Shown in pieces: positions 1-64,000 of a stretch of DNA of 64,000 nucleotides (its first letter is position 1; each line of letters starts with the position of its first letter). The stretch lies in contig NZ_CP100595.1 of NCBI RefSeq assembly GCF_024267655.1, forward strand, positions 1,798,001 through 1,862,000, written 5' to 3'. A model generated the notes under the pieces. It did not search any database and was not told where the DNA came from. It saw only the letters and a list, made by a program, of their open reading frames with translations. The DNA is from Arcobacter roscoffensis (GTDB lineage Bacteria > Campylobacterota > Campylobacteria > Campylobacterales > Arcobacteraceae). Made by a program: the position numbers and the translations under genes.

Positions 1-202
1 CAGCTTCTAACTCACAAACTTTTCCATCAGCTTTTGCAACCTTTGCCATAAGACTTACTAAAAGCCCTGCTTCATGAGTCATAAGGTCACCATCAAATTT
101 CTCTTTAACTTTTAAATTAATATTTTTAAACTTTTCAGTCTTATAATTCCTTGCTATTAAAAATAAAATAAAACCAATCACTAGTAAAACTATTATTTTC
201 AT
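1..202 (-). CDS. TerB/DjlA-type membrane-anchored protein (3' part missing at window edge)
   Basis: Only the first 67 codons are in the window; the gene continues past base 1. The product begins with one hydrophobic segment (residues about 3-18), a basic stretch, and then a helix with AGLLVSLMAKVAKADGKV (about residues 44-61). This is the opening of a TerB-like domain (tellurite resistance/DjlA N-terminal fold), in which an acidic helix pattern around ADGKV is typical. Three ATGs stand in a row (208, 205, 202). An AAAGG sits directly before the first, so the third (202) has the best spacing and was chosen. It is divergent from tatB. DjlA-like J-domain proteins have this layout, but the part that would carry a J domain is outside the window, so the co-chaperone role is inference. 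Confidence 0.6.
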   Translation of the reverse strand, partial: MKIIVLLVIGFILFLIARNYKTEKFKNINLKVKEKFDGDLMTHEAGLLVSLMAKVAKADGKVCELEA

Positions 203-293
203 CATCATCCTTTATTTAAATACGACTATTTTGCTAGATTTTATCAAATTTTAGTTAAAATCTTAACCTTTAAATATACACTGGAGTTATATT

Positions 294-809
294 ATGTTTG
301 GAATGGGCTTTATGGAGATCCTGCTTATAGCAGTAATTGCGATTGTTGCTTTAGGACCTGATAAACTACCTACTGCGATGGTAGAAATAGCAAAATTTAT
401 TAAAAAATTTAAATCAGGTGTAGATGATGCAAAAACAACACTTGATAGTGAATTAAATCTTAAAGAAATGAAAGAAGAAGCGCAAATGTTCAAAGCGCAA
501 ATTGAAAACACTAAATCTTCTTTGAATGTAAAAAATCATATGGATTTAGGTTTAGATAATATTATGAACGATGATTTACCATCTTCTTCAAAAGTTCAAG
601 AGGATAAGGAAGAACCTTCAAAAGATGAAAAGGTATCTTTCAAAAAGAAAAAAAAGAAAAACAAAGTTCAAGAAGAAGCTGTTGAAGAACTAGCTTCAAT
701 AGAAGAATCAAATGAACAAATCATGCAAAATGCTGCAAACAAATTTAAAGTGAACTTTCCCGAAGATAATGACAAAAATAAAGATGAAAAAAAAGAGGAT
801 AATGCTTAA
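294..809 (+). CDS. tatB: Sec-independent translocase subunit TatB
   Basis: TatB recruits twin-arginine substrates to the TatC core in the inner membrane. The 171-residue product starts with one membrane helix (about residues 5-20) ending in LGPDKLP, the TatA/B hinge, followed by an amphipathic helix (AMVEIAKFIKKFK). A long, highly charged and lysine/glutamate-rich tail fills the rest. The glutamate in the membrane helix (MEILLI) and the immediate tatC neighbour favour TatB over TatA. A GGAG lies about 8 bases before the ATG. The stop codon overlaps the tatC start as TAATG, so the two are translationally coupled. The tail is low-complexity and probably disordered. Confidence 0.93.
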   Translation: MFGMGFMEILLIAVIAIVALGPDKLPTAMVEIAKFIKKFKSGVDDAKTTLDSELNLKEMKEEAQMFKAQIENTKSSLNVKNHMDLGLDNIMNDDLPSSSKVQEDKEEPSKDEKVSFKKKKKKNKVQEEAVEELASIEESNEQIMQNAANKFKVNFPEDNDKNKDEKKEDNA

Positions 810-1537
810 TGCTAGATGATTTAAAACCGCATATAGCGGATCTTAGAAAAAGGTTGATGGTATCAGGAGCAAGCTTAATAGTTATGTTCTTTGTATGTTT
901 TTTCTTTTATGAACCAATTTTAGGTTGGATGATGGTTCCTGTTGAGGCTGTTTTACCACCTAATTCTCAAATGGTAGCAGTTGAGATTCAAGAAACATTC
1001 TTCACTGCCTTAAAAGTTGCTTTCTTTTCAGCTTTCTTATTATCATTGCCTGTTATATTTTGGCAAATGTGGCTGTTTTTAGCTCCTGGACTTTATGAAC
1101 ATGAAAAAAAGCTAGTTGTACCTTTTGTATTTTTTGCAACACTAATGTTTTTAGTTGGTGCTTCATTTGCGTATTATGTGGTTGTACCTTATGGCTTTGA
1201 ATTCCTTGTAAACTTTGGTTCTGCTGTTGTTACAGTATTACCAAGTATTGGTAAGTATGTAGGTTTCTTTACAAAACTTCTATTTGGTTTTGGTGTTGCT
1301 TTTGAGTTACCAGTAATTACATTTTTCTTAGCAAAAATAGGACTTGTTGATGATAGAATGCTAAAAGACTTCTTTAAATATGCAGTTGTGCTTATTTTTA
1401 TTTTAGCTTCACTTCTAACACCACCTGATGTATTAACTCAATTTTTAATGGCAGGACCATTAATCATATTATATGGGGTATCTATTTATATTGCTAAAGT
1501 ATTTAACCCAGCAGATAAAGAAGAGGAGGAAGAGTAG
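809..1537 (+). CDS. tatC: Sec-independent translocase core subunit TatC
   Basis: TatC is the multi-spanning receptor of the twin-arginine pathway; it binds the RR signal peptide and exports folded proteins. The 242-residue product starts HIADLRKRL, the conserved TatC N-terminus, and has six predicted membrane helices. It retains typical loop motifs such as FWQMWLFLAPGLYEHEKK and the later LTPPDVLTQ. Length fits the family. It ends in a run of glutamates. Its start overlaps the tatB stop and queA begins six bases after its stop, so tatB-tatC-queA look like one transcript. TatA is not seen in this window. Confidence 0.95.
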   Translation: MLDDLKPHIADLRKRLMVSGASLIVMFFVCFFFYEPILGWMMVPVEAVLPPNSQMVAVEIQETFFTALKVAFFSAFLLSLPVIFWQMWLFLAPGLYEHEKKLVVPFVFFATLMFLVGASFAYYVVVPYGFEFLVNFGSAVVTVLPSIGKYVGFFTKLLFGFGVAFELPVITFFLAKIGLVDDRMLKDFFKYAVVLIFILASLLTPPDVLTQFLMAGPLIILYGVSIYIAKVFNPADKEEEEE

Positions 1538-1542
1538 AATTT

Positions 1543-2565
1543 ATGCTTGATCCATTGAAAACTTCAAGCTATGATTATAACTTACCAAATGAACTCATAG
1601 CAACAAAACCCGTAAGCCCAGCAGACTCTGCTAGGCTTTTAGTTTATGATAGAAAAACTGACACTATAACTCATACAACTTTTAAAAACCTAATGGACTT
1701 TTTACCTGATGATATTTCTGTATTTTTAAATGATACAAAAGTAATAAAAGCTAGAATCTATGGTAAAAAAGAATCAGGTGGTAAAGTTGAACTTCTATTA
1801 AATAAGCCTTTATTTATGGATAGATACCTAGTAATGACAAGAGGTAGAGTAAAAGTTGGAAGTGAAATCTTTTTTGATAAAGGTTTACAAGCCAATGTAC
1901 TTGAATTAAATGAAGATGGTAGTAGAGTAGTAAAATTTACTAAAAATGGTGAAAAAATAGACTTCTTAGAATTAGTAGAAATCTTAAACGATATAGGTCA
2001 CTTACCACTACCTCCTTATATGAATAGAGAAGATAATCAAGAAGATGAAAAAGACTATCAAACACTTTTTGCTAAAAACTATGGAGCAGTAGCAGCACCA
2101 ACTGCTTCACTTCACTTTACAGAAGAGCTTTTACAAAAAATAAATGATAAGTTTCCTGTAAACTATCTAACACTTCATGTGGGAGCTGGTACTTTTAAAC
2201 CAGTTGATGCAGATGATATTTTAGAGCATCCAATGCATAGTGAATATTTTGAAATAGGAGCTACTGCGAAAGAGGCTTTAGATAAAGCAAAAAGCGTTTT
2301 AGCAGTTGGTACTACTGTTACAAGAACAGTTGAGTATTATGCAAGAACAAATAAAATCCAAGGTGAATGTGACTTATTTTTAAACCCAGCAAATAAGCCT
2401 ATAAAAGTAAAGCATCTACTTACAAACTTTCACCTTCCTAAATCTACACTTATTATGTTAATTGCATCATTTGTAGGTTTAGAAAAAACACTTGAGATAT
2501 ACAATACAGCCATAGAAGAGAAATACAGATTTTACTCTTATGGTGATGGTATGTTAATCATATAA
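1543..2565 (+). CDS. queA: S-adenosylmethionine:tRNA ribosyltransferase-isomerase
   Basis: QueA transfers and isomerises the ribosyl group of S-adenosylmethionine onto 7-aminomethyl-7-deazaguanine at the wobble base of tRNA, giving epoxyqueuosine. The 340-residue length and the colinear motifs are typical: YDYNLPNELIA at the start, VFLNDTKVIKARI, YGAVAAPTASLHFT, LTLHVGAGTFKPV and HLLTNFHLPKSTL near the end. It follows tatC closely and is probably cotranscribed; the pairing is common in Campylobacterota, and no functional link to Tat is implied. No other queuosine genes are in the window. Confidence 0.96.
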   Translation: MLDPLKTSSYDYNLPNELIATKPVSPADSARLLVYDRKTDTITHTTFKNLMDFLPDDISVFLNDTKVIKARIYGKKESGGKVELLLNKPLFMDRYLVMTRGRVKVGSEIFFDKGLQANVLELNEDGSRVVKFTKNGEKIDFLELVEILNDIGHLPLPPYMNREDNQEDEKDYQTLFAKNYGAVAAPTASLHFTEELLQKINDKFPVNYLTLHVGAGTFKPVDADDILEHPMHSEYFEIGATAKEALDKAKSVLAVGTTVTRTVEYYARTNKIQGECDLFLNPANKPIKVKHLLTNFHLPKSTLIMLIASFVGLEKTLEIYNTAIEEKYRFYSYGDGMLII

Positions 2566-2598
2566 ATAAATTTGAATATATTATAAAGGAAAAGCAAT

Positions 2599-3351
2599 AT
2601 GCCACATTATGTGTTATTTGATACAGAAACAACAGGAAATCAAGAAGAAGATAGAGTAATTCAATTTGGAGCTATGATTGTTGACCAAACAGGAAAAATA
2701 GAAGCTTATGATGAATTCTGTTCTAGTGATGTAAAAATCAAAATAGAAGCTATGGAAGTTCATAATATCACACCTGATTTAATTGAAGGAAAACCAACAG
2801 CTACACAAACTACTTTTTATAAAAGATTAGAAGAGTTAAACTCTCACGAGAACTTCTTAATTGCTCATAATATTGCATTTGATATGGGAATGATTGAAAA
2901 AGAAGGCTTTGTAAATAACTATCAAATAATTGATACTTTAAGATGTGCTAAACACTTATTTTCAGAATTGCCATATCATAGATTACAATATTTAAGATAT
3001 GCCTTAGAGCTTTACAAAACAGAACAAGCAGAAGCCACAAGACATAATATCACAATCAAAGCCCATGATGCTATTGGTGATGTTTTAGTAATGAAGCTAT
3101 TTTTAACAAAACTTGTAGCTAAATGTAGAGAGATTTATCCTGATTATAATCCAATGGAAAAACTAGTTGAACTTACAAAAACACCTGTATATATCAAAAC
3201 ATTTAAATTTGGTAAACACAAAGGTAAAGATATAGCGGATGTTGCCAAAGAAGACTCAGGATATTTAAACTGGATGAGAACAAATATGGATTTAGATGAG
3301 GATTTAAAATATACTCTTGATAAGGTTTTAGGAAGTAATCAAACTTACTAA
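2599..3351 (+). CDS. DEDDh 3'-5' exonuclease with C-terminal DUF3820-like domain
   Basis: The 250-residue protein has an N-terminal DnaQ/RNase T-like exonuclease domain. Exo I is FDTETTG (D8, E10), Exo II is the AHNIAFDMG stretch near residue 94, and Exo III is the histidine-aspartate of KAHDAIGD near residue 152, so the DEDDh catalytic set is complete. The last 60 residues (FKFGKHKGKDIADV followed by YLNWM) match the small domain also found at the end of ExoX-type nucleases. Substrate is probably single-stranded DNA or RNA ends in repair or turnover. AAAGGA precedes the ATG at normal spacing. It could be cotranscribed with queA, 33 bases upstream. Confidence 0.85.
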   Translation: MPHYVLFDTETTGNQEEDRVIQFGAMIVDQTGKIEAYDEFCSSDVKIKIEAMEVHNITPDLIEGKPTATQTTFYKRLEELNSHENFLIAHNIAFDMGMIEKEGFVNNYQIIDTLRCAKHLFSELPYHRLQYLRYALELYKTEQAEATRHNITIKAHDAIGDVLVMKLFLTKLVAKCREIYPDYNPMEKLVELTKTPVYIKTFKFGKHKGKDIADVAKEDSGYLNWMRTNMDLDEDLKYTLDKVLGSNQTY

Positions 3352-3451
3352 AACTCCATAAATTCTGTCTTTTTTATATATTTTGAGTTAATTTCATTTA
3401 AGTTTCATTTAATTTCACTATAATTACGGAAAATTTTTTTAAAGGTTTAGC

Positions 3452-4789
3452 TTGAACAAATTTTCTAGAATAGGATTTATTCTAGCAGCTGCGGGTTCAG
3501 CTGTTGGTCTTGGAAATATATGGAAATTCCCATATGTTACAGGAGAATATGGAGGAGGAGCATTCGTACTTGTTTATCTTCTTGCAATTCTTTTTATTGG
3601 TTTAACTGTATTCTTAGCAGAAGCAGTTATAGGACAAAATGCACAATCTGATGTAGCAACATCGTTTGTAAAGACTTCAAAAACAAAAAATGAAAACTGG
3701 AAATTTGCTGGTTTTATGATTATAAGTGGTCTTTTGATTCTTTCATTCTACTCTGTTGTATTAGGGTGGATTTTAGACTATGTAATCACTTCTTTTTCTG
3801 CACTTCCTACTGAAGCTAGTGTTGCTGGTGCTGCTTTTGAAAAGCTTATTAGCGATGATATTGGTAACTTAATAGTTTATCATACACTTATAGCTGGAAC
3901 TGTAATCTTTATTGTATTAAAAGGTGTAAAAGCAGGTATTGAAAAAATCAACTTAATCTTAATGCCCCTATTAGGAATTATTTTAGCTGGTTTACTTATT
4001 TATGCTTTAACTTTAGATTCATTCTCACAAGCTGTGTCATTTATGTTTAGCCCTGATTTTAGTAAGATAAATGGTGATGCCCTACTTGCTGCCTTAGGTC
4101 AAGCGTTCTTTACACTTTCACTTGGTGTTGGTACTATTATGACTTATTCTGCATCTTTACCTAAAGAAGCAAACTTTGTTAAATCATCATTTTATGTAGC
4201 TTTAGTTGATACAACTATTGCAATTATTGCTGGTCTTATCATCTTCTCATTTTTATTTGAAGCAGGAGCTCCAAGTGCTGCAGGACCTGGACTTGTATTT
4301 ATTTCACTACCTGTTATTTTCTCAGGATGGGGAGTATTAGGTCAAGTTATTGCCGTATCTTTCTTTGTTGCATTAGTATTTGCAGGTATTACATCTGCTG
4401 TATCTATGATAGAACCATCATTAAAATTCTTTATTGAGAGATTTGGTTTTACAAGAAGAAAAGCAACTATTCTTTGTGGTTCAATTTTCTATGGATTAGG
4501 TATTGTAGCTTTACTATCTATGTCAAAAGCATATGGAGCAGAGTTAACATTCTTTGGTAAAAATGCCTTTGATTGGATGGATTTTATGACTTCATCTATT
4601 ATGATGCCATTAGCTGCAATTATTACTTGTATTTTCTTAGGGTATTTTGTTGATAAACAAATGCTTCAAGAGAAGTTTACAAAACACACAAGCGTAGCTG
4701 TATTTAATATCTGGTATTCATTAATCAGATATGTTGTACCAATAGCAATTATAATTCTTTTCTTAAATAAATTAGGAATTCTTTCATAA
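3452..4789 (+). CDS. Sodium-dependent transporter of the neurotransmitter:sodium symporter (SNF) family
   Basis: This is a LeuT-fold Na+-coupled symporter, probably for an amino acid or related amine. The 445-residue product begins RIGFILAAAGSAVGLGNIWK, the family signature of the broken first helix that forms the Na+ sites, followed by FPYVTGEYGGGAF. About eleven further hydrophobic segments follow; the bacterial members usually have 11 or 12. Start is TTG, with AAAGG six bases upstream; no in-frame ATG fits better. It is followed at once by a perfect bidirectional hairpin. The substrate cannot be told from sequence. Confidence 0.9.
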   Translation: MNKFSRIGFILAAAGSAVGLGNIWKFPYVTGEYGGGAFVLVYLLAILFIGLTVFLAEAVIGQNAQSDVATSFVKTSKTKNENWKFAGFMIISGLLILSFYSVVLGWILDYVITSFSALPTEASVAGAAFEKLISDDIGNLIVYHTLIAGTVIFIVLKGVKAGIEKINLILMPLLGIILAGLLIYALTLDSFSQAVSFMFSPDFSKINGDALLAALGQAFFTLSLGVGTIMTYSASLPKEANFVKSSFYVALVDTTIAIIAGLIIFSFLFEAGAPSAAGPGLVFISLPVIFSGWGVLGQVIAVSFFVALVFAGITSAVSMIEPSLKFFIERFGFTRRKATILCGSIFYGLGIVALLSMSKAYGAELTFFGKNAFDWMDFMTSSIMMPLAAIITCIFLGYFVDKQMLQEKFTKHTSVAVFNIWYSLIRYVVPIAIIILFLNKLGILS

Positions 4790-4818
4790 TAAACTAAAGG
4801 CTTAAAGCCTTTAGTTTA
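4790..4818. terminator. Bidirectional intrinsic terminator
   Basis: A perfect inverted repeat with 14-base arms (TAAACTAAAGGCTT and its complement) around a single base. It lies between the convergent symporter and glycerate kinase genes; the glycerate kinase stop codon is inside the right arm. A/T flanks make it usable in both directions. Confidence 0.8.
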
Positions 4819-5947
4819 ACTTCATACTTAAAACTTTAGCTATATTATAAGCACTTAATTCTAAGTTCTTTTTTGCATCTTTTTTTATAATTTCAAAGGA
4901 CATTGAAATTGGTGTCACATCAAATACAGCATCAATACCATGGTCATATACAAGTTCATAATCATTTGAAGTACAGCCAGCTATTGCAATAACTTGCTTG
5001 CCGTATTTTTTAGCAAGCTTTGCAACTCCTATTGGTGTTTTCCCCTGTATAGTTTGGCTATCTATCTTACCCTCACCTGTTATAACTAAAGATGCGTCTT
5101 TTATGTGCTTTTCTAAATCTACTTTTTGTATAACAATATCAATACCACTTTTTAGTTTTGCATTCATAAAAGTAATCAAAGCAAATCCTAATCCACCTGC
5201 AGCTCCACAACCTTCAATATTCTTTGTTTTTTTATTAAAGCTCTTTTCACATAGGTTTGCAAATTTTTCTAGGCTTTTATCTAAAACCTTTATAGTTTTC
5301 CCATCTGCACCTTTTTGTTTCCCAAAAACGAAAGAAGCACCATTTATACCACAAAGTGGATTTTTTACATCACAAGCTACTTCTATATTTATATCTTTAT
5401 ACTTTTATAAACTACTTATATCAAAAGAGTCTATTTTTTCTATATATTTAGCTGCGACTATTGGTAATTCATTTTTATTATTATCATAAAATCTTACACC
5501 TAAAGCTTGAAGCATCCCAATACCACAATCATTTGTAGCACTTCCACCAAGACCCAAAATAAAACTTCTAAGACCTTTTTCATAGGCATCTTTTATTAAC
5601 TGCCCAAAACCATAAGTTGTAGTTTCTAAAGGATTTTTTTCATCTTCTCTTAAAAGCTCCAAACCACTTGCTGTTGCCATTTCAATTACAGCTGTTTTAT
5701 TATCACCTAAAACCCCGTAATATGCTTCAATATCTCTTTGCAAGGGATCTTTAACACAAACTTTCTTTATAGAGCCACTTGTAGCATCAACTAAAGCTCT
5801 AACTGTTCCCTCACCTCCATCAGCAAGGGGTATTTTTATAAACTCAGTATTTTTAAATACTTTTTTAAAACCTTCTTCAATTGTATTTGCTACTTCTTTA
5901 GCACTTAATGTTTCTTTGTATGAATCAGGTGCTATAACTATCTTCAT
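4811..5947 (-). pseudogene. glxK: Glycerate kinase gene interrupted by one in-frame TAA
   Basis: The family phosphorylates D-glycerate in the glyoxylate/glycerate route. Read from ATG 5947 the frame gives MKIVIAPDSYKETLSA, ADGGEGT, LGLGGSATNDCGIGMLQALG and, after the break, EVACDVKNPLCG, GAAGGLG and ITGEGKIDSQT. Together these make the full family length of about 378 codons. One TAA at 5407-5405, about codon 181, sits inside a conserved strand just before EVACDV, and the frame is identical on both sides, so this is a nonsense change and not a frameshift. AAGGAAG precedes ATG 5947, and the start overlaps the upstream cyclase gene by 23 bases. It is either a recent pseudogene, a sequencing error, or a gene read through at TAA. 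Confidence 0.8.
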
Positions 5948-7682
5948 TTTCTTCCTTTGTTTTGTATACAAGAGTTTTATTTCTTCCTGCTTTTTTAGCA
6001 TCATACAATGCCTCATCTGCTCTTTTTAGTATAGTTTGTAGGTTTTTATCTTCATATTTATCAAGAATTGCAATTCCAATACTTATAGTAAATTTTATAT
6101 CAAGTTGAGCTATTTTAAAAATACTATTTTCTATATCTACTCTTAACTCTTCACTTATTTTATAAGCAGCTTCTAGTTTTGTTTTTGGGAAGACTACAAC
6201 AAACTCTTCTCCCCCGATTCTACTTATAACATCACTTTTTCTAAATTTGCTTAATAATTTGTTTGATAATTGAACTAAAATTTCATCACCTATGCCATGT
6301 CCATAAGTATCATTTATCTTTTTAAATTTATCTAGATCAATCATTATTAGACATAAAGGTTCATTATTTCTTATTGAAATCTGAATTAATGAATCCACAA
6401 CTGAATTTAAATATCTTCTATTATATAAATTTGTTAAAGAGTCTTTTTCTGCCATTTCCTTTAAAAGCTCTTTGGATTCTTCTAAGTCATGGGTTCTTGT
6501 TTTTACTTTCTGTTCTAAATTTTCATTTAAATATTTCAAACTGTTTTTATATTTTTCTAAAATAGCATTGATTTTTTTTGACAAATAATAAAGTATAATT
6601 ATTCCAAATAGCGTTGCAAGAAAAGAAAAGCATATTAAATTAAATATCATTTTATCTACTTGTTTATCTAGCTTCTCTTTTGCTTTTATAATCTCATTTT
6701 CTATATAGTTTGTATAAACTCCTGTACCTATTACCCAATCGAACTTATCAAAGCTTTTTACATAAGATATTTTTTTTGATGGTTTATTTGTTAAAGGGTC
6801 AACAGTTGCTATATATTCAACAAAGCCTCCATCACTTTCTTTTCCTTTTTTGATAATATCTTGAACTATATATTTGCCACCTATATTTAAATGCCATCTA
6901 TTTTTGCCAAGTAAATCTTTTTGAGTATGAGAAATAGTATGTCCTGTATAATCAAAAGCAAAAACATAGCCTTCTTTTAAAAAACTCATTATATTTAATA
7001 ACTCTTGTAGCTTATTCATAGTAGAAAAGTATATATCTTCTTCATATTTTGCACTACCTATAAAAACATCTAAAGGTTCAAATTTCTTAAGATATCCGAT
7101 TTTTTCTTTTACTATTGATTCATTTGGTTTAAACCACTTCCATGTCAAAAAGCCTTCACTATTTAACTTCAAAAAATTTAAAAATTTATTTATTGTATTT
7201 TGAGCTGCTATATCATCAAGAATTAAAAAGTTTTTTCCCTCATATTTACTGTTATGAGGGTGCATTAAAGAAGTTCCATTATAATCAAACAAGAAATAGT
7301 AGCCCATTTTATTTTCAAAGAATTTAATATATGCTAATTTTTCTTTTACTTTTTCTATAATCTCTTCTTTTACTAAACCTTTATTATTTTCATATGTTTT
7401 TTCTATAATATCATATGCAATATTTACAGTATTTTTGATTTCTTGTTTTTCATTATCTTTTATTTGCTCATAGGACTTATCTAAAAGATTGATGGTGTTT
7501 AAGACCCTTGATTTAATTTCATTTTTAATTTTTATATTCTCGTGAGAAACTAGTAGTTGTTTTTGATTTTCAAAATAGTCTTTAAGCTGTACGATAGATA
7601 TACTAGTTAAAAATATAGAAGTAAATAAAACTCCCAATATAGGAATAACTATAATCAATTTCTTAATATTATTTTCACTCAT
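5925..7682 (-). CDS. Membrane diguanylate cyclase with double Cache-type periplasmic sensor
   Basis: The 585-residue protein makes cyclic di-GMP in response to a periplasmic ligand, by domain logic. A membrane helix lies at residues 8-30 and a second at about 345-367. The region between them contains two related Cache modules, each with the pattern YxFxFDYxGxxxxH (GYYFLFDYNGTSLMHPH and GYVFAFDYTGHTISH) and a later 'K-F-x-W-x-I-G' closing motif. A coiled coil leads to a GGDEF domain with an intact active site (RIGGEEF, near residue 491) and YNRRYLNSV upstream. The sensor closely resembles the one in the histidine kinase at 58288-60231. The ATG is preceded by AAAAGG. Its 3' end overlaps glxK. 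Confidence 0.9.
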   Translation of the reverse strand: MSENNIKKLIIVIPILGVLFTSIFLTSISIVQLKDYFENQKQLLVSHENIKIKNEIKSRVLNTINLLDKSYEQIKDNEKQEIKNTVNIAYDIIEKTYENNKGLVKEEIIEKVKEKLAYIKFFENKMGYYFLFDYNGTSLMHPHNSKYEGKNFLILDDIAAQNTINKFLNFLKLNSEGFLTWKWFKPNESIVKEKIGYLKKFEPLDVFIGSAKYEEDIYFSTMNKLQELLNIMSFLKEGYVFAFDYTGHTISHTQKDLLGKNRWHLNIGGKYIVQDIIKKGKESDGGFVEYIATVDPLTNKPSKKISYVKSFDKFDWVIGTGVYTNYIENEIIKAKEKLDKQVDKMIFNLICFSFLATLFGIIILYYLSKKINAILEKYKNSLKYLNENLEQKVKTRTHDLEESKELLKEMAEKDSLTNLYNRRYLNSVVDSLIQISIRNNEPLCLIMIDLDKFKKINDTYGHGIGDEILVQLSNKLLSKFRKSDVISRIGGEEFVVVFPKTKLEAAYKISEELRVDIENSIFKIAQLDIKFTISIGIAILDKYEDKNLQTILKRADEALYDAKKAGRNKTLVYKTKEENEDSYST

Positions 7683-7775
7683 GATAAGAAACCTTTTTTA
7701 TATATAATTAATTATAACAAATTATATATAGAGTTTATATCAAAAGAGTATCAATTTATATTTTTGTACATAAAA

Positions 7776-7809
7776 AAAGGGAAAAGAGTTCTAGACCTCT
7801 TTTCCCTTT
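7776..7809 (-). terminator. Intrinsic terminator
   Basis: A 13-base perfect stem (AAAGGGAAAAGAG and its complement) with an 8-base loop, followed on the minus strand by a run of T. It lies about 190 bases after the dgt stop and directly after the small transcript candidate described here. Confidence 0.85.
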
Positions 7810-7945
7810 ATTATTATCAAGTTTAAGAATAAACATTTTTGTTTATCTTACTCACTATGTAGTGAATTTTTATTATTTTAAGTTTGTTACAACAATACTA
7901 AGAATGATAATCCTTCGTCATTTACACCTCCATATTGTTTCGGAT
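7776..7945 (-). ncRNA. Candidate small transcript with a seven-codon open frame (7921-7898)
   Basis: The 309-base gap between the GGDEF gene and dgt is not empty. On the minus strand a strong-looking promoter (-35 TTGCTT, 17-base spacer, -10 TATAAT) is followed by GGAGGTG at 7931-7925 and an ATG at 7921 opening a frame of only seven codons (MTKDYHS, stop TAG). The strong terminator at 7809-7776 closes a unit of roughly 170 nucleotides. No longer protein can be read downstream. It could be a small RNA, a leader peptide without a downstream gene, or a decayed gene start. No known RNA family was recognised. The remaining 7683-7775 looks like A/T-rich promoter sequence for nothing I can name. Confidence 0.4.
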
Positions 7946-7951
7946 AATGTA

Positions 7952-7980
7952 ATTATAACATCATTTCATCTTAAAAGCAA
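7952..7980 (-). promoter_or_regulatory. Sigma70-type promoter just downstream of dgt
   Basis: On the minus strand TTGCTT (7980-7975) and TATAAT (7957-7952) are separated by exactly 17 bases, an unusually complete promoter for this AT-rich genome where -35 boxes are rarely obvious. Start of transcription would be near 7945, upstream of the GGAGGTG site. Confidence 0.55.
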
Positions 7981-7991
7981 CTTAAAAATGC

Positions 7992-9434
7992 TTAGTTACT
8001 TAAAGCATTTAATACTCTGTACTCATCTAAAGCAAAATCATCAGTCATACCTGAGATATAATCTATAAGCAATCTAGCCCTTAAATACCACTCTTCTAGC
8101 TTATATTTATTACTGTTTTTAGCACTATTTATTTCTTCTAAACTATTTTTATATGCAACAATATGTTTTGAAGATAAACGCTTTACTAAACGCTGTGAAA
8201 TAAAACATGAGATATTTTTATCTGAAATCAACTCAGAAAACTCTTCACTTGATAGTTTAAGTAAGGGTGTGTATATATCAAGTAGTGAGCTTAATATTTT
8301 GTGCCCTTTTAATTCTAAAGTTTGTTTATCTTTATTGCTGTAGATATATTTGATAGAAATCTCTTGTAAAATATTTATTGCTTTTGTATATTTACTGTTT
8401 TTATCAAATTCTAAAAGAGCATCATTAAATTCACCATTAAAAACCTTTTCATGATTTTGAACATAAATATCTGAGACATGCTCAACTAAGGCATGTGTTA
8501 ATTTCGCTCTTGTTAGTGTTAAGAATAGATTGAACTGATAAGGTTCATCTTCATTCTCTTTAGCTTTTTGATAAAAGCCTTCAACTAAATCATGTAAATA
8601 AGTCTCCCCTATTTTCTCACAATGCTCTTTTATAAGTCTATAAATATCTTCAAATTTTAATATTCCTTTATCAACTGCATCTTCCATATCTGCATTTAAA
8701 TAAGAAATATCATCAGCTGCTTCCATGATATAAGTTATTGGAAATCTACAGCCTTTTTTTATATCTAAAGTCTCACAAATCTCTTTTACTATATCTCTTT
8801 CAGAATAGTAATAACCTGGCTTTTTCATAAGGTAACTATACTTATGATCTTTTTGAGGTCTTTTTTCATATGCTGCTCTTGAATATTTTAAAATTGCTGC
8901 AATTTGTGTATATGATAAATTTAGTCTTTGAAGTTTAGTCACAACTCTTATAGCTTGGGCATTTCCATCAAAGTTGCAAATATCTTCTACTAGCATCTCT
9001 TTAAATTCTTCATCTTCTTTTTTAACATCAAGCAAATCATTAAGTAACTTTACACCTTTATTTCTCATCCAATCATTTATAGCAACTTCTGCAAAGTGAC
9101 CAAAAGGAGGATTTCCTATATCATGAAGTAAACTTGTCATTTCAGCTGTTGATACAAAAGCATCTCCCAATTTCTCTAAACCATGTTTTTTATCAAGTTT
9201 TTTGATAATAGTTTTTGCTATATACCTTGCTGTTTGGGAAACTTCAAGGGAGTGTGTAAGTCTACTTCTAACTGCTGCGTTTAACTCCAAAGGGAATACT
9301 TGTGTTTTTTTCTGTAATCTTCTTAAAGCAGGAGCTGAAAGAATTCTTCCTCTGTCACTCTCAAAAGAGTTGTTTATGTCTGAGATAGGATACATTTGTC
9401 TATGTATTGTAATTTTGTTATTATAATCAATCAT
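7992..9434 (-). CDS. dgt: Deoxyguanosinetriphosphate triphosphohydrolase-like HD protein
   Basis: This HD-superfamily hydrolase cleaves dGTP (or other dNTPs) to the nucleoside and triphosphate, and so influences dNTP pools. The 480-residue product has the family start with a DRGRILSAPALRRLQ motif. The metal-binding residues follow: RLTHSLEV (H), LLHDIGNPPFGHFAE (HD), and a later aspartate in the EAADDISYLNADMEDAVDKG stretch. Length is close to the E. coli-type enzyme. Its first codons overlap the end of the ion channel gene by 8 bases, so the two are coupled. dNTPases of this family can also act in phage defence, but nothing here requires that role. Confidence 0.9.
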   Translation of the reverse strand: MIDYNNKITIHRQMYPISDINNSFESDRGRILSAPALRRLQKKTQVFPLELNAAVRSRLTHSLEVSQTARYIAKTIIKKLDKKHGLEKLGDAFVSTAEMTSLLHDIGNPPFGHFAEVAINDWMRNKGVKLLNDLLDVKKEDEEFKEMLVEDICNFDGNAQAIRVVTKLQRLNLSYTQIAAILKYSRAAYEKRPQKDHKYSYLMKKPGYYYSERDIVKEICETLDIKKGCRFPITYIMEAADDISYLNADMEDAVDKGILKFEDIYRLIKEHCEKIGETYLHDLVEGFYQKAKENEDEPYQFNLFLTLTRAKLTHALVEHVSDIYVQNHEKVFNGEFNDALLEFDKNSKYTKAINILQEISIKYIYSNKDKQTLELKGHKILSSLLDIYTPLLKLSSEEFSELISDKNISCFISQRLVKRLSSKHIVAYKNSLEEINSAKNSNKYKLEEWYLRARLLIDYISGMTDDFALDEYRVLNALSN

Positions 9435-10191
9435 CTTTTTCTCTTTTCTTCTTATATTTTTTTAATTTCTTCTCATTTATTTTCTCAAGTAGTGCAGATG
9501 TAAAAATACTGCCAGGAATTGCATAAAAAGCAATTCCTAGAAAACTAACAATTGTGGTCAAAATTCTACCCATAACAGTAACTGGATACATATCCCCATA
9601 ACCAACAGTTGTAAAAGTAATAACAGCCCACCACATAGTAGTAATCATACTAGTAAAAACTTCAGGTTGTGCATCTTTTTCAAAATAATAAACCAAAGGA
9701 GTGATGGTTAAAAGTAGTACAAAAAGTACTATAGTAATAAAGAAAAACTCTTCTTTTTTCTCTTTTATAATTGAGCTTATTAAATTATCAAATTCTCCAA
9801 ACTTAGCTAATCTAAATAACTTAAAAATTCTTAGAATTCTCAAAGCCCTTAAAAAACCAAAATCAAGATTAAACATAGATAAATAAAAAGGTAAAATCGC
9901 GATTAAATCAATAATCATAAAAGGTCGTAAAATATACTTTACACGAGTTAGTTTCGGTTTATAAGTAATACTATAAACCCTAAGCATATACTCAATAGTA
10001 AATAAAAATACATTGATAAAATTTATAGTACTTAGTATCTTGAAATATTCAGATAAACTCTTTTCTGTTTGTAAAAACAAAACTGCAATACTTATAAATA
10101 TATTTAAAAATATAGCTACTTGTATAATAGTTCCATATTTATGTTTTCTTGGATTTTCAAAGATAATATATAGTTCTTGTTTTAAGTTCAT
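9427..10191 (-). CDS. Voltage-gated-type potassium channel, six membrane helices
   Basis: The 254-residue protein is a single-subunit cation channel of the Kv-like superfamily. It has six hydrophobic segments. The fourth carries regularly spaced arginines (LRALRILRIFKLFRLAKFG), the voltage-sensor pattern, and the pore has TVGYGD near residue 197, the K+ selectivity filter. A short basic C-terminal tail follows and no RCK/TrkA domain is present. It overlaps the start of dgt by 8 bases. Gating and physiological role are not shown by sequence. Confidence 0.9.
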   Translation of the reverse strand: MNLKQELYIIFENPRKHKYGTIIQVAIFLNIFISIAVLFLQTEKSLSEYFKILSTINFINVFLFTIEYMLRVYSITYKPKLTRVKYILRPFMIIDLIAILPFYLSMFNLDFGFLRALRILRIFKLFRLAKFGEFDNLISSIIKEKKEEFFFITIVLFVLLLTITPLVYYFEKDAQPEVFTSMITTMWWAVITFTTVGYGDMYPVTVMGRILTTIVSFLGIAFYAIPGSIFTSALLEKINEKKLKKYKKKREKDD

Positions 10192-10309
10192 AAGTTCTTT
10201 ATTTTATTGGATTTTTAGTAATAATTTATCTTATCAGCTTCCAACTTACACTTTGGTTTATTATTTTTTAAAAAAACTAATATATAATTGGATTTTTAAA
10301 GGATATAAG

Positions 10310-10477
10310 ATGTTTGAAAAAATCAAAGAGTTTTTTAAAGAAGAAGAAAAGTTTCCTTGTATAGTTTGGGATGGTAAGATGATGAAATACCTTGATTTAA
10401 CTCAAAAACAAATAGATGAAATAAATAACGACCCTAAATATGAAGAATGGACCGCTACTAAAAAGGATGAGTGCTAA
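10310..10477 (+). CDS. Small conserved-looking hypothetical protein (55 aa)
   Basis: The ATG at 10310 follows AAAGG at good spacing and opens a 55-residue acidic/basic protein beginning MFEKIKEFFKEEEKF. Longer in-frame extensions upstream run back through the promoter region and antisense to the channel gene, so they were rejected. No membrane segment or known motif is seen. Its stop overlaps the first codon of the aat frame, suggesting coupled translation, but no role can be inferred beyond that pairing. Confidence 0.6.
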   Translation: MFEKIKEFFKEEEKFPCIVWDGKMMKYLDLTQKQIDEINNDPKYEEWTATKKDEC

Positions 10478-11154
10478 AATATATGGAATTATTAGATAAA
10501 GAATATGGAATATACTTATTAGACTTAGATAATTATGAGTTTCCAACACTTAGTATGATGAAAGATGATTTAGTTGCAGTTGGAGGAGATTTTCATCCAC
10601 AAAGACTTATAAATGCCTATTCAAATGGACTTTTCCCTTGGTTTATAGATGAATATAATCACATACATTGGTACAGTCCAAATAAAAGAATGATACTTTA
10701 TCCAAATGAAATGAAAGTATCAAAAAGCCTTAAAAAATCCATAAAAAACAAAGGCTTCGTAGTAAAAACAAATGAAAACTTTGAAGAAGTTATGAAAAAC
10801 TGTGCAAAAATAAAAAGAAAACATGAAGATGACACTTGGATAAATGATGACTTTATTCAAGCTTATACCAACTTATATAAATTAGGATATGCCTACTCTA
10901 TTGAGACTTATTTAGATGATGAGTTAGTTGGTGGATTATATGGGGTTTTAATAGATGATGTATTTTGTGGGGAAAGTATGTTTTCAAAAGTAAGTGATGC
11001 TTCAAAGGTAGCCTTTTATCACTTATGTAAACAAGCCCAAGAAAATGACATAAGACTAATTGACTGCCAAGTACATAATGAGCACTTAGCAAGTCTTGGA
11101 GCTTATGAAATACCAAGAGAAGAGTATTTTAAGATTTTATATAAAAAGAATTAA
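10471..11154 (+). CDS. aat: Leucyl/phenylalanyl-tRNA-protein transferase
   Basis: Aat adds Leu or Phe to N-terminal Arg or Lys of proteins, marking them for ClpAP (N-degron pathway) in the cytoplasm. Family motifs are clear: LVAVGGDFHPQRLINAYSNG, FPWF, WYSPNKRMIL, WINDDFIQAY and GGLYGVLIDDVFCGESMFS. Length (about 223-227) fits. Two starts are possible: GTG at 10471, three bases after AAGGA, or ATG at 10483, fifteen bases after it. GTG is given here because the ribosome site is nearer, but ATG 10483 is not excluded. The gene is convergent with the Wadjet operon, six bases apart. ClpS/ClpA are not in the window. Confidence 0.9.
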   Translation: MLKYMELLDKEYGIYLLDLDNYEFPTLSMMKDDLVAVGGDFHPQRLINAYSNGLFPWFIDEYNHIHWYSPNKRMILYPNEMKVSKSLKKSIKNKGFVVKTNENFEEVMKNCAKIKRKHEDDTWINDDFIQAYTNLYKLGYAYSIETYLDDELVGGLYGVLIDDVFCGESMFSKVSDASKVAFYHLCKQAQENDIRLIDCQVHNEHLASLGAYEIPREEYFKILYKKN

Positions 11155-11160
11155 ACCTTT

Positions 11161-12306
11161 TTATATATTATCTACATTTATAAACTCTTGATCTAAAAAG
11201 AGTTTTTTTTCTTTTAAAAATGGAATCAAAAACTCATTACAATAATTACAGGATGTACTTAAAGTCAACTTTTGATTTTGCTTTTTTGCATCTTCAAGAA
11301 AGTGTGCATTTCCTTTTAGAACTTCTTTTATCATCAAATCATATGCAGGAACAAAAGCTTTTAAAAAGACGAAATTTCTTTGAAGTTTTTCAAGTATTGA
11401 AATACCCTCAAAATCTAAATCACCCCAAAAATAAAGTTCTTTATCGTTTTGATTACTATAAAACCAAGAGATAAAAGTCTCTTTTGTTTTTTGATTTAGT
11501 TTACACTCATTATTAAAAAAGAGTTTTGAGCCATCTTTTACTCTTAGTCTTTTAGCAGTTGCTTTATATCCATGGGCATTTATCAAAATATACTCATCAA
11601 AGATTTTATTTTTGCTTTCTATACAAGTAGTAAAAGTCTCTAAGTTTTCTATAAAAAGTATTTTTGAAGCACTAGCACTTTTTCCAAAAACATGAAGAAG
11701 TACTGGTTTTTCTCTTAAATCAAAATATTCACAAAAGTCTGTTTTATTATCAAATAATTTTGACATACCCCAAAAACATTTGGCTGATTCATGTCTTATA
11801 AGTTTTGATTTATTACTAGTTTCTACCCAAACTTTTAGTTTTTCTAAAACTTCTTTATTTGTTTTTCCTTCTATAAAAAATGGTGATTTCTCTAAAACCT
11901 CAAATAATCTACTATTTTCTTCAAAATAGTTTTTTAACTCTTCACTCCATGATTGTTTTTGAGATTTTAGTTTTGGTCTTTTGTAAACTTCTCTTAGTAA
12001 ATCCTCTTTTTCATTGTTGAAAATAAGCTTGGCATTTCTTTTTTCAACTAAAGGTGTAAATTCATCTTTTTTAGTAGCATTTTTTAGTTCAAAAATATCA
12101 TTATCTAATAAAACTTTTATATCAAACTCTAAATCAATATCTTCATTAAATTCACTTGGAAAATATAAGGCTAAGAAGTTTTTATCATTTAGAGCAAAAG
12201 AGATTTTATTTGCTCTTTTTGCTTGTTTATCAAACTTATCTAAGACTTCATTTAGTATTTTTGATAAATGAGGATTTTCAAAAGCTTTTTGAAGATTATT
12301 GTTCAT
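11161..12306 (-). CDS. jetD: Wadjet nuclease subunit JetD (DUF3322/DUF2220, Toprim-type)
   Basis: JetD (MksG/EptD) is the topoisomerase VI-A-like nuclease of the Wadjet complex; the family cuts small circular DNA after loop extrusion by the SMC subunit. The 381-residue product has an N-terminal region of the DUF3322 type and a C-terminal Toprim-like domain. That domain shows a conserved glutamate in LFIENLETF (about residues 217-225) and the acidic GDLDFEG (295-301), the metal-binding pair. It is the last gene of jetABCD, and overlaps jetC by 11 bases. Length and gene order match type I Wadjet systems. Confidence 0.9.
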   Translation of the reverse strand: MNNNLQKAFENPHLSKILNEVLDKFDKQAKRANKISFALNDKNFLALYFPSEFNEDIDLEFDIKVLLDNDIFELKNATKKDEFTPLVEKRNAKLIFNNEKEDLLREVYKRPKLKSQKQSWSEELKNYFEENSRLFEVLEKSPFFIEGKTNKEVLEKLKVWVETSNKSKLIRHESAKCFWGMSKLFDNKTDFCEYFDLREKPVLLHVFGKSASASKILFIENLETFTTCIESKNKIFDEYILINAHGYKATAKRLRVKDGSKLFFNNECKLNQKTKETFISWFYSNQNDKELYFWGDLDFEGISILEKLQRNFVFLKAFVPAYDLMIKEVLKGNAHFLEDAKKQNQKLTLSTSCNYCNEFLIPFLKEKKLFLDQEFINVDNI

Positions 12307-15300
12307 ATACTTTTTCTGCTTTTTGTTTTGCTATTTCAAATAAGTCTTTTTCTTCTTTCTCAAATAGTTTTTTCACCATTGAATTATTTCTTATTTTAAA
12401 CTCTGCATATGTTGTATAATCAAGTTCACTTAAAGGGTTTGACTTTCCTGGATGATGAACAAAGTGATAGTTAGTAGACTCAATTTCATAAAAAGTTCCT
12501 ACATTTTTTGTAGGCATGGCACATATTACTTGAAAACCTAAACTCTCATTTAAATAGCTTAAAATCTCTTTTGATCTTTTTTCATTTGACTTTAAAAAAC
12601 TCTCATCAATAATAATTGATTCTAAAGAACTAATAGCAGCTTCAAGAGGTTTTAGGGCTGATTGTAGGTTTATTGATCTTATTATATAGTATGAAGTTTC
12701 ACCCTGACCACCTGAGTTTTTACCATTTCGACTTAAAGAGATACTATTTCCATCTATTTCTTGATAAATATCATAGTTGTTATAGTTTCTATAATCAGAT
12801 ATTCTAATAAGCTCATTTATATGCTTTTCATTATCCATAAACTTATCTAAAAGGGCTTTTGAGATATGTTCAAAACCTTGCTTATCTAAAGCCTCAAAAA
12901 GTGAGTTTTCATCTAAATTTGTTTTTGTTTCATGAATTGCTTTAAAGTACTCTTCATACTGTTTTAACTCTTCATCAGCAGGAAATCTTCTAATTTTATA
13001 TGTTTCATTTCCAAACTTATGCTTTCTTAGGGTTTCATTTAACCTATCAATAGCACCCTCACCTTGTCTAATATTTGTATAAATGGCATTACAAAAGTCA
13101 TTTAAGAAAATATTTTTAAACTGCTTATCTGCACTTTCAATATCTTTTTTATATTTAAAAGTTAAAGAGTTGTTTTTAACATCGATTTTTTCAAGTAAAT
13201 CTTTTCTAAAGGTAAGCAATTCATTAAAGTGCTCTTCACATAAAACAAGCTCTTCAAAAGTCAAAGGCTTAGGTAAAGCTACTTTCCCAAGTAGATTTTG
13301 ACTTGTAAAATAGCTATCAAAATTATGATGTAGGTTTTTTAGGCTCTCAAAAATATTTTCCGATAAACTATAATCCTTTTTTATATCAATTCTATCTAAG
13401 ATATTTTTTTCATAGTTTTCAAAACCTATATTAGTTTCAACTACTAATTTATTGTAAATTATTTGGAACATATATCTTGAGGCTTCTAGTTTTTTGATTT
13501 TATCTTCTAAATCTTTTTGGTTTGTTTGTTCTACTCTTGTTTTTTCATTTAAAGACCTAGTATCTGCTCCTACTTCTTGATTTAAAGCAGTTGTTTCGTA
13601 TTTTATGCTCTCTTTTCTTTTATTACATTCTTGGATTTGTTTTATGATTTGATCATAATCAGAAGTATCTATTAAAGCTTTTAACTCTTTTGTTTCATGA
13701 TAAATTTTATGATTGTAAGAAATATTTGAAATATCTTCAATATTTACAAGTTTATTTTCGCTTTTTAATGTGGATAAAACTCTTTTTACTTTATTTAAAA
13801 TATCAATATTACTTGTGATGGAATCTGAGTCTTTTTCTAAAAGTTCTAATTCATCTTTCATTTTCATAAGAGTTCTTCTTTGAGCTTCTTGCCCAAAAAT
13901 AAATCTTTGGTCTTTTAACTTACAAGTAAAAAGCAAGTTAGAACTAGCTGCTTTACAATCTTTTGTAATTCCTCTTTTTATCATAGGTAAAACAGATGAG
14001 TCATTTACTTGTAAAACTTCTGAATATGTACAAATCAAGTAAGCCAAAGCCTTTTCATCTGAAACTTCAAGTAGATTAATTATAGAGTCTTCATGTACAG
14101 CTTTTCCTCTAAAAGACAGCTCTTCTAAAACTTTCTTACCTTGAATAATCTTTAGCTTTAAATCATGTTGTTTTACTACTTCAATAGCTTGACTTTCATA
14201 TTGGCTTGATACAATTACTGCAAATCTATTATTTGATATATATCCTTCAATAGCCTCTCTCCAAGATTCATCTTTTAGTTCAATAAATTCATAAAGTAAA
14301 TGAACATTTGCTTTTGGGAGTAGTTTTCTTAGATTTTCAACTGAATTTTGAATATGCTGTGGGCAGTAGTATTGAGTCTCTTCAAGAGTTTTTATTTCAC
14401 TTTTTAAAGTAGCTACTTTTTCATCTAAGTCATTGTTTTTTACGATAAGCTTTTTATACTCATCTTCTAAGTTTTCTTTTTGCTCATTAAACTCAAAAGA
14501 ATCAACTAAACTACTATAACTATCTTCTAATTTTTCAAGCATAAGTCTAAAGTTTGTTATTTGATAGTCTATATCAGATGTATCAATATTACTATTTATA
14601 AAATATGTATTAAAAGAGTTATTTACAAACTCTTCTAAAAGTACTTTAAACTCAGATAATAAAATACAAAGCTCTTCAAACTGTTCTGGGTTTTTAAAAA
14701 CCATATTTACATCATTTGAGATACTCTCAATTTTTCCAACAAGTCTCATACTATTTGAAAAAGCTGTATTGAAATTTTTTCGTGATTCATCTAGTTTAAA
14801 CTCTATAGATTCAAGTTCTTTTACCTTATCGTTACTTTGTTTTGAGATATTTAAATCTATAAGTTTTTCATCTAAACTTTTTTGTTCTTCATCTAGTTTA
14901 TTTAAGGCTCTTTGGGATTTTTTTATTTGCTTTTCAAGTTTTTCATACTTTTTTTCATCTTGTATTATTTTATTTTTCTGTTTTAAAACATCATAATGAC
15001 AAAAGGTAAAATGCTCTTCTCCTAGAACTTGCCATTTTTTAATCAAAGCATAAAGTTTTGAGTCTAACTTATTTAAAATTTCAATTGAATCTTCGATTTC
15101 TCTTGCGTCTTTTTTTAACTTATCCAAAGATCGAATAGTATTTGATAAAGAGTTTACTTCTTCTTTCATGTTTTTTGAAGCTAAAAACTCATTTCTTACA
15201 AAGCTGTTGATATTTTCAACTGGTCTTGCATGAATAAAATTAGCAAATGCCTTAGCGGCTTTTGTAGATCGTGATGATATAGTTTTTAATCTTCCCCATA

Positions 15301-15880
15301 AAGTACCATATAAAGAGTTTAAGTAGTCAAGCTTGTCTGTACAATGAATAACATTATCTTTGTCATATTTATTACAAAGGCTTTTATATAATTCTGCATG
15401 ATTTAATAACTGCCCTTTTTCATTTGAAAAGTCTTCTTTAACAAGCTGGGTATTTCTAATAATATAAAACTTCAAACTATCAAGTTTTGGTTTTTTCTCA
15501 CCCTTTGACTCTTCAAAATCTACACTTCCAGTAATCAAAGCAGAAAAACAAGCCTCTTCTTCTTTAGGTGAGTTTTGAAAAGTCAATGCAATAGTACTTC
15601 TACATCCAGTTGGTCTTGAGAATTTAAATCTATCTTCACCTGCAAAATAACCTTGAAGTGTTCTATACTCTTTATTTCTTTTTTTGTTTTGAGCTTCATC
15701 TTGCCCTGCATTGTATTTTACAATTCCATTTTTTGAAGCTGTCATCAAAGTTTGAATTGCATCAAGCATAGTACTTTTACCAACACCTGTTTCACCTGTT
15801 AAAAAAACTAAATCAGATAAATCATACTCTCTATTTGGAATATTTGACCAGTTCGCAAGGATTAATTTACTCATTTTCAT
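12296..15880 (-). CDS. jetC: Wadjet SMC-like ATPase JetC (MksB/MukB-like)
   Basis: JetC is the SMC-type motor that extrudes DNA loops and so distinguishes small circular plasmids. The 1194-residue protein has Walker A LTGETGVGKST at about residues 28-37. Long charged heptad-rich arms fill the middle, around a hinge-like globular segment near 500-640. An ABC signature (SGGQGE, about 1055-1060) and a Walker B segment (SIIIDES, about 1088-1094) close the head. Length is that of MukB/MksB-type condensins, not of SbcC. It overlaps jetB by 14 bases and jetD by 11, so subunits are made together. Confidence 0.93.
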   Translation of the reverse strand: MKMSKLILANWSNIPNREYDLSDLVFLTGETGVGKSTMLDAIQTLMTASKNGIVKYNAGQDEAQNKKRNKEYRTLQGYFAGEDRFKFSRPTGCRSTIALTFQNSPKEEEACFSALITGSVDFEESKGEKKPKLDSLKFYIIRNTQLVKEDFSNEKGQLLNHAELYKSLCNKYDKDNVIHCTDKLDYLNSLYGTLWGRLKTISSRSTKAAKAFANFIHARPVENINSFVRNEFLASKNMKEEVNSLSNTIRSLDKLKKDAREIEDSIEILNKLDSKLYALIKKWQVLGEEHFTFCHYDVLKQKNKIIQDEKKYEKLEKQIKKSQRALNKLDEEQKSLDEKLIDLNISKQSNDKVKELESIEFKLDESRKNFNTAFSNSMRLVGKIESISNDVNMVFKNPEQFEELCILLSEFKVLLEEFVNNSFNTYFINSNIDTSDIDYQITNFRLMLEKLEDSYSSLVDSFEFNEQKENLEDEYKKLIVKNNDLDEKVATLKSEIKTLEETQYYCPQHIQNSVENLRKLLPKANVHLLYEFIELKDESWREAIEGYISNNRFAVIVSSQYESQAIEVVKQHDLKLKIIQGKKVLEELSFRGKAVHEDSIINLLEVSDEKALAYLICTYSEVLQVNDSSVLPMIKRGITKDCKAASSNLLFTCKLKDQRFIFGQEAQRRTLMKMKDELELLEKDSDSITSNIDILNKVKRVLSTLKSENKLVNIEDISNISYNHKIYHETKELKALIDTSDYDQIIKQIQECNKRKESIKYETTALNQEVGADTRSLNEKTRVEQTNQKDLEDKIKKLEASRYMFQIIYNKLVVETNIGFENYEKNILDRIDIKKDYSLSENIFESLKNLHHNFDSYFTSQNLLGKVALPKPLTFEELVLCEEHFNELLTFRKDLLEKIDVKNNSLTFKYKKDIESADKQFKNIFLNDFCNAIYTNIRQGEGAIDRLNETLRKHKFGNETYKIRRFPADEELKQYEEYFKAIHETKTNLDENSLFEALDKQGFEHISKALLDKFMDNEKHINELIRISDYRNYNNYDIYQEIDGNSISLSRNGKNSGGQGETSYYIIRSINLQSALKPLEAAISSLESIIIDESFLKSNEKRSKEILSYLNESLGFQVICAMPTKNVGTFYEIESTNYHFVHHPGKSNPLSELDYTTYAEFKIRNNSMVKKLFEKEEKDLFEIAKQKAEKVYEQ

Positions 15881-16541
15881 TTGAAATATCCTTGTGTTCA
15901 GTTGTATTTACTTCATCTTTTTCTAAAAATGGCTTTAGCATATCAGGTAAAATTACTTGTTTAATATATGGTCTTATGATTAATGGAGCATCTTCACTTT
16001 CAAAAACACCTTTAGCATAATTTAAAACCTTTAGTCTTCTTAAAGTTCGTAAAGCCTCATCCCTTACAGACTTATTTTCATTTGCACTATATGAAAGATA
16101 TGAAGCTAGTGCTGTGTTAAACTCTTCAAGTTCCACTTCAACACTTGCATCATCTTCTATTTGACCTTCATTGAACTTTTGATTATATAAAATTGCTAAG
16201 GCTATTAAATAAGCACTCTCTTCACTACTTAAAGACATTGACATATTAGATTTTATATCATCATCCAAATAAGACTGGGGAAAATCAGAACCAGGAGCAT
16301 AAAGTCGTATTGATAATAAATCTTCATCATGTACTACATTTATATTTATAAGATTCAAATAGTCTTTGATAATACTTTCAAGTCTTAAAAAATTATCATA
16401 ATACTTTTCTTCTTTTTGAGAGTCTTCCCTACAGATTACGCCATTTTCTAAAAGATATGATGTAATATCTTGAAAATCTTCCAAATCAAGCCCTGCCTCA
16501 TTTACAAGCTCTACAAATTCATTATAAATACTACTTGCCAC
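15867..16541 (-). CDS. jetB: Wadjet kleisin-associated subunit JetB (DUF4194)
   Basis: JetB (MksE-like) is a small winged-helix subunit that binds the kleisin JetA. The 224-residue product is acidic, mostly helical, and lies between the JetA kleisin and the SMC ATPase with 11- and 14-base overlaps, exactly the expected position. The stretch LRTLRRLKVLNYAKG near residues 160-175 looks like the winged-helix recognition part. The last 15 residues are polar and probably disordered. Assignment relies on position, length and general composition more than on a catalytic motif; there is none to expect. Confidence 0.85.
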   Translation of the reverse strand: MASSIYNEFVELVNEAGLDLEDFQDITSYLLENGVICREDSQKEEKYYDNFLRLESIIKDYLNLININVVHDEDLLSIRLYAPGSDFPQSYLDDDIKSNMSMSLSSEESAYLIALAILYNQKFNEGQIEDDASVEVELEEFNTALASYLSYSANENKSVRDEALRTLRRLKVLNYAKGVFESEDAPLIIRPYIKQVILPDMLKPFLEKDEVNTTEHKDISNENE

Positions 16542-17934
16542 TATTTTCCTTTTTTGTGATTATATATTCATCTGTCTCAAAATATATATTTTTACTTCTA
16601 TTTTTTGTATATCTTACTTCAAACTTCTCATTATCATGTTTGATTATGTCACTTGCATATAAAGAGATAAGCAAGTCTTTTACACTATTTATTTCAAAGG
16701 CATTATTTGATATTTTTGTTTTATCTGCTTCTTCAAAATGTTTATTTAAAAACTCATCTATCTCTTTTTGAGAAAATGAAAAAGCCAAATGCTTTTGTTG
16801 TTCAAAGGTACTTTTTACATAAGCTTCTTTTGGCATTGTAAGTTCAGGTGAAAGAAAACTCACTATTTCATTTTTTTTAGCTTTTCTTCTAATTTTCACA
16901 TTTGATAGATTTAAGATTTTTAGATTTGGGAATTTTACTGCTTTTCCTATATCTTCTAAAAGTTTCTCTTTTTCTTCTTTATTTTTAGTTTTTATAATCT
17001 TAGCAACTTCACTTATTTCTTTATTTTTATTAAAAAATAAAGAGTTTGTTTGCCTAAAGATCACTGTTCCTCTTTGAACATAAGAAGAGACTTCCCTTTT
17101 TAATAAAGGCAATTTAGTATCGCAGGCATTTTTAAGCCTGAAATCAATAGCATCTAAGATATTTTTTAAAGCATTTGGATTGTTTTTATACATAGGAAAA
17201 TGAGCCAATAGTTTTTTTTGTCTCTTATCTAAACCTTCAATACTTAAATCTCTTACAATATCTTCAATATCTAAGATATATCTATTTGCTGAATCCTTAC
17301 CAAACTTAACAGCAATATCAGAAGCAAATTTATCTTTTACAAAATCTATAAACTTTCCACCTGCTACTTTTACATCTTCCATAGCAAGTTTCATAAGAAG
17401 GTTTTTCTCTTCTCTAACATCATTTATGTTATCTGTTAAATCTGAAACAATATATTTTGAGAAATTTATAGCATCTATTAAATCAGCGGGATCATCTGAC
17501 TTTTTATAAGACTCTAAAGAAGCCTTTGTAGCTCTTACATTTCTTTGTCTTGTTGAAATATTCTCTTCATCACTTGCAGCATATAAAGTTTGTGCAAATT
17601 TTTTACCATTTTTAGTGAAGTTAAAAGTTTTGATTAATAAGGCTCTATCCATAATAAAATCAATCCAACCACAATCTTTTAGTCTTCTTAAAATATAAGA
17701 GGCTTTATCTTTTTCATTATCAAAGTTTGTATCACTATTATCATTTTGCCATGGGTTTTCTTGAAGAACTGAGTATATAATATCTCTTGCTTTTTTTCGA
17801 CCTATTACTTCATCTACAATAAAATCATTCCCATATAAAGAAGAGTAAAGCCTTATTATTGAAGACTCAACTATATGAGCGTTTGCACCTGTTAGAACAT
17901 TAAAAAAATCTGGATTATTTTGGGTTGTAAGCAT
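16531..17934 (-). CDS. jetA: Wadjet kleisin subunit JetA (MksF-like)
   Basis: JetA is the kleisin that closes the SMC ring in type I Wadjet. The 467-residue, mostly helical protein starts with a segment typical of the family (FFNVLTGANAHIVESSIIRLY). It contains a basic N-terminal helical bundle, a middle region and a C-terminal winged-helix-like part (SVKDLLISLYASD). It is the first gene of the operon. An A/T-rich 63-base gap separates it from the terminator of the HD-GYP gene, so the operon promoter should lie there. No sign of truncation. Confidence 0.87.
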   Translation of the reverse strand: MLTTQNNPDFFNVLTGANAHIVESSIIRLYSSLYGNDFIVDEVIGRKKARDIIYSVLQENPWQNDNSDTNFDNEKDKASYILRRLKDCGWIDFIMDRALLIKTFNFTKNGKKFAQTLYAASDEENISTRQRNVRATKASLESYKKSDDPADLIDAINFSKYIVSDLTDNINDVREEKNLLMKLAMEDVKVAGGKFIDFVKDKFASDIAVKFGKDSANRYILDIEDIVRDLSIEGLDKRQKKLLAHFPMYKNNPNALKNILDAIDFRLKNACDTKLPLLKREVSSYVQRGTVIFRQTNSLFFNKNKEISEVAKIIKTKNKEEKEKLLEDIGKAVKFPNLKILNLSNVKIRRKAKKNEIVSFLSPELTMPKEAYVKSTFEQQKHLAFSFSQKEIDEFLNKHFEEADKTKISNNAFEINSVKDLLISLYASDIIKHDNEKFEVRYTKNRSKNIYFETDEYIITKKENSGK

Positions 17935-17996
17935 AAAAACCTTTATACAATTTATATATTATTATATAGTAATTATATTGAATAAAAGTTAAAGAT

Positions 17997-18023
17997 AAAA
18001 AAGGCTTAATTAAAGCCTTTTTT
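17997..18023 (-). terminator. Intrinsic terminator after the HD-GYP gene
   Basis: AAAAAGGCTT and its complement form a 10-base stem with a 5-base loop immediately after the HD-GYP stop codon. The A run on one side and T run on the other make it usable in the minus direction, separating this gene from the Wadjet operon. Confidence 0.75.
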
Positions 18024-19466
18024 TTAGTTCTGAATATCTTTAAAAGTATCTCTTATTTTATAAATCTCATCTAAATTATCAAAGAAAATATCTATTAATT
18101 TTGGATCAAAGTGTTTACCTTTTTGCTCCCTGAAAAGCTCAAATATTCGCTCATCGTCCCAAGCTTTTTTATAAACCCTATCACTTCCTAAGGCATCAAA
18201 TACATCAGCAATTGCTGTAATTCTTCCATAAATATGAATATCTTCACCCTTTAATCCTCTTGGATAACCACTTCCATCATATTTTTCATGATGATAGTGT
18301 GCAACAATAGAAGCTGCTTTTAAAATAGGTTTAGTTGAATGTTTTAACATATCATAACCCAATTGTGCATGGGTTTTCATTATCTCAAATTCATCAAATG
18401 TTAATTTTCCAGGTTTATTTAAAATACTATCAGGAATACCAACTTTTCCTATATCATGCATAGGTGATGCTAGCTTTAAAAGCTCCGTTTCTTGGCTGCT
18501 TAAACCATATTTTAAAGCAAGAATCTTTGAGTATTCAGCTACTCTTTTTACGTGATTTCCTGTTTCTTTACTTCTAGTCTCTGCTATTTCACCCATAGTA
18601 TATATAACTTCTCTTTGGGTATTTGTAATCTCATCATTTAAAGACTCAATTTCATTTATTCCATCTTTAATTGAAGTAGACATATCTTTTATTGCATATG
18701 AAATTTTTCCTAACTCATCTGGTCTATTTATTAGGACTGTATTTGAAAAAGAGCCTTCTTGTACTGATTTTATATTTGAGATTATAGTATTTGTATCTTC
18801 TTTCAAAACCCTTCCAAACACTATGGCTAAGATTATTGAAGACACTAACATAAGTACACCTATATAAAAAACCTCTAAAGTTACATGATTATCTACTACA
18901 CCATCTAAATTAAATCTTCTTACAACTAATAAAAGTGTTAAAATAGGAGCAATTGTAAAAATCAAAAATGTTTCAATTATTCTTTGTGATAATTTTTCAT
19001 TAAAGATTGTATATTCTATATCTTTACATATTTTTTTATATCTTTTCTCAAAGATTATATATTCCAACTGGGCTAAAATAGCAGCTCCTAAAGTAATATA
19101 ACTAGATAAAATCTTTAAATGACTTGACATAGGAAAGTCAGGATAAAGTATATTGTGCAAGGTAAAAGCTGTAATACCTGCTAAAACCCAAGAAATAATA
19201 CTTAAATAATAAGCTTGTCTTGGTAAAGATATATTTTTCCTAGCATCTTTAAACTTATAGTATAAAAACTCTCTATAAACTATATGCAAAAGAAAAATAA
19301 TAAAAAGATTTCTAAATAGCTTTTCCGGTTGTAAGCCATCTATAAATGGACAAACATTAGTACAAAATGTTTGTAAAAAAGCTAATGATGTCAAAGAAAA
19401 TAAATATAAAATTATTCTTGTATTTTTATCCAATAAATCTTGAATATTAAGTTTTTGAGCTGTCAA
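18024..19466 (-). CDS. Membrane HD-GYP domain cyclic-di-GMP phosphodiesterase
   Basis: The protein probably hydrolyses cyclic di-GMP. The N-terminal half has about six membrane helices, followed by a HAMP-like linker (RPDELGKISYAIKDM) and a coiled coil. The C-terminal HD-GYP domain shows HDIGKVGIPD, HHEKYDGSGYPRGLKG and ITAIADVFDALGSDR, the full metal-binding and GYP signature. The frame is open back to a TTG at 19496. The TTG at 19466 is preferred because AAAGG lies six bases before it; the extension has no such site. Its neighbours are Wadjet and sbcCD, with no evident functional link. Confidence 0.88.
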   Translation of the reverse strand: MTAQKLNIQDLLDKNTRIILYLFSLTSLAFLQTFCTNVCPFIDGLQPEKLFRNLFIIFLLHIVYREFLYYKFKDARKNISLPRQAYYLSIISWVLAGITAFTLHNILYPDFPMSSHLKILSSYITLGAAILAQLEYIIFEKRYKKICKDIEYTIFNEKLSQRIIETFLIFTIAPILTLLLVVRRFNLDGVVDNHVTLEVFYIGVLMLVSSIILAIVFGRVLKEDTNTIISNIKSVQEGSFSNTVLINRPDELGKISYAIKDMSTSIKDGINEIESLNDEITNTQREVIYTMGEIAETRSKETGNHVKRVAEYSKILALKYGLSSQETELLKLASPMHDIGKVGIPDSILNKPGKLTFDEFEIMKTHAQLGYDMLKHSTKPILKAASIVAHYHHEKYDGSGYPRGLKGEDIHIYGRITAIADVFDALGSDRVYKKAWDDERIFELFREQKGKHFDPKLIDIFFDNLDEIYKIRDTFKDIQN

Positions 19467-19544
19467 AAAATGCCTTTGTAAATAAAATATAAACAAATTA
19501 TAATAAAATTTTGTTTATAAGCTGTGTATTTTCAAAGATTTTCT

Positions 19545-21917
19545 TTACAATTCAATAATATTCTCAAACATCTCTTTTATTTCTATTTCATGGGAGATTA
19601 AAAAGATTTGTCTATATTGTTCTTTTATAGTGTGGAAAGCTTCTAGTATTTCTATTCTTCTATTTTCATCTTGACTTCCAAAGACCTCATCAAAAGCTAA
19701 AAACCCAACTGAATTATTTCCACTTAGTTCAGTCAAGGTTTTTGAAATAGCTATTCTTAGAACCAAGTTTGCTAAATCAACCTCACCACCACTAAACCTC
19801 TCAATAGGATATTTTTTTCCTTCATCATAAATATAAAAATCAAAATCATTTGATACTTCTATATGTTGATATTTTCCTTTTGTAATTTGTGAATACATAG
19901 TTGAAGCAATATCAGAAATTCGAGGGGCTACTTTTGCATTTAGTTTTGTTTTAAAACTAGCTAGGCTAATTTTAATTTTGTCATAATCTTTTAAATCATC
20001 TTGTTTACTTCCTAATTTTTCCAACTGCTTATCATTGTTAGATAGAGCTTGATTTATATTTTTTATCTGTCCTTGCATAGTGGCTACTTGAACTTTTATA
20101 TCATTTAGTTCATTTGAAATTTCATCTTTTGTTTTTAATATTTGCTCATACTCTTTTTTCTTCTCTTCATGCTGTTTTGTATCATAGGCTACACTTTTAT
20201 ACTCTAACTCTTTTTCATTGTATTCAAGCTCATATTTTTTTATGTTTTCATTTGTCTTTTCTAAATCTTCTTTTACGCTATCGACTCTTTTTAGCATAGC
20301 CTCTAAACTTAGTACATACTCATATTTTTGCTTTAAATGCTTTTGTTTTTCAAGTAGTTCTTCATGCTCTTGTAATACATAGTTTATATTCTCTAACTTT
20401 TCTAGTTCAGTTTTATTTTTTAAGCCCTGCTCTTTTACTTTTTCAAAATACTCTTTTTCTTTTAGTAGGTCTCTTTTTTGATTTTCCATAAGATTTATGT
20501 TTTTTGAAAGTTCTAAGTTTTCATCACTTAAACTCTTATATGTTTCATCAAGTTTTTTTAACTCTACTTCTAGTAGCTCTTTTTGCTCTTTTAAAGTATC
20601 TATTTTCTCTTTTTCAGTTTTATTTACTATCTGCTCTAGTGAGTTTAAAACTAAATCATACTCTTCAAGTAAAGGTCTAGTACAAGTAGGACATGCTGAG
20701 TCTTTTCCTAGTAGCTGAATATTTTCAATCTTTTTATTTATGTCTTCTATTAGCTTCTGTTCCCCTGCTATTTGTGAGCTTAGTTTATTTATATCTAATT
20801 GGTTTTTCTTTATGCTTTGAGACAACTGTTCTAAAGTCTCTTGCATACTTTTTTGTTTTTCAACTGCTTGTGTATAAGCTGATGTTTCAAACTCTAATCT
20901 TGAAATAGTATCCCTTGATTTTTTATAGTGTTCTCTTAAATTCTCTTGCTCTTGTAGTAAAGACTGTTTTTTAATATCTGCTTGTTTTAACTCTTCTTGT
21001 TTTTTAATAGCCTCATGTAATTGTGTATACTCATGTTTTACAGATTCTAAGCCTTTTAACTCTTTTTGTTTTAAATCTAAGCTTTCTAACTCTTGCTTTA
21101 GTTTATCGCTGTTTTGAAGATGTGAGTTTATAGTAGATTTTAAAAGCTCACATTTTGAAAATAAATCTTGTTTCTTATCTTTTGTTTGTTGTAATAAATC
21201 TAAAGATTTTTTAATATAAAGGCTTTTTAAAGTAGTTTCATCAAGCTGTTTTATTTTTGTATCTTGTTTTTGTTTTAACTCTTTATCTAAAAGCTCATAC
21301 TCTTCTTTTTGTTTTTTCTTTTGTTCTATTTCATCTTGTGGCATTAAAAACTCTGCAAAAGCAGTTATTTCTCTTTTTAACTCTCGGCTTTTTTCAATGA
21401 GTTCTTTTTCGATAAAGTCTATTTTTTCTAAACCAAGAAGCTTTCTAATCATCTTTTTTCTATCTTCATTTTTTAGACTACTCAAACTTGCAAGCTCTTT
21501 TTGTGAAGCAAATAGTGTATGTAAAAAAGCATCTTTACTCATTTTGATTAGATTTACGATAGAAGTTGTAACTTCTTTTGCTCCTGTGGTTACAAGCTCA
21601 TCAGCTTTAAAAAACTTAGCATTAGCACTTAAGGTCTTTCCTCTAAACTCTCTTCTTACACTATAATCCACGCCCTCATACTCAAACTCTAACTCAACTA
21701 CAACTGGGTCTTTTGAAGTTGCGTTTGCGTTTCTTACTACTTCTTTATAACCTTTTGTTTTAAGCTCCCCATATAAAGCAAAGAAAATAGCTTCAAAAAT
21801 AGTTGATTTTCCACTACCATTTTTTCCTATGATTCCAACTAAACCTTGGTTAAACTCTAAGGTAAACTGCTCATATCTTTTAAAATTTTCTAGTTTTAGT
21901 TTAGTTAATATCATCAC
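19545..21917 (-). CDS. sbcC: Exonuclease SbcC (Rad50-like ATPase)
   Basis: SbcC is the ATPase partner of SbcD in the complex that cuts hairpins and protein-blocked DNA ends. The 790-residue product has Walker A IIGKNGSGKST (about residues 29-39) and long coiled-coil arms. A zinc-hook CPTC lies near residue 409, in the centre of the coil, and a C-terminal ABC signature in FSGGEVDLANL is followed by the LAFDEVFGS Walker B/D-loop. Length is shorter than E. coli SbcC and fits the Rad50-like forms of this phylum. It overlaps sbcD by 17 bases. Confidence 0.93.
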   Translation of the reverse strand: MMILTKLKLENFKRYEQFTLEFNQGLVGIIGKNGSGKSTIFEAIFFALYGELKTKGYKEVVRNANATSKDPVVVELEFEYEGVDYSVRREFRGKTLSANAKFFKADELVTTGAKEVTTSIVNLIKMSKDAFLHTLFASQKELASLSSLKNEDRKKMIRKLLGLEKIDFIEKELIEKSRELKREITAFAEFLMPQDEIEQKKKQKEEYELLDKELKQKQDTKIKQLDETTLKSLYIKKSLDLLQQTKDKKQDLFSKCELLKSTINSHLQNSDKLKQELESLDLKQKELKGLESVKHEYTQLHEAIKKQEELKQADIKKQSLLQEQENLREHYKKSRDTISRLEFETSAYTQAVEKQKSMQETLEQLSQSIKKNQLDINKLSSQIAGEQKLIEDINKKIENIQLLGKDSACPTCTRPLLEEYDLVLNSLEQIVNKTEKEKIDTLKEQKELLEVELKKLDETYKSLSDENLELSKNINLMENQKRDLLKEKEYFEKVKEQGLKNKTELEKLENINYVLQEHEELLEKQKHLKQKYEYVLSLEAMLKRVDSVKEDLEKTNENIKKYELEYNEKELEYKSVAYDTKQHEEKKKEYEQILKTKDEISNELNDIKVQVATMQGQIKNINQALSNNDKQLEKLGSKQDDLKDYDKIKISLASFKTKLNAKVAPRISDIASTMYSQITKGKYQHIEVSNDFDFYIYDEGKKYPIERFSGGEVDLANLVLRIAISKTLTELSGNNSVGFLAFDEVFGSQDENRRIEILEAFHTIKEQYRQIFLISHEIEIKEMFENIIEL

Positions 21918-23025
21918 TTACCTCTTCTTCATACTTAGAAAACAACTCTTTTACTTTTAGTTTAAGTCTATCACCCTCTATCTCATCTAAACTATCTTCT
22001 TTGATATGCTCTATAAAAAAGTCTTCAAGACTTATAGCTTCTATCTCTTCTAAGTCTTGGGTGTTAGTATCTTTTTTAAACTCTCTTTTTATAGTAACAC
22101 TCATAGCTTCATTAAATAGCTCTTTTATTTCTTTATTTGATATATCTATTGATTGCATTGCACTTAAGTCTTTTAGTACTACTTCTACTATGGCATCTTT
22201 TATATTGCTTGTATCAAGTTCTTCTATACTTTGCTCATAGTTTGTACAATCTATTTGTTTTGAGATTATAGGTCTTATACTTATTTCTTTGTACTCTACT
22301 TCAAGCTTATCTTCTAAAGTAACTACTACAAAACCTTTTGAATTTCTTTTGTCATTTAGACTGGTTCGCTCTGTACTTCCACTATAATATACATTTTCAT
22401 GTTTTCCAACATTTCCAAAACCATGCCAGTGACCAAGGGCTACATAATCCATCTTTTCAAAGATATACTCTTTTGAACTTGGATATACCCACTCCCCAAA
22501 CTCTTGCATAAGATACCAAGCTCCAACACTACAATGCAACATCATGATGTTTTTTCTATTTTCATCTATGTTTTGCTCACATAGTTCTATTTGGTCTTGG
22601 GCTATTGTTTCATCGTTCATATGAGGTAAGGTGTGAAATACAATATCATCAAACTCTATTTTTTTATACTTTTGATTATATGATACATAGATATTTTTAT
22701 AGTTTTCAAATATCTTTAAAATAGGACTGCTTAGATTTGTTCTAGGTGTTGAGTGATTTCCTGCTATTAAAACAAAAGGTATATCCAAAGAGCTTATTTC
22801 TCTTATCTTTTCTAAAGCAAAAGTAATAGCTCTATTACTAGGACTTGCTCTATGAAATAAATCTCCTGTATGAATTATATAGTCAGGTTTTATTTCTTTT
22901 ATCTGCTCTACTACTTGTGTAAATGCATCATAAAAATCTGCTTCCCTTTGGTTTACATTGTTTTGGTCTAGTATATCTAAGTCATTGTAACCTAAGTGAG
23001 TATCTGAGAAATGAACTATTTTCAA
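21901..23025 (-). CDS. sbcD: Exonuclease SbcD (Mre11-like nuclease)
   Basis: SbcD is the metallophosphoesterase nuclease subunit. All five phosphoesterase motifs are visible: SDTHLGYND near residue 8, HTGDLFHRASPS, VLIAGNHST, a histidine in MLHCSVGAWY, and GHWHGFG. The C-terminal third is acidic and would cap the nuclease and bind SbcC. It is the first gene of the sbcDC pair and is coupled to sbcC by overlap. Between it and comEC there are 33 bases, so comEC may lead the same transcript. Confidence 0.93.
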   Translation of the reverse strand: MKIVHFSDTHLGYNDLDILDQNNVNQREADFYDAFTQVVEQIKEIKPDYIIHTGDLFHRASPSNRAITFALEKIREISSLDIPFVLIAGNHSTPRTNLSSPILKIFENYKNIYVSYNQKYKKIEFDDIVFHTLPHMNDETIAQDQIELCEQNIDENRKNIMMLHCSVGAWYLMQEFGEWVYPSSKEYIFEKMDYVALGHWHGFGNVGKHENVYYSGSTERTSLNDKRNSKGFVVVTLEDKLEVEYKEISIRPIISKQIDCTNYEQSIEELDTSNIKDAIVEVVLKDLSAMQSIDISNKEIKELFNEAMSVTIKREFKKDTNTQDLEEIEAISLEDFFIEHIKEDSLDEIEGDRLKLKVKELFSKYEEEVSDDIN

Positions 23026-23058
23026 AGCTTGCCTTTTTTTGATTTGTAAAATTATATC

Positions 23059-24297
23059 TTAGATATATAAATACACAGTAAAAGCAAATAATAAAATATT
23101 TAAAAAATAAAAAGCCTTTTTATTAAAAATAGCGTAAAAAGAAAAGACCATAAATAATACTAAAAACCATAGGTATATGATCTTATCAAAGGTTTTAAAC
23201 TCATAAGATAAAAACATCAAAATATACTCATCTAAAAAGCCACCAAAAGAAAATATATGAGCAAAAAGCTCTAAAGGATAAAATAAAGTAAAAGCCATAG
23301 TAAGAAAAGGTGAAAGCATTTGTTCATAAGTAGTCAAAGGAAAAAAGTAATGAACCAAAGGATTCATAGCCAAATAAATCCAAAAGTTAAAAAGAAGTAA
23401 ATGTAAAAATTTATTTTTTATGTCTTTAAAGTACTGTATATACAAAAAGATATAAAAAACTCCAAAAATAGAAAACCATAAAGAAAGTGAAAATATATAC
23501 TTTGGAAATAGTGCAAGTACAAATGCTAAGACTACAAACAAAGTAGTAAAAGAAAAAAGCTTTATATTACACCTTAGAAGATAAATACCTAAAGCCATCA
23601 TCACAAATGCCCTTGTCAATGAAGCCACAAAACCTGTAAAGATGAGGTAAGAAAAAAGTAAAGCTAAAGTAATAAGTAAAATATCAAACCTTTTATTCCT
23701 ATAAGGGAAATATCTTAGATGAAAAAAAGCATAAGGGTAGTAAACAATACCATAGATTATGAAACTAAGAACAGCAAGATGAAAACCACTTAGGGCGATA
23801 AGATGACTAATACCGTAGTTAGTACAAACTTCCCTTAACTCTTTTGAAATTGGCTTTGCAAAAAACAAAGCAGAAAAGAGCTCAGTTATCATTTCGTTAT
23901 GATGTTGTGAAGCACTATAGTTTACAAGTCTTGAGGAAAAACTCTCTTGTTTTTCTAACTTATCAAAATAAACACTTTTTACATAAAAGCCTTTTAAATA
24001 CTCTATAAAAGTTATATTTATAGTGATAATTGCCAAATTTAAAATATCATACTTTGAAACTTGTGTATTTTTGTCAAAATTTGTAAAAATTGTAAAATTT
24101 GCATTTTTCAATTTTAGTACATCATATTTTTCTTTTTCATAAATATTTTGTACTTCAACTTTTGTTTCATAAATCTCTTCATCAATTAGCTCTTGGTATT
24201 TTGAATACTCTATTGAAAGATTTATGAAAAAAACCAATAGTACAAAAGTTGTCAATACTATATAATTATAGTGTTTATTTAAGATATTTATAATCAT
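23059..24297 (-). CDS. comEC: ComEC/Rec2-type DNA uptake channel (short form)
   Basis: ComEC carries single-stranded DNA across the inner membrane in natural transformation. The 412-residue product has N-terminal membrane segments, a soluble OB-like part and then the competence domain. The domain is recognised by ISHLIALSGFHLAVLSF, the family's 'HLLAISGLH' signature, and many hydrophobic helices with FTGFVASLTRAFVMM. The C-terminal metallo-beta-lactamase domain of Bacillus ComEC is absent, as in other members from Campylobacterota. Whether this strain is competent is not shown; no other com genes are here. Confidence 0.88.
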   Translation of the reverse strand: MIINILNKHYNYIVLTTFVLLVFFINLSIEYSKYQELIDEEIYETKVEVQNIYEKEKYDVLKLKNANFTIFTNFDKNTQVSKYDILNLAIITINITFIEYLKGFYVKSVYFDKLEKQESFSSRLVNYSASQHHNEMITELFSALFFAKPISKELREVCTNYGISHLIALSGFHLAVLSFIIYGIVYYPYAFFHLRYFPYRNKRFDILLITLALLFSYLIFTGFVASLTRAFVMMALGIYLLRCNIKLFSFTTLFVVLAFVLALFPKYIFSLSLWFSIFGVFYIFLYIQYFKDIKNKFLHLLLFNFWIYLAMNPLVHYFFPLTTYEQMLSPFLTMAFTLFYPLELFAHIFSFGGFLDEYILMFLSYEFKTFDKIIYLWFLVLFMVFSFYAIFNKKAFYFLNILLFAFTVYLYI

Positions 24298-24374
24298 AAA
24301 TATTATTATACAAAAACAAACTTATATGTTATAATCTTAATCCTAGCTTTAACAAACACAAAAAAGGAGCCCAT

Positions 24375-25184
24375 ATGAGTGAAAAACTAGTTTTAGGTCC
24401 TTTATTATCACTTGAAAATGATAATAAATATGTTGTGTGTTTTTTAAGTAAAACAACCCAAGAATACTCTGTTTTTTTTGATGAAAAACAAGTAGAAGCC
24501 AAGAGGCTTGGAAATCTAAAGTTTGGCTATTTGTATAGAGCTGAAATCACTATACCCTTAGATGAAGAAGCCAAAAATATCACTTACATCATAAAAACTA
24601 AAAATGGTTTATTAAGTGATAACCATGACAGAAAATGTTGGTCTTTTTATATACCATCTTCTAAGAAGAAAGCAAGACTTGGTATAGAGTCTTATGAAAA
24701 TTTTCTAAATGCAAATCTACTAGAAGAGAAAGAAATACCATACTCAATGCTAATTTTAAATGAATTTAACCTAATAGACGATGAGGTTTTATCTCAAATA
24801 AAAGAGATAAAAAACTGGTCAAAAGATAATCTTGATGACTTTTTTGAGAAACTATATATAGAAAAACTTGGCGATGAAAAAATGTCTTTAGCCTTAGCTA
24901 GTATTCCTACTATGATAATGTGGCATAAAACAGAAGAAAATAGTATCAATGATAAAGTACTAGATGAAACAACTAAAAAATATTATGAGATTTTTCAACT
25001 TCGAACACTCAAAAACAATACCCTACTTACAAAAGATAGAAGTCACTTCTCTTTTGCTTTAGAGTTTGGAGGAAATAAAATACTAGCCCTAGATAGTAAA
25101 AATAATGGAAAATCAAAGCTTTTAAACAACTACTTAGAAAATAAAAAAGATCATTCAAACTTAATGATTATTTATAATAACTAA
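24375..25184 (+). CDS. Hypothetical protein, 269 aa, unknown function
   Basis: No family is recognised with confidence. The product begins with a beta-rich N-terminal part (LVLGPLLSLENDNKYVV and following strands up to about residue 95) that faintly recalls the N-terminal domain of PhoD-like phosphatases. None of the metal-binding residues of that family is visible in the rest, so no enzyme function is claimed. The second half is helical and lysine-rich. There is no signal peptide or membrane segment. AAAGGAG precedes the ATG at 24375. The gene is divergent from comEC and has its own terminator. Confidence 0.6.
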   Translation: MSEKLVLGPLLSLENDNKYVVCFLSKTTQEYSVFFDEKQVEAKRLGNLKFGYLYRAEITIPLDEEAKNITYIIKTKNGLLSDNHDRKCWSFYIPSSKKKARLGIESYENFLNANLLEEKEIPYSMLILNEFNLIDDEVLSQIKEIKNWSKDNLDDFFEKLYIEKLGDEKMSLALASIPTMIMWHKTEENSINDKVLDETTKKYYEIFQLRTLKNNTLLTKDRSHFSFALEFGGNKILALDSKNNGKSKLLNNYLENKKDHSNLMIIYNN

Positions 25185-25212
25185 AAAAAGGGAGGTTTTT
25201 CTTCCCTTTTTT
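25184..25212 (+). terminator. Intrinsic terminator
   Basis: AAAAAAGGGA and TCCCTTTTTT form a ten-base stem around a short loop, beginning at the last base of the preceding stop codon and ending in a T run. Confidence 0.85.
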
Positions 25213-25271
25213 ATGTACTACTAAACTTTCAAATGATAATATAATACATAATTTATTTTAAGGAATATATT

Positions 25272-25901
25272 TTGCAAGTAAACTTTGATAATAATAAAAA
25301 CATTTCATATGACGCTACAGGAAGAGAAGTAGTTGAAGAAAAAAACTCTACAAACTCAGTCTTTGCAAATGATTTAGATGAGGCTCAAAAATCAAGTGAA
25401 CAAAAAAACAGTAAAGAAAATGAAGATAAAGAAGAAGAACTAACAGCAAAAGAAAAGCAAGAAGTTACAGATAAACTTTTAGAAGATATTATGTCTTTAT
25501 TTAAAACAGGTCTTACTGTTGAAGAGATGGAAATGCTACGAGAACTTCTTGATGCAATCAAAAGAAAAATTGCAGAAGCCAAATCTTCAAATGACTCAGA
25601 TGAAATAAAACAAATAGAATCAATGATTACAAGACTAGAGCTTTTAGTAATGAAACTTCAAAAAAGAACAAAAGGTGAAGCTGTATTAGATATGGAAGAT
25701 TCTCATGTAAATAATATTTCAAAAGAGAATAGAAAAGATGATAAAAAAAGTGTATCTTTAGATATATTAGGTTTTGAAAAAAGAATAGAAAAAGCCCAAA
25801 AGAATATCGATGATTTAAGTAAAACTATTAACGAAACACAAGTTAATGAGCTAAAGAAAAATCACGAAGAACTTGAGCTTTTACAGGCTTTGAAGCAGTA
25901 G
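25272..25901 (+). CDS. Hypothetical charged coiled-coil protein, 209 aa
   Basis: The start is TTG at 25272 with AAGGA about eight bases upstream. The product (MQVNFDNNKNISYDATGREV...) has a polar N-terminus, a lysine/glutamate-rich low-complexity stretch at about residues 30-60, and then two long helical segments rich in Leu/Glu/Lys that would form coiled coils. No signal peptide, membrane helix or catalytic motif is present. The N-terminal style (short beta-like start, then Ser/Asn/Lys/Glu-rich linker) is similar to that of the two paralogues at 48689-50536, but I see no convincing homology. Function unknown. Confidence 0.6.
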   Translation: MQVNFDNNKNISYDATGREVVEEKNSTNSVFANDLDEAQKSSEQKNSKENEDKEEELTAKEKQEVTDKLLEDIMSLFKTGLTVEEMEMLRELLDAIKRKIAEAKSSNDSDEIKQIESMITRLELLVMKLQKRTKGEAVLDMEDSHVNNISKENRKDDKKSVSLDILGFEKRIEKAQKNIDDLSKTINETQVNELKKNHEELELLQALKQ

Positions 25902-26017
25902 AGTAAAGAGTAAATGTCTCTTTTCTTCTCTTATACCTTTATAAATAGTCAATCATATTTTAGATATAATAGAAGTGATTAAAATTTAAAATAAATTCTT
26001 CGATGAAAGGATGACAA

Positions 26018-26230
26018 ATGAAAACTATTCAATTACAAATTGATGATAAGAATTATGAATCTTTTTTAAATATTGTAAATAGTTTAAAAAAAGGTTTTAT
26101 CAAAAATATCACTATAACTGATACAATTGAATCTGTATCTGACAATGAACAAAAATATTATGAAAAATTACTCGACAATATAAGTAATGATGATAAAATT
26201 GTATCTTCTAAAGAATCTATTCAATTATGA
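26018..26230 (+). CDS. Antitoxin of a RelE/ParE-type toxin-antitoxin pair
   Basis: A 70-residue acidic protein (MKTIQLQIDDKNYESFLNIV...) starts with a short beta strand and helix, as in ribbon-helix-helix or similar N-terminal antitoxin domains that bind the operator. Its stop overlaps the toxin start (ATGA), the usual toxin-antitoxin arrangement. A TATAAT at 25965-25970 lies 47 bases before the ATG and probably drives both genes; autorepression is the norm for such pairs and is inferred. Confidence 0.75.
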   Translation: MKTIQLQIDDKNYESFLNIVNSLKKGFIKNITITDTIESVSDNEQKYYEKLLDNISNDDKIVSSKESIQL

Positions 26231-26511
26231 ATTTAGAGATACAATATCTTAAAAAAGTAGATAAATTCTTTTCAAAAAACTCTCATATACTTTCAAAAGA
26301 AAAAACTAAAGAACTTGTTATAAAATCTATAAAAAAAATTGTATTAAAAGAAGATATTAATGTCGATGTAAAACAACTAAAAGGAAATTTACAACACTTT
26401 TATAGAATTAGATTTGGAAAAATTAGAATTTTATTTGAATTAGTAAATGAGGAAATTAAAATCATCACTATTATAACTGATGTTGATTTTAGAGGCGATG
26501 TTTACAAATAA
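26227..26511 (+). CDS. RelE/ParE-family toxin
   Basis: The 94-residue basic protein has the RelE/ParE fold signature: a helical hairpin, then KQLKGNLQHFYRIRFGKIRILFEL and the closing strand IKIITIITDVDFRGDVYK. The arginine pair in YRIRFGKIRI corresponds to conserved residues of the family. Known members either cleave mRNA on the ribosome or poison gyrase; which applies here cannot be told. It sits at the edge of the repeat-rich variable region, where such modules are common. Confidence 0.83.
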   Translation: MNLEIQYLKKVDKFFSKNSHILSKEKTKELVIKSIKKIVLKEDINVDVKQLKGNLQHFYRIRFGKIRILFELVNEEIKIITIITDVDFRGDVYK

Positions 26512-26531
26512 TTGGAAGTGTTAAAAACTTC

Positions 26532-27176
26532 TTATTTATTTTCTAAAACCTTTTTATTTTTATTCCAGTAGTTCCATAAATCTTCAATATTAGAACTACA
26601 GATAAGAGGCATATTCTCTTTTATCTTTTCTTCTTCCCAATTCCACCACTTTATAGTAAGTAATTGCTCTATTTCTTTTTGTTCAAAACGAGTCTTTATG
26701 AAAGTAGCTGGATTTCCTCCTACAACACTGTAAGGCTTTACATCTTTTGTCACTACAGCTCTAGCTGCTATTACAGCTCCATCTCCTATGCTTACACCTG
26801 GCATTATCATCGCTTCTGAGCCTATCCAGACATCATTTCCTATAGTAGTATTTCCTGCTTTTATGAAAGCATTTTTAGATGTTTTAAAAATATTTGCTTG
26901 AAAATAAAAAGGAAAGGTACTTATCCATTCCATATTATGCCCTTGGTTTCCAGCCATCATAAAAACTGCTCCAGATCCAATAGAACAAAAAGAGCCAATA
27001 ATAAGTTTGTCAACATCCTTTCTTTTATCATGTAAGTATCTTACACATTCAAGAAAATCATGTTTGTGATGATACCCTGAATAATAAGAGAATACACCTA
27101 CTTTAATATTTGGATGATTAACTGTTTCATTTAATAATTGAGATGAAAATTGATTTTCAAAATGGAATGCTTTCAT
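26532..27176 (-). CDS. catB: CatB-type (xenobiotic) O-acetyltransferase
   Basis: The product is a left-handed beta-helix acetyltransferase of the type B chloramphenicol/virginiamycin group, using acetyl-CoA. The 214-residue protein aligns end to end in memory with CatB: NPNIKVGxxSYYSGY-like start ([17 protein letters not shown]), [24 protein letters not shown] with the catalytic histidine, [20 protein letters not shown], and YSVVGGNPA. Length is normal. AAGG precedes the ATG. A truncated second copy lies at 28690-29005, with the same upstream DNA. Whether it gives resistance depends on expression and substrate, and is not shown. Confidence 0.88.
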
Positions 27177-27340
27177 ATTTTATGCCTTATTTTCTAACTC
27201 TTTTTTTTGTAGTTATAATAAAATTTGCATAATATCATAAGAAGGCATAAACTCAATCATAATCATACCTTTTTTGCATATTAGATAAACCATTCAACTT
27301 TAATATTACTTTTATTGCATATTATATTAGATTTTACCTA
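27177..27340. repeat. Upstream region of catB, first copy of a segmental duplication
   Basis: This stretch holds no gene. It carries the catB leader and matches 29006-29165 closely, with a few base changes and a 2-base length difference in a T run. Together with the 5' half of catB (26861-27176) it forms one arm of a direct duplication of about 480 bp; the other arm is 28690-29165. The offset between the arms inside the coding part is exactly 1829 bases, so no indels there. Confidence 0.8.
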
Positions 27341-27367
27341 GAATAAACTTAATATTAATCTCGAGCT

Positions 27368-27430
27368 AAGGTCAGGGATTAATTGTGAATTTGATTTTTC
27401 TATAAGGGGAAATTTATGACATGACCCCTA
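27368..27430. repeat. REP-like palindromic repeat, copy 1
   Basis: An imperfect palindrome running from AGGTCAG to TGACCCCT, with GTGAATTTGATTTTTC in the left arm and AAATTTATGACATGACC in the right arm. It is the most diverged of the three copies in this window (others at 28621 and 29390). It shares AAACTTAATATTAAT just to its left with copy 3. The reverse complement of the best copy begins GGGTCAGGTCATGAATTTCC, which resembles, from memory, the repeats associated with REP-associated Y1 transposases. Confidence 0.8.
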
Positions 27431-27479
27431 TTTTCAATTGTTCTTCAAGGTATTTTATAAGTTCATCATTACTATCCAT
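27414..27479 (-). pseudogene. Short coding-like fragment running into repeat copy 1
   Basis: On the minus strand directly after the ankyrin gene an ATG at 27479 opens MDSNDELIKYLEEQLKIG, then stops inside the repeat. The amino-acid pattern looks like a genuine protein start (charged helix), and the frame changes character exactly where the repeat begins. The likely reading is a gene start whose remainder has been replaced or lost by repeat insertion. It may also simply be chance; 22 codons is short. Confidence 0.35.
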
Positions 27480-27483
27480 GAAG

Positions 27484-28512
27484 TTATTTTCTTTTATCTT
27501 CTTTAATAACTTCTTCTAAAAATGCTATTACCTTTTCTCTTTTTTTTTCTTTTGCTATATCAAGAGCTGTTTTACCTTCATTATTTTTTGCATATAAATC
27601 TACATCATACATATATGATAACCAACAGATATCAACTCTATCACTCGATGCTGCTAATATAAGAGGTGTTTCTCCTTTATTATTTGCTAAATTTACATCT
27701 GCACCATTTTCTAAAAGCAGTGATACAACTGATAATTGATTTCCTCCATAAATAATAGTCCAACCTAATGCTGTTTGAGTATCTTCACCTAAGGATAAAT
27801 TATTTATATCTGCTCCTGATTTTACTAACTGATATATGGGAATCATTCCATCACATCTAGCTCTCCAAGCATAGTTTGTTAAATATTCTAATGGTTGAGA
27901 ATTTTTATAATCATATGAATTTGGATTTGCTCCATATTTTAAAAGTAATTCAATAGCTATAAAAAGACCTTCTTTACAAGCTATGTGTAGAGCTGTTCTT
28001 TTATATTTATCATCTGTTTGTTCTTCTAAGTTTGGATAAAGTTGTAATAATAATTCTAATGCTTTTGTATATTGTTTAATTGTTTTTGTAAAAGCATGTC
28101 TAGGCCATGAAGATACAAGGCTCAAAACTGAACTTTTCTTTTTACTTTCATATTTTTTAAATTCTTCACTTCTATCTAAATAAAGCCTATTTTCATTTAA
28201 AATAATATCATCAAGTTCTTTTTTCTTTTTATTGATTTCATCTACAATCTTTTGGGCATTTTCTTCTACATAGTGGATTGAAAAATAGTAATCCTCATTT
28301 CCACTTATAAAATAAAAATCTCCATGTGATTTCCAAGCTTCTATTAATTGCTCTTTATTATCACAATTTATAGCAAAAGATTTAAGATTTTTATCTAGTT
28401 TTCTTTTAATATAACTAATAGCAAACTCTTCAACTTTAAAAGTATCTACTACTTTTGTAGCGAAGTATTTACTAGCTAACTCATGACACTCACCTACTCT
28501 TACTTCAAACAT
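27484..28512 (-). CDS. Ankyrin-repeat protein with unrecognised N-terminal domain
   Basis: The 342-residue cytoplasmic protein has an N-terminal part (residues 1-120) without a recognised fold, ending in a lysine/glutamate-rich helix, and a C-terminal array of about five ankyrin repeats (residues 165-335). Repeat hallmarks are visible: RTALHIACKEGLFIAIELLL, YGANPNSYD, LLENGADVNLANNKGETPL and NNEGKTALDIAKEKKREKV. Such proteins bind other proteins; the partner is unknown. It lies between repeat copies 1 and 2 and between intact and broken catB copies, so it may have arrived with them. There is no signal peptide. Confidence 0.83.
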   Translation of the reverse strand: MFEVRVGECHELASKYFATKVVDTFKVEEFAISYIKRKLDKNLKSFAINCDNKEQLIEAWKSHGDFYFISGNEDYYFSIHYVEENAQKIVDEINKKKKELDDIILNENRLYLDRSEEFKKYESKKKSSVLSLVSSWPRHAFTKTIKQYTKALELLLQLYPNLEEQTDDKYKRTALHIACKEGLFIAIELLLKYGANPNSYDYKNSQPLEYLTNYAWRARCDGMIPIYQLVKSGADINNLSLGEDTQTALGWTIIYGGNQLSVVSLLLENGADVNLANNKGETPLILAASSDRVDICWLSYMYDVDLYAKNNEGKTALDIAKEKKREKVIAFLEEVIKEDKRK

Positions 28513-28521
28513 TTTTTATTC

Positions 28522-28620
28522 CTATTTTCTTATTCTAAGTCTTTCTTTTATTAGTTTTAATTGTTTAGCTGAATCTTCTAAAAGATTAAAGATTTTTTTC
28601 ACAATTCCAGGTGTCAAATT
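28522..28620 (-). pseudogene. C-terminal gene remnant cut by repeat copy 2
   Basis: On the minus strand, just upstream of the ankyrin gene, an open frame reads PDLNLTPGIVKKIFNLLEDS followed by a lysine/arginine-rich helix and a TAG stop at 28524-28522. It has no plausible start of its own except an in-frame GTG at 28602, and begins where repeat copy 2 ends. It looks like the tail of a gene whose front was lost at the repeat. No family is recognised. The short length keeps confidence low. Confidence 0.4.
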
Positions 28621-28686
28621 CAGGTCTGGTGTTGAATTGTGAATTTGACTTTTCTAAAAGTGGAAATTCATGATCTGACCCTTATT
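28621..28686. repeat. REP-like palindromic repeat, copy 2
   Basis: This copy runs AGGTCTGGTGTTGAATTG ... AAATTCATGATCTGACCCTT and is nearly identical to copy 3, with a few changes. The inner arms GAATTTG and AAATTC and the outer arms GGTC(T/A)G and CTGACC can pair, giving a long hairpin. It lies exactly between the gene remnant and the truncated catB copy. Confidence 0.85.
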
Positions 28687-28689
28687 TTT

Positions 28690-29005
28690 TTATAAAAGCA
28701 TTTTTAGATGAATTAAAAATATTTGCTTGAAAATAAAAAGGAAAAGTACTTATCCATTCCATATTATGCCCTTGGTTTCCAGCCATCATAAAAACTGCTC
28801 CAGAACCAATAGAGCAAAAAGAGCCAATAATAAGTTTGTCAACATCCTTTCTTTTATCATGTAACTATCTTACACATTCAAGAAAATCATGTTTGTGATG
28901 ATACCCTGAATAATAAGAGAATCCACCTACTTTTATATTTGGATGATTAACTGTTTCATTTAATAATTGAGATGAAAATTGATTTTCAAAATGGAATGCT
29001 TTCAT
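28690..29005 (-). pseudogene. Truncated, stop-containing copy of catB
   Basis: The first 105 codons of the catB copy at 26532-27176 recur here, colinear and without indels, from ATG 29005 to the repeat at 28686, where the reading frame is cut off. Codon 47 is TAG (28867-28865) where the intact gene has a tyrosine codon, so the copy could not make a product even before the truncation. The missing half includes the catalytic and acetyl-CoA-binding coils. It seems to have been left by a duplication followed by repeat-associated loss of the 3' half. Confidence 0.88.
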
Positions 29006-29165
29006 ATTTTATGCCTTATTTTCTAACTCTTTTTTGTAGTTTTAATAAAATTTGCATAATATCATAAGAAGGCATAAACTCAATCATAGTCATACCTTTT
29101 TTGCACGTTAAAAGAATTATCGTAATTTAATATTACTTTTATTGCATATTATATTAGAATTTGTC
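29006..29165. repeat. Upstream region of truncated catB, second copy of the duplication
   Basis: Near-identical to 27177-27340, including the leader, the TTTGCATAATATCATAAG stretch and TTTAATATTACTTTTATTGC near the far end; similarity stops at about 29160. No gene is present. Confidence 0.8.
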
Positions 29166-29389
29166 TTTTGAAAATCTATTCTATACATATATTTATCTAG
29201 TTTTGATTTTATACTTACATCTTTTGTGGGGCATTAGAATTTCAACCTATTGATTTTTTATTATACGAACTAAGAAATGAACTACTTTAGACTCAATAAA
29301 ATGACTCTATTATCGAAGCTTAGTGTTATTAAATAAATTTTATTAGACTATATTGCGAACTAAAGAATGAACTTAATATTAATTGAACC
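29166..29389. other. Gene-free stretch with a short direct repeat
   Basis: I see no reading frame, RNA or terminator here. It holds two imperfect 17-base direct repeats (GAACTAAGAAATGAACT at 29267 and GAACTAAAGAATGAACT at 29357). The second runs straight into the AACTTAATATTAAT that flanks repeat copy 3. Confidence 0.5.
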
Positions 29390-29454
29390 AAGGTCAGTGT
29401 TGAATTGTGAATTTGATTTTTCTAAAAATGGAAATTCATGACCTGACCCTTATT
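29390..29454. repeat. REP-like palindromic repeat, copy 3
   Basis: The most regular copy. From the outside in, AGGTCAG pairs with CTGACCC(T), GAATTTG(A) with AAATTC, and TTTTT with AAAAA, giving a nested hairpin of about 60 bases. It lies downstream of the hypothetical gene at 29513-30310, as copies 1 and 2 lie between the other minus-strand genes. Confidence 0.87.
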
Positions 29455-29512
29455 TCTTCAAGACCAAATTCTAGATTAAACTTAACTAGTCTTATTCATT
29501 TTATCATCTTTT

Positions 29513-30310
29513 TTAATCTTCAATTTCTCCATCGATAACATCAGTATTATCATCTTTAAAACTAGGAAGTTTAGACCATTTTTCAGCTTCGTTTTCAAGA
29601 TATTTAACAATTTGTGAATCTATTACTCCCAGTGTTTTATTTCTAAGGTACTTTATACTCCAAGAAAATACTATACCTACAATTTTTTTTGCACCATTTC
29701 TATGAGTATTTTCAAATTCACTTTCTTCATTGATTATTTTTATTTTACAAATATTTTTTCTTATTATATTGACAAATATACTTAGTCCATTTATCTTATA
29801 TAAAGATAAAGCTTCATTAAAATCTGAATAAAAATCAATAAAAAACTCTCTATCTTCATTATTCATATTAGTTATTGATAAATTTTTTATTAAGCTATTT
29901 ATTAAATCTTTAAATTCTTCTAAATCCTCTTCTAAAATATCATCTTCTTCTATATTATGGATATGTTTAGCATCAGCAAAAGTTTTGAAAATATCTAATG
30001 TTACAATAATTGTATTAAAATTTTTGGGTTGCATAACGATTTGATCTCTTATTAGAGCATTAAAATTTCGCGTATTAACAATTTGATTTAAAGTTTTTAC
30101 AACTTCTATAAATTGAGTATTTTCTTCAAGTTTTAATTCTTTTAATTCTTCTTCAAATAAATCAACTTCTTTCTTTAAATATATTAATTTACTATAAATA
30201 CTAATAATATTATCCACTTCAAAGAATTTAATCCAAAATGAATAAAAGCTTTTATCTTTATTTACATCAAGTTCGTTCAACAAATTTTTTATTCTTTCAA
30301 CTCTTTTCAC
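29513..30310 (-). CDS. Hypothetical helical protein, 265 aa
   Basis: No family recognised. The product is acidic and almost entirely helical, with heptad-like Leu/Ile spacing (for example LKELKLEENTQF and DLINSLIKNLSI) and an acidic cluster EEDDILEEDLEEF at about residue 120. A possible short hydrophobic segment (KKIVGIVFSWSIKYL) lies near residue 210. There is no signal peptide. It is the rightmost gene of the repeat-separated set, all on the minus strand. Its AT-rich codon use is like its neighbours. Possibly an accessory-region gene of unknown role. Confidence 0.55.
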   Translation of the reverse strand: MKRVERIKNLLNELDVNKDKSFYSFWIKFFEVDNIISIYSKLIYLKKEVDLFEEELKELKLEENTQFIEVVKTLNQIVNTRNFNALIRDQIVMQPKNFNTIIVTLDIFKTFADAKHIHNIEEDDILEEDLEEFKDLINSLIKNLSITNMNNEDREFFIDFYSDFNEALSLYKINGLSIFVNIIRKNICKIKIINEESEFENTHRNGAKKIVGIVFSWSIKYLRNKTLGVIDSQIVKYLENEAEKWSKLPSFKDDNTDVIDGEIED

Positions 30311-30416
30311 TATACTACCCTAAATAATTTTATTGTGATTTTAACATAATATTATTAATATACTTACTTTATTAGATTATTTCTAAATTAAAGCAACCCT
30401 AAAGACAGGAAAACTC

Positions 30417-32507
30417 CTATCTTTTCTTCCAAATACTCATTTGAGATACTGTATGTTGGTATTTTCTATTTGTTTCTTTTATCACAAAAGGTACATCTAT
30501 AGTATCAAGTAGTTCATACCTATCTTCTAGGTTTTCTTTTAGAGTATCAAGTGTTTTTACTTCTTTGTTATCTTTGATATATCCACCAAGCCAGTTTTTC
30601 TTTGGTGTATAATCTTCTAGCCATGTGTATGGTGAAAGCAGTACTAAAAGTCCGTTTTGATTTACTCTATTTGGTACATCATCTAAGAACTTTTGAGGAT
30701 AGTATAGTCTATCTATTAGGTTTGAACAGAAGATTAAATCATATCCTGTATATAGGTCTTTTAGATTACAAGCATCACCTTGCATAAATGTAACTTTGTC
30801 TTTTGTATCTTCTAAATCAAAGTCTTTTAAAGATACTGTTTTTTCATCAAAAAGCTCACCCTCTGTTTTTACTTTAAACACAAGAGAGTCATATTTTTTA
30901 AGTTTTACACCTACATTGATAAAGTTTGCACTAAAGTCAATACCTAAAACCTCATCAAAAGTTTTTGCTAACTCAAAAGTACTTCTACCTACACTAGAAC
31001 CTAAATCCATAGCTTTTTTAGTATCTACACCATCTAAATAAGGTTTTAATAAATCCACAGAGTTTTTAGGGAAGTTTTTAACTCCGAAGTTCTCAGCACC
31101 ATAGTGGAACTCACAATATTGAGAGATTAAATCATCTGTTTCATATACATTGTCATTTAGTTTTGTTCTACATTCATTGTCTGATTGTACATATCTAAAC
31201 CCTGCATGCTGGAAGAAGTGCTTTCTAAAAGCATATCTTGCACTCTTTAGAGTTTCATTTCCAAGTGAGATAAAAGAACCACCTTTCATAAGTGCATGTC
31301 TATCATCAAAAGTTGGTGTCGTAAAATCATCATAAATAGGATGTGTTATAAAATCATCAAATGGATATGTAGGAGTTATACTCCACTGCCATACATTACC
31401 AACCACATCATAAAACTCATCAAACTTATACTTATCCACAGGAGATTGATTAAACTGCTTAAGTCCAATATTTGCTTTTTTTTGCCCTGCATTTGTGTAG
31501 TCATAAAGTCTGTAGTATTCATCTTCGCTTGGAAGCCTTACTTCATATCCAAGTTTATTACTTAGGTATTTACAGAAAGCTTCTGCTTCATAAACATTTA
31601 CATCAACTGGATAGTTTAAAGGTAAAGGTATTACTCTGTTTATCTCTCTAAGATAGTATCTTCCTTCTTTTTTTACCCAAAAAGTAGGATGTTTTGCTTG
31701 TGAGAAGTCTAACCACTCTTTTCCTTCTTCACTAAATAGTTCAGGTTTATTATATCCACCCTCTTTTACAAACTCTAAAAACTCACCATTTGATACTAAG
31801 TATTTTGAAGCCTTGAAGTCTTTGATATTAGCTTTATGGAATGAAAACTCATTATCCCATCCATAGTAAACAGGGTTTTGTCTATCTTTTTCAAGTACAA
31901 CTTCTCCACCTTTTACTTCAACTAGTTCATTTGTAGGATAGTCATGGCTTTCTTCATTTTTGTATTCAAAAAGTTCATCATCACTCATGTATTTGATTTT
32001 AAGTTCTCTTAAAAGTACAGATGAAGTTTCAATATGGATATTTTCATGTTCAATTCCCATCATAATAATCCACATAGGAGATTCCCAATTTATAGGCATT
32101 GTAAACTCAATAGTATCTATTAAATCTAAAACTATTTGTTTTACTTTATCTCTATATGCTTTTGTTTCTTCTAATGTTGGCCATGTGTAGTGTTTTTTTT
32201 CTAAGTCATCCCATGACATCTCATCAACACCAATAGCGAAGATAGATTCATACTCTTTATTTACTCTATTTTGTAAAATATTTGCAAGTACTAGTTTATT
32301 TACAAAAAATGTAGCAGTGTGTCCATAATAGAAAATTAATGGATGTCTAAGTCTATTTGGTTGTTCGTAAATATTTTTTTCATCTTTTAGTAGGTCAAAC
32401 AACTTCTCATCTAGTTCATATGTTTGAAGAAAATAGTTTTTTATCTCTTCTCTTTTTTCTTCAATAGAACCTTGGGTTAAATCAATAGTATTCCTTATAT
32501 AATCCAT
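30417..32507 (-). CDS. ovoA: Ovothiol A biosynthesis enzyme OvoA (5-histidylcysteine sulfoxide synthase / methyltransferase)
   Basis: OvoA is a non-heme iron enzyme that joins cysteine to C5 of histidine with oxygen; its C-terminal domain then N-methylates 5-thiohistidine. The 696-residue product shows the three parts in order. First is a DinB-like N-terminal domain with HENIHIETSSVLLREL (about residues 172-187), providing iron-binding histidines. Next is a formylglycine-generating-enzyme-like domain (LPSEDEYYRLYDY, VVGNVWQWS, GGSF near residues 340-420). Last is a class I methyltransferase with MDLGSSVGRSTFELA near residue 475. Length and domain order separate it from EgtB, which lacks the methyltransferase. 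It is the last gene of an apparent four-gene unit. Confidence 0.92.
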   Translation of the reverse strand: MDYIRNTIDLTQGSIEEKREEIKNYFLQTYELDEKLFDLLKDEKNIYEQPNRLRHPLIFYYGHTATFFVNKLVLANILQNRVNKEYESIFAIGVDEMSWDDLEKKHYTWPTLEETKAYRDKVKQIVLDLIDTIEFTMPINWESPMWIIMMGIEHENIHIETSSVLLRELKIKYMSDDELFEYKNEESHDYPTNELVEVKGGEVVLEKDRQNPVYYGWDNEFSFHKANIKDFKASKYLVSNGEFLEFVKEGGYNKPELFSEEGKEWLDFSQAKHPTFWVKKEGRYYLREINRVIPLPLNYPVDVNVYEAEAFCKYLSNKLGYEVRLPSEDEYYRLYDYTNAGQKKANIGLKQFNQSPVDKYKFDEFYDVVGNVWQWSITPTYPFDDFITHPIYDDFTTPTFDDRHALMKGGSFISLGNETLKSARYAFRKHFFQHAGFRYVQSDNECRTKLNDNVYETDDLISQYCEFHYGAENFGVKNFPKNSVDLLKPYLDGVDTKKAMDLGSSVGRSTFELAKTFDEVLGIDFSANFINVGVKLKKYDSLVFKVKTEGELFDEKTVSLKDFDLEDTKDKVTFMQGDACNLKDLYTGYDLIFCSNLIDRLYYPQKFLDDVPNRVNQNGLLVLLSPYTWLEDYTPKKNWLGGYIKDNKEVKTLDTLKENLEDRYELLDTIDVPFVIKETNRKYQHTVSQMSIWKKR

Positions 32508-32527
32508 TCTTTTCCTTTTGTTTTTAA

Positions 32528-34744
32528 TTATGTGTTATCTAAAAATTTAATTTTTGCTATTTTATTGGTTTTAATAAACTCTTTGTATATGTTTTGTATC
32601 TGTTTAGACTCATTTTCATCAACTTTTAAATAGTGCTTTTCTAATCTTTCAAGATTAATTGAAGCATCCAATTCTAAAAGCTGTTTTGAAATAATATTTT
32701 CAATTAAAAGCATTCCAAGTCTTTTTATAGATTTTGTTCTATCTAAAACATTTATTGCATCATCAGTTATGAAAACTACTTCTTCTAAAACCTTTTTATC
32801 AATATCACTGTAAATCATTTTATATAAAACATTTAAGGCTTGATTATGAAGAACTACAGGCATTTCATCCCTATCACCAACTGACTCTTTAAGCAATACT
32901 CCAAGTTTTCCAAGTTCAATAGACTTATTTATATTATCAAAGTTTTGTTTATCATTTGTTAGATACATAAACCTATATGCTATTGCCATGTTTACAAAAG
33001 TAGCACCATATTCAAAAGCTCCTAAAGCTGGAATTGATAAACATTTTTTATAGTTACTAATAGCGCCTTCATAGTCTTCGTTCCACTCAGCATAATTTGC
33101 TTTTATATTATAATAATGCCATAACCATAAAGGTTCATTGTCATCATTGTGAGAAAATATCAGTTCATGTAAACTCTGCAATGAGTCTAAACCTTCTTGT
33201 TTTATTTCATCTTTTCTTTGACTTACTACTATCCAAGCTTTTCTTTGAAAGTATCGTACTTCTATATCACTTGGCTTTTTATTTTTTCCTACATTTAAGC
33301 TTTTTGGTAATGAATTATAAGCTTTATCAAACTGCCCTGTTCTTTCATATAGTGAGCAAATAGATACAGAGTATTTATTTGGATTTATTTCATATAAATA
33401 TTTTGCTAAAAGCAAGGCTTGTTCAAAATGACCATTTCTTTCAAATAGGAAAATTAGTTTATTTAAAGACTCAATAGAAAGCTTTCTATAATAAGAATTA
33501 CTTGACATTTCAAAAGAGTTTATATCTAAAGGATCAAACATTTGCCCTGCTATTTGAAACCAAAACTCATCGATTAGCTCGTACTGTTGTTTTTTATAAA
33601 CTGATAAAATAAACTTCTCTAAAATAGCAATAGTTCTTTTTTCATCTAAAACCACATCTCTTACATAGTAGTATAAAATAAGTAGTGAAATTGGATTATC
33701 AAAATACTCAACACACTCTTCTATATGATTTCTAAGATAATAAGAGAGTCTTCTTTGCTCATCTTCAAGCTCTTTTATATTTGCTTGTGATGTAAAATAA
33801 ATCTGCATAGATTTTTCTTGAGCTACAAATCTAAAATCATCAAAGCTTCTATTTACAAAGTTTTGAAAGCCAGAAATTAGTTGAGTTGAACTACTTTTCT
33901 CATTTTCAAAAAAGTTCCTACCGCAATATTCAAAAAGTTCTAAAGATACAAAGATTTTTTTATCTTTTCTTTTTATTATGTTTGTTGAGCTTAACTGCAT
34001 AAGTGAATAGAGTTTTTGCTCTTTTGAAGATAAAAGAAAATCAATATCACAAGTATCTTCTTTTGCTTTACTTTTAATAACTTCCATATTTAAAATATCT
34101 AAAGACTTTAATCTTTTTTCGATGCTTTTTATTTGATCATTTCTAATATACAAATTTAAGTTTGAAAATCTCTTTGTTAAAATTTTAAGTAGAAGTCTAA
34201 ATACCCAATGGTTTTTGTCAGCTAAATCCATATTATAAATATGAATTGGAGTTTTTTTATCAAACTGAGAAAAAGCAAGTCTTAGTCTTTTTAGTTTTTT
34301 TATGTCTTTATTAAACCAAGAAGCCAAGATATTTTTAAACTCACTTCCCTCACCATCTAAAATAGAAGGCATCATCATCAAACCTAAGAAAAAAATCACC
34401 ACGAAAACAAAAGATATAGTATCTGTAAGCTCCCATTCAAAAGGTAACTCAAAGATTATCTTTTTTAATAAATCTTCATATATAGAAGCAGAAATTAAAG
34501 CAAACATAATAACCACAACAGAAATTACAGAAATAAAAGTACTAGAAACTCTTTTTTTTAGAAAATATAAAAAAGAGTTTCCCGTAAGCGTATTTAAATC
34601 CTCTTCAAATTTTTCCAAAGTATCACCCTCACAAAAGGTGATATGAAGTTCATTGTTATTTTTGGTGATGATATTCTCTTCAAGGTTTTTTCTTTTTGTT
34701 TCACAAAGTTTTGAAGTAAAAATAGTACAACAGTTTTGAGCCAT
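32528..34744 (-). CDS. Membrane-anchored TPR-like protein of unknown function
   Basis: The 738-residue protein has a cytoplasmic N-terminal stretch, two adjacent membrane helices (about residues 88-108 and 128-148) and a long helical C-terminal part. TPR-like pairs include ALLLAKYLYEINPNKYS and the following RTGQFDKAYNSLPKS, and later NYAEWNEDYEGAISNYKKCL. The start MAQNCCTIF has paired cysteines. No catalytic motif is seen. It follows the cyclotransferase gene without a gap and ends 20 bases before ovoA, so it is likely cotranscribed; a link to thiol metabolism is only suggested by position. Confidence 0.7.
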   Translation of the reverse strand: MAQNCCTIFTSKLCETKRKNLEENIITKNNNELHITFCEGDTLEKFEEDLNTLTGNSFLYFLKKRVSSTFISVISVVVIMFALISASIYEDLLKKIIFELPFEWELTDTISFVFVVIFFLGLMMMPSILDGEGSEFKNILASWFNKDIKKLKRLRLAFSQFDKKTPIHIYNMDLADKNHWVFRLLLKILTKRFSNLNLYIRNDQIKSIEKRLKSLDILNMEVIKSKAKEDTCDIDFLLSSKEQKLYSLMQLSSTNIIKRKDKKIFVSLELFEYCGRNFFENEKSSSTQLISGFQNFVNRSFDDFRFVAQEKSMQIYFTSQANIKELEDEQRRLSYYLRNHIEECVEYFDNPISLLILYYYVRDVVLDEKRTIAILEKFILSVYKKQQYELIDEFWFQIAGQMFDPLDINSFEMSSNSYYRKLSIESLNKLIFLFERNGHFEQALLLAKYLYEINPNKYSVSICSLYERTGQFDKAYNSLPKSLNVGKNKKPSDIEVRYFQRKAWIVVSQRKDEIKQEGLDSLQSLHELIFSHNDDNEPLWLWHYYNIKANYAEWNEDYEGAISNYKKCLSIPALGAFEYGATFVNMAIAYRFMYLTNDKQNFDNINKSIELGKLGVLLKESVGDRDEMPVVLHNQALNVLYKMIYSDIDKKVLEEVVFITDDAINVLDRTKSIKRLGMLLIENIISKQLLELDASINLERLEKHYLKVDENESKQIQNIYKEFIKTNKIAKIKFLDNT

Positions 34745-35308
34745 CTACTTTTTGATTCCTTCTTTTGCTAGTTTTTGCTGCATTGGGTCACTAAAGCTAT
34801 AAGTTCCCTGTTTTAATTCAAAAGGTAAATCCTCTAAACACTCCTTTTTAAACTGTTCTACAAAACTTGTATCATAGTTTTCAAAAGCATTTGTAAGTAT
34901 GTCTATATACTTTGCAGGAATAAAACAGTTTTCATTTCCTATTTTTGCTATTTTTTCTTCATTTGTTGTCATAAAAGCTACAACATCTTCATCAAGTTCA
35001 GCACCTATTACATCACAAGCTTTTATAGTAACTTGCGAGTAGTTTTTTTCTCTTAGTTTTAAGATTTCAAACTCTTGTGGAGTTACTTTTACAACAACTC
35101 CACTTGTTTGAGTAGTTTCATCTTTTTGAAGATTTAAAAACACTCCATTAACATCTACACCATCAAACTGGATATGCTCAATACTATTCCAAACTTTTTT
35201 AAAACCTTTAATTGTTACAGGAATTAAATCATCATAACTAAGCTCTCTCTCAAAAGATTTTTGAGCACTGTTTAAATTTATAAGTGAACCAAAACCGAAA
35301 AGATACAT
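34745..35308 (-). CDS. Gamma-glutamylcyclotransferase-like (GGCT/AIG2 fold) protein
   Basis: The 187-residue product begins MYLFGFGSLIN, matching the (Y/F)GSL substrate-binding loop of the GGCT fold, and has a glutamate in LKLREKNYSQV at the position of the catalytic acid. Known members release 5-oxoproline from gamma-glutamyl peptides or amines; the actual substrate here is unknown. Its start overlaps the rraA stop by one base and its stop abuts the next gene, so it is translationally coupled on both sides. A gamma-glutamyl enzyme in one unit with ovoA hints at low-molecular-weight thiol metabolism. Confidence 0.8.
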   Translation of the reverse strand: MYLFGFGSLINLNSAQKSFERELSYDDLIPVTIKGFKKVWNSIEHIQFDGVDVNGVFLNLQKDETTQTSGVVVKVTPQEFEILKLREKNYSQVTIKACDVIGAELDEDVVAFMTTNEEKIAKIGNENCFIPAKYIDILTNAFENYDTSFVEQFKKECLEDLPFELKQGTYSFSDPMQQKLAKEGIKK

Positions 35309-35787
35309 TACACTAAACTCTCTTTTGAAACAACTACACCATCAGGATCAACATAAATATAATCACCTTCATTGATTGTTACACCATCAATTGTAAGAGC
35401 TACATTCATTTGAGCGTCTTGAACTGGTATATATTTTCTAGGACAAGTTCCTTTTGCTAAAAGTCCTGTTTGAAACTCTTTTGTTGTAACAGTATCTCTT
35501 ACATAACCATTTACAATAAGCCCTTCAAAGTGATTGTCGTCTGCGAACTTCATTAAGTTATCACCAACAACTGCATAGTATTTTTCTTCAACATCTACAA
35601 CTACTACTTTTCCTTCACCCTTATTTTCTTTTAAAAACTTAGCTAAATCTTTGTTGTTTTTATCTAGTTTAAAAGTAATAGCTGTGCCTCTGAATTTTTT
35701 ACTTCCCCCATATGATTTAAAGTTTGGTCCTAAAACCTCCGTTTTCTCGCTGTGCTCATCACATAAATCTGCTGTAAAAAATCCCAT
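35308..35787 (-). CDS. rraA: RraA-family protein (RNase E regulator / 4-hydroxy-4-methyl-2-oxoglutarate aldolase fold)
   Basis: The 159-residue protein matches the RraA family along its length: TADLCDEHSEKTEVLGPNFK at the start, VVVDVEEKYYAVVGDNL, GLIVNGYVRDT and GDYIYVDPDGVVV at the end. The family forms trimers or hexamers; E. coli RraA inhibits RNase E, while others are class II aldolases that need a GxxxxxxxxxxxRD-type active site (here NGYVRDT). Either role is possible; RNase E is usually absent from Campylobacterota, which weakens the regulator reading (known biology, not seen here). It is the first gene of the four-gene unit with ovoA. Confidence 0.87.
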   Translation of the reverse strand: MGFFTADLCDEHSEKTEVLGPNFKSYGGSKKFRGTAITFKLDKNNKDLAKFLKENKGEGKVVVVDVEEKYYAVVGDNLMKFADDNHFEGLIVNGYVRDTVTTKEFQTGLLAKGTCPRKYIPVQDAQMNVALTIDGVTINEGDYIYVDPDGVVVSKESLV

Positions 35788-35914
35788 ATTTCATCCTTAT
35801 TTCTAAAATCAATTAATTAAGATTTATATTATCTCATTTTACTATTAATTTATTCTTATTTATCACTTTTTTTACACTTTTAAAATATAATATAATTTTT
35901 TCAAAGGGGATATC

Positions 35915-36892
35915 ATGAGTAATCTTTCAAAAATAATCTTATTGGCTTTTAGCATTTTATTTTTTAGTGGCTGTGCTACAAAAATCACAGTAAAATCCCT
36001 TCATCCCTCAAAGATAAAAGATGAAAAAATACATACAGTTTTTGTTGATAGATTTTTCAATGACAATATAAATCAAACTTCACAAATAGAAGAGAGATTA
36101 TCCTCAGCTTATATAAAAAACAAAAAACTATTTAGACTTAAAACAAATAGCTTTAATACAGATGCAATTATTACAGGAGAAGTTTTAGAATCTTCACTAA
36201 ACTATCACATATATTATGAAGAAGAGTTCAATAAAAAAAGATGTTTAACTTATGAAGTTGATAAAAAAACAAAAAAAAGAACTTGCATACAGTACATAAA
36301 AAAGCTTATTCCATGTGAGAAAAGAGACTACAAAGTAAAAACAAAAATTGATATAATAAAAACATCAGCAAATGAAATACTTTTTTCAAAAGTCTATACA
36401 AAAACAAAGTTTGAAGATGAATGTTATAGACATAAATCTTACCCTTACTATTCAGATTTTCATAGAAACAAAAAGAGTATAAATTCAAACCTTGCAAAAA
36501 GTATAGCTCAAAATTTTTTACAAGACATATCTCCTCATTACAACTACTATACTATTGAAGTAATAGATGAAATAACTAGTTTAGAATTAACAAATCAACA
36601 AAAAGATAAATTTGATGAGATTTTAGAGTTAATAGAAAATGCAAACTATAGTATTGCAAAAAAAGAACTTGAAAATTTAAATAAAGAATTAAACTTCAAA
36701 AGTTGGGAAGTTTTATATAATCTTGGATTAATTTATGAAAAATTTGAAAATCTTAAAACTGCTCAAGATTTATATCTTGAAGCAAGGCAAAATAGTATTG
36801 ATAATGAAAGTTTAGCCATAATTCAAGCTTCACTAAATAGAGTAAATAGAAACTTAAGTGAGAAAATAAAAGCAATATCTCAATTGCCTTAA
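35915..36892 (+). CDS. Putative lipoprotein with C-terminal TPR-like region
   Basis: The 325-residue product has a lipoprotein signal peptide ending in SILFFSGCATK (cleavage before C20), so it is probably anchored in the outer membrane. A beta-rich middle part with several cysteines (RCLTYEV, TCIQYIKKLIPC, DECYRHK) follows, and two TPR-like helical pairs near residues 220-300 (SWEVLYNLGLIYEKFENLKT). The promoter region has tandem TATAAT-like sequence and AAGGGG precedes the ATG. The layout recalls curli/LPS-associated assembly lipoproteins, but no family is claimed. Confidence 0.7.
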   Translation: MSNLSKIILLAFSILFFSGCATKITVKSLHPSKIKDEKIHTVFVDRFFNDNINQTSQIEERLSSAYIKNKKLFRLKTNSFNTDAIITGEVLESSLNYHIYYEEEFNKKRCLTYEVDKKTKKRTCIQYIKKLIPCEKRDYKVKTKIDIIKTSANEILFSKVYTKTKFEDECYRHKSYPYYSDFHRNKKSINSNLAKSIAQNFLQDISPHYNYYTIEVIDEITSLELTNQQKDKFDEILELIENANYSIAKKELENLNKELNFKSWEVLYNLGLIYEKFENLKTAQDLYLEARQNSIDNESLAIIQASLNRVNRNLSEKIKAISQLP

Positions 36893-36963
36893 AATCTTTT
36901 GTGCTTAATTTTTTGTTAACTCTGATATGTTAGTATTTCGCCCAATTAAAAAAAAGGTAAAAA

Positions 36964-37605
36964 ATGCAAAATAAAAAAGTTGTAATTATTTTAGTTGTTG
37001 CTTTATTAGCAATATTTTTCGTTTCTGGATATGTTTACAATAATATGCAAAAACAAAAAGAGCTTGAAAAAGTTCAAAACAATAACACTTCTTTAGTTAG
37101 ACCTCACTCATATATAGATGGTAAAAAAGATGCTAAAGTTGAGTTAGTAGAATTTTTAGATCCTGCTTGTGGTACTTGTGCTTTATTTCATCCTTACGTA
37201 AAAGAGATAAAAAAACAAAACGGTGATGATATAAAAATTGTATATAGATATGCACCTTTTCATGAGGGCTCTGATAAAGTTGTAAAACTATTAGAAGCTG
37301 CAAAAGAGCAAGGAAAGTTTAATGAGCTTTTAGAACTTCTTTTTGTAACTCAAAAATACTGGGTAAAACACCATGTAGTTCAATATGATATAGTTGAAAA
37401 AATAGCTGAAAAATCTGGACTTATTGATATGGTAGTAGCAAAAGAGTTTGTAAAAAATCCTAAACTTGATGAAATAATCAAACAAGACTTAGCGGATGCA
37501 AAAGCCTTAGGAGCAAATAAAACTCCATCATTTTTTGTAAACTCTAAACCTTTAGAAGATTTTGGGCTAGAACAGTTAATTGAGCTAATTAACTCAGAAC
37601 TTTAA
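36964..37605 (+). CDS. DsbA-like membrane-anchored thiol:disulfide oxidoreductase
   Basis: The 213-residue protein has an N-terminal membrane anchor (residues 5-24) and a periplasmic thioredoxin-fold domain. The CGTC active site is at C69-C72 (FLDPACGTCALFH), and the cis-proline loop is in ANKTPSFFVNS. The CxxC follows a strand VELVEFLDPAC, as in the DsbA/BdbD group. It probably oxidises or isomerises cysteines in exported proteins. The start is ATG with AAAAAGG upstream. It is followed by a terminator, so it is likely monocistronic. Confidence 0.87.
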   Translation: MQNKKVVIILVVALLAIFFVSGYVYNNMQKQKELEKVQNNNTSLVRPHSYIDGKKDAKVELVEFLDPACGTCALFHPYVKEIKKQNGDDIKIVYRYAPFHEGSDKVVKLLEAAKEQGKFNELLELLFVTQKYWVKHHVVQYDIVEKIAEKSGLIDMVVAKEFVKNPKLDEIIKQDLADAKALGANKTPSFFVNSKPLEDFGLEQLIELINSEL

Positions 37606-37617
37606 ATAAAAATAGAG

Positions 37618-37650
37618 ACAAAGAGAGATAAAAAACTTTCTTTGTTTTTT
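37618..37650 (+). terminator. Intrinsic terminator
   Basis: ACAAAGAGAG pairs with CTTTCTTTGT (one mismatch) across an 8-base loop, followed by six T. It is twelve bases after the DsbA-like gene. Confidence 0.75.
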
Positions 37651-37714
37651 AAGTATAAATCAAGAAATAAACTTTATTAACTTGATTATAATCAAGATTA
37701 GTATAAACTATATC

Positions 37715-38275
37715 ATGTGTAAATTTATCAAAAACCTTAATTACAAAACTATATACTTAACTAGATTTTTTTCTCTTGTTTTTTTGATTGTTATATCAAT
37801 AATAAATATCTCACTTATCACTACAGACAATAGTGACTATACCAGCTTTATACAAGACAATAATAAACAATCAATTCTAATTGAAAAAAGTATAAATAAC
37901 TTCTATAAAAATGAAGAAAAAAAGCTTCTAGTAAATCTGAAAAACTTAGAAAAAACAAACATAAAACTTATGGCAAATCCTTTATACCAGAAAGTTAAAA
38001 ATAATTATAATAAAGAATTAAATAACTTTATTTTATTAAATAAAAATATAGACAAAGAAAGGTTTATAGAACTTTTAAATTCTAAAGAAAAACTTTTATA
38101 CCTAATAAATGAAAATATATCTATTATAAAAAAAGAGAGCTTAGAGTCTTCATCATTTATCAACACTTTTACTATAGTAGTTTTACTTATTATCATTTCT
38201 TATTTAGTATTTGAATCAAAATTTATTATAAATCCTATCTTACATCGTCTTGAAAATCTTGATAAAGACAAATAA
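37715..38275 (+). CDS. Sensor-only membrane protein: periplasmic helical domain between two membrane helices, no output domain
   Basis: The product has a membrane helix (ARFFSLVFLIVISIINISL-like, beginning at about residue 20), a helical periplasmic domain of about 110 residues and a second helix (FINTFTIVVLLIIISYLVF). It ends with ESKFIINPILHRLENLDKDK, the kind of juxtamembrane sequence that normally leads into a HAMP, kinase or cyclase. Nothing follows; the next gene is on the other strand, two to five bases away. ATG 37715 is preferred to the upstream TTG 37682 because TATAAT lies at 37687-37692. No good ribosome site precedes either. It may be a truncated receptor or a modulator of another sensor. 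Confidence 0.6.
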   Translation: MCKFIKNLNYKTIYLTRFFSLVFLIVISIINISLITTDNSDYTSFIQDNNKQSILIEKSINNFYKNEEKKLLVNLKNLEKTNIKLMANPLYQKVKNNYNKELNNFILLNKNIDKERFIELLNSKEKLLYLINENISIIKKESLESSSFINTFTIVVLLIIISYLVFESKFIINPILHRLENLDKDK

Positions 38276-38280
38276 AACTA

Positions 38281-39168
38281 CTAATTTTTGATTTTAAATT
38301 GCAGTATTAAAGTTGCTAACATTGATATAAATATAGCAAGCATTACAGGTACTGATATAGTAACTCCATCAAAGAAATACACAAACACTGCAATTATTGC
38401 AGGTGTTAAATAAATATATGACATCACACTTTTAGGACCTAAAATAATAGTTGCTTTTTGATATAAGTACAAAGTTATAATTGTTGTTGCAACTACTAAA
38501 TAAACCATATAAAAGAACATATCCCCTTTTATTACAGACCAGTTTAAAGGCTCTGCTGTAAATAGCAAAATCACAGCCATCCATAAAGCACCACCAACTA
38601 GGGTACAAAACACTAAAAGAATCGGATCATCATCTTTGTATAAAATCTTCATACAAATAGAATAAAGAGTCATAAATAAAATGCCCACAAGATAGATTAA
38701 ATCTCCACTATTTAAGGCAAAAGATAAAAACAAATCAAAATTTGCTTTAAATACAACACCTAAAGTTCCAATAATTCCCAAAATATATACAAGCCATTGA
38801 GTAAAAGTAATCTTATCCTTAAAAATAAAAATACAAAATATCGCTGTTATTAAAGGAACTAAAGTATACAAAGCCCCTGTATTTAAAGCTGTAGTTGTCT
38901 CCAAAGCTATAAACATCAATACAAAATAACCTGCATAAAAAAAGCTTATAATTAAAGCTCTTGGCATGGTAGAGATTATCTTTTCTCTATATTTTCTTCT
39001 TACAAGTATAAGTGGAGATAAGATAACTGCGGAGGCTAAAAATCTTAAAAGTATTAGTGAAAAGGGACTGATTAAACCTGCAAGTTTCTGAGTTACTATA
39101 AAAGATCCTGCTACAAGAATAGTTGCTATTATTATTAAAATATGTGCTTTTACATGCAAAGTATTCAA
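38281..39168 (-). CDS. EamA-family (DMT superfamily) transporter
   Basis: The 295-residue product has ten predicted membrane helices in two EamA repeats: the first ends around ALNTGALYTLVPLITAIF, the second around SVMSYIYLTPAIIAVFVYF, both typical motifs. Members export metabolites, amino acids or drugs; the substrate is unknown. The start is TTG at 39168 with AAGGTG upstream. It is convergent with the sensor-only gene and divergent from the glutamate mutase operon, separated from it by 241 bases of A/T-rich sequence. Confidence 0.88.
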   Translation of the reverse strand: MNTLHVKAHILIIIATILVAGSFIVTQKLAGLISPFSLILLRFLASAVILSPLILVRRKYREKIISTMPRALIISFFYAGYFVLMFIALETTTALNTGALYTLVPLITAIFCIFIFKDKITFTQWLVYILGIIGTLGVVFKANFDLFLSFALNSGDLIYLVGILFMTLYSICMKILYKDDDPILLVFCTLVGGALWMAVILLFTAEPLNWSVIKGDMFFYMVYLVVATTIITLYLYQKATIILGPKSVMSYIYLTPAIIAVFVYFFDGVTISVPVMLAIFISMLATLILQFKIKN

Positions 39169-39409
39169 AATACACCTTGAATTATTTATTTTTGCAGAAT
39201 AATAGTAAAAAAAACTACAAGTAAAATTAAATTCGAAAATATATATTATAACTTTTATGAAACTAAGTAGAAATAAAAATGAAATTTATTTAATAAAGCT
39301 ATTCAATAGTTATTAAAAAGTCCTTACTAATAGAAATATAACCACTTTTTAGATAGAATATTTGCCTTTTTAAAGAAATAAAAACTATAAAAAATTTAGG
39401 TACGAAAAT

Positions 39410-39823
39410 ATGAAAGTAGTAACTGGCGTAGTTGGAAACGACATCCACGTAGTAGCAAACAGACTAATTGACCTTTCACTTCAAGCAAGAGGCTTTGAGG
39501 TATTTAACCTTGGAGTTAACACTTACTTAGAAGAGTTTATTGATGCAGTAATTGAAACAAATGCAGATATATTATTAATCTCATCATTAAACGGTGAAGC
39601 TGAGGGTTGGGCAAGAGAACTTAAGATTTTAAAATCAAAGTATGGAAATCTTTTAGATGATGTAGTATTTATGATTGGTGGTAACTTAGTAGTTGGAACA
39701 GGAAGTGCAGATGATATTGTTCCAAGATTTAAAAACTATGGTTTTGATTTAGTATTCCACCAAGTGGATTTAAATACTGGTTTAGATGAATTAGAAAAAT
39801 TCATGGAAGGTAGAAAAAACTAA
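39410..39823 (+). CDS. glmS: Glutamate mutase sigma subunit (B12-binding)
   Basis: With GlmE this binds adenosylcobalamin and rearranges L-glutamate to (2S,3S)-3-methylaspartate. The 137-residue product aligns end to end in memory with clostridial GlmS/MutS: VVGNDIHVVANRLID, ETNADILLISSLNGEAEG, VVFMIGGNLVVGTG. In the cobalamin motif DxHxxG the aspartate (D11) and cobalt-coordinating histidine (H13) are kept, while the glycine is alanine (A16). The Ser-Ser-Leu and GGN loops that cradle the nucleotide tail are present. It is first in the operon; its stop overlaps the glmE start by one base. Confidence 0.9.
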   Translation: MKVVTGVVGNDIHVVANRLIDLSLQARGFEVFNLGVNTYLEEFIDAVIETNADILLISSLNGEAEGWARELKILKSKYGNLLDDVVFMIGGNLVVGTGSADDIVPRFKNYGFDLVFHQVDLNTGLDELEKFMEGRKN

Positions 39824-41187
39824 TGAGTTTATTACAAGAAGAAAGAAATATTATATTAAATAATGAGCATGTAGATAACTTTGATTTTGCAGAAGTTGAA
39901 GATTTTGTAAAAAATGCTTCAAAAGATCTTTTTATCTCTCATAATTTTAAAACAAAAAATAAAATGTTGGTACAACCAAGAGGTGGATTTCCAACATATG
40001 ACAAAATGTTTGCTTTATATGAGTTTTTTGATAAGGCTGACGTTGATGTTCTTCCATGTACAGTTGATTCAAATACAAGACTAAATGACTATGAAACAGC
40101 AAAAAAGATGCTAAGACTTAGTGAAGAAAATGAAGTTGATATGTTAAATGGTTATCCATTAGTAACACATGGATACAGAACATCAAGAAAAATGATGACT
40201 CATTTTAACAAACCTATTTCATTAAGACACGGTACTCCTGATGCAAGACTTTTAATAGAAACTGCAATAGCATCTGGTATTTTTGAGATTGAGGGAGGAC
40301 CTATTACATACCTTCTTCCTTACTCTAAGAACTTCCCACTTGATAAGGCATTTTTATATTGGAAATATGTAGAGAGAGTTTGTGCGAAATATTCAGTTTT
40401 AAATGAACCTATAAATAGAGAGTCATTTGGACCTTTAACAGCTACTTTAGTTCCACCTTGTATTACTATCGTAATTCAGTTATTAGAGATGTTATTATCA
40501 CTTGAAGAGGGAGTAAAATCTTTCTCTGTATCATTCTCTCAAACTGGTTCTATGAATCAAGATATTGTAATGGGTGCAGTTATCAAAAAACTTGCAAAGC
40601 ATTATGCAAATGAGATTAACTGTGGTGATGCTGATATTCACTTAGTATATCATCAATGGATGGGTGCTTTCCCTATGGACTCTAACTACGCATCTGAACT
40701 TATTTCTATGAGTACAGTTATTGCTGCAATGGTTGGAGCTAATAAGCTTATTACAAAAACAAATCAAGAAGCTTCAGGTATTCCTACAAAAGAAGCAAAT
40801 GCTGAAACAGTAGCAAATACACAATATCTTCTTAGAATTTTAAATGGTCTTCCAAATGTAGTTGATCAAGAAGAGGAAGAGAACTTAACAGCAGAAGTTA
40901 TGGCTATTATGGAAGCTGTATTCAATGACCCTGCTGATACTTTATGGAGAAAAGTATTTAACTCTATTAAAAATGGAACTATTGATGTTCCATTCTCTCC
41001 TCATATTATCAATAACAATGAAATGATTACAATTAGAGATAAAAACAAGAATATTAGAATCATAAAAAGAGGAAAAGTTCCAATTCCAGATAAGTGTTTT
41101 GAGTATGAAAAAGCTCAATGTGACTTAAAAAAAGATACTACATCAATAGTAAATGATATTATCCATGATATAGGAATTATGCAATGA
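39823..41187 (+). CDS. glmE: Glutamate mutase epsilon subunit (catalytic)
   Basis: The TIM-barrel catalytic subunit that holds glutamate for the radical rearrangement. The 454-residue product matches the family: VQPRGGFPTYD, CTVDSNTRLNDYE, NGYPLVTHGYRTSRK, LRHGTPDARLL, IEGGPITYLLPYSK, INRESFGPLTATLVPP, HQWMGAFPMD and SGIPTKEANAET. The arginines that bind substrate carboxylates in the clostridial enzyme appear kept (in VQPR, TRLND and GYRTSR), as does the Glu of IEGG. The N-terminus is some 30 residues shorter than clostridial GlmE. It overlaps glmS by one base and glmL by four. Confidence 0.92.
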   Translation: MSLLQEERNIILNNEHVDNFDFAEVEDFVKNASKDLFISHNFKTKNKMLVQPRGGFPTYDKMFALYEFFDKADVDVLPCTVDSNTRLNDYETAKKMLRLSEENEVDMLNGYPLVTHGYRTSRKMMTHFNKPISLRHGTPDARLLIETAIASGIFEIEGGPITYLLPYSKNFPLDKAFLYWKYVERVCAKYSVLNEPINRESFGPLTATLVPPCITIVIQLLEMLLSLEEGVKSFSVSFSQTGSMNQDIVMGAVIKKLAKHYANEINCGDADIHLVYHQWMGAFPMDSNYASELISMSTVIAAMVGANKLITKTNQEASGIPTKEANAETVANTQYLLRILNGLPNVVDQEEEENLTAEVMAIMEAVFNDPADTLWRKVFNSIKNGTIDVPFSPHIINNNEMITIRDKNKNIRIIKRGKVPIPDKCFEYEKAQCDLKKDTTSIVNDIIHDIGIMQ

Positions 41188-42389
41188 GCCAAGTAAAGCA
41201 AAATACAAATGATAAACTTTTAATCGATGTTGGAAGTACTTATTTTAAACTAAGTACTACAAAGGGTGTGGAACAACACTTTAGAGATTTTAATAAAGAT
41301 ATTTATGATGATTTAACTTATAAGTGTGGTGAAACAATTAATAATTATAAAAAAGAAGATGTATTTATTTGTTCTTCTGCAAACGGTGGTTTAAGTACAC
41401 TTATTATTGGAGTTACAAACTCTTTTTCACTAAAGTATGCTACAAATATCGCTTTTAATTCAGGTATTAATATCATTGATACAGTGCTTTATAAAGATAT
41501 TGAAGAAACATCAATACCAAGTGAATTAATAGATGTTGTTATAGTTGTTGGTGGAATTGATTCTGTAAGTGGTATGTTTGATGAAAAACTATTTAAATTT
41601 TTAAATGATGTAAACTACTCAAATATTGTTTTTGTAGGAAGTAGTAAAGATGCACCTTATTTAAGTGAAAACATTGAAAACTTAAGTGTTTTACCAAATA
41701 TTATTACAAATAAACTTCATGTTGAAGAAGAGAATTTAAAAGAGTATTTAACAAACCTTTATCAAGCTGATATTATGGGTAAAGAAGACATCAAACACTT
41801 ATATGATATTACTTCAAATCAAATCTACTCAACACCATATATTGTAAATAAAACTCTTCCTCAAATAGGAAGTAAGTTTACAGTTGCAGACCCATATATC
41901 CTAATAGATATTGGTGGGGCTACTACTGATATTCACTACTCAAAAGATTTAGTAGATGAAAATATGGTTACCGAAAATGAGTATGATAGACTTGTATTTA
42001 AAAAACTAGGTGTTTACAAATCAAAAGAATCACTAATCTTTGCAGCTAAAAACAATGAGTTTGTTTATGAGTTACTTGCGCACTTAAAAGTTACAGAAAA
42101 CATCCTTGAAGAGCAAAGTCCTAAAGCAACAGTTATTTTAATGCAATTAGCAATATTCTTAGTTTTATGTAAGGTATCAACTTATGTAAACTCATATGTA
42201 AATATCAAACTTTTAGTTTTAAACTCTATAGTCTTTACAGGTGGTATTACTAAGGTTTTAAAGCCGAAAGAAATTGAAGATATTGTATCATTTTTCTATC
42301 AAAAAATACTAAACTCTGAGCATAATCCAAATGTAGTTATGGATAACAACTATGATATTTGGACACTTGGCGTAAATGAAAAAAAATAA
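41184..42389 (+). CDS. glmL: Glutamate mutase-associated ASKHA protein GlmL (MutL-type reactivase)
   Basis: The 401-residue protein is an actin/Hsp70-like ATPase of the MutL/GlmL group, thought to exchange damaged cobalamin on glutamate mutase. The phosphate-1 loop is LLIDVGSTYFKLS near residue 12; the phosphate-2 loop is ILIDIGGATTDIHYSK near residue 239; an adenosine-loop-like IVFTGGITKVL lies near 350. It is shorter than clostridial MutL (about 460). The ATGA overlap with glmE ties its synthesis to the mutase. This is not the mismatch-repair MutL despite the shared name. Confidence 0.88.
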   Translation: MSQVKQNTNDKLLIDVGSTYFKLSTTKGVEQHFRDFNKDIYDDLTYKCGETINNYKKEDVFICSSANGGLSTLIIGVTNSFSLKYATNIAFNSGINIIDTVLYKDIEETSIPSELIDVVIVVGGIDSVSGMFDEKLFKFLNDVNYSNIVFVGSSKDAPYLSENIENLSVLPNIITNKLHVEEENLKEYLTNLYQADIMGKEDIKHLYDITSNQIYSTPYIVNKTLPQIGSKFTVADPYILIDIGGATTDIHYSKDLVDENMVTENEYDRLVFKKLGVYKSKESLIFAAKNNEFVYELLAHLKVTENILEEQSPKATVILMQLAIFLVLCKVSTYVNSYVNIKLLVLNSIVFTGGITKVLKPKEIEDIVSFFYQKILNSEHNPNVVMDNNYDIWTLGVNEKK

Positions 42390-42401
42390 GAAGGAACAAA
42401 A

Positions 42402-43973
42402 ATGTCTATAAATAGTATTAGAACATTATTAGAAGACTCTGCAGTTTCACATCCAAGTAAAACTGCTATAGTTTTTAATGAAAAAAGTATTTCATATGAA
42501 GATTTACTTAAAAAAGTAAATCAAGTTGCCTTTTATTTAAAAGAATTAGATTTACCAAAAGGTTCAAGAATTGGTTTATACTCAAACAAGGGTATAGATC
42601 AAGTTATAGCAATATTATCAATACTTTCTACTGATTATATACTTGTTCCCCTAACTAGACTTCTAAAGCCTGAGCAAGTTCAATATATAATCAATGATTG
42701 TGATATAAAATGTATCATCACTGATAGGTTAAAACTTGAAAGTATAGAAGAAATTGACTTCAATGGTCATATAATTTCTTATGAAACTGCCCATAAAGAT
42801 ATTCCATCATTTGAAGAAATTTACAAATACTATAACAAACCATTTAAGCATGATGTAAATGGGCATGAAAATGCTGTTATCACTTATTCTTTTGGTATTA
42901 CAGGTCAACCTAAAGGTATTGTTATATCTCATAGAAATCTAATAGATTCAGCAAGAGTTGTATCTCAATATTTAGAACTTAGAGAAGAAGATGTGATTTC
43001 AGGAACATTAATCTTTAATCTTGATTATGGATTAAATCAAATTTTCTGTTCTCTTTACAAAAGGGCAACACTAGCATTACATAGATTCATACTAGCAGGA
43101 GACTTCTATAATCACTTGATAAATGATAAAGTAACTGTAGTTCCTTTAATGCCTGTAAATATTTCAAATATGTTTGATGAAGATGAACATAGACTTCCAA
43201 GTTCAGACTTACTTTCAAATGTAAGAGTACTTACTTCATCAGGAGGAAATGTAACTGTAAAAATGTTAAAAGGATTAGACAAGCTTTTCCCTGATGCAAA
43301 GTTTTATTCAATGCATGGATTAACAGAAGCTTTTAGATCTACGTACCTAGACCCATCACAAATTCATATAAGACCTGATTCAATTGGAAAAGCTATTCCA
43401 GATGTAGAATTATATGTTATAAACGAAGAAGGGAAAGAGTGTAAGCCAAGAGAAGTTGGTGAACTAATTCACAGAGGTGGTTATATATATAGAGGTTTTT
43501 GGAATGCTCCTGTAGAAACTGCTCAAAGATTTAAATCAATTCAAATCTTAAAAGATGTAATAGATTTAGAAGGACAATTAACTGATGAAATAGTTGTAGC
43601 AACAGGTGATTATGTATACAAAGATGAAGAAGGTTATTTTTACTTTGTATCTAGACATGATAACATGATAAAAACAAGAGGATTTAGAGTAAGTCCTTAT
43701 GAAATTGAATCAGTAGTTGCAAATAACTTACCTCAAATTGAACAATGTGCAATCTTTTCTGTTCCAAATGAAGAAATAGAAGAAGAGATAGTTATGGTTT
43801 ATTCAAGTAGAAGTGAACTTGCACCAAAAGAGATAACATTTGAGCTTAAAAAACATCTTGCATCTTATATGATTCCTTCAAAAATAATCTATAAAAAATC
43901 TCTTCCACTAGTGCCTAGTGACAAAAATAAAATAAATAAAGAAGAGTTAAAAAACGAACTTCTAGAAAAATAA
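42402..43973 (+). CDS. AMP-forming acyl-CoA ligase / adenylating enzyme
   Basis: The 523-residue ANL-superfamily enzyme activates a carboxylate as acyl-AMP, then usually loads CoA or a carrier thiol. Motifs: ITYSFGITGQPKGIVISHRN (A3; Phe and Ile stand where the usual TSGSTG has small residues), MHGLTEAFRS (A5), ATGDYVYKDEEGYFYFVSR (A7) and a lysine in NKINKEEL (A10). The MHGLTEAFRS and IRPDSIGKAIP stretches resemble the ligases linked to exosortase A clusters and amino-acid-type substrates. It lies 12 bases after glmL with AAGAAGGAAC before the ATG, and a terminator follows; its substrate is plausibly a glutamate mutase product, which is inference. Confidence 0.85.
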   Translation: MSINSIRTLLEDSAVSHPSKTAIVFNEKSISYEDLLKKVNQVAFYLKELDLPKGSRIGLYSNKGIDQVIAILSILSTDYILVPLTRLLKPEQVQYIINDCDIKCIITDRLKLESIEEIDFNGHIISYETAHKDIPSFEEIYKYYNKPFKHDVNGHENAVITYSFGITGQPKGIVISHRNLIDSARVVSQYLELREEDVISGTLIFNLDYGLNQIFCSLYKRATLALHRFILAGDFYNHLINDKVTVVPLMPVNISNMFDEDEHRLPSSDLLSNVRVLTSSGGNVTVKMLKGLDKLFPDAKFYSMHGLTEAFRSTYLDPSQIHIRPDSIGKAIPDVELYVINEEGKECKPREVGELIHRGGYIYRGFWNAPVETAQRFKSIQILKDVIDLEGQLTDEIVVATGDYVYKDEEGYFYFVSRHDNMIKTRGFRVSPYEIESVVANNLPQIEQCAIFSVPNEEIEEEIVMVYSSRSELAPKEITFELKKHLASYMIPSKIIYKKSLPLVPSDKNKINKEELKNELLEK

Positions 43974-43975
43974 TA

Positions 43976-44001
43976 AAAATGTAGCCAAATGGCTACATTT
44001 T
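43976..44001 (+). terminator. Intrinsic terminator of the glutamate mutase operon
   Basis: AAAATGTAGCC and GGCTACATTTT form a perfect 11-base stem with a 4-base loop, three bases after the ligase stop. It closes the four-gene unit and shows that the ligase is its last member. Confidence 0.9.
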
Positions 44002-44096
44002 GCACTATTTCTCCACAATCCTTGACTAATATCAATTACTTCTAATAAAAAATCTATTAGAATATCATTTCATAAAAATTGTAGAAGGATTTAAAT

Positions 44097-44375
44097 ATGA
44101 AAAAATTAGTAGTAGCAGCGTCATTATTAACTGCATGTGTAGCATTTGCTAACCCTTATGCTAAATGTGTTGGTTGTCATGGTGCAAATGGGGAAAAAGT
44201 TGCAATGGGAAAATCTAAGATTATCAAAGATATGACAAAAGCAGATTTCATCGCAGCAATGAAAGGTTACAAAGATGGTTCATACGGTGGACCAATGAAA
44301 GGTTTAATGAAAGGTCAAGTTTCTTCTTTATCTGATGCAGATATCGAAGCAATTGCTAATCAAATAGCTAAGTAA
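44097..44375 (+). CDS. Periplasmic monohaem cytochrome c (c553-like)
   Basis: A 92-residue class I cytochrome c. A signal peptide (residues 1-18, ending AFA) is followed at once by NPYAKCVGCHG, the CxxCH haem site. A C-terminal methionine in the GLMKGQVSSLSD stretch would be the axial ligand, and the final helix DADIEAIANQIAK is typical. It carries electrons in the periplasm, most likely to a terminal oxidase. The ATG is preceded by AAGGAT at good spacing. It is monocistronic with its own terminator. Confidence 0.93.
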   Translation: MKKLVVAASLLTACVAFANPYAKCVGCHGANGEKVAMGKSKIIKDMTKADFIAAMKGYKDGSYGGPMKGLMKGQVSSLSDADIEAIANQIAK

Positions 44376-44380
44376 TCTTA

Positions 44381-44406
44381 AAACTAGAGTTTTAAAACTC
44401 TAGTTT
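44381..44406. terminator. Bidirectional intrinsic terminator
   Basis: A perfect 26-base palindrome, AAACTAGAGTTTT and its complement, lying between the convergent cytochrome and GGDEF genes. Confidence 0.85.
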
Positions 44407-45244
44407 AAGCAAACACAATCACATCCCTACCCTTATCTTTAGCTTTATAAACAGCTTCATCAGCTTTTTGAACTAATAAATCTTTATTTTTAAACTCATC
44501 ATAAAAAGCAACACCAATACTAACTGTAAGAGATATATCTTTATTTCTATGATACACACTTTGTGATTTAATATCTACTCTTAAATCTTCAACTTTTTTA
44601 ATAATTTGATCTTTTGGTAAAAAACAAAGAATAACAAACTCTTCCCCACCATATCTATAAACTTCACCATTTAAATAGTTTGCATGTTTTAGAAGCTTAT
44701 TTGATAAATATTGAAGTGTTCTATCCCCTGCTTCATGACCAAAATTATCATTTATACCTTTAAATCTATCAGCATCTATAAAAATAGCGCATAAAAGATT
44801 TGAATTATTTTGATTTGTAAAATGCTCTAAATCTTCTTGCATTTTTTTTCTATTGTAAACTTGGGTTAGATGATCCCTATTCATTTTATCTTCAAGCAAC
44901 TCTTTTTCTTTTAGAAGTTGTTCTATTAAAGTATCTTTATAATCTTCTTCAACTTGAGTATTTTTTTGCTCAAATACTTTTCCTAAGCTAAACTCAAATC
45001 TATCAAAAGAGCTTGAATAATCTACCTTTTTACACTCAACAACAAGTTGTGGTTTATCATCACCTAAACCATTTGTAATAAGAAGCTTTTCAAACTGTTT
45101 TATTGAATAAGTGATTTTATCATCTACTATTTTAGGTTCAAGTAGCTCTTTTTTCCAATACTTTGAGCTTTTCTTTGTAAGTAAAGAAGTTTTTTTTAAC
45201 AAAATATCTTCAAATAAATCTTTTGAAACAGAAATTTTATACAT
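44405..45244 (-). CDS. Soluble GGDEF diguanylate cyclase with unknown N-terminal domain
   Basis: The 279-residue protein has an N-terminal region (residues 1-95) of no recognised fold, a short coiled coil (DTLIEQLLKEKELLEDKM) and a GGDEF domain from about residue 120. The domain shows NRDHLTQVYNRKKMQ, IDADRFKGINDNFGHEAGD and the active-site RYGGEEF near residue 198, so cyclase activity is likely. An RxxD inhibitory site is not evident. No membrane helix or signal peptide. Its stop lies within the shared terminator palindrome. Confidence 0.87.
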   Translation of the reverse strand: MYKISVSKDLFEDILLKKTSLLTKKSSKYWKKELLEPKIVDDKITYSIKQFEKLLITNGLGDDKPQLVVECKKVDYSSSFDRFEFSLGKVFEQKNTQVEEDYKDTLIEQLLKEKELLEDKMNRDHLTQVYNRKKMQEDLEHFTNQNNSNLLCAIFIDADRFKGINDNFGHEAGDRTLQYLSNKLLKHANYLNGEVYRYGGEEFVILCFLPKDQIIKKVEDLRVDIKSQSVYHRNKDISLTVSIGVAFYDEFKNKDLLVQKADEAVYKAKDKGRDVIVFA

Positions 45245-45396
45245 TAGCCTACCCTAGTTTTATTGCTCAAACTATAGCAGTAAAAGGCTTAGTAAGCCAT
45301 ATTGAATATACTTATAACTAAAACTTATATTTTATTTATAAGGATTTAATATAATATTTACTAATATTACAAATCAATTTATTATAAGGAAAACAA

Positions 45397-46557
45397 ATGA
45401 AACTAAGAGAAAAATTCACACCAATGTGTTTTTTATCTGCACTAGGAGCAGGAGGATTATCTGTATCATTTTTTATGTATTTAATGTTTCTAGTACCACA
45501 TGAAGGCGTACCAATGGCAACTTTTGATTTTATCATGCCAAAGTTACTTGAAGGCACATGGCTGTCTATTGTAATTGCTTTATCTTTGGTATTTATACTT
45601 GTTTTTGCATATTTTCACTTCAAGCTTCTAATATGGAATACAAAACAATTTAATCTTTTTAAAAAAACTGATAAATACAAAGAGCTTGTAAACTCAAATG
45701 CTGAGATTACTTTAATGACAATGCCATTAACATACGCAATGACTATAAATGTATGTTTTGTACTTGGAGCTGTTTTTGTTCCAAATTTATGGAGTATTGT
45801 TGAATATATGTTTCCATTTGCACTTCTTGGATTTACTGTTGCTGGATATTTTGGGCTTAAAATATTCATGAACTATTTTTCAAGACTTTTAATCAAAGGT
45901 GATTTTGACTTTACAAAAAACAATAACCTTTCACAAATGATTTCAATCTTCGCTTTTGCTATGATAGCTGTAGGTTTTGCAGCACCTGGTGCGATGAGTC
46001 ACAATATCACTATAAATGCTATTGGTATTTTTGCAGCTATATTTTTTGCTTCTGTTAGTGTTTTACTGCTTATTATTAAGCTTACTATGGGATTTAAAAA
46101 TATGTTTGAGCATGGTATTTCAGTGGAAGCTAGTCCTTCTTTGTGGATTATTTTGCCGATTTTAACACTTTTAGGTATTACTGCTATTAGAGTTACTTTT
46201 GGATTACATCATGGTTTTGAAGCAACACTTGCTAAATCATCTTTATTTACTCTAACAGCTACAATAGTATCACTTCAAGTAATCTTTGGGCTATTAGGAT
46301 ATAAAGTTATGAAACAACTTGGATACTTTGAAAAGTACGTAAATGGAGCTGATAAATCACCTGTGTCTTTTGCACTTATTTGTCCTGGAGTTGCGTTTTT
46401 TGTATTTGGAATGTTCTTTATTAATTTTGGTCTTACTTTTAATACAGTAATTGTAAAATATTCCCTTGCATACTTTTTACTAATGCTTCCATTTATTTAT
46501 ATCCAAATAAAAACTATCATCTATTTTTTCAAACTAAAAACAAAGTTTGAATTCTAA
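45397..46557 (+). CDS. Multi-pass membrane protein, TDT/SLAC1-like (possibly TsoY family)
   Basis: The 386-residue protein has about ten membrane helices. The first contains FLSALGAGGLSVSFFMYLMF. The overall pattern recalls the tellurite-resistance/dicarboxylate transporter and SLAC1 anion channel group. From memory, the start also resembles the TsoY family of (seleno)proteins known from sulfur-oxidising Campylobacterota; this copy has no in-frame TGA, so it would be a non-selenocysteine form. Transported substance unknown. AAGGA precedes the ATG, and a terminator follows directly. Confidence 0.65.
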   Translation: MKLREKFTPMCFLSALGAGGLSVSFFMYLMFLVPHEGVPMATFDFIMPKLLEGTWLSIVIALSLVFILVFAYFHFKLLIWNTKQFNLFKKTDKYKELVNSNAEITLMTMPLTYAMTINVCFVLGAVFVPNLWSIVEYMFPFALLGFTVAGYFGLKIFMNYFSRLLIKGDFDFTKNNNLSQMISIFAFAMIAVGFAAPGAMSHNITINAIGIFAAIFFASVSVLLLIIKLTMGFKNMFEHGISVEASPSLWIILPILTLLGITAIRVTFGLHHGFEATLAKSSLFTLTATIVSLQVIFGLLGYKVMKQLGYFEKYVNGADKSPVSFALICPGVAFFVFGMFFINFGLTFNTVIVKYSLAYFLLMLPFIYIQIKTIIYFFKLKTKFEF

Positions 46558-46583
46558 AAAAGAGGTTTAAAACCTCTTTTTTT
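46556..46583 (+). terminator. Intrinsic terminator
   Basis: AAAAAGAGGTTT pairs with AAACCTCTTTTT around a 1-2 base loop, ending in a T run and overlapping the last base of the preceding stop codon. Confidence 0.85.
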
Positions 46584-46675
46584 ATAAGTTCTTTCAAAAT
46601 AAAATTATACTTTACCTTATTTACAATCTTATTTTAATACAATCCATTTATAAAATATTCAAAAAGGATTATGAA

Positions 46676-47947
46676 GTGAAAACAACTATTTTAAATACAT
46701 TTTTTATCATTCTAATAGCAACATTTTTTACCGCTTGTACTAGTAAAAACATAGAAAAAATTGAAATCTCAAATATAAACATAAAAGAAAAGCTTCCTAA
46801 CGATGATTTTATGAATCAAAATAAAGAAGCAAATAAACTTCTCCAAAAGCATTTTTCACCTTGGAGTCAAGAAGAAGTCTCTTACTCTCAACTTGAAGCC
46901 ATGTGGGGGCTTAACTACAAGTTTAGAGACATTTACTTAGAAAATTACAAAAAAGCTTCTTTAGGCTGGTTTTTAAAGCAAGAAACGAATGCAAACTTTG
47001 AAAAATACAATACCCTGAAGAAAAAAGCAATTACACTTAAAAATACAAATGTAAGAGTTTTACCTACAAATCAACCTATGTTTTTTAAACCAACAAAACC
47101 AGGGGAAGGATTTCCTTTTGACTATAACCAAAACTCACTTCTTAAAATAAACTCACCTATTATAGTCTCACACTTATCAAAAGATAAAGCATGGGCTTAT
47201 GCTCAAGCTTCTAGCTTTGGAGGGTGGATAAACATAAGTGATATTGCTTTTGTAAATGAAAAGTTTATAAATAAGTTTAAAACAAATGACTATTTTATAG
47301 CAATAAAAGAGAAATTTCCTTTATATGAAAATGGTTTTAGAGAGTATGTAAAAGTAGGTACAATTTTTCCTAAAAAAGATGATACATACCTAGTAGCCCA
47401 AAAAGTTCAAAACCAAGAAGCAAATATTTCATATATAAATATAAAAGATGAGGAAGTATCAGCCTTCCCTATAAAATACAACGCAGAAAATAGAATCAAA
47501 ATAGCAAAACAGCTTCTAAATGAACCTTATGGATGGGGTGGGTTACTAAACAATAGAGATTGTTCTTCTTTTACAAAAGATTTCTTTGCACCTTTTGGAA
47601 AGTATTTAGAAAGAAACTCAAAAGGTCAAGCAAAAAATGGTTTTTACAAAGATATGTCAAAACTTTCGAATGAACAAAAAAAGCTATTTCTTATGAAATA
47701 CGGAGTGCCTTTTTCAACTTTAGTATACTTAAAAGGACATATAATGCTTTATGTTGGTATCAAAGATAATGAACCACTTGTAATGCACAATGTTTGGAGT
47801 GTAAAACTAAAAGATTCAAATGGCGATGAATACAGACATATCATCGGTAAAGCCACAATTACACCCCTTGATATGGGAAGAGAACTAAAAGATTTTGATG
47901 AGGATAAAAGTATCTTAAAAAAAATTCAAGGTTTGGTTATCTTATAA
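46676..47947 (+). CDS. NlpC/P60-family peptidoglycan hydrolase, lipoprotein
   Basis: This is a cell-wall gamma-D-glutamyl-meso-DAP peptidase by family. The start is GTG at 46676; the nearby ATG at 46671 is out of frame. A signal peptide ends in FFTACTSK, a lipobox with C20. Then come an N-terminal stabilising region, SH3b-like strands (NTNVRVLPTNQPMFFKP, AWAYAQASSFGGWI) and the catalytic NlpC/P60 domain with its triad: GGLLNNRDCSSF (Cys), KGHIMLYVG (His) and LVMHNVWS (second His). Length (423) fits the SH3-type C40 peptidases of Campylobacterota. It is convergent with the hypothetical gene at 47971. Confidence 0.9.
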   Translation: MKTTILNTFFIILIATFFTACTSKNIEKIEISNINIKEKLPNDDFMNQNKEANKLLQKHFSPWSQEEVSYSQLEAMWGLNYKFRDIYLENYKKASLGWFLKQETNANFEKYNTLKKKAITLKNTNVRVLPTNQPMFFKPTKPGEGFPFDYNQNSLLKINSPIIVSHLSKDKAWAYAQASSFGGWINISDIAFVNEKFINKFKTNDYFIAIKEKFPLYENGFREYVKVGTIFPKKDDTYLVAQKVQNQEANISYINIKDEEVSAFPIKYNAENRIKIAKQLLNEPYGWGGLLNNRDCSSFTKDFFAPFGKYLERNSKGQAKNGFYKDMSKLSNEQKKLFLMKYGVPFSTLVYLKGHIMLYVGIKDNEPLVMHNVWSVKLKDSNGDEYRHIIGKATITPLDMGRELKDFDEDKSILKKIQGLVIL

Positions 47948-47970
47948 TTTTTAATAAACTTAATATTAAC

Positions 47971-48687
47971 TTAATCAAAAGTCTTGAGTTCTTCTAGACT
48001 TTTAAAGTTATTTTTATTTAATATCACTTTCATATCTTGTTTTTCTTTTTCAGAAATAATATAACATGATAAACTATCTCCAGAAATATCTATTCCTATA
48101 TCATAACTATAAGCCGAATTTACTCCACTTAAAAAACTACCATTACAACTTGCTTTAATATCTAGTTTGCTATTTGTGACTTGTATATATACACTATTTA
48201 AATACTCTTTGTAGTATTCATTAAAAGAAAGAGAAAAGCTATTTTCTTCTCCTTGATTATAAATTATTCCATTTAAAACTATATATGATGCTCCTGTTGG
48301 GGTTGATGTAATTGTTTTATCACTAATGACAGATACTTTATATTTTTTACTTTCATCATCTCTTTCAACTAAAGTTGAAGTTTCATCTTTGGTTTTCACT
48401 TCATGATTTTCATTAACAAAAATATTTGTAGCTTTTTTTTCAATATCTTTTTGAGTTTCTTCAATATCCTTCTTTTCAATATACTTTATAAAAGTTTTTG
48501 TAATTATCTTTTCTTTGATTATCTCTCTAGGTTCTTCTTTTTGTATAATCTGATTTTCTTCTGTCTTAATATTCTTTGTGTTTTCTTTTTTATCCTCAAT
48601 AGATAAACTATTCATACTAATAATTACTAATAGTATTAAAGGGATAAAAAAGATAATAGATTTAATTCTTCCTTTATCAATTTGCAT
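47971..48687 (-). CDS. Hypothetical membrane-anchored protein, 238 aa
   Basis: The product has an N-terminal membrane anchor (IIFFIPLILLVIISM, about residues 11-26), a long charged linker rich in Lys/Glu/Ile (about residues 30-110) that would extend across the periplasm, and a C-terminal beta-rich domain (about 115-230) with two cysteines (KASCNGSF, DSLSCYI) that could pair. No family is recognised. It begins one base after the stop of the upstream paralogue gene, so the two are probably cotranscribed. Confidence 0.6.
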   Translation of the reverse strand: MQIDKGRIKSIIFFIPLILLVIISMNSLSIEDKKENTKNIKTEENQIIQKEEPREIIKEKIITKTFIKYIEKKDIEETQKDIEKKATNIFVNENHEVKTKDETSTLVERDDESKKYKVSVISDKTITSTPTGASYIVLNGIIYNQGEENSFSLSFNEYYKEYLNSVYIQVTNSKLDIKASCNGSFLSGVNSAYSYDIGIDISGDSLSCYIISEKEKQDMKVILNKNNFKSLEELKTFD

Positions 48688-48688
48688 T

Positions 48689-49288
48689 TTACCTAGTTCC
48701 TAAAGCTTGATATTGGCTTTCTTGCTCTTTTGATTGATAGTTCTTAAAAAAGTTTACCACATCTGTTAAAAGATTTGCCATATATGATGGATCCCCACCA
48801 AACTTTCTTGCCCCTTCTATAAGCTCATTGAGTTCACTTTCAAAATAGTTTATTGTACTTCCTATTGAAGTAAACTCTTTTGAAGGGTCTTTTTCATATC
48901 TTCCAGATACTATGTTTCCATTTTCATCTTTCATTAATTGTCCTCCGAAAGATGAATTAAGTTCTCCATTTAATATTAAATAGTCTTTTGCTGACAATTC
49001 AGATAAAAAATTAATAAACTCATTTTTGGCATTTTGATCTTTTTCAAAAACTGAATTTTCAAACCATTTATTTCCTTCATATTGAAAAGTATTATATCTT
49101 TGTAATCCAAGTTCATACTTCTCATCATACTCTTCATTCTTTACATTAGTTTCTGATGTTTCTTCTGATTTATTAGATTTAAAGTTTTCTAAAGCACTTG
49201 AAAAATCCTCACTTGATTGAGTTTTAGTAGAATTATTACTTTGTATTTGATAGTTTGTATATCTTTGTTCTCTTATACCTATATTCAT
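48689..49288 (-). CDS. Hypothetical protein, paralogue B of a local duplication
   Basis: The 199-residue product shares nearly identical N-terminal (1-105) and C-terminal (about 145-199) parts with the gene at 49940-50536, including MNIG(I)(R/T)EQRYTNYQ, SSALENFKSNKSEET, and ESELNELIEGARKFGGDPSY. The centre (about residues 106-140: LILNGELNSSFGGQLMKDEN...) differs. No signal peptide or membrane helix; the N-terminal third is polar and probably disordered and the rest helical. The same leader (AATTATCCTTTGAA on the plus strand) precedes both copies. Function unknown; no family recognised. Confidence 0.65.
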   Translation of the reverse strand: MNIGIREQRYTNYQIQSNNSTKTQSSEDFSSALENFKSNKSEETSETNVKNEEYDEKYELGLQRYNTFQYEGNKWFENSVFEKDQNAKNEFINFLSELSAKDYLILNGELNSSFGGQLMKDENGNIVSGRYEKDPSKEFTSIGSTINYFESELNELIEGARKFGGDPSYMANLLTDVVNFFKNYQSKEQESQYQALGTR

Positions 49289-49305
49289 AATTATCCTTTG
49301 AAAAT

Positions 49306-49331
49306 AAAAGATGGATTATTATCCATCTTTT
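49306..49331 (-). terminator. Intrinsic terminator after the secreted-protein gene
   Basis: AAAAGATGGAT and its complement form a perfect 11-base stem with a TATT loop; on the minus strand it ends in CTTTTATTTT. It lies between the broken secreted-protein gene and paralogue B. Confidence 0.8.
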
Positions 49332-49337
49332 AGCTAT

Positions 49338-49814
49338 TTATTGTACATGTAATTCATCTACATATTTAGAATGATGTTTAACTATAATATCACCTGAACC
49401 TACATTACCAAAATACTCAAAATAATACCTACTCCCATTTATAATAGCAGGACTACTATTATAATTAACTATTTGTTTATATCCAGTTGCATTTAGAGTT
49501 TGATATTTATACATAACTGTTGGTTCATCAGCAGGTACTCCAAATACATCTACTTGAATTAGCATATAATCACCTTCAAGATTTTTATATGTTTTAGTTA
49601 CATTACCATGACTTCCATTATCCCAGCCATTTATATCCGTACCAACATTTCTAATATCAAAACAAGTATTAGCTTGTGGAGATGAAGGGTGTGCCCAACT
49701 ATGTCCCCAAACATAACACATACTTGTATTTGCACTTACTTACCCCAAAAGTGACGCTGCATTTAAACTTAAGCTACTAAGAGCTAACGTAATTAGTAAA
49801 ACTAATTTTTTCAT
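49338..49814 (-). pseudogene. Small secreted protein gene split by an in-frame TAA after its signal peptide
   Basis: From ATG 49814 (AAGGAAATATTT upstream) the frame gives a clean signal peptide, MKKLVLLITLALSSLSLNA. It then reads ASLLG, a TAA at about codon 25 (49742-49740), and continues in the same frame VSANTSMCYVWGHSWAHP to the normal stop at 49338. The mature part (about 130 residues) is beta-rich, Tyr/Asn/Gly-rich and has two cysteines likely to pair. No family is recognised. As written it makes only the signal peptide. Restart at the ATG of MCYVWGH would give a cytoplasmic form without export. Recent nonsense mutation, sequence error, or stop readthrough are the options. Confidence 0.75.
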
Positions 49815-49939
49815 AAATATTTCCTTATATAATAAATTTTAAGTATTTTAATATATAAATACTTATTTAAATATTAAAAAATAATATAATTATGTTTAAA
49901 ATAAATATTATATTGAATACTTTTCCTCAAGTTTGTATT

Positions 49940-50536
49940 TTATCTAGTTCCTAAAGCTTGATATTGGCTTTCTTGCTCTTTTGATTGATAATTCTTAAAA
50001 AAGTTTACCACATCTGTTAAAAGATTTGCCATATATGACGGATCCCCACCAAACTTTCTTGCTCCTTCTATAAGCTCATTAAGTTCACTTTCAAAATAGT
50101 TTATTGTACTTCCTATTGAAGCAAACTCTTTTGAAGGGTCTTTACGAGCTGAGCCTTCTACTACTTTCCCATCAGGACCAAGTTCCAAATCTCCAAATGA
50201 GTTAAGAAGCTTTATACTTACAGACATATATTCCTCTACTGATAACTCAGAGAGATAATTGATAAACTCATTTTTAGCATTTTGATCTTTTTCAAAAACT
50301 GAATTTTCAAACCATTTATTATCACCATCTTGAAAGGCATTATATCTTTGTAATCCAAGTTCATACTTCTCATCATACTCTTCATTCTTTATATTAGTTT
50401 TTGTTGTTTCTTCTGATTTATTAGATTTAAAGTTTTCCAAAGCACTTGAAAAATCCTCATTTGATTGAGTTTTAGTAGAATTATTACTTTGTGCTTGATA
50501 GTTTGTATATCTTTGTTCTGTTATACCTATATTCAT
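49940..50536 (-). CDS. Hypothetical protein, paralogue A of a local duplication
   Basis: The 198-residue product is the partner of the gene at 48689-49288, with about 90% identity by eye in the first 105 and last 55 residues and a replaced centre (VEEYMSVSIKLLNSFGDLEL... EGSARKDPS). Flanking DNA on both sides is also shared (TCTAGTTCCTAAAGCTTG at the stop and the leader at the start). The tandem copies flank the secreted-protein gene. No membrane helix or signal peptide. Function unknown. Confidence 0.65.
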   Translation of the reverse strand: MNIGITEQRYTNYQAQSNNSTKTQSNEDFSSALENFKSNKSEETTKTNIKNEEYDEKYELGLQRYNAFQDGDNKWFENSVFEKDQNAKNEFINYLSELSVEEYMSVSIKLLNSFGDLELGPDGKVVEGSARKDPSKEFASIGSTINYFESELNELIEGARKFGGDPSYMANLLTDVVNFFKNYQSKEQESQYQALGTR

Positions 50537-50640
50537 AATTATCCTTTGAATTTAATTTTAATTAATAAATACTTATTTTAGTATTAAAAAATAATATAAA
50601 TATGTTTTAAAAGGATTTATTCTGCATTTTTCATAATATA

Positions 50641-50667
50641 TGTCACACTTTTAACTCCTATTTCGTC
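50641..50667 (+). promoter_or_regulatory. ECF41-type promoter (TGTCACA - 16 - CGTC)
   Basis: TGTCACA at 50641-50647 and CGTC at 50664-50667 are separated by 16 bases and lie 32 bases before the ATG of the gene preceding the ECF41 sigma factor. This matches the target promoter consensus known for ECF41 sigma factors (TGTCACA in the -35 region, CGTC in the -10), implying that the sigma factor drives its own two-gene unit. Confidence 0.85.
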
Positions 50668-50698
50668 TTATATATACAAACCAACAAAAGGAATAGAT

Positions 50699-51217
50699 AT
50701 GTTAGACGAAAAAAAATCACTTGAAATGCTTGAAGGTTTTCATGCACACTATGACTACAATACAACTTATATGAAAGATATGTTAAAAGCCAACCCAAAT
50801 GCTTTTGAAACATTTCAAAACTTTTTGCCTATGGCTAGTTTTTGTGAGAAAACTCCAAAAGATGTTATGTATACAGTAAAGCTTACCACTATGAAAAATG
50901 AAGATTGTGGAGAATGCCTACAACTAAATGTAAATATGGCTTTAGAAGCAGGAGTTGATAAACAAATCATTAAAGAAATAGTTTTTAATGAGGGCAAAAA
51001 CTTACCCCAGTCATTAAAAGATATATATGATTTTACACTTGCTGTTTTAAATGAACAAACTATTGATGAAAACTTATATGATAAAATATATTTTAAATAT
51101 AGTAAAGATATTATTACAGAAATTGCATTAGCAACTGCATCAGCAAAAGTATTTCCAACTATAAAAAAAGTACTAGACAACTTCCATAGTTGCTCTGTAA
51201 TAAAACTAGAGGTATAA
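50699..51217 (+). CDS. Carboxymuconolactone-decarboxylase/AhpD-like protein
   Basis: The 172-residue product belongs to the CMD/AhpD fold, small helical redox or decarboxylase proteins. It has a redox-type CGEC in NEDCGECLQLNVNMALEAG (about residues 76-94) followed by the typical helix and VDKQIIKEIV. In AhpD the motif is CxxCxxxH; here the histidine position is asparagine, so peroxidase-like activity is uncertain. It is the first gene after the ECF41-type promoter, 7 bases before the sigma gene. CMD proteins next to ECF41 sigma factors are a known pairing. Confidence 0.85.
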   Translation: MLDEKKSLEMLEGFHAHYDYNTTYMKDMLKANPNAFETFQNFLPMASFCEKTPKDVMYTVKLTTMKNEDCGECLQLNVNMALEAGVDKQIIKEIVFNEGKNLPQSLKDIYDFTLAVLNEQTIDENLYDKIYFKYSKDIITEIALATASAKVFPTIKKVLDNFHSCSVIKLEV

Positions 51218-51224
51218 ATATATC

Positions 51225-52112
51225 ATGAATGAATTAGTAGCACAAACACAAGAGTATAGGAACTCTCTTATTTCATATGTATATAAAATAATAGGCTCAC
51301 AAGAAGAGGCTAAGGATATTGTTCAAGAAACAATTATTCGCTTTATTAGTAAAAAACATGATGAAATAGAAAACACAAAAGCTTGGTTGTTTAAAGTTGC
51401 TACTAATTTAGCCTTGGATTTTTTAAGAAGTGCTAAAAGCAAAAGAGAAGTATATATAGGAACTTGGCTTCCAGAACCATATATAGAAGAAAAAGCTCAT
51501 CAAAACAATGAAATGGAGCTTGATGAAAGTCTATCTATGGCGCTTTTAGTTTTGATGGAAAAGCTATCTATAAAAGAGAGAATTGCTTATATTTTACATG
51601 ATTTATTTGAATTTAAACACAAAGAAATAGCCGATATTCTACAAACTTCTACTCAAAATAGTAGACAGTTAAACTCCAGAGCAAATAAAAAACTACAAAC
51701 TAAAAAGAAGAAGTATACTCCTACAAAAGAAGAACATATAAAACTTACAAACTCATTTTTAAAAGCTTTGAAAGAAGGAGATTTTGAAGAGCTGAGAAAT
51801 ATGTTTAAAGAAGAAGTTAGCTTATATTCTGATGGTGGAGGAAAAGCAATAGCAGCAAGAAAAGTTTTATATGGTGATAATGACTATATTAGTAAGTTCT
51901 TAGTAAAAGTTACAAAACATCTATTTGAGGCTTCAAATAAAAATGATGTAGAAATTAGCACTATTTGGTTCAATGGTTCTTTAGGCGTAATCCTAAAAGA
52001 AAATGGAAAAGTTATTACATCTTACAGTTTTGAAATAAAAGATAATATGATTTTAAATATCTTCGCACTTAGAAATCCTGATAAGTTAAAGTACTTTGAT
52101 AGTATCAAATAA
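51225..52112 (+). CDS. ECF41-family RNA polymerase sigma factor with SnoaL-like C-terminal domain
   Basis: The 295-residue protein has sigma region 2 (SQEEAKDIVQETIIRFISK, about residues 25-43, then KAWLFKVATNLALDFLRSA) and sigma region 4 (MEKLSIKERIAYILHDLFEF, KEIADILQTSTQNSRQLNSR). Its C-terminal extension of about 125 residues is of the SnoaL/NTF2 type. The extension has the ECF41 signature YSDGGGKAIAARKVLYG. In this group the extension, not an anti-sigma factor, modulates activity. No anti-sigma gene is nearby, and the upstream CMD gene and promoter fit ECF41 autoregulation. Confidence 0.93.
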   Translation: MNELVAQTQEYRNSLISYVYKIIGSQEEAKDIVQETIIRFISKKHDEIENTKAWLFKVATNLALDFLRSAKSKREVYIGTWLPEPYIEEKAHQNNEMELDESLSMALLVLMEKLSIKERIAYILHDLFEFKHKEIADILQTSTQNSRQLNSRANKKLQTKKKKYTPTKEEHIKLTNSFLKALKEGDFEELRNMFKEEVSLYSDGGGKAIAARKVLYGDNDYISKFLVKVTKHLFEASNKNDVEISTIWFNGSLGVILKENGKVITSYSFEIKDNMILNIFALRNPDKLKYFDSIK

Positions 52113-52856
52113 CTTCCAATGAATACTAAAAGAGTTTTCAAACTCTTTTAGTCTCTTTTCAAGAAAACTTGCTACTTCATCGCAACTACATAAAAAGAAA
52201 AATACCCTTGGAGAGTATGGCTTATGTTTTATAGCAAACACTTTTTTATACTCTTTTTCAAACTTTGATTTTAAAATCTCTATTTGTTTATCATGGCTCA
52301 TGGTTCTGTTTAAATGATGATATATTATTAAACACTTGCAGTTTTTGTATAAGTGTTTAATCTCTTCATCAAAGATATATTTTCCAGCTTTGCTTTTTCT
52401 TTTAAAGTCTTCAAAGCTTTGAATTTTTATATCTTTTGTTTCATCTTTTTTGATTAGTTTTGTAGCTACTCCATTATCTGGATCAACAGCGATAAAATCA
52501 CTGTTTTCACTAAACTTTAAAGCTTTTTGAAACCAAATTTTTCTATAAACTAAATCATCTTTTGCATTTTCATTTACATATAAAGAAAAGTATTTTGTAT
52601 TTTTTACAAGCTTTGCTTCTTCCAAAGCTTTTACACATCTGTTTGTTTGAGTGATTTCTAAAAGTTTTTCTTCAAGTTCTAAATCAAACTCTTTTACTTT
52701 TTCAAAATAGTTTATATATAGACCATCATTATTGTGAGATTCATCTGGATACATATACCAAATCTGAGATAGATTATACTCTTGATTGTTTAGTAAAAAC
52801 CTAAGTAGGTGAAATTTTCCAAAATCACCTACATCACCACTATATCTATTTTGCAT
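52086..52856 (-). CDS. Conserved hypothetical protein, 256 aa
   Basis: The product starts MQNRYSGDVGDFGKFHLLRF, a start I associate with a widespread but uncharacterised family. It has no signal peptide or membrane helix. Other visible stretches are VDPDNGVAT (near residue 122), KNCKCLIIYHHLNRTMSHDKQ and a C-terminal VFFFLCSCDEVASFLEKRL; the DPDNG and HHLNRT motifs look like active-site loops, but no reaction is assigned. Its start overlaps the RND gene by 11 bases and its 3' end overlaps the convergent sigma gene by 27 bases. Confidence 0.7.
   Translation of the reverse strand: MQNRYSGDVGDFGKFHLLRFLLNNQEYNLSQIWYMYPDESHNNDGLYINYFEKVKEFDLELEEKLLEITQTNRCVKALEEAKLVKNTKYFSLYVNENAKDDLVYRKIWFQKALKFSENSDFIAVDPDNGVATKLIKKDETKDIKIQSFEDFKRKSKAGKYIFDEEIKHLYKNCKCLIIYHHLNRTMSHDKQIEILKSKFEKEYKKVFAIKHKPYSPRVFFFLCSCDEVASFLEKRLKEFENSFSIHWKLFDTIKVL
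52125..52152 (+). terminator. Perfect hairpin inside the 3' end of the convergent gene
   Basis: ACTAAAAGAGTTT and its complement form a 13-base stem with a TC loop, 13 bases after the sigma factor stop codon. It would end the sigma transcript, yet it lies within the coding region of the gene at 52086-52856 on the other strand. Confidence 0.7.
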
Positions 52857-55800
52857 TTCTTAGATATATAAGCCTATAAACCATAGGTACATAATAAAGA
52901 TTAAGAATAGTAGCCCATAAAATACCAAAACCTAAAGCAACTGCCATTGGCTGAAGGATTAAAGCCTGTCCAGAAGCAAAGAAAATAAGACTACTTAATC
53001 CTAAGATTGTTGTAACAGAAGTTAATAAAATAGGTCTTAGTCTCATTTTTGCATACATTTCTAACTCAGGTAGTGTTTTTGCTTTTTTAATAAAGTCCAT
53101 CATAATAATACCATCATTTACAATAACTCCAGCAAGCCCAACCATACCAATCATACTAGGCATCGTAAGGTTTATATCCATCACAATATGTCCTATTAAA
53201 ACTCCAAGCATTGATAAGGGAATAGTACTTATGATAATAAAAGGTTTAATAATTGAATCAAACATCCAAACTAAAGCTATAAAAATTAAGATTATAGCTA
53301 TAAGTGCTGCTTGTCCCATCTCTTTTTGAACTTTTTCATTTTCTTGTTGTTCACCTTTTATTTCAAGTTTTACTTCCTTTGTTAAAAGAGCTAATTCATC
53401 TTTTAATTTCTCAAAAACTTCTGCTGATGTGATATTATCAAGTGAAGCTGTTACACTTATAATTTGGGCATTATCTTCTTTAAAGATTTGAGAATATGCA
53501 GGTATTTTTATGAACTCTACAACTTCTTTTAAAAGTACTTTTTGATTTGTTGAAGTAGTTACTTCAAAACTATCTAAACTACTTAAAATATCTTTAGAGT
53601 TACTTTGAAATACAATCTCTACAATTCCCCTATCATCAAACATTTTTGAGTAACTTCCTTTAAAATAAAAAGGTCTTAACTCATTTAAAATACTCTGCTC
53701 TGTAACTCCTAGTTCATTTCCATAAGAGTTTACTTTTAGTTTAAGTTCATAGTTTCCTGTAAGTGCATCATCTGCTATATTTGAAACCCCTTGAATATTT
53801 CCTAAACTATTTTTTAAAGAATCTACTGCTTTTAAAACCTTTTCATTATCTCCTGATAGTGCAATCTCAACATCATTTTTTACAATACCAGCTTGAGGAA
53901 CAAACACTTTTAATTCATCAAATCTACTTGAACTAATATCATCTTTTAAGACCTCTTTTAACTGTTTTACAACAGTTTGAGCATCAATAGTTCTTATCAT
54001 ATTTGTATCATCGTATTTTGGAGAAAGATAAGGGTTTATATATGTTTCAAATACATTTACAGGTGCTCTTTCATTTAAGTTTACAAATATATGAAAATAA
54101 AACTCTTCATTGTGTGGTTGGTTTTTACCATCTAGTTTCATACCTGTAACTGAAGTAACTGAACTTAAGGTCTTATCCATGTCCATATTTTCAAGTATTT
54201 TTTTCTCTATTTTATAAACTTCTTCTTCTGTTTGTTCTATTTTTTTACCAACACCAACAGAACCTGTTATATAAACTTGCGTTGAATCAAAAGCAGGCAT
54301 AAACTCAAACTTTTGTGTTTTAAAAATAAAAATTGTTGCAAAGATAATAGATCCAAGCATTAAAAATAAAGCTATAAATCTACCTTTTAATAAAAAGTCT
54401 AAAATATTCCCATAAAGTCTGTAGTTAAAATCCCAAACCTTATGAGATTTTCTCTCATCCTTACTTACTTTTAAAAGCTCTTTTGCATGAAGTGGTAAAA
54501 AAAAGAAAGCTTCCACAAGGGAGCTTATCAATAAAATAGTAATCATAATAGGAAGTATCTGCATAAACTTGCCAACTTCACCTGTCATTAGAAGTATTGG
54601 TAAAAAAGCAAATACAGTAGTAGCTGTTGCTGTTAAAACAGCAGGATACATCTCAATAGCTCCATCTTTAGCAGCTGTAAACTTATCTTTTCCCATCTCC
54701 AAGTGTCTATAAATATTCTCACCAACTACAATAGCCTCATCTACAAGCATACCAAGAGCAATCAAAGCACCTAAAAGTGAAAGCATATTTAAACTATATC
54801 CTAAATAATCAGCTGATATAAGACCTATCATAAATGAAGTGGGAATACCAATAGCAATAACTAAAGCAATTCTTACATTTATAAAAATAAATAGAGCAAT
54901 AAATAGCAAACATAAACCAAATAAGATATTTGAAACAACTGTATTTAGTCTGTTTTTAATCCAAATAGAAGTATCTATATAAGTATCAAAATCAAGATTT
55001 TCATATCTTTGCTCATAAGATTTTGTAATCTCTTTAATTTGTTTTACAAGCTCAATAGAGTCACCTTCAAAACCTTTATTAATACTAATAGCGATGTTTT
55101 CATTTGCATTATAGTGAGAGATATTTGCAACATCTGCAAGGGTGAATTTAATAGTTGCTATATCTTTTAAATATAATCTTTTACCTTCTATTTTTAGAAT
55201 AGTATTTCTTATATCTTGTATATTTTTAGAACCATTAAAAGTAGATAAATAGTAATGTCTAGATTTATCTTTTACAATACCTACTGGAAAAATAGTACTT
55301 ATATTTTGAACAGCACTTATTACAGATAATTTATTTAATCCATAAGCTTCTATTTTTTCATCATTAAAAGTAATCAAAAGCTCTTTATCGCTTTTTCCTA
55401 AAACATTTACCTCAGATAAATCTTTTAGCTTCATGATTTGTGATTTTACATCCTCTGCAACATCTATTAAATACTCTTTTGAAGCTTTTTTATCTTTTGA
55501 GTAAACAGCAACTGTAATCAAAGGAAAAGCATGTTCCATAGTCTTTACTGTTGGTTCATCCATATCACTTGGAAGATTTGGTTTTACTTTTGCAACTATA
55601 TCTTTTACATCATTTACTACATCTTCTGGCTTCTCGCCATCTTTTAAATCAACTTTTATATTAAAAAAACCATTTTTAATAGTTGATGAAATTTTCGTTG
55701 CTGCACTTAAACCTAAAAGTTCATCTTCTATATCACTTACAGCAATTTTATCAAGTAACTCAGAACTAGCACCCACATACGAGCCACTAATAGATACAGC

Positions 55801-55935
55801 TTCTAGGGCTGAGGGTGGGAATATCTCTTTTGGTATTTTAAAATATGCAAAAAAAGCTAATAAAAATACAAAAAGCAATAACAAATGGTTTAATATTGGT
55901 TTTCTTAGAGAAAAATCTATAATACTACTTATCAT
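52846..55935 (-). CDS. RND-family efflux pump, inner-membrane subunit
   Basis: The 1029-residue protein is a proton-driven RND transporter of the AcrB/HAE1-type superfamily. It has twelve membrane helices in two halves, with large periplasmic loops after helix 1 and helix 7. The proton-relay region is GMLVDEAIVVGENIYRHLEMG near residue 395 and MVGLAGVIVNDGIIMMDFI near residue 930. The first half has typical IPKEIFPP and SAATKISST elements. No periplasmic adaptor or outer-membrane channel gene is adjacent; instead it follows rsmH and an FtsL-like gene. The substrate is unknown. Confidence 0.92.
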   Translation of the reverse strand: MISSIIDFSLRKPILNHLLLLFVFLLAFFAYFKIPKEIFPPSALEAVSISGSYVGASSELLDKIAVSDIEDELLGLSAATKISSTIKNGFFNIKVDLKDGEKPEDVVNDVKDIVAKVKPNLPSDMDEPTVKTMEHAFPLITVAVYSKDKKASKEYLIDVAEDVKSQIMKLKDLSEVNVLGKSDKELLITFNDEKIEAYGLNKLSVISAVQNISTIFPVGIVKDKSRHYYLSTFNGSKNIQDIRNTILKIEGKRLYLKDIATIKFTLADVANISHYNANENIAISINKGFEGDSIELVKQIKEITKSYEQRYENLDFDTYIDTSIWIKNRLNTVVSNILFGLCLLFIALFIFINVRIALVIAIGIPTSFMIGLISADYLGYSLNMLSLLGALIALGMLVDEAIVVGENIYRHLEMGKDKFTAAKDGAIEMYPAVLTATATTVFAFLPILLMTGEVGKFMQILPIMITILLISSLVEAFFFLPLHAKELLKVSKDERKSHKVWDFNYRLYGNILDFLLKGRFIALFLMLGSIIFATIFIFKTQKFEFMPAFDSTQVYITGSVGVGKKIEQTEEEVYKIEKKILENMDMDKTLSSVTSVTGMKLDGKNQPHNEEFYFHIFVNLNERAPVNVFETYINPYLSPKYDDTNMIRTIDAQTVVKQLKEVLKDDISSSRFDELKVFVPQAGIVKNDVEIALSGDNEKVLKAVDSLKNSLGNIQGVSNIADDALTGNYELKLKVNSYGNELGVTEQSILNELRPFYFKGSYSKMFDDRGIVEIVFQSNSKDILSSLDSFEVTTSTNQKVLLKEVVEFIKIPAYSQIFKEDNAQIISVTASLDNITSAEVFEKLKDELALLTKEVKLEIKGEQQENEKVQKEMGQAALIAIILIFIALVWMFDSIIKPFIIISTIPLSMLGVLIGHIVMDINLTMPSMIGMVGLAGVIVNDGIIMMDFIKKAKTLPELEMYAKMRLRPILLTSVTTILGLSSLIFFASGQALILQPMAVALGFGILWATILNLYYVPMVYRLIYLRNAK

Positions 55936-56185
55936 TTTCTAACTTTAATGGGTTAAATAGTAGTGAATCAATAATTTGATTTTTAAATTTCATATCTTCA
56001 AGTTGTTGTGATAAAAACCTATTCTCTTCTTGAAGCGAAATATAATGGGCATATAATTTATTTACATCCTTACTTACATAATAGATATTATTTCTAAGAT
56101 ATATTTTTGGAAAATAAATTGTAATCGCAAATATTAATATGGTAAATACAATAATTAAAGAATTAGTAGCATTTAGCTTAATCAA
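55925..56185 (-). CDS. FtsL-like short bitopic protein with coiled coil
   Basis: The 86-residue protein has one membrane helix (LIIVFTILIFAITIYFPKIYL, about residues 9-28), preceded by a short cytoplasmic end and followed by a periplasmic heptad-rich helix (YISLQEENRFLSQQLEDM). Together with its place right after rsmH this is the FtsL pattern in the division and cell-wall cluster; the FtsL sequence is too variable for a motif. It overlaps rsmH by 8 bases and the RND gene by 11. In other bacteria the next gene would be ftsI, which is not here. Confidence 0.65.
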   Translation of the reverse strand: MIKLNATNSLIIVFTILIFAITIYFPKIYLRNNIYYVSKDVNKLYAHYISLQEENRFLSQQLEDMKFKNQIIDSLLFNPLKLENDK

Positions 56186-57080
56186 ATTTAAAAATCCTTA
56201 ATTTTGAACTTCTACTTCTTGGGTTTTGCTTTATCTCTTCTTTTGTTGGAATAATAGGTTTTTTTGTAATAACTTTTCCTAAAGCATGGTCATTTCCACA
56301 TGTACATCTAAATGCTTCAGGAGGACAAATACATGATTTAGTCCATTTTTTAAAATAGTTTTTTACAATTCTATCTTCAAGTGAGTGAAAAGAGATAATA
56401 GCCACAATACAATTTTTAGGTTTTGAAGCTTCAATAGAATCAAAAAGTCTTGTTAAAACTCCCAACTCATCATTTACTTCTATTCTAATACCTTGAAAAG
56501 GAAGAGTTGCAGGGTGTATTTTACCCTTGTGCATTTTCTTTGACAGAAACTCAGCTAACTCTTTTGATGTTGAGAAAGGTCTGTTATTTACTATTAAAGA
56601 AGCTACTTTTTTATACTCTCGTACTTCTCCATACTCTTTAAAAACTCTTTCTAGTTCACTTTGAGAGTATGTGTTTACTACTGTTGATGCATCTAAAGCT
56701 TGATCTTGATTCATTCTCATATCTAAAGTTTCACTTTCAAAACCAAAACCTCTATCAAGTTTATCAAGTTGAAGAGATGATACTCCAATATCAGCTAAAA
56801 TACCTCTAATATCATAATCCTTGAACTTTTCAAATACATGTTCAAAGTTTCCTTTATTGAAAGTAACTCTTGAAGAAAACTCTTCAAGTCTTCTTTCACT
56901 AAAATTTAAAGCTTCATCATCTTGATCATTACAAATAAGCTTTACAGTATCATTTTGTGATAATAAACCAAAACTATGTCCACCAAATCCAGTGGTACAA
57001 TCTATTATAAAACCCTCTTCTATATTATTGAAAGCTTCTAGTGTTTCATTATATAAAACAGGAATATGTGGAATTTGCAT
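56178..57080 (-). CDS. rsmH: 16S rRNA (cytosine(1402)-N4)-methyltransferase
   Basis: RsmH N4-methylates C1402 in the ribosomal P site. The 300-residue product begins MQIPHIPVLYNETLEAF, the family start, followed by DCTTGFGGHS (SAM motif), LADIGVSSLQLD, RGFGFE, DMRMNQ, ATLPFQGIRIEVNDE and IISFHSLEDRIVK, then a cysteine cluster CICPPEAFRCTCGN near the end. A longer in-frame reading exists back to 57158; the ATG at 57080 is preferred because AAGGA lies upstream and because conserved sequence starts there. It is first in an overlapping unit of four genes and is divergent from the class II aldolase. Confidence 0.95.
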   Translation of the reverse strand: MQIPHIPVLYNETLEAFNNIEEGFIIDCTTGFGGHSFGLLSQNDTVKLICNDQDDEALNFSERRLEEFSSRVTFNKGNFEHVFEKFKDYDIRGILADIGVSSLQLDKLDRGFGFESETLDMRMNQDQALDASTVVNTYSQSELERVFKEYGEVREYKKVASLIVNNRPFSTSKELAEFLSKKMHKGKIHPATLPFQGIRIEVNDELGVLTRLFDSIEASKPKNCIVAIISFHSLEDRIVKNYFKKWTKSCICPPEAFRCTCGNDHALGKVITKKPIIPTKEEIKQNPRSRSSKLRIFKFD

Positions 57081-57141
57081 TAAAACAGTCCTTATTAAAA
57101 TTAATATATAATATCCAAAAATATATTTAAGGCTTTTTAAA

Positions 57142-57720
57142 ATGATTGATAAAAACACAGTTAAGCTACTTAAGAATTTATCTTTAACTATGTTTAGAAA
57201 AAATTTCTTTGGTATTTACCATGGAGCGATCTCTGCAAAACTTGACCAAGAGAACTTTCTAATCAATACATCAGATGCAATTTTTGATGAAATGAATGAT
57301 AAATCTTTTTGTGAACTAAATCTAAATAAGCCTGATTACAGATGGAATATAGCTAGTATTGAATCTCATATTCATGCTTCTATTTATTCAAATATCCATG
57401 AAGCAAAATATATTGCTTTTGGTATGCCAATTTATACAACTGCTTATACTTTTGAACATGACCATATCTTTTTTGATGATTTTTTTGGAAAAACTGAATT
57501 TGGAGAGATTCCTATCTATGACCCAGGTGATTATAATACTTGGTATGATAGAAATTCACTTGAAATAACTAAGTATTTAAAAGAGAGTAGTCATAACCTA
57601 ATGGTTATAAAAGGAATAGGAACTTACGCCTATGATAGAGACATAAATGACCTTGTAAAGAAAATAGCAATACTAGAAAACTCTTGTCGTCTTTTAAGTA
57701 TAAAAACCTCTTTTGACTAG
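57142..57720 (+). CDS. Class II aldolase/adducin-family protein
   Basis: The 192-residue product fits the class II aldolase fold used for sugar-phosphate aldolases and related enzymes. Its early loop is FFGIYHGAISAKLDQENFLINT, then ESHIHASIYSNIHEAKYIA with the two His of the Zn site, and later a ghost-like MVIKGIGTYAYDRDINDLVKK region. A typical HGN/H metal triad is not fully clear at its C-terminal member, so the reaction is uncertain. AAGG lies upstream of the ATG. Divergent from rsmH. Confidence 0.8.
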   Translation: MIDKNTVKLLKNLSLTMFRKNFFGIYHGAISAKLDQENFLINTSDAIFDEMNDKSFCELNLNKPDYRWNIASIESHIHASIYSNIHEAKYIAFGMPIYTTAYTFEHDHIFFDDFFGKTEFGEIPIYDPGDYNTWYDRNSLEITKYLKESSHNLMVIKGIGTYAYDRDINDLVKKIAILENSCRLLSIKTSFD

Positions 57721-57843
57721 AAAATCACAAAATAGCTTTGTTTTTTGATTATTTTTATAGCAAAAGCCCCTAGTTTTAGCTATTCTAAAGCTTAAATACT
57801 ATAAAGTTTACTTAATTTAAATAAAAAAACAAGGAGTTCTTCT

Positions 57844-58119
57844 ATGAACAAAGCAGAATTTATTGACGCAGTAGCAGCAAAGGCTGGTCTATCTAAAAAA
57901 GATGCAAAGGGTGCAGTTGACGCTGTATTAGATACAATTACTGAAACTTTAGTAAAAAGAGAATCTGTAAGTTTCATTGGTTTTGGTACATTTACAACTG
58001 CTGATAGAGCAGAAAGAACTGCTAAAGTTCCTGGTACTGACAAAACTGTTAAAGTTCCAGCTACTACTGTTGCAAAATTCAAAGTTGGTAAAGCTTTAAA
58101 AGAAGCTGTAGCTAAGTAA
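57844..58119 (+). CDS. hup: Histone-like DNA-binding protein HU
   Basis: A 91-residue HU/IHF-type nucleoid protein: MNKAEFIDAVAAKAGLSKKDAK, an arm region with DRAERTAKVPGTDKTVKVPA, and the final KFKVGKALKEAVAK. It bends and compacts DNA as a dimer. The intervening RESVSFIGFGTFTTADRAER has the canonical GFG(T/S)F loop. AAGGAG precedes the ATG. A TATAAA-like box lies about 40-50 bases upstream and a strong terminator follows, so it is a single-gene unit. Confidence 0.96.
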   Translation: MNKAEFIDAVAAKAGLSKKDAKGAVDAVLDTITETLVKRESVSFIGFGTFTTADRAERTAKVPGTDKTVKVPATTVAKFKVGKALKEAVAK

Positions 58120-58142
58120 TCTATCACTTATAAATACCTTGG

Positions 58143-58173
58143 AAAAGGACTCATTTTTTATGAGTCCTTTTTT
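58143..58173 (+). terminator. Intrinsic terminator of the HU gene
   Basis: AAAAGGACTCA and TGAGTCCTTTT form a perfect 11-base stem around a T-rich loop, followed by further T. Confidence 0.9.
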
Positions 58174-58287
58174 AATGTCTAAAATATCCTCCTCTTTATT
58201 TAATCTTCATATAAAATTTTCTATAAACATAAATATTAAAGTACTTATTAGTTATAATTATTTTTTAATCATAAAAGGTCTAAGATA

Positions 58288-60231
58288 ATGTCAGAATTCA
58301 AAAAAAAAGATAATATATTAAAAATTATTAAATATGGCCCCCTACTTTTTGTACTTTGTCTTTCAATAACTATTACAAGTATTGTAATTACTCAAAAAAA
58401 TAACTTTTTTAATCAAGAGATTAGAAAAGCTGAAAATAATTACTTAGAAAGAAATAAAAAAAGAGTAAAGGAAGAAGTACAAAGAGTATATGACTATATA
58501 AAAGATAAAAAACTTGATTCTGAAAAACTTTTAAAACAAAGAATAAAAAATAGAGTCTATGAAGCTCATCAAATAGCTACTAATATTTATGAAAACGAAT
58601 TACTTGACAGACTAGATGGACATGAACATTCAAAAAGACATATATTTAATACAATAAAGTATGCCCTATCAGGAATTGTTTACAATAATGGTAGAGGATA
58701 TATTTTTATTGATGATCTAAATGGAGTAAAACTTCTACAGCCTCTAAATAAAGAACTTGAAGGAAAAAATTTCTATGATTATGAAGATGCTCAAGGTTAT
58801 AAATTTATTAGAAAAATCATAAATACAATCAAAAATAAAACAGAAGCTTTTGATTCTTATTACTGGTACAAAGATAAAAATGATAAGCAAGCGTATGAAA
58901 AGATTAGCTTCTATAAATATTTTGAACCCTTTAATGTAGCAATTGGTACAGGTGAATATATTGATGAGTTTGAAAAAGAGCTTCAACAAGAACTTATAGA
59001 ATATATTCAAAAGATAAGATATGAAGACAACTCATATATTTTCTTATTTGATAAAAAAGGTGTTAGTCTTACTCATTATAAAAAAGAGTATATTGGTAAA
59101 AATAGAATTAATGAAAAAAATGATAAAGGACAATACTTTGTAAAAGATATTTTAAACTTAGCAGAAGAAAAAGGCGAAGGTTTTTATGAGTATCAAGCAA
59201 CTATAAATCCAAGTACAAATAATATGAAAAACAGTAAGAAAGTCTCATTTATAAAAGAGTTTGAAGATTGGAACTGGGTTATAGGTACAGGCTTTTATCT
59301 TGATAAACTTGAGCAGAATGTTAGTCAAATTAAAAAAGACTTAATTTTCTCAAATAAAAAGTCTATAGAGCAAATCATTTTTTTTAGTATAATTTTAACT
59401 CTTCTTTTTATTCTACTTTCTTTTTATATAAGTAAAAAGCTATCAATCATGTTTGAAAACTATGAAAAAGATATAAGAGATCAAACTAGCAAATTAATTG
59501 AAAAAGAGAACTTATTAATTCAACAATCAAAAATGGCAACAATGGGTGAGATGATAGGAAATATTGCCCATCAATGGAAACAGCCTTTAAGTTTGATAAG
59601 TACTTCAAATGGTATGTTAAAACTAAATAAAGAGTATAAGAACTTCTCTGAAAAACAACTTGATGAAGCTATTGAAAATATTGATAACTCTGTGCAGAAT
59701 TTAAGTGAAACAATTGATGACTTTAGAAATTTCTTTAATCCAAACAAATCCTTAAGTCATTTTAAAATTGAGCATTCGTTTGATAAAACATTTAAACTTA
59801 TAGATTCACAATTTAAAAATAATAATATTGAGATAATCAAAGATGTTGAAGATATAGATTTATATTCATATGAAAATGAACTATTACAAGTTCTAATAAA
59901 TATAATCAAAAATGCAAAAGAACAATTAGAGAAACTAAAAAATGACAGAATAAAAATATTACAAATAAGTGCAAAGAAAGAAAATAATACCCTTATCATA
60001 AAACTTATTGATAATGGTGGAGGAATAAAAGAAGAAAACCTAGATAAAATCTTTGATAATCATTTCACAACAAAAAAAGAAGAAGGTGGATCAGGTATTG
60101 GTTTATACATGAGTAGACAAATTATTCAAAATAGTTTGCAAGGCGAAATCACCGCTTACAATACAACACTTGAATATAAGGACTATAATTTAAAAGGAGC
60201 TTGTTTCCAAATAAAGCTACCCCTTGTTTAA
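58288..60231 (+). CDS. Sensor histidine kinase with double Cache-type periplasmic domain
   Basis: The 647-residue protein has a membrane helix at about residues 13-30 and another at about 365-385, flanking two Cache modules. The modules show GYIFIDDLNGVKLLQP and SYIFLFDKKGVSLTHYK, each later closed by a G-T-G-x-Y/F-(I/L)-D motif. A coiled coil leads to the kinase core: H-box MIGNIAHQWKQPLS (H about 427), N-box LINIIKNAKEQL, and G1/G2 boxes DNGGGI and GGSGIGLYMSRQI. The HQWKQPL type is common in Campylobacterota. No response regulator gene is adjacent on the same strand. The sensor resembles that of the GGDEF protein at 5925-7682. Confidence 0.92.
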   Translation: MSEFKKKDNILKIIKYGPLLFVLCLSITITSIVITQKNNFFNQEIRKAENNYLERNKKRVKEEVQRVYDYIKDKKLDSEKLLKQRIKNRVYEAHQIATNIYENELLDRLDGHEHSKRHIFNTIKYALSGIVYNNGRGYIFIDDLNGVKLLQPLNKELEGKNFYDYEDAQGYKFIRKIINTIKNKTEAFDSYYWYKDKNDKQAYEKISFYKYFEPFNVAIGTGEYIDEFEKELQQELIEYIQKIRYEDNSYIFLFDKKGVSLTHYKKEYIGKNRINEKNDKGQYFVKDILNLAEEKGEGFYEYQATINPSTNNMKNSKKVSFIKEFEDWNWVIGTGFYLDKLEQNVSQIKKDLIFSNKKSIEQIIFFSIILTLLFILLSFYISKKLSIMFENYEKDIRDQTSKLIEKENLLIQQSKMATMGEMIGNIAHQWKQPLSLISTSNGMLKLNKEYKNFSEKQLDEAIENIDNSVQNLSETIDDFRNFFNPNKSLSHFKIEHSFDKTFKLIDSQFKNNNIEIIKDVEDIDLYSYENELLQVLINIIKNAKEQLEKLKNDRIKILQISAKKENNTLIIKLIDNGGGIKEENLDKIFDNHFTTKKEEGGSGIGLYMSRQIIQNSLQGEITAYNTTLEYKDYNLKGACFQIKLPLV

Positions 60232-60263
60232 AGAATACTAAGAACTAAAGTTCTAAGTATTCT
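60232..60263. terminator. Bidirectional terminator between convergent genes
   Basis: AGAATACTAAGAACT and AGTTCTAAGTATTCT pair over 15 bases with one mismatch and a two-base loop, between the histidine kinase and the GGDEF gene; the latter's stop lies inside it. Confidence 0.75.
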
Positions 60264-61867
60264 ATTTTATTTCTACCATTTTCTTTTGCTTTATATAGTT
60301 GCTCATCAGCTTTTTTATAAATATCCTCAACTTTAATATTTTCATTATTGCCTAAAGAGATTATAAGTGTTCCAAATGAAGCAGTAACTACACTTAATGG
60401 TGTGTTTTTCTCATGTTTGATATTTAATTTTTCTATATTTAGCCTAGCCTCTTCAACTAAGTCCATAATATTAAGTTTTGTTTTCGAGCTAATTAAAACC
60501 CCAAACTCTTCACCACCTAATCTAAACACTTGGTCATCACCTCTTTTAAAAGTAGTTTTTAGACTATTTGCAACTTTTATTAAAACATCATCTCCATCTT
60601 GATGACCATAAGTATCATTATATTTTTTGAAGTTATCTATATCAAGTAAAATAAAAGCAAAAGTATTGTTATTTCTTACACTCTCTAAAATAAAATTATG
60701 TGCTGTATCATTAAAATATCTTCTATTATATAAGGAAGTTAAACCATCTGTAATTGAAAGTTCGTAAATTCTTTTTTTATCACTTATATCTTCTCTAATA
60801 GCAAAATAGCCTGTAATATCTCCATTTCTATTAAATTTAGGTTCAATTACTGCTTTTACCCAATAGTAAGTTCCATCTTTTTTAAGGTTTTTTATCTCAC
60901 CTTTCCAAGTTTGTCCCTTTGTTATTGTATTCCACAACTCTTCGTATAAACATTTTGGCATATCTGGATGTCTTACAATATTATGACTCTTTCCTATTAA
61001 TTCTTCTTTTTCATATCCTGATATTTTACAAAAGGCTTTTGATACTGTTTGAATATTCCCTTTTATATCTGTTGAAGAAGTAATAATATTTTCATCAAAT
61101 ATTTTATTAAAGCTTTGAATATCTTCTATTTTTTTTATATTTGAAAAAGTATCTAAAACTTTAGATTTTAATTCTTCTTCTAAAATTGGTTTATTCAAAT
61201 AGTCATTTGCCCCATTTTTAAAAAGTTTTATTCTTTGCTGTGGATTATTATCTGAACTAATTATCACGATGGGTAAAGAACTTGTAGTTTTATCTTTTCT
61301 AATTGCTCTTGTAAGTTCCAAACCATTCATTTTAGGCATATTATAATCACTAATAACCATTGAAATATCTTTATTATTTTTAAGTTCATTCAAGGCTTCA
61401 TCACCATTTGGAACAGTTTTAACCTTTAAAAATAATGTCTCTAATGTTGCTTTAATTTGTTGGGCTACAACATTTGAATCTTCAACTACTAAAACTTTTG
61501 TATCTTTTATATATAAAAGTAATTCAGCTAAGTCATATACATTTTCCAATCCATGAATAGAGTCTTTTGATACATAATCAATGATATTCAAATTATCTAT
61601 ATTACTCATAAAACTATCATCAATTTTTGAACTTAATACAATTGTAGGGATATTCGCATTTTTAAAAGTATCTAATAGTTCACCATTTAAAGCATCAGGT
61701 AATACAAGATTTGATATTGCTATAAAAAAGTTATTAGATAAAATAAGTTGTTCTACTTCATTTAGTGTTTTTGCTTTGTAAATTTCAAAGTTATTTTTCT
61801 CTAGAAACAACTCTTCTAAAACATTAATAATTAGCTTAGAATTATCTACTAATAATATTTTCTTCAC
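60245..61867 (-). CDS. Response regulator-type diguanylate cyclase: REC(degenerate)-REC-PAS-GGDEF
   Basis: The 540-residue protein has four domains. A first receiver-like domain (1-115) has only one acidic residue in ILLVDNS and asparagine in place of the phosphate-accepting aspartate (ISNLVLPD), so it is probably not phosphorylated. A second receiver (125-245) is intact: VVEDS, ISDYNMPKMNG, IISS and NKPI. A PAS domain with a PAC tail follows (GYEKEELIGKSHNIVRHPDM, then TYYWVKAVIEP, GYFAIREDI). The GGDEF domain has an intact RLGGEEF near residue 454. It is convergent with the Cache histidine kinase, its plausible partner, though that is inference. Confidence 0.92.
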   Translation of the reverse strand: MKKILLVDNSKLIINVLEELFLEKNNFEIYKAKTLNEVEQLILSNNFFIAISNLVLPDALNGELLDTFKNANIPTIVLSSKIDDSFMSNIDNLNIIDYVSKDSIHGLENVYDLAELLLYIKDTKVLVVEDSNVVAQQIKATLETLFLKVKTVPNGDEALNELKNNKDISMVISDYNMPKMNGLELTRAIRKDKTTSSLPIVIISSDNNPQQRIKLFKNGANDYLNKPILEEELKSKVLDTFSNIKKIEDIQSFNKIFDENIITSSTDIKGNIQTVSKAFCKISGYEKEELIGKSHNIVRHPDMPKCLYEELWNTITKGQTWKGEIKNLKKDGTYYWVKAVIEPKFNRNGDITGYFAIREDISDKKRIYELSITDGLTSLYNRRYFNDTAHNFILESVRNNNTFAFILLDIDNFKKYNDTYGHQDGDDVLIKVANSLKTTFKRGDDQVFRLGGEEFGVLISSKTKLNIMDLVEEARLNIEKLNIKHEKNTPLSVVTASFGTLIISLGNNENIKVEDIYKKADEQLYKAKENGRNKIEYLEL

Positions 61868-61962
61868 TGTAATTCCCCAAGTTAGTTTTAGTTATTATAA
61901 CTAATAAAAACTTGGTGAATATAAAATTTATTTTAAATTATTGTATATTACATGTCTTAATT

Positions 61963-62421
61963 TTACGAGATGTCTTCTTTGTTTTCTAATATCTTTTTTG
62001 TAACCTCATGTCTAAACTCAAACATTTTAAGTAAATCACTGTATACAAAAGGTTCTAAAAACTCACCAATTATTCCAAATGGCATTTCATAATTTACTAC
62101 ATCTTTTAACTCTGTAAATTTTTCATGCTGAATAAAAATATGTTGATGTTCCCAATACTTAAATGGTGATTTTAAAGCTGTATCAACAATTTTTAATGGT
62201 CTTTGGCTTTTTGATATTTTTACGGTCCAGTTAATTGGAATATAATTTTTAATACTTTTAAGTTTTAAGATTTCACCTTCTTGGGCTTTAAAATCAGGAG
62301 TTAAAAGTTTTACTTTTATATCAGGAGGTGTAATTTTAGTTAGGTTGTTGGTATTTGTATGAAAATCAAAAAGTTCTTCGGCAGTACACTTAATAAGAGT
62401 ACTCTTTTCAAATCTTTTCAT
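61963..62421 (-). CDS. SRPBCC-family (START-like) protein
   Basis: The 152-residue protein fits the SRPBCC ligand-binding fold: beta start MKRFEKSTLIKCTAEELFDF, helix NLTKITPPDIKVKLLTP, then WTVKISKS, KYWEHQHIF and a long C-terminal helix (SDLLKMFEFRHEVTKKIL). This subgroup (cyclase/dehydrase- or 'SulA-like cell division inhibitor'-annotated) has no agreed function; it may bind a hydrophobic small molecule. The ribosome site GGAGGG before the ATG is stronger than usual here. It stands alone between two signalling genes. Confidence 0.8.
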   Translation of the reverse strand: MKRFEKSTLIKCTAEELFDFHTNTNNLTKITPPDIKVKLLTPDFKAQEGEILKLKSIKNYIPINWTVKISKSQRPLKIVDTALKSPFKYWEHQHIFIQHEKFTELKDVVNYEMPFGIIGEFLEPFVYSDLLKMFEFRHEVTKKILENKEDIS

Positions 62422-62488
62422 AATACCCTCCTTTTTTATTTAAATTTTAACAATAAAAGCAGAGTATTAATATATAAAAAATGTTAGC

Positions 62489-63205
62489 TTATAATAATCT
62501 TCGCTCTAAATACTCTCTAAACTCTTTTGCACCATCTTTTGAAGATGTTACAACTTCATCAATTCCATCAAAAGAGATTTGAAGTTTTGATTGCTCTACA
62601 CTTTGCATTGATTTGATTTTATCTACATTTACTATATAAGATCTGTGAATTCTAAAAAAGTTTTTATTTGATAAAAGCTTTTCTAAGTCTCCAATTTTTT
62701 TTCTTACATAAGCATCTGTTTCTTTTATTTTGATTATAACTTCATCTAAATCTGCTCTAATATAATATATATCATCTAAATCAATTAAATATATTTTATC
62801 CCCTCTTTTAGCAATAATCTTTTTTTCTTCAAGCTTTTCAGTTGTTGTTTGAATATAAGTTTCTATTTTTTTTAATACTTCTTTTAAAGAGTCTGTATCA
62901 ATTGGTTTTAACAAATATCCCATTCCACCATTTTTATATGCTTCTAGTGCATATTCATCATAGGCTGTTTGAAATACTACAAATGTTTTTGGTTCTAACT
63001 CTAGTATTCTATTTGCAAGTTCTAATCCTGTAATTTCAGGCATTGAAATATCTAAAAAAACTGCATCATATTTAGTTTTTGTACACTGTTTTAGAGCTTC
63101 ATGAGGATCTGTAAAAGTAGTAATATCTTCTAAGCCCTCATCATTTAATAATCTTTTTAATCTACTTATTGCTAAGTTTTCGTCATCAACTATCAGTATT
63201 TTCAT
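62489..63205 (-). CDS. LytTR-family response regulator
   Basis: The 238-residue protein has a receiver domain (D7, D8, phosphoacceptor D52 in AVFLDISMP, and KPID) and a C-terminal LytTR DNA-binding domain (about 130-238, IYLIDLDDIYYIRADLDEV, FFRIHRSYIVNVDKIKSM). It binds direct-repeat operators in the family; targets are unknown. Its start overlaps the sensor kinase gene by 20 bases, so the two form a two-component system. Confidence 0.93.
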   Translation of the reverse strand: MKILIVDDENLAISRLKRLLNDEGLEDITTFTDPHEALKQCTKTKYDAVFLDISMPEITGLELANRILELEPKTFVVFQTAYDEYALEAYKNGGMGYLLKPIDTDSLKEVLKKIETYIQTTTEKLEEKKIIAKRGDKIYLIDLDDIYYIRADLDEVIIKIKETDAYVRKKIGDLEKLLSNKNFFRIHRSYIVNVDKIKSMQSVEQSKLQISFDGIDEVVTSSKDGAKEFREYLERRLL

Positions 63206-64000
63206 TCTTCAACCTTATTATAAACTTCATTTTATCTTCTATCTCATAGTCTAAACTACCTATTTCTAGTAGTTGTAATCTTTTATCAAGATTCTTAAGA
63301 CCTGTACCATAATTTACACTTTCACTTACTTTACCATCATTACTTACTTCAATTCTATCTTGTTTTATTTCAATAAATAGATTTAAATCAATACCTCTAT
63401 AACCATGTTTGATTGCATTTTCAACAAGCAACTGAATTGAAAACTTTGGAACATATTTTTTTAAACAAGCATTATTTGAACTAATAAAAAGTTTTATCTT
63501 ATCTTCAAACCTAGTATTTTCAATATTAACATAAGTTTTTACCATTTCCAATTCATTTTCACAACTAATTAAACTCTCCGTATAAATTGCATTTCTTAAA
63601 AACTTAGATACATTTATCACTGATTGTTCAGCTTTTTTCTTGTCTATGTAAATCAGTTCACTAATAGAGTTTAAAGCATTAAATAAAAAATGAGGATTAA
63701 GTTCACTCTCTAAAGCTTTTAATTTTGTCTCTAAAATCTCACTTTTAATTGACTCATTTTTATATTTCATAGAGATAAACTGATGCAAAATCAATCCAAT
63801 AAGAAAAGTTAAAAACCCAATAGTGATACCAATATATGTTGCATATGGTTGTATAAAATCAATTATTTTTATATCAAAGTTAGAAAAAAATGAGTAAGAA
63901 AAAAGAAAACCTATAGCTCCTGATAAAAAAGAAAAAGCAAAACTAATTATGTACCAAAATTGTTTATTTACCTTTGGTAAAATAAAGTTATTTGATATTG
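63186..64000 (-). CDS. LytS-type sensor histidine kinase (5' end beyond the window)
   Basis: The frame is open to the last base of the window, so the gene start is outside. The visible 271 codons include at least two membrane helices before residue 70 (FAFSFLSGAIGFLFSYSFF and TYIGITIGFLTFLIGLI). A kinase core of the HisKA_7TM/LytS type follows: LNPHFLFNALNSISELIYI (phosphorylated His in the PHFLFN motif) and LLVENAIKHGYRG in the ATP-binding part, ending GTGLKNLDKRLQLLE. A TTG at 63794 could be mistaken for the start, but the sequence upstream is clearly coding. It partners the LytTR regulator. Confidence 0.9.
   Translation of the reverse strand, partial: ISNNFILPKVNKQFWYIISFAFSFLSGAIGFLFSYSFFSNFDIKIIDFIQPYATYIGITIGFLTFLIGLILHQFISMKYKNESIKSEILETKLKALESELNPHFLFNALNSISELIYIDKKKAEQSVINVSKFLRNAIYTESLISCENELEMVKTYVNIENTRFEDKIKLFISSNNACLKKYVPKFSIQLLVENAIKHGYRGIDLNLFIEIKQDRIEVSNDGKVSESVNYGTGLKNLDKRLQLLEIGSLDYEIEDKMKFIIRLKNENTDS

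Follow-up and report, generated by a model that had tools for sequence, protein, structure and literature searches.

The glutamate mutase genes of Arcobacter roscoffensis form part of a conserved gene module, in which they are followed by the gene for an ANL-superfamily ligase-like protein and accompanied by an RraA-like protein. We propose, with roughly an even chance of being right, that the mutase makes 3-methylaspartate, that the ligase binds it and activates it to an adenylate and then a thioester, and that the RraA-like protein acts on the same carbon skeleton. We further propose that the module is mobile and metabolic, and is not a glutamate-fermentation operon. A search of the open-access literature found no paper that describes this operon.

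Organization, conservation and spread of the module

The DNA analysed (the window) is a stretch of 64,000 nucleotides from a complete 3.15-Mb genome. Within it, the four genes occupy positions 39410–43973 of the plus strand in the order glmS-glmE-glmL-ligase. Open reading frames and matches to Pfam and NCBIfam identify glmS (39410–39823; 137 residues) as the cobalamin-binding subunit of glutamate mutase and glmL (41184–42389; 401 residues) as a divergent reactivating ATPase of the MutL/GlmL family. The catalytic subunit, glmE (39823–41187; 454 residues), was identified from its reading frame, Pfam and an active-site alignment, and the ligase-like protein (42402–43973; 523 residues) from Pfam, NCBIfam and alignments, which place it nearest to TIGR03098 with a VinN-type pocket. 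The coordinates bear out the tight spacing described in the sequence-only reading, with an overlap of 1 base between glmS and glmE, an overlap of 4 bases between glmE and glmL, and a gap of 12 bases before the ligase. That reading also called the operon fused to the ligase, which is wrong: the genes are adjacent but are separate reading frames.

An 11-bp hairpin lies 3′ of the operon at 43976–44001 and is probably a bidirectional terminator. The hairpin is real, but the terminator scanner scores it on the minus strand only, so that the description of an operon closed by one terminator stands only in part: termination on the plus strand is plausible but unproven, as the U-run of that strand is formed by the TTTT of the stem itself. 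A promoter scan of the locus found promoter-like sites no more often than expected by chance. The module as first described contained four genes, and all four are present; however, two associated genes had been overlooked. These are the gene for an RraA-like protein of 159 residues (minus strand, 35308–35787), recognized by RraA models and co-occurrence as a conserved divergent partner of the operon, and an aminotransferase gene found in gammaproteobacterial loci.

The gene order is retained in relatives, so that the lack of conservation which the sequence-only reading had named as a refutation does not apply. In our sample of 299 Campylobacterales genomes, 61 contain MutE and 62 a ligase ortholog, and the ligase is present in every one of the 61 mutase genomes. 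Within Campylobacterales, 20/20 loci preserve the order of the four genes, one of them carrying an insert of 4.5 kb. A genome scan gave 80 named loci, 60 of which had sufficient upstream DNA for the order to be scored; it was retained in all 60, the presence of glmS at some loci having been settled by tblastn. This arrangement is far beyond chance. It bears on the possibility that the ligase is an ordinary fatty-acyl or aryl CoA ligase that happens to neighbour the mutase operon, which we regard as very improbable. The protein does belong to the general AMP-binding family, and many acyl-CoA ligases are among its remote matches; against this stand the perfect co-occurrence and gene order across phyla, an aspartate of amino-acid type at position 208, the finding that amino-acid adenylation domains are its best sequence matches overall, and a pocket whose best match is VinN.

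About half of the 80 named loci are from marine Gammaproteobacteria (Colwellia, Thalassotalea, Neptuniibacter, Halieaceae, Granulosicoccus, HTCC2143 and HTCC2148), with ligase identities of 73–79%; the ligases nearest to that of the window are from Arcobacteraceae (Arcobacter sp. UBA7394 and Halarcobacter). Because identities are so high between phyla, it is likely that the module was spread by horizontal transfer. In a ligase tree with midpoint rooting and modest support, the gammaproteobacterial sequences are nested within Sulfurimonadaceae. The mutase is rare in the gammaproteobacterial order of Thalassotalea, being above cut-off in 2/198 genomes, which fits sporadic gain. Divergence of the ligase is correlated with that of the other operon proteins (r 0.75–0.86), and the distances among ligase, mutase, RraA-like protein and aminotransferase are likewise correlated, which fits movement as a block. 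Single matches in Rhodothermales and Desulfobulbaceae may be mis-binned contigs.

Glutamate mutase and the enzymes that accompany it elsewhere

GlmS matches the Pfam B12-binding family and exceeds its NCBIfam cut-off (155.8 vs 110 bits). GlmE matches Met_asp_mut_E (E 2.8e-115) and passes the Pfam cut-off, but is slightly below that of TIGR01503 (374 vs 390.1 bits), while GlmL matches MutL (E 4.5e-25) and lies far below its NCBIfam cut-off (69.8 vs 475 bits). Because GlmE and GlmL are below these cut-offs, we describe the enzyme as a divergent glutamate-mutase or glutamate-mutase-like subfamily rather than as a member of the TIGR01503 equivalog. In structures 1CB7 and 1I9C, the substrate-binding and catalytic residues of C. 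cochlearium GlmE are R66, R100, R149, E171, Y177, Y181, K326 and E330. In an alignment with 6H9E and 1CB7 all eight have their equivalents in GlmE, and these are invariant among the sampled orthologs. The cobalamin motif of GlmS reads D-x-H-x-x-A, followed by SSL and GGN: the glycine of the canonical DxHxxG is an alanine in every sampled ortholog, whereas the D, H, SSL and GG are retained.

Since the active site of GlmE is conserved, conversion of glutamate to 3-methylaspartate is the expected reaction. GlmS and GlmE, kept active by GlmL, would thus rearrange L-glutamate to (2S,3S)-3-methylaspartate in an adenosylcobalamin-dependent manner. No adenosyltransferase of the CobA/BtuR type, the only type searched for, was found in the host genome, and the distribution of this type does not track that of the mutase across genomes.

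Glutamate mutases have been described in amino-acid fermentation and in a small number of antibiotic clusters, and in clostridia glutamate is fermented through mesaconate. The operon of clostridia and Prevotella (glmS-glmL-mutE-ammonia-lyase in the Prevotella record) has the same mutase subunits and reactivase family as the module described here; in our module, however, an ANL enzyme replaces the ammonia-lyase, the order is S-E-L, and GlmE is only about 35% identical. Methylaspartate ammonia-lyase had been noted as missing from the operon, and this holds for the whole host genome. In 20 other module genomes no convincing match was found, with weak partial matches in 15 of them, and none was seen in the neighbourhoods examined. 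Clostridial glutamate fermentation was rejected on the basis of these searches. A variant of this route, in which the mutase present here feeds a non-homologous ammonia-lyase encoded elsewhere, faces the same negative results and seems to us highly unlikely.

The lack of a carrier protein or decarboxylase, first noted for the operon, also extends to the genome. Its sole PP-binding protein is AcpP, encoded between fabF- and fabG-like genes, and no dedicated VinL-like carrier was found. No PLP decarboxylase of the VinO/TIGR03099 type scored over cut-off, and on sequence the best match reads as LysA-like. Granulosicoccus ligases of 597 residues were considered as possible fusions to a carrier; the additional residues are start-codon extensions and not an ACP.

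Substrate pocket and ATP motifs of the ligase

The ligase matches the Pfam AMP-binding family with E 4.6e-60. Its nearest NCBIfam family is TIGR03098, for which it is under the cut-off (435.6 vs 592.35 bits). When the A4–A5 pocket fragment is compared with the PDB, the top matches are VinN (3WV4/3WV5 and 3WVN), with no gap in the specificity loop. The VinN pocket has D230 for the β-amino group, together with F231, S299, K330 and R331 in a shortened loop (PMC11253843). These positions correspond to D208, Y209, S280, F311 and R312 of the ligase. Of these, D208, Y209, S280 and R312 are invariant in 101/101 orthologs from Campylobacterota and Gammaproteobacteria. The pocket has the features of the VinN type: an aspartate, a bulky residue next to it, a serine, a short β13–β14 loop and an arginine.

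Because the residues matching VinN are invariant, and because the mutase active site is kept, we consider 3-methylaspartate, bound as a β-amino acid, to be the likely substrate. Exosortase-associated TIGR03098 ligases also have the R312 equivalent and the loop sequence, but with D-A and T at the remaining places, so that only D-Y and S are specific to VinN; as judged from the alignments, the resemblance of the pocket to VinN exceeds the family background at two positions. The predicted model of the ligase superimposes on VinN containing 3-methylaspartate with Z 31.8 and rmsd 3.1 over 340 residues, a score tied with many other ANL structures. The ANL fold is confirmed by both Foldseek and VIA-align, neither of which singles out VinN. 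The AlphaFold models are middling (mean pLDDT 72 and 70, with much of residues 305–420 below 50), and the pocket assignments therefore depend on sequence alignment.

By analogy with VinN, D208 would hold the amine and R312 the C1 carboxylate, while Y209 and S280 would push the substrate, with the C4 carboxylate presented for activation. Most likely, the ligase would then form 3-methylaspartyl-4-adenylate and, from it, a thioester with either CoA or the housekeeping ACP as acceptor.

The residues expected to serve the thiolation half-reaction look normal. R418, D420, K424, G427 and R429 of motif A8 are effectively invariant among the 101 orthologs (K424 is X in one), and the ribose-binding D403 is also fixed. 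The ATP side is different. The A3 phosphate loop reads Y-S/T-F-G/A-x-x-G-x-P-x-G in 101/101 orthologs, in place of the usual TSGSTGxPKG; the form Y-S-F-G-x-x-G-x-P-K-G compares with the canonical T-S-G-S-T-G-x-P-K-G. F164 in this loop is fixed in every ortholog, and the Pro-Lys-Gly is retained in 87/101. At position 510, that of the A10 lysine, 51 orthologs have K, 32 have Q and 10 have R, and the others have different residues. The window's own ligase has the lysine, whereas 12 orthologs have neither K nor R at 507–511. In other ANL enzymes, mutation of the A10 lysine impairs adenylation and has little effect on thioester formation (PMC11255334), and K434 (A8) and K517 (A10) serve two separate half-reactions (PMC11253843). 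The thiolation side of the ligase thus appears normal and its ATP side does not, since the A8 lysine, glycine and arginine are kept while A3 and A10 are altered. The ATP half-reaction motifs are therefore not intact as in VinN-type enzymes. The protein was originally described as an adenylating ligase, but adenylation should not be assumed, because the A3 and A10 motifs are atypical.

These changes suggest another reading, in which the protein is a repurposed ANL enzyme that no longer adenylates with ATP but retains the amino-acid pocket and the thiolation half of the reaction cycle. It might then serve, for instance, as a sensor, as a 3-methylaspartyl transferase or as the mutase's partner. 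All orthologs depart from the usual phosphate loop and share F164, and the A10 lysine is unconstrained while the pocket, D403, R418, K424 and G427 are fixed. On the other hand, the fold and the AMP-binding side are intact and highly conserved, most orthologs keep the Pro-Lys-Gly, about half (including that of the window) have the A10 lysine, and in many the neighbouring lysine 508 could substitute for it. We regard this reading as unlikely.

The RraA-like partner and comparison with known systems

The RraA-like protein belongs to the superfamily of RraA and 4-hydroxy-4-methyl-2-oxoglutarate aldolase/oxaloacetate decarboxylase. It scores near cut-off with RraA models and below cut-off with the putative HMG aldolase model, and differs from the RraA and HMG/CHA aldolase superfamily in its linkage to glutamate mutase. 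An RraA-like gene accompanies the mutase in 59/61 genomes and is present in 12/238 of the others (Fisher p ~1e-47, uncorrected for relatedness). The gene adjoins glmS divergently in 17/20 Campylobacterales loci, and is less than 1 kb away in 45/60 named loci; in the window, four other genes lie between the two. An R-D pair is needed for aldolase/decarboxylase activity in the RraA superfamily, and it is kept in all 71 RraA-like copies aligned at this site, including that of the window. A class-I aspartate/aromatic aminotransferase gene is found upstream in 19 gammaproteobacterial loci; it lies tail-to-tail with the RraA-like gene in 18 of them and co-diverges with the mutase. In Campylobacterales no member of this aminotransferase class was found at 1e-40, in a search run without a positive control, and we therefore do not regard it as an obligatory part of the module.

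These partners would also suit a keto-acid route, in which 3-methylaspartate is transaminated to 3-methyloxaloacetate and then decarboxylated by the RraA-like protein to 2-oxobutyrate, the ligase being an accessory or regulatory binder or serving a side branch. There is a precedent in the old glutamate-to-isoleucine route, and the close association of RraA-like protein, R-D pair and aminotransferase with the mutase argues in its favour. It is weakened by the negative aminotransferase search in Campylobacterales, and it leaves no job for a ligase conserved in 61/61 mutase genomes. Moreover, the threonine dehydratase gene ilvA is above cut-off in 262/299 genomes of the order, with a strong match in the host (E 3.9e-153), so that 2-oxobutyrate is already available. 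We consider the keto-acid route unlikely. Isoleucine synthesis from glutamate was rejected as the main purpose of the module, since with ilvA near-universal in the order there is no gap to fill. In our preferred scheme of ligase activation, the RraA-like protein would use the carbon skeleton of 3-methylaspartate or the corresponding keto acid, as would the aminotransferase in some gammaproteobacteria.

VinN of the vicenistatin pathway loads 3-methylaspartate onto VinL, and VinO then decarboxylates it (PMC11284099). The Streptomyces set (VinH/VinI, VinN, VinL and VinO) and the module have in common a glutamate mutase and an ANL enzyme with a 3-methylaspartate-type pocket, in which the aspartate, aromatic, hydroxyl and arginine positions match, as probably does the β-amino-acid binding mode. 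However, the vicenistatin set has a carrier, a PLP decarboxylase and a polyketide synthase, all of which the module lacks, whereas the module has altered A3 and A10 motifs together with GlmL and the RraA-like partner. The analogy with vicenistatin drawn in the sequence-only reading is therefore supported in part: it extends to the precursor and the pocket, but not to the carrier, the decarboxylase or a shared pathway. In a vicenistatin-like set on a Streptomyces yangpuensis plasmid, a ligase homolog is accompanied by a mutase, a polyketide synthase and a PLP decarboxylase; this homolog has D-Y and K-R at the pocket places and is about 25% identical to the ligase described here.

Over the full length, the closest family is that of the TIGR03098 ligases of exosortase A systems, as in Aureimonas and Sinorhizobium, at about 35% identity. 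They share with our ligase the stretches TEAFRSTYLDP and RPDSIGKAIP, but have D-A and T in the pocket where ours has D-Y and S, and a normal TSGSTGKPKG and GK where ours is altered. Their company is also different: they occur with a TIGR03099 decarboxylase, an ACP and exopolysaccharide clusters.

The module thus presents glutamate mutase in a third conserved setting, with neither a dedicated carrier nor an ammonia-lyase, in about a fifth of the Campylobacterales sampled and in numerous marine Gammaproteobacteria. Should 3-methylaspartate indeed be handled by the ligase, this would be a B12-dependent pathway whose product is named in no source that we found. Less probably, this widespread module, moving horizontally among marine bacteria, may represent a new B12-dependent branch of glutamate metabolism with an undescribed product, in which 3-methylaspartate is handled by an RraA-type aldolase/decarboxylase and an ANL enzyme that has lost canonical ATP adenylation. 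Given its changes in A3 and A10, the ligase would be a good subject for testing ANL chemistry without the usual ATP machinery.

Surroundings of the operon in Arcobacteraceae

A small cytochrome c gene lies immediately 3' of the glutamate mutase operon (44097-44375, plus strand); in Arcobacteraceae-type loci the equivalent position holds between one and three copies of it in tandem. A 696-residue protein is encoded at 30417-32507 on the minus strand; from its sequence we take it to be a putative OvoA-type 5-histidylcysteine sulfoxide synthase (ovothiol), and its gene again lies close to the module in other Arcobacteraceae. We note that a search of the genome containing the window for a cobalamin adenosyltransferase of the CobA/BtuR type found none, although an AdoCbl enzyme is encoded.

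Interrupted copies and plasmid-borne mutase genes

Locus L048 (8344-17414, genome G163) carries an operon split between glmE and glmL by an insert of about 4.5 kb, and has no RraA-like gene within that locus. An Oceanospirillaceae MAG (L130, 4268-5905) has an extra gene between glmL and the ligase, whose sequence reads as a putative GH43-type glycosidase. In locus L063 glmL shows up as two ORFs of 228 and 203 residues, possibly because of a frameshift or assembly error.

Plasmid-borne glutamate mutase genes with other neighbours occur in L053, L054 and L059. The mutase adjoins aspartate kinase and aspartate-semialdehyde dehydrogenase genes on a Streptomyces NBC_01343 plasmid, and lies near asparagine synthetase A in Methylobacter YRD-M1 (with an EamA transporter) and Streptomyces ITFR-16 (with an NRPS). 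Because of these neighbours, the three loci suggest further uses of 3-methylaspartate, for example as 3-methylasparagine.

Exosortase-associated ligases

The carboxylate-binding arginine of VinN, the vicenistatin 3-methylaspartate adenylation enzyme, is also present in the TIGR03098 exosortase-associated ligases of L056 (8980-11780) and L060 (6926-10056). Both ligase genes have an ACP gene nearby, and that of L056 also a PLP decarboxylase gene. These ligases may therefore activate an acidic amino acid that is then decarboxylated, which points to a possible kind of substrate for a family that has no assigned function.
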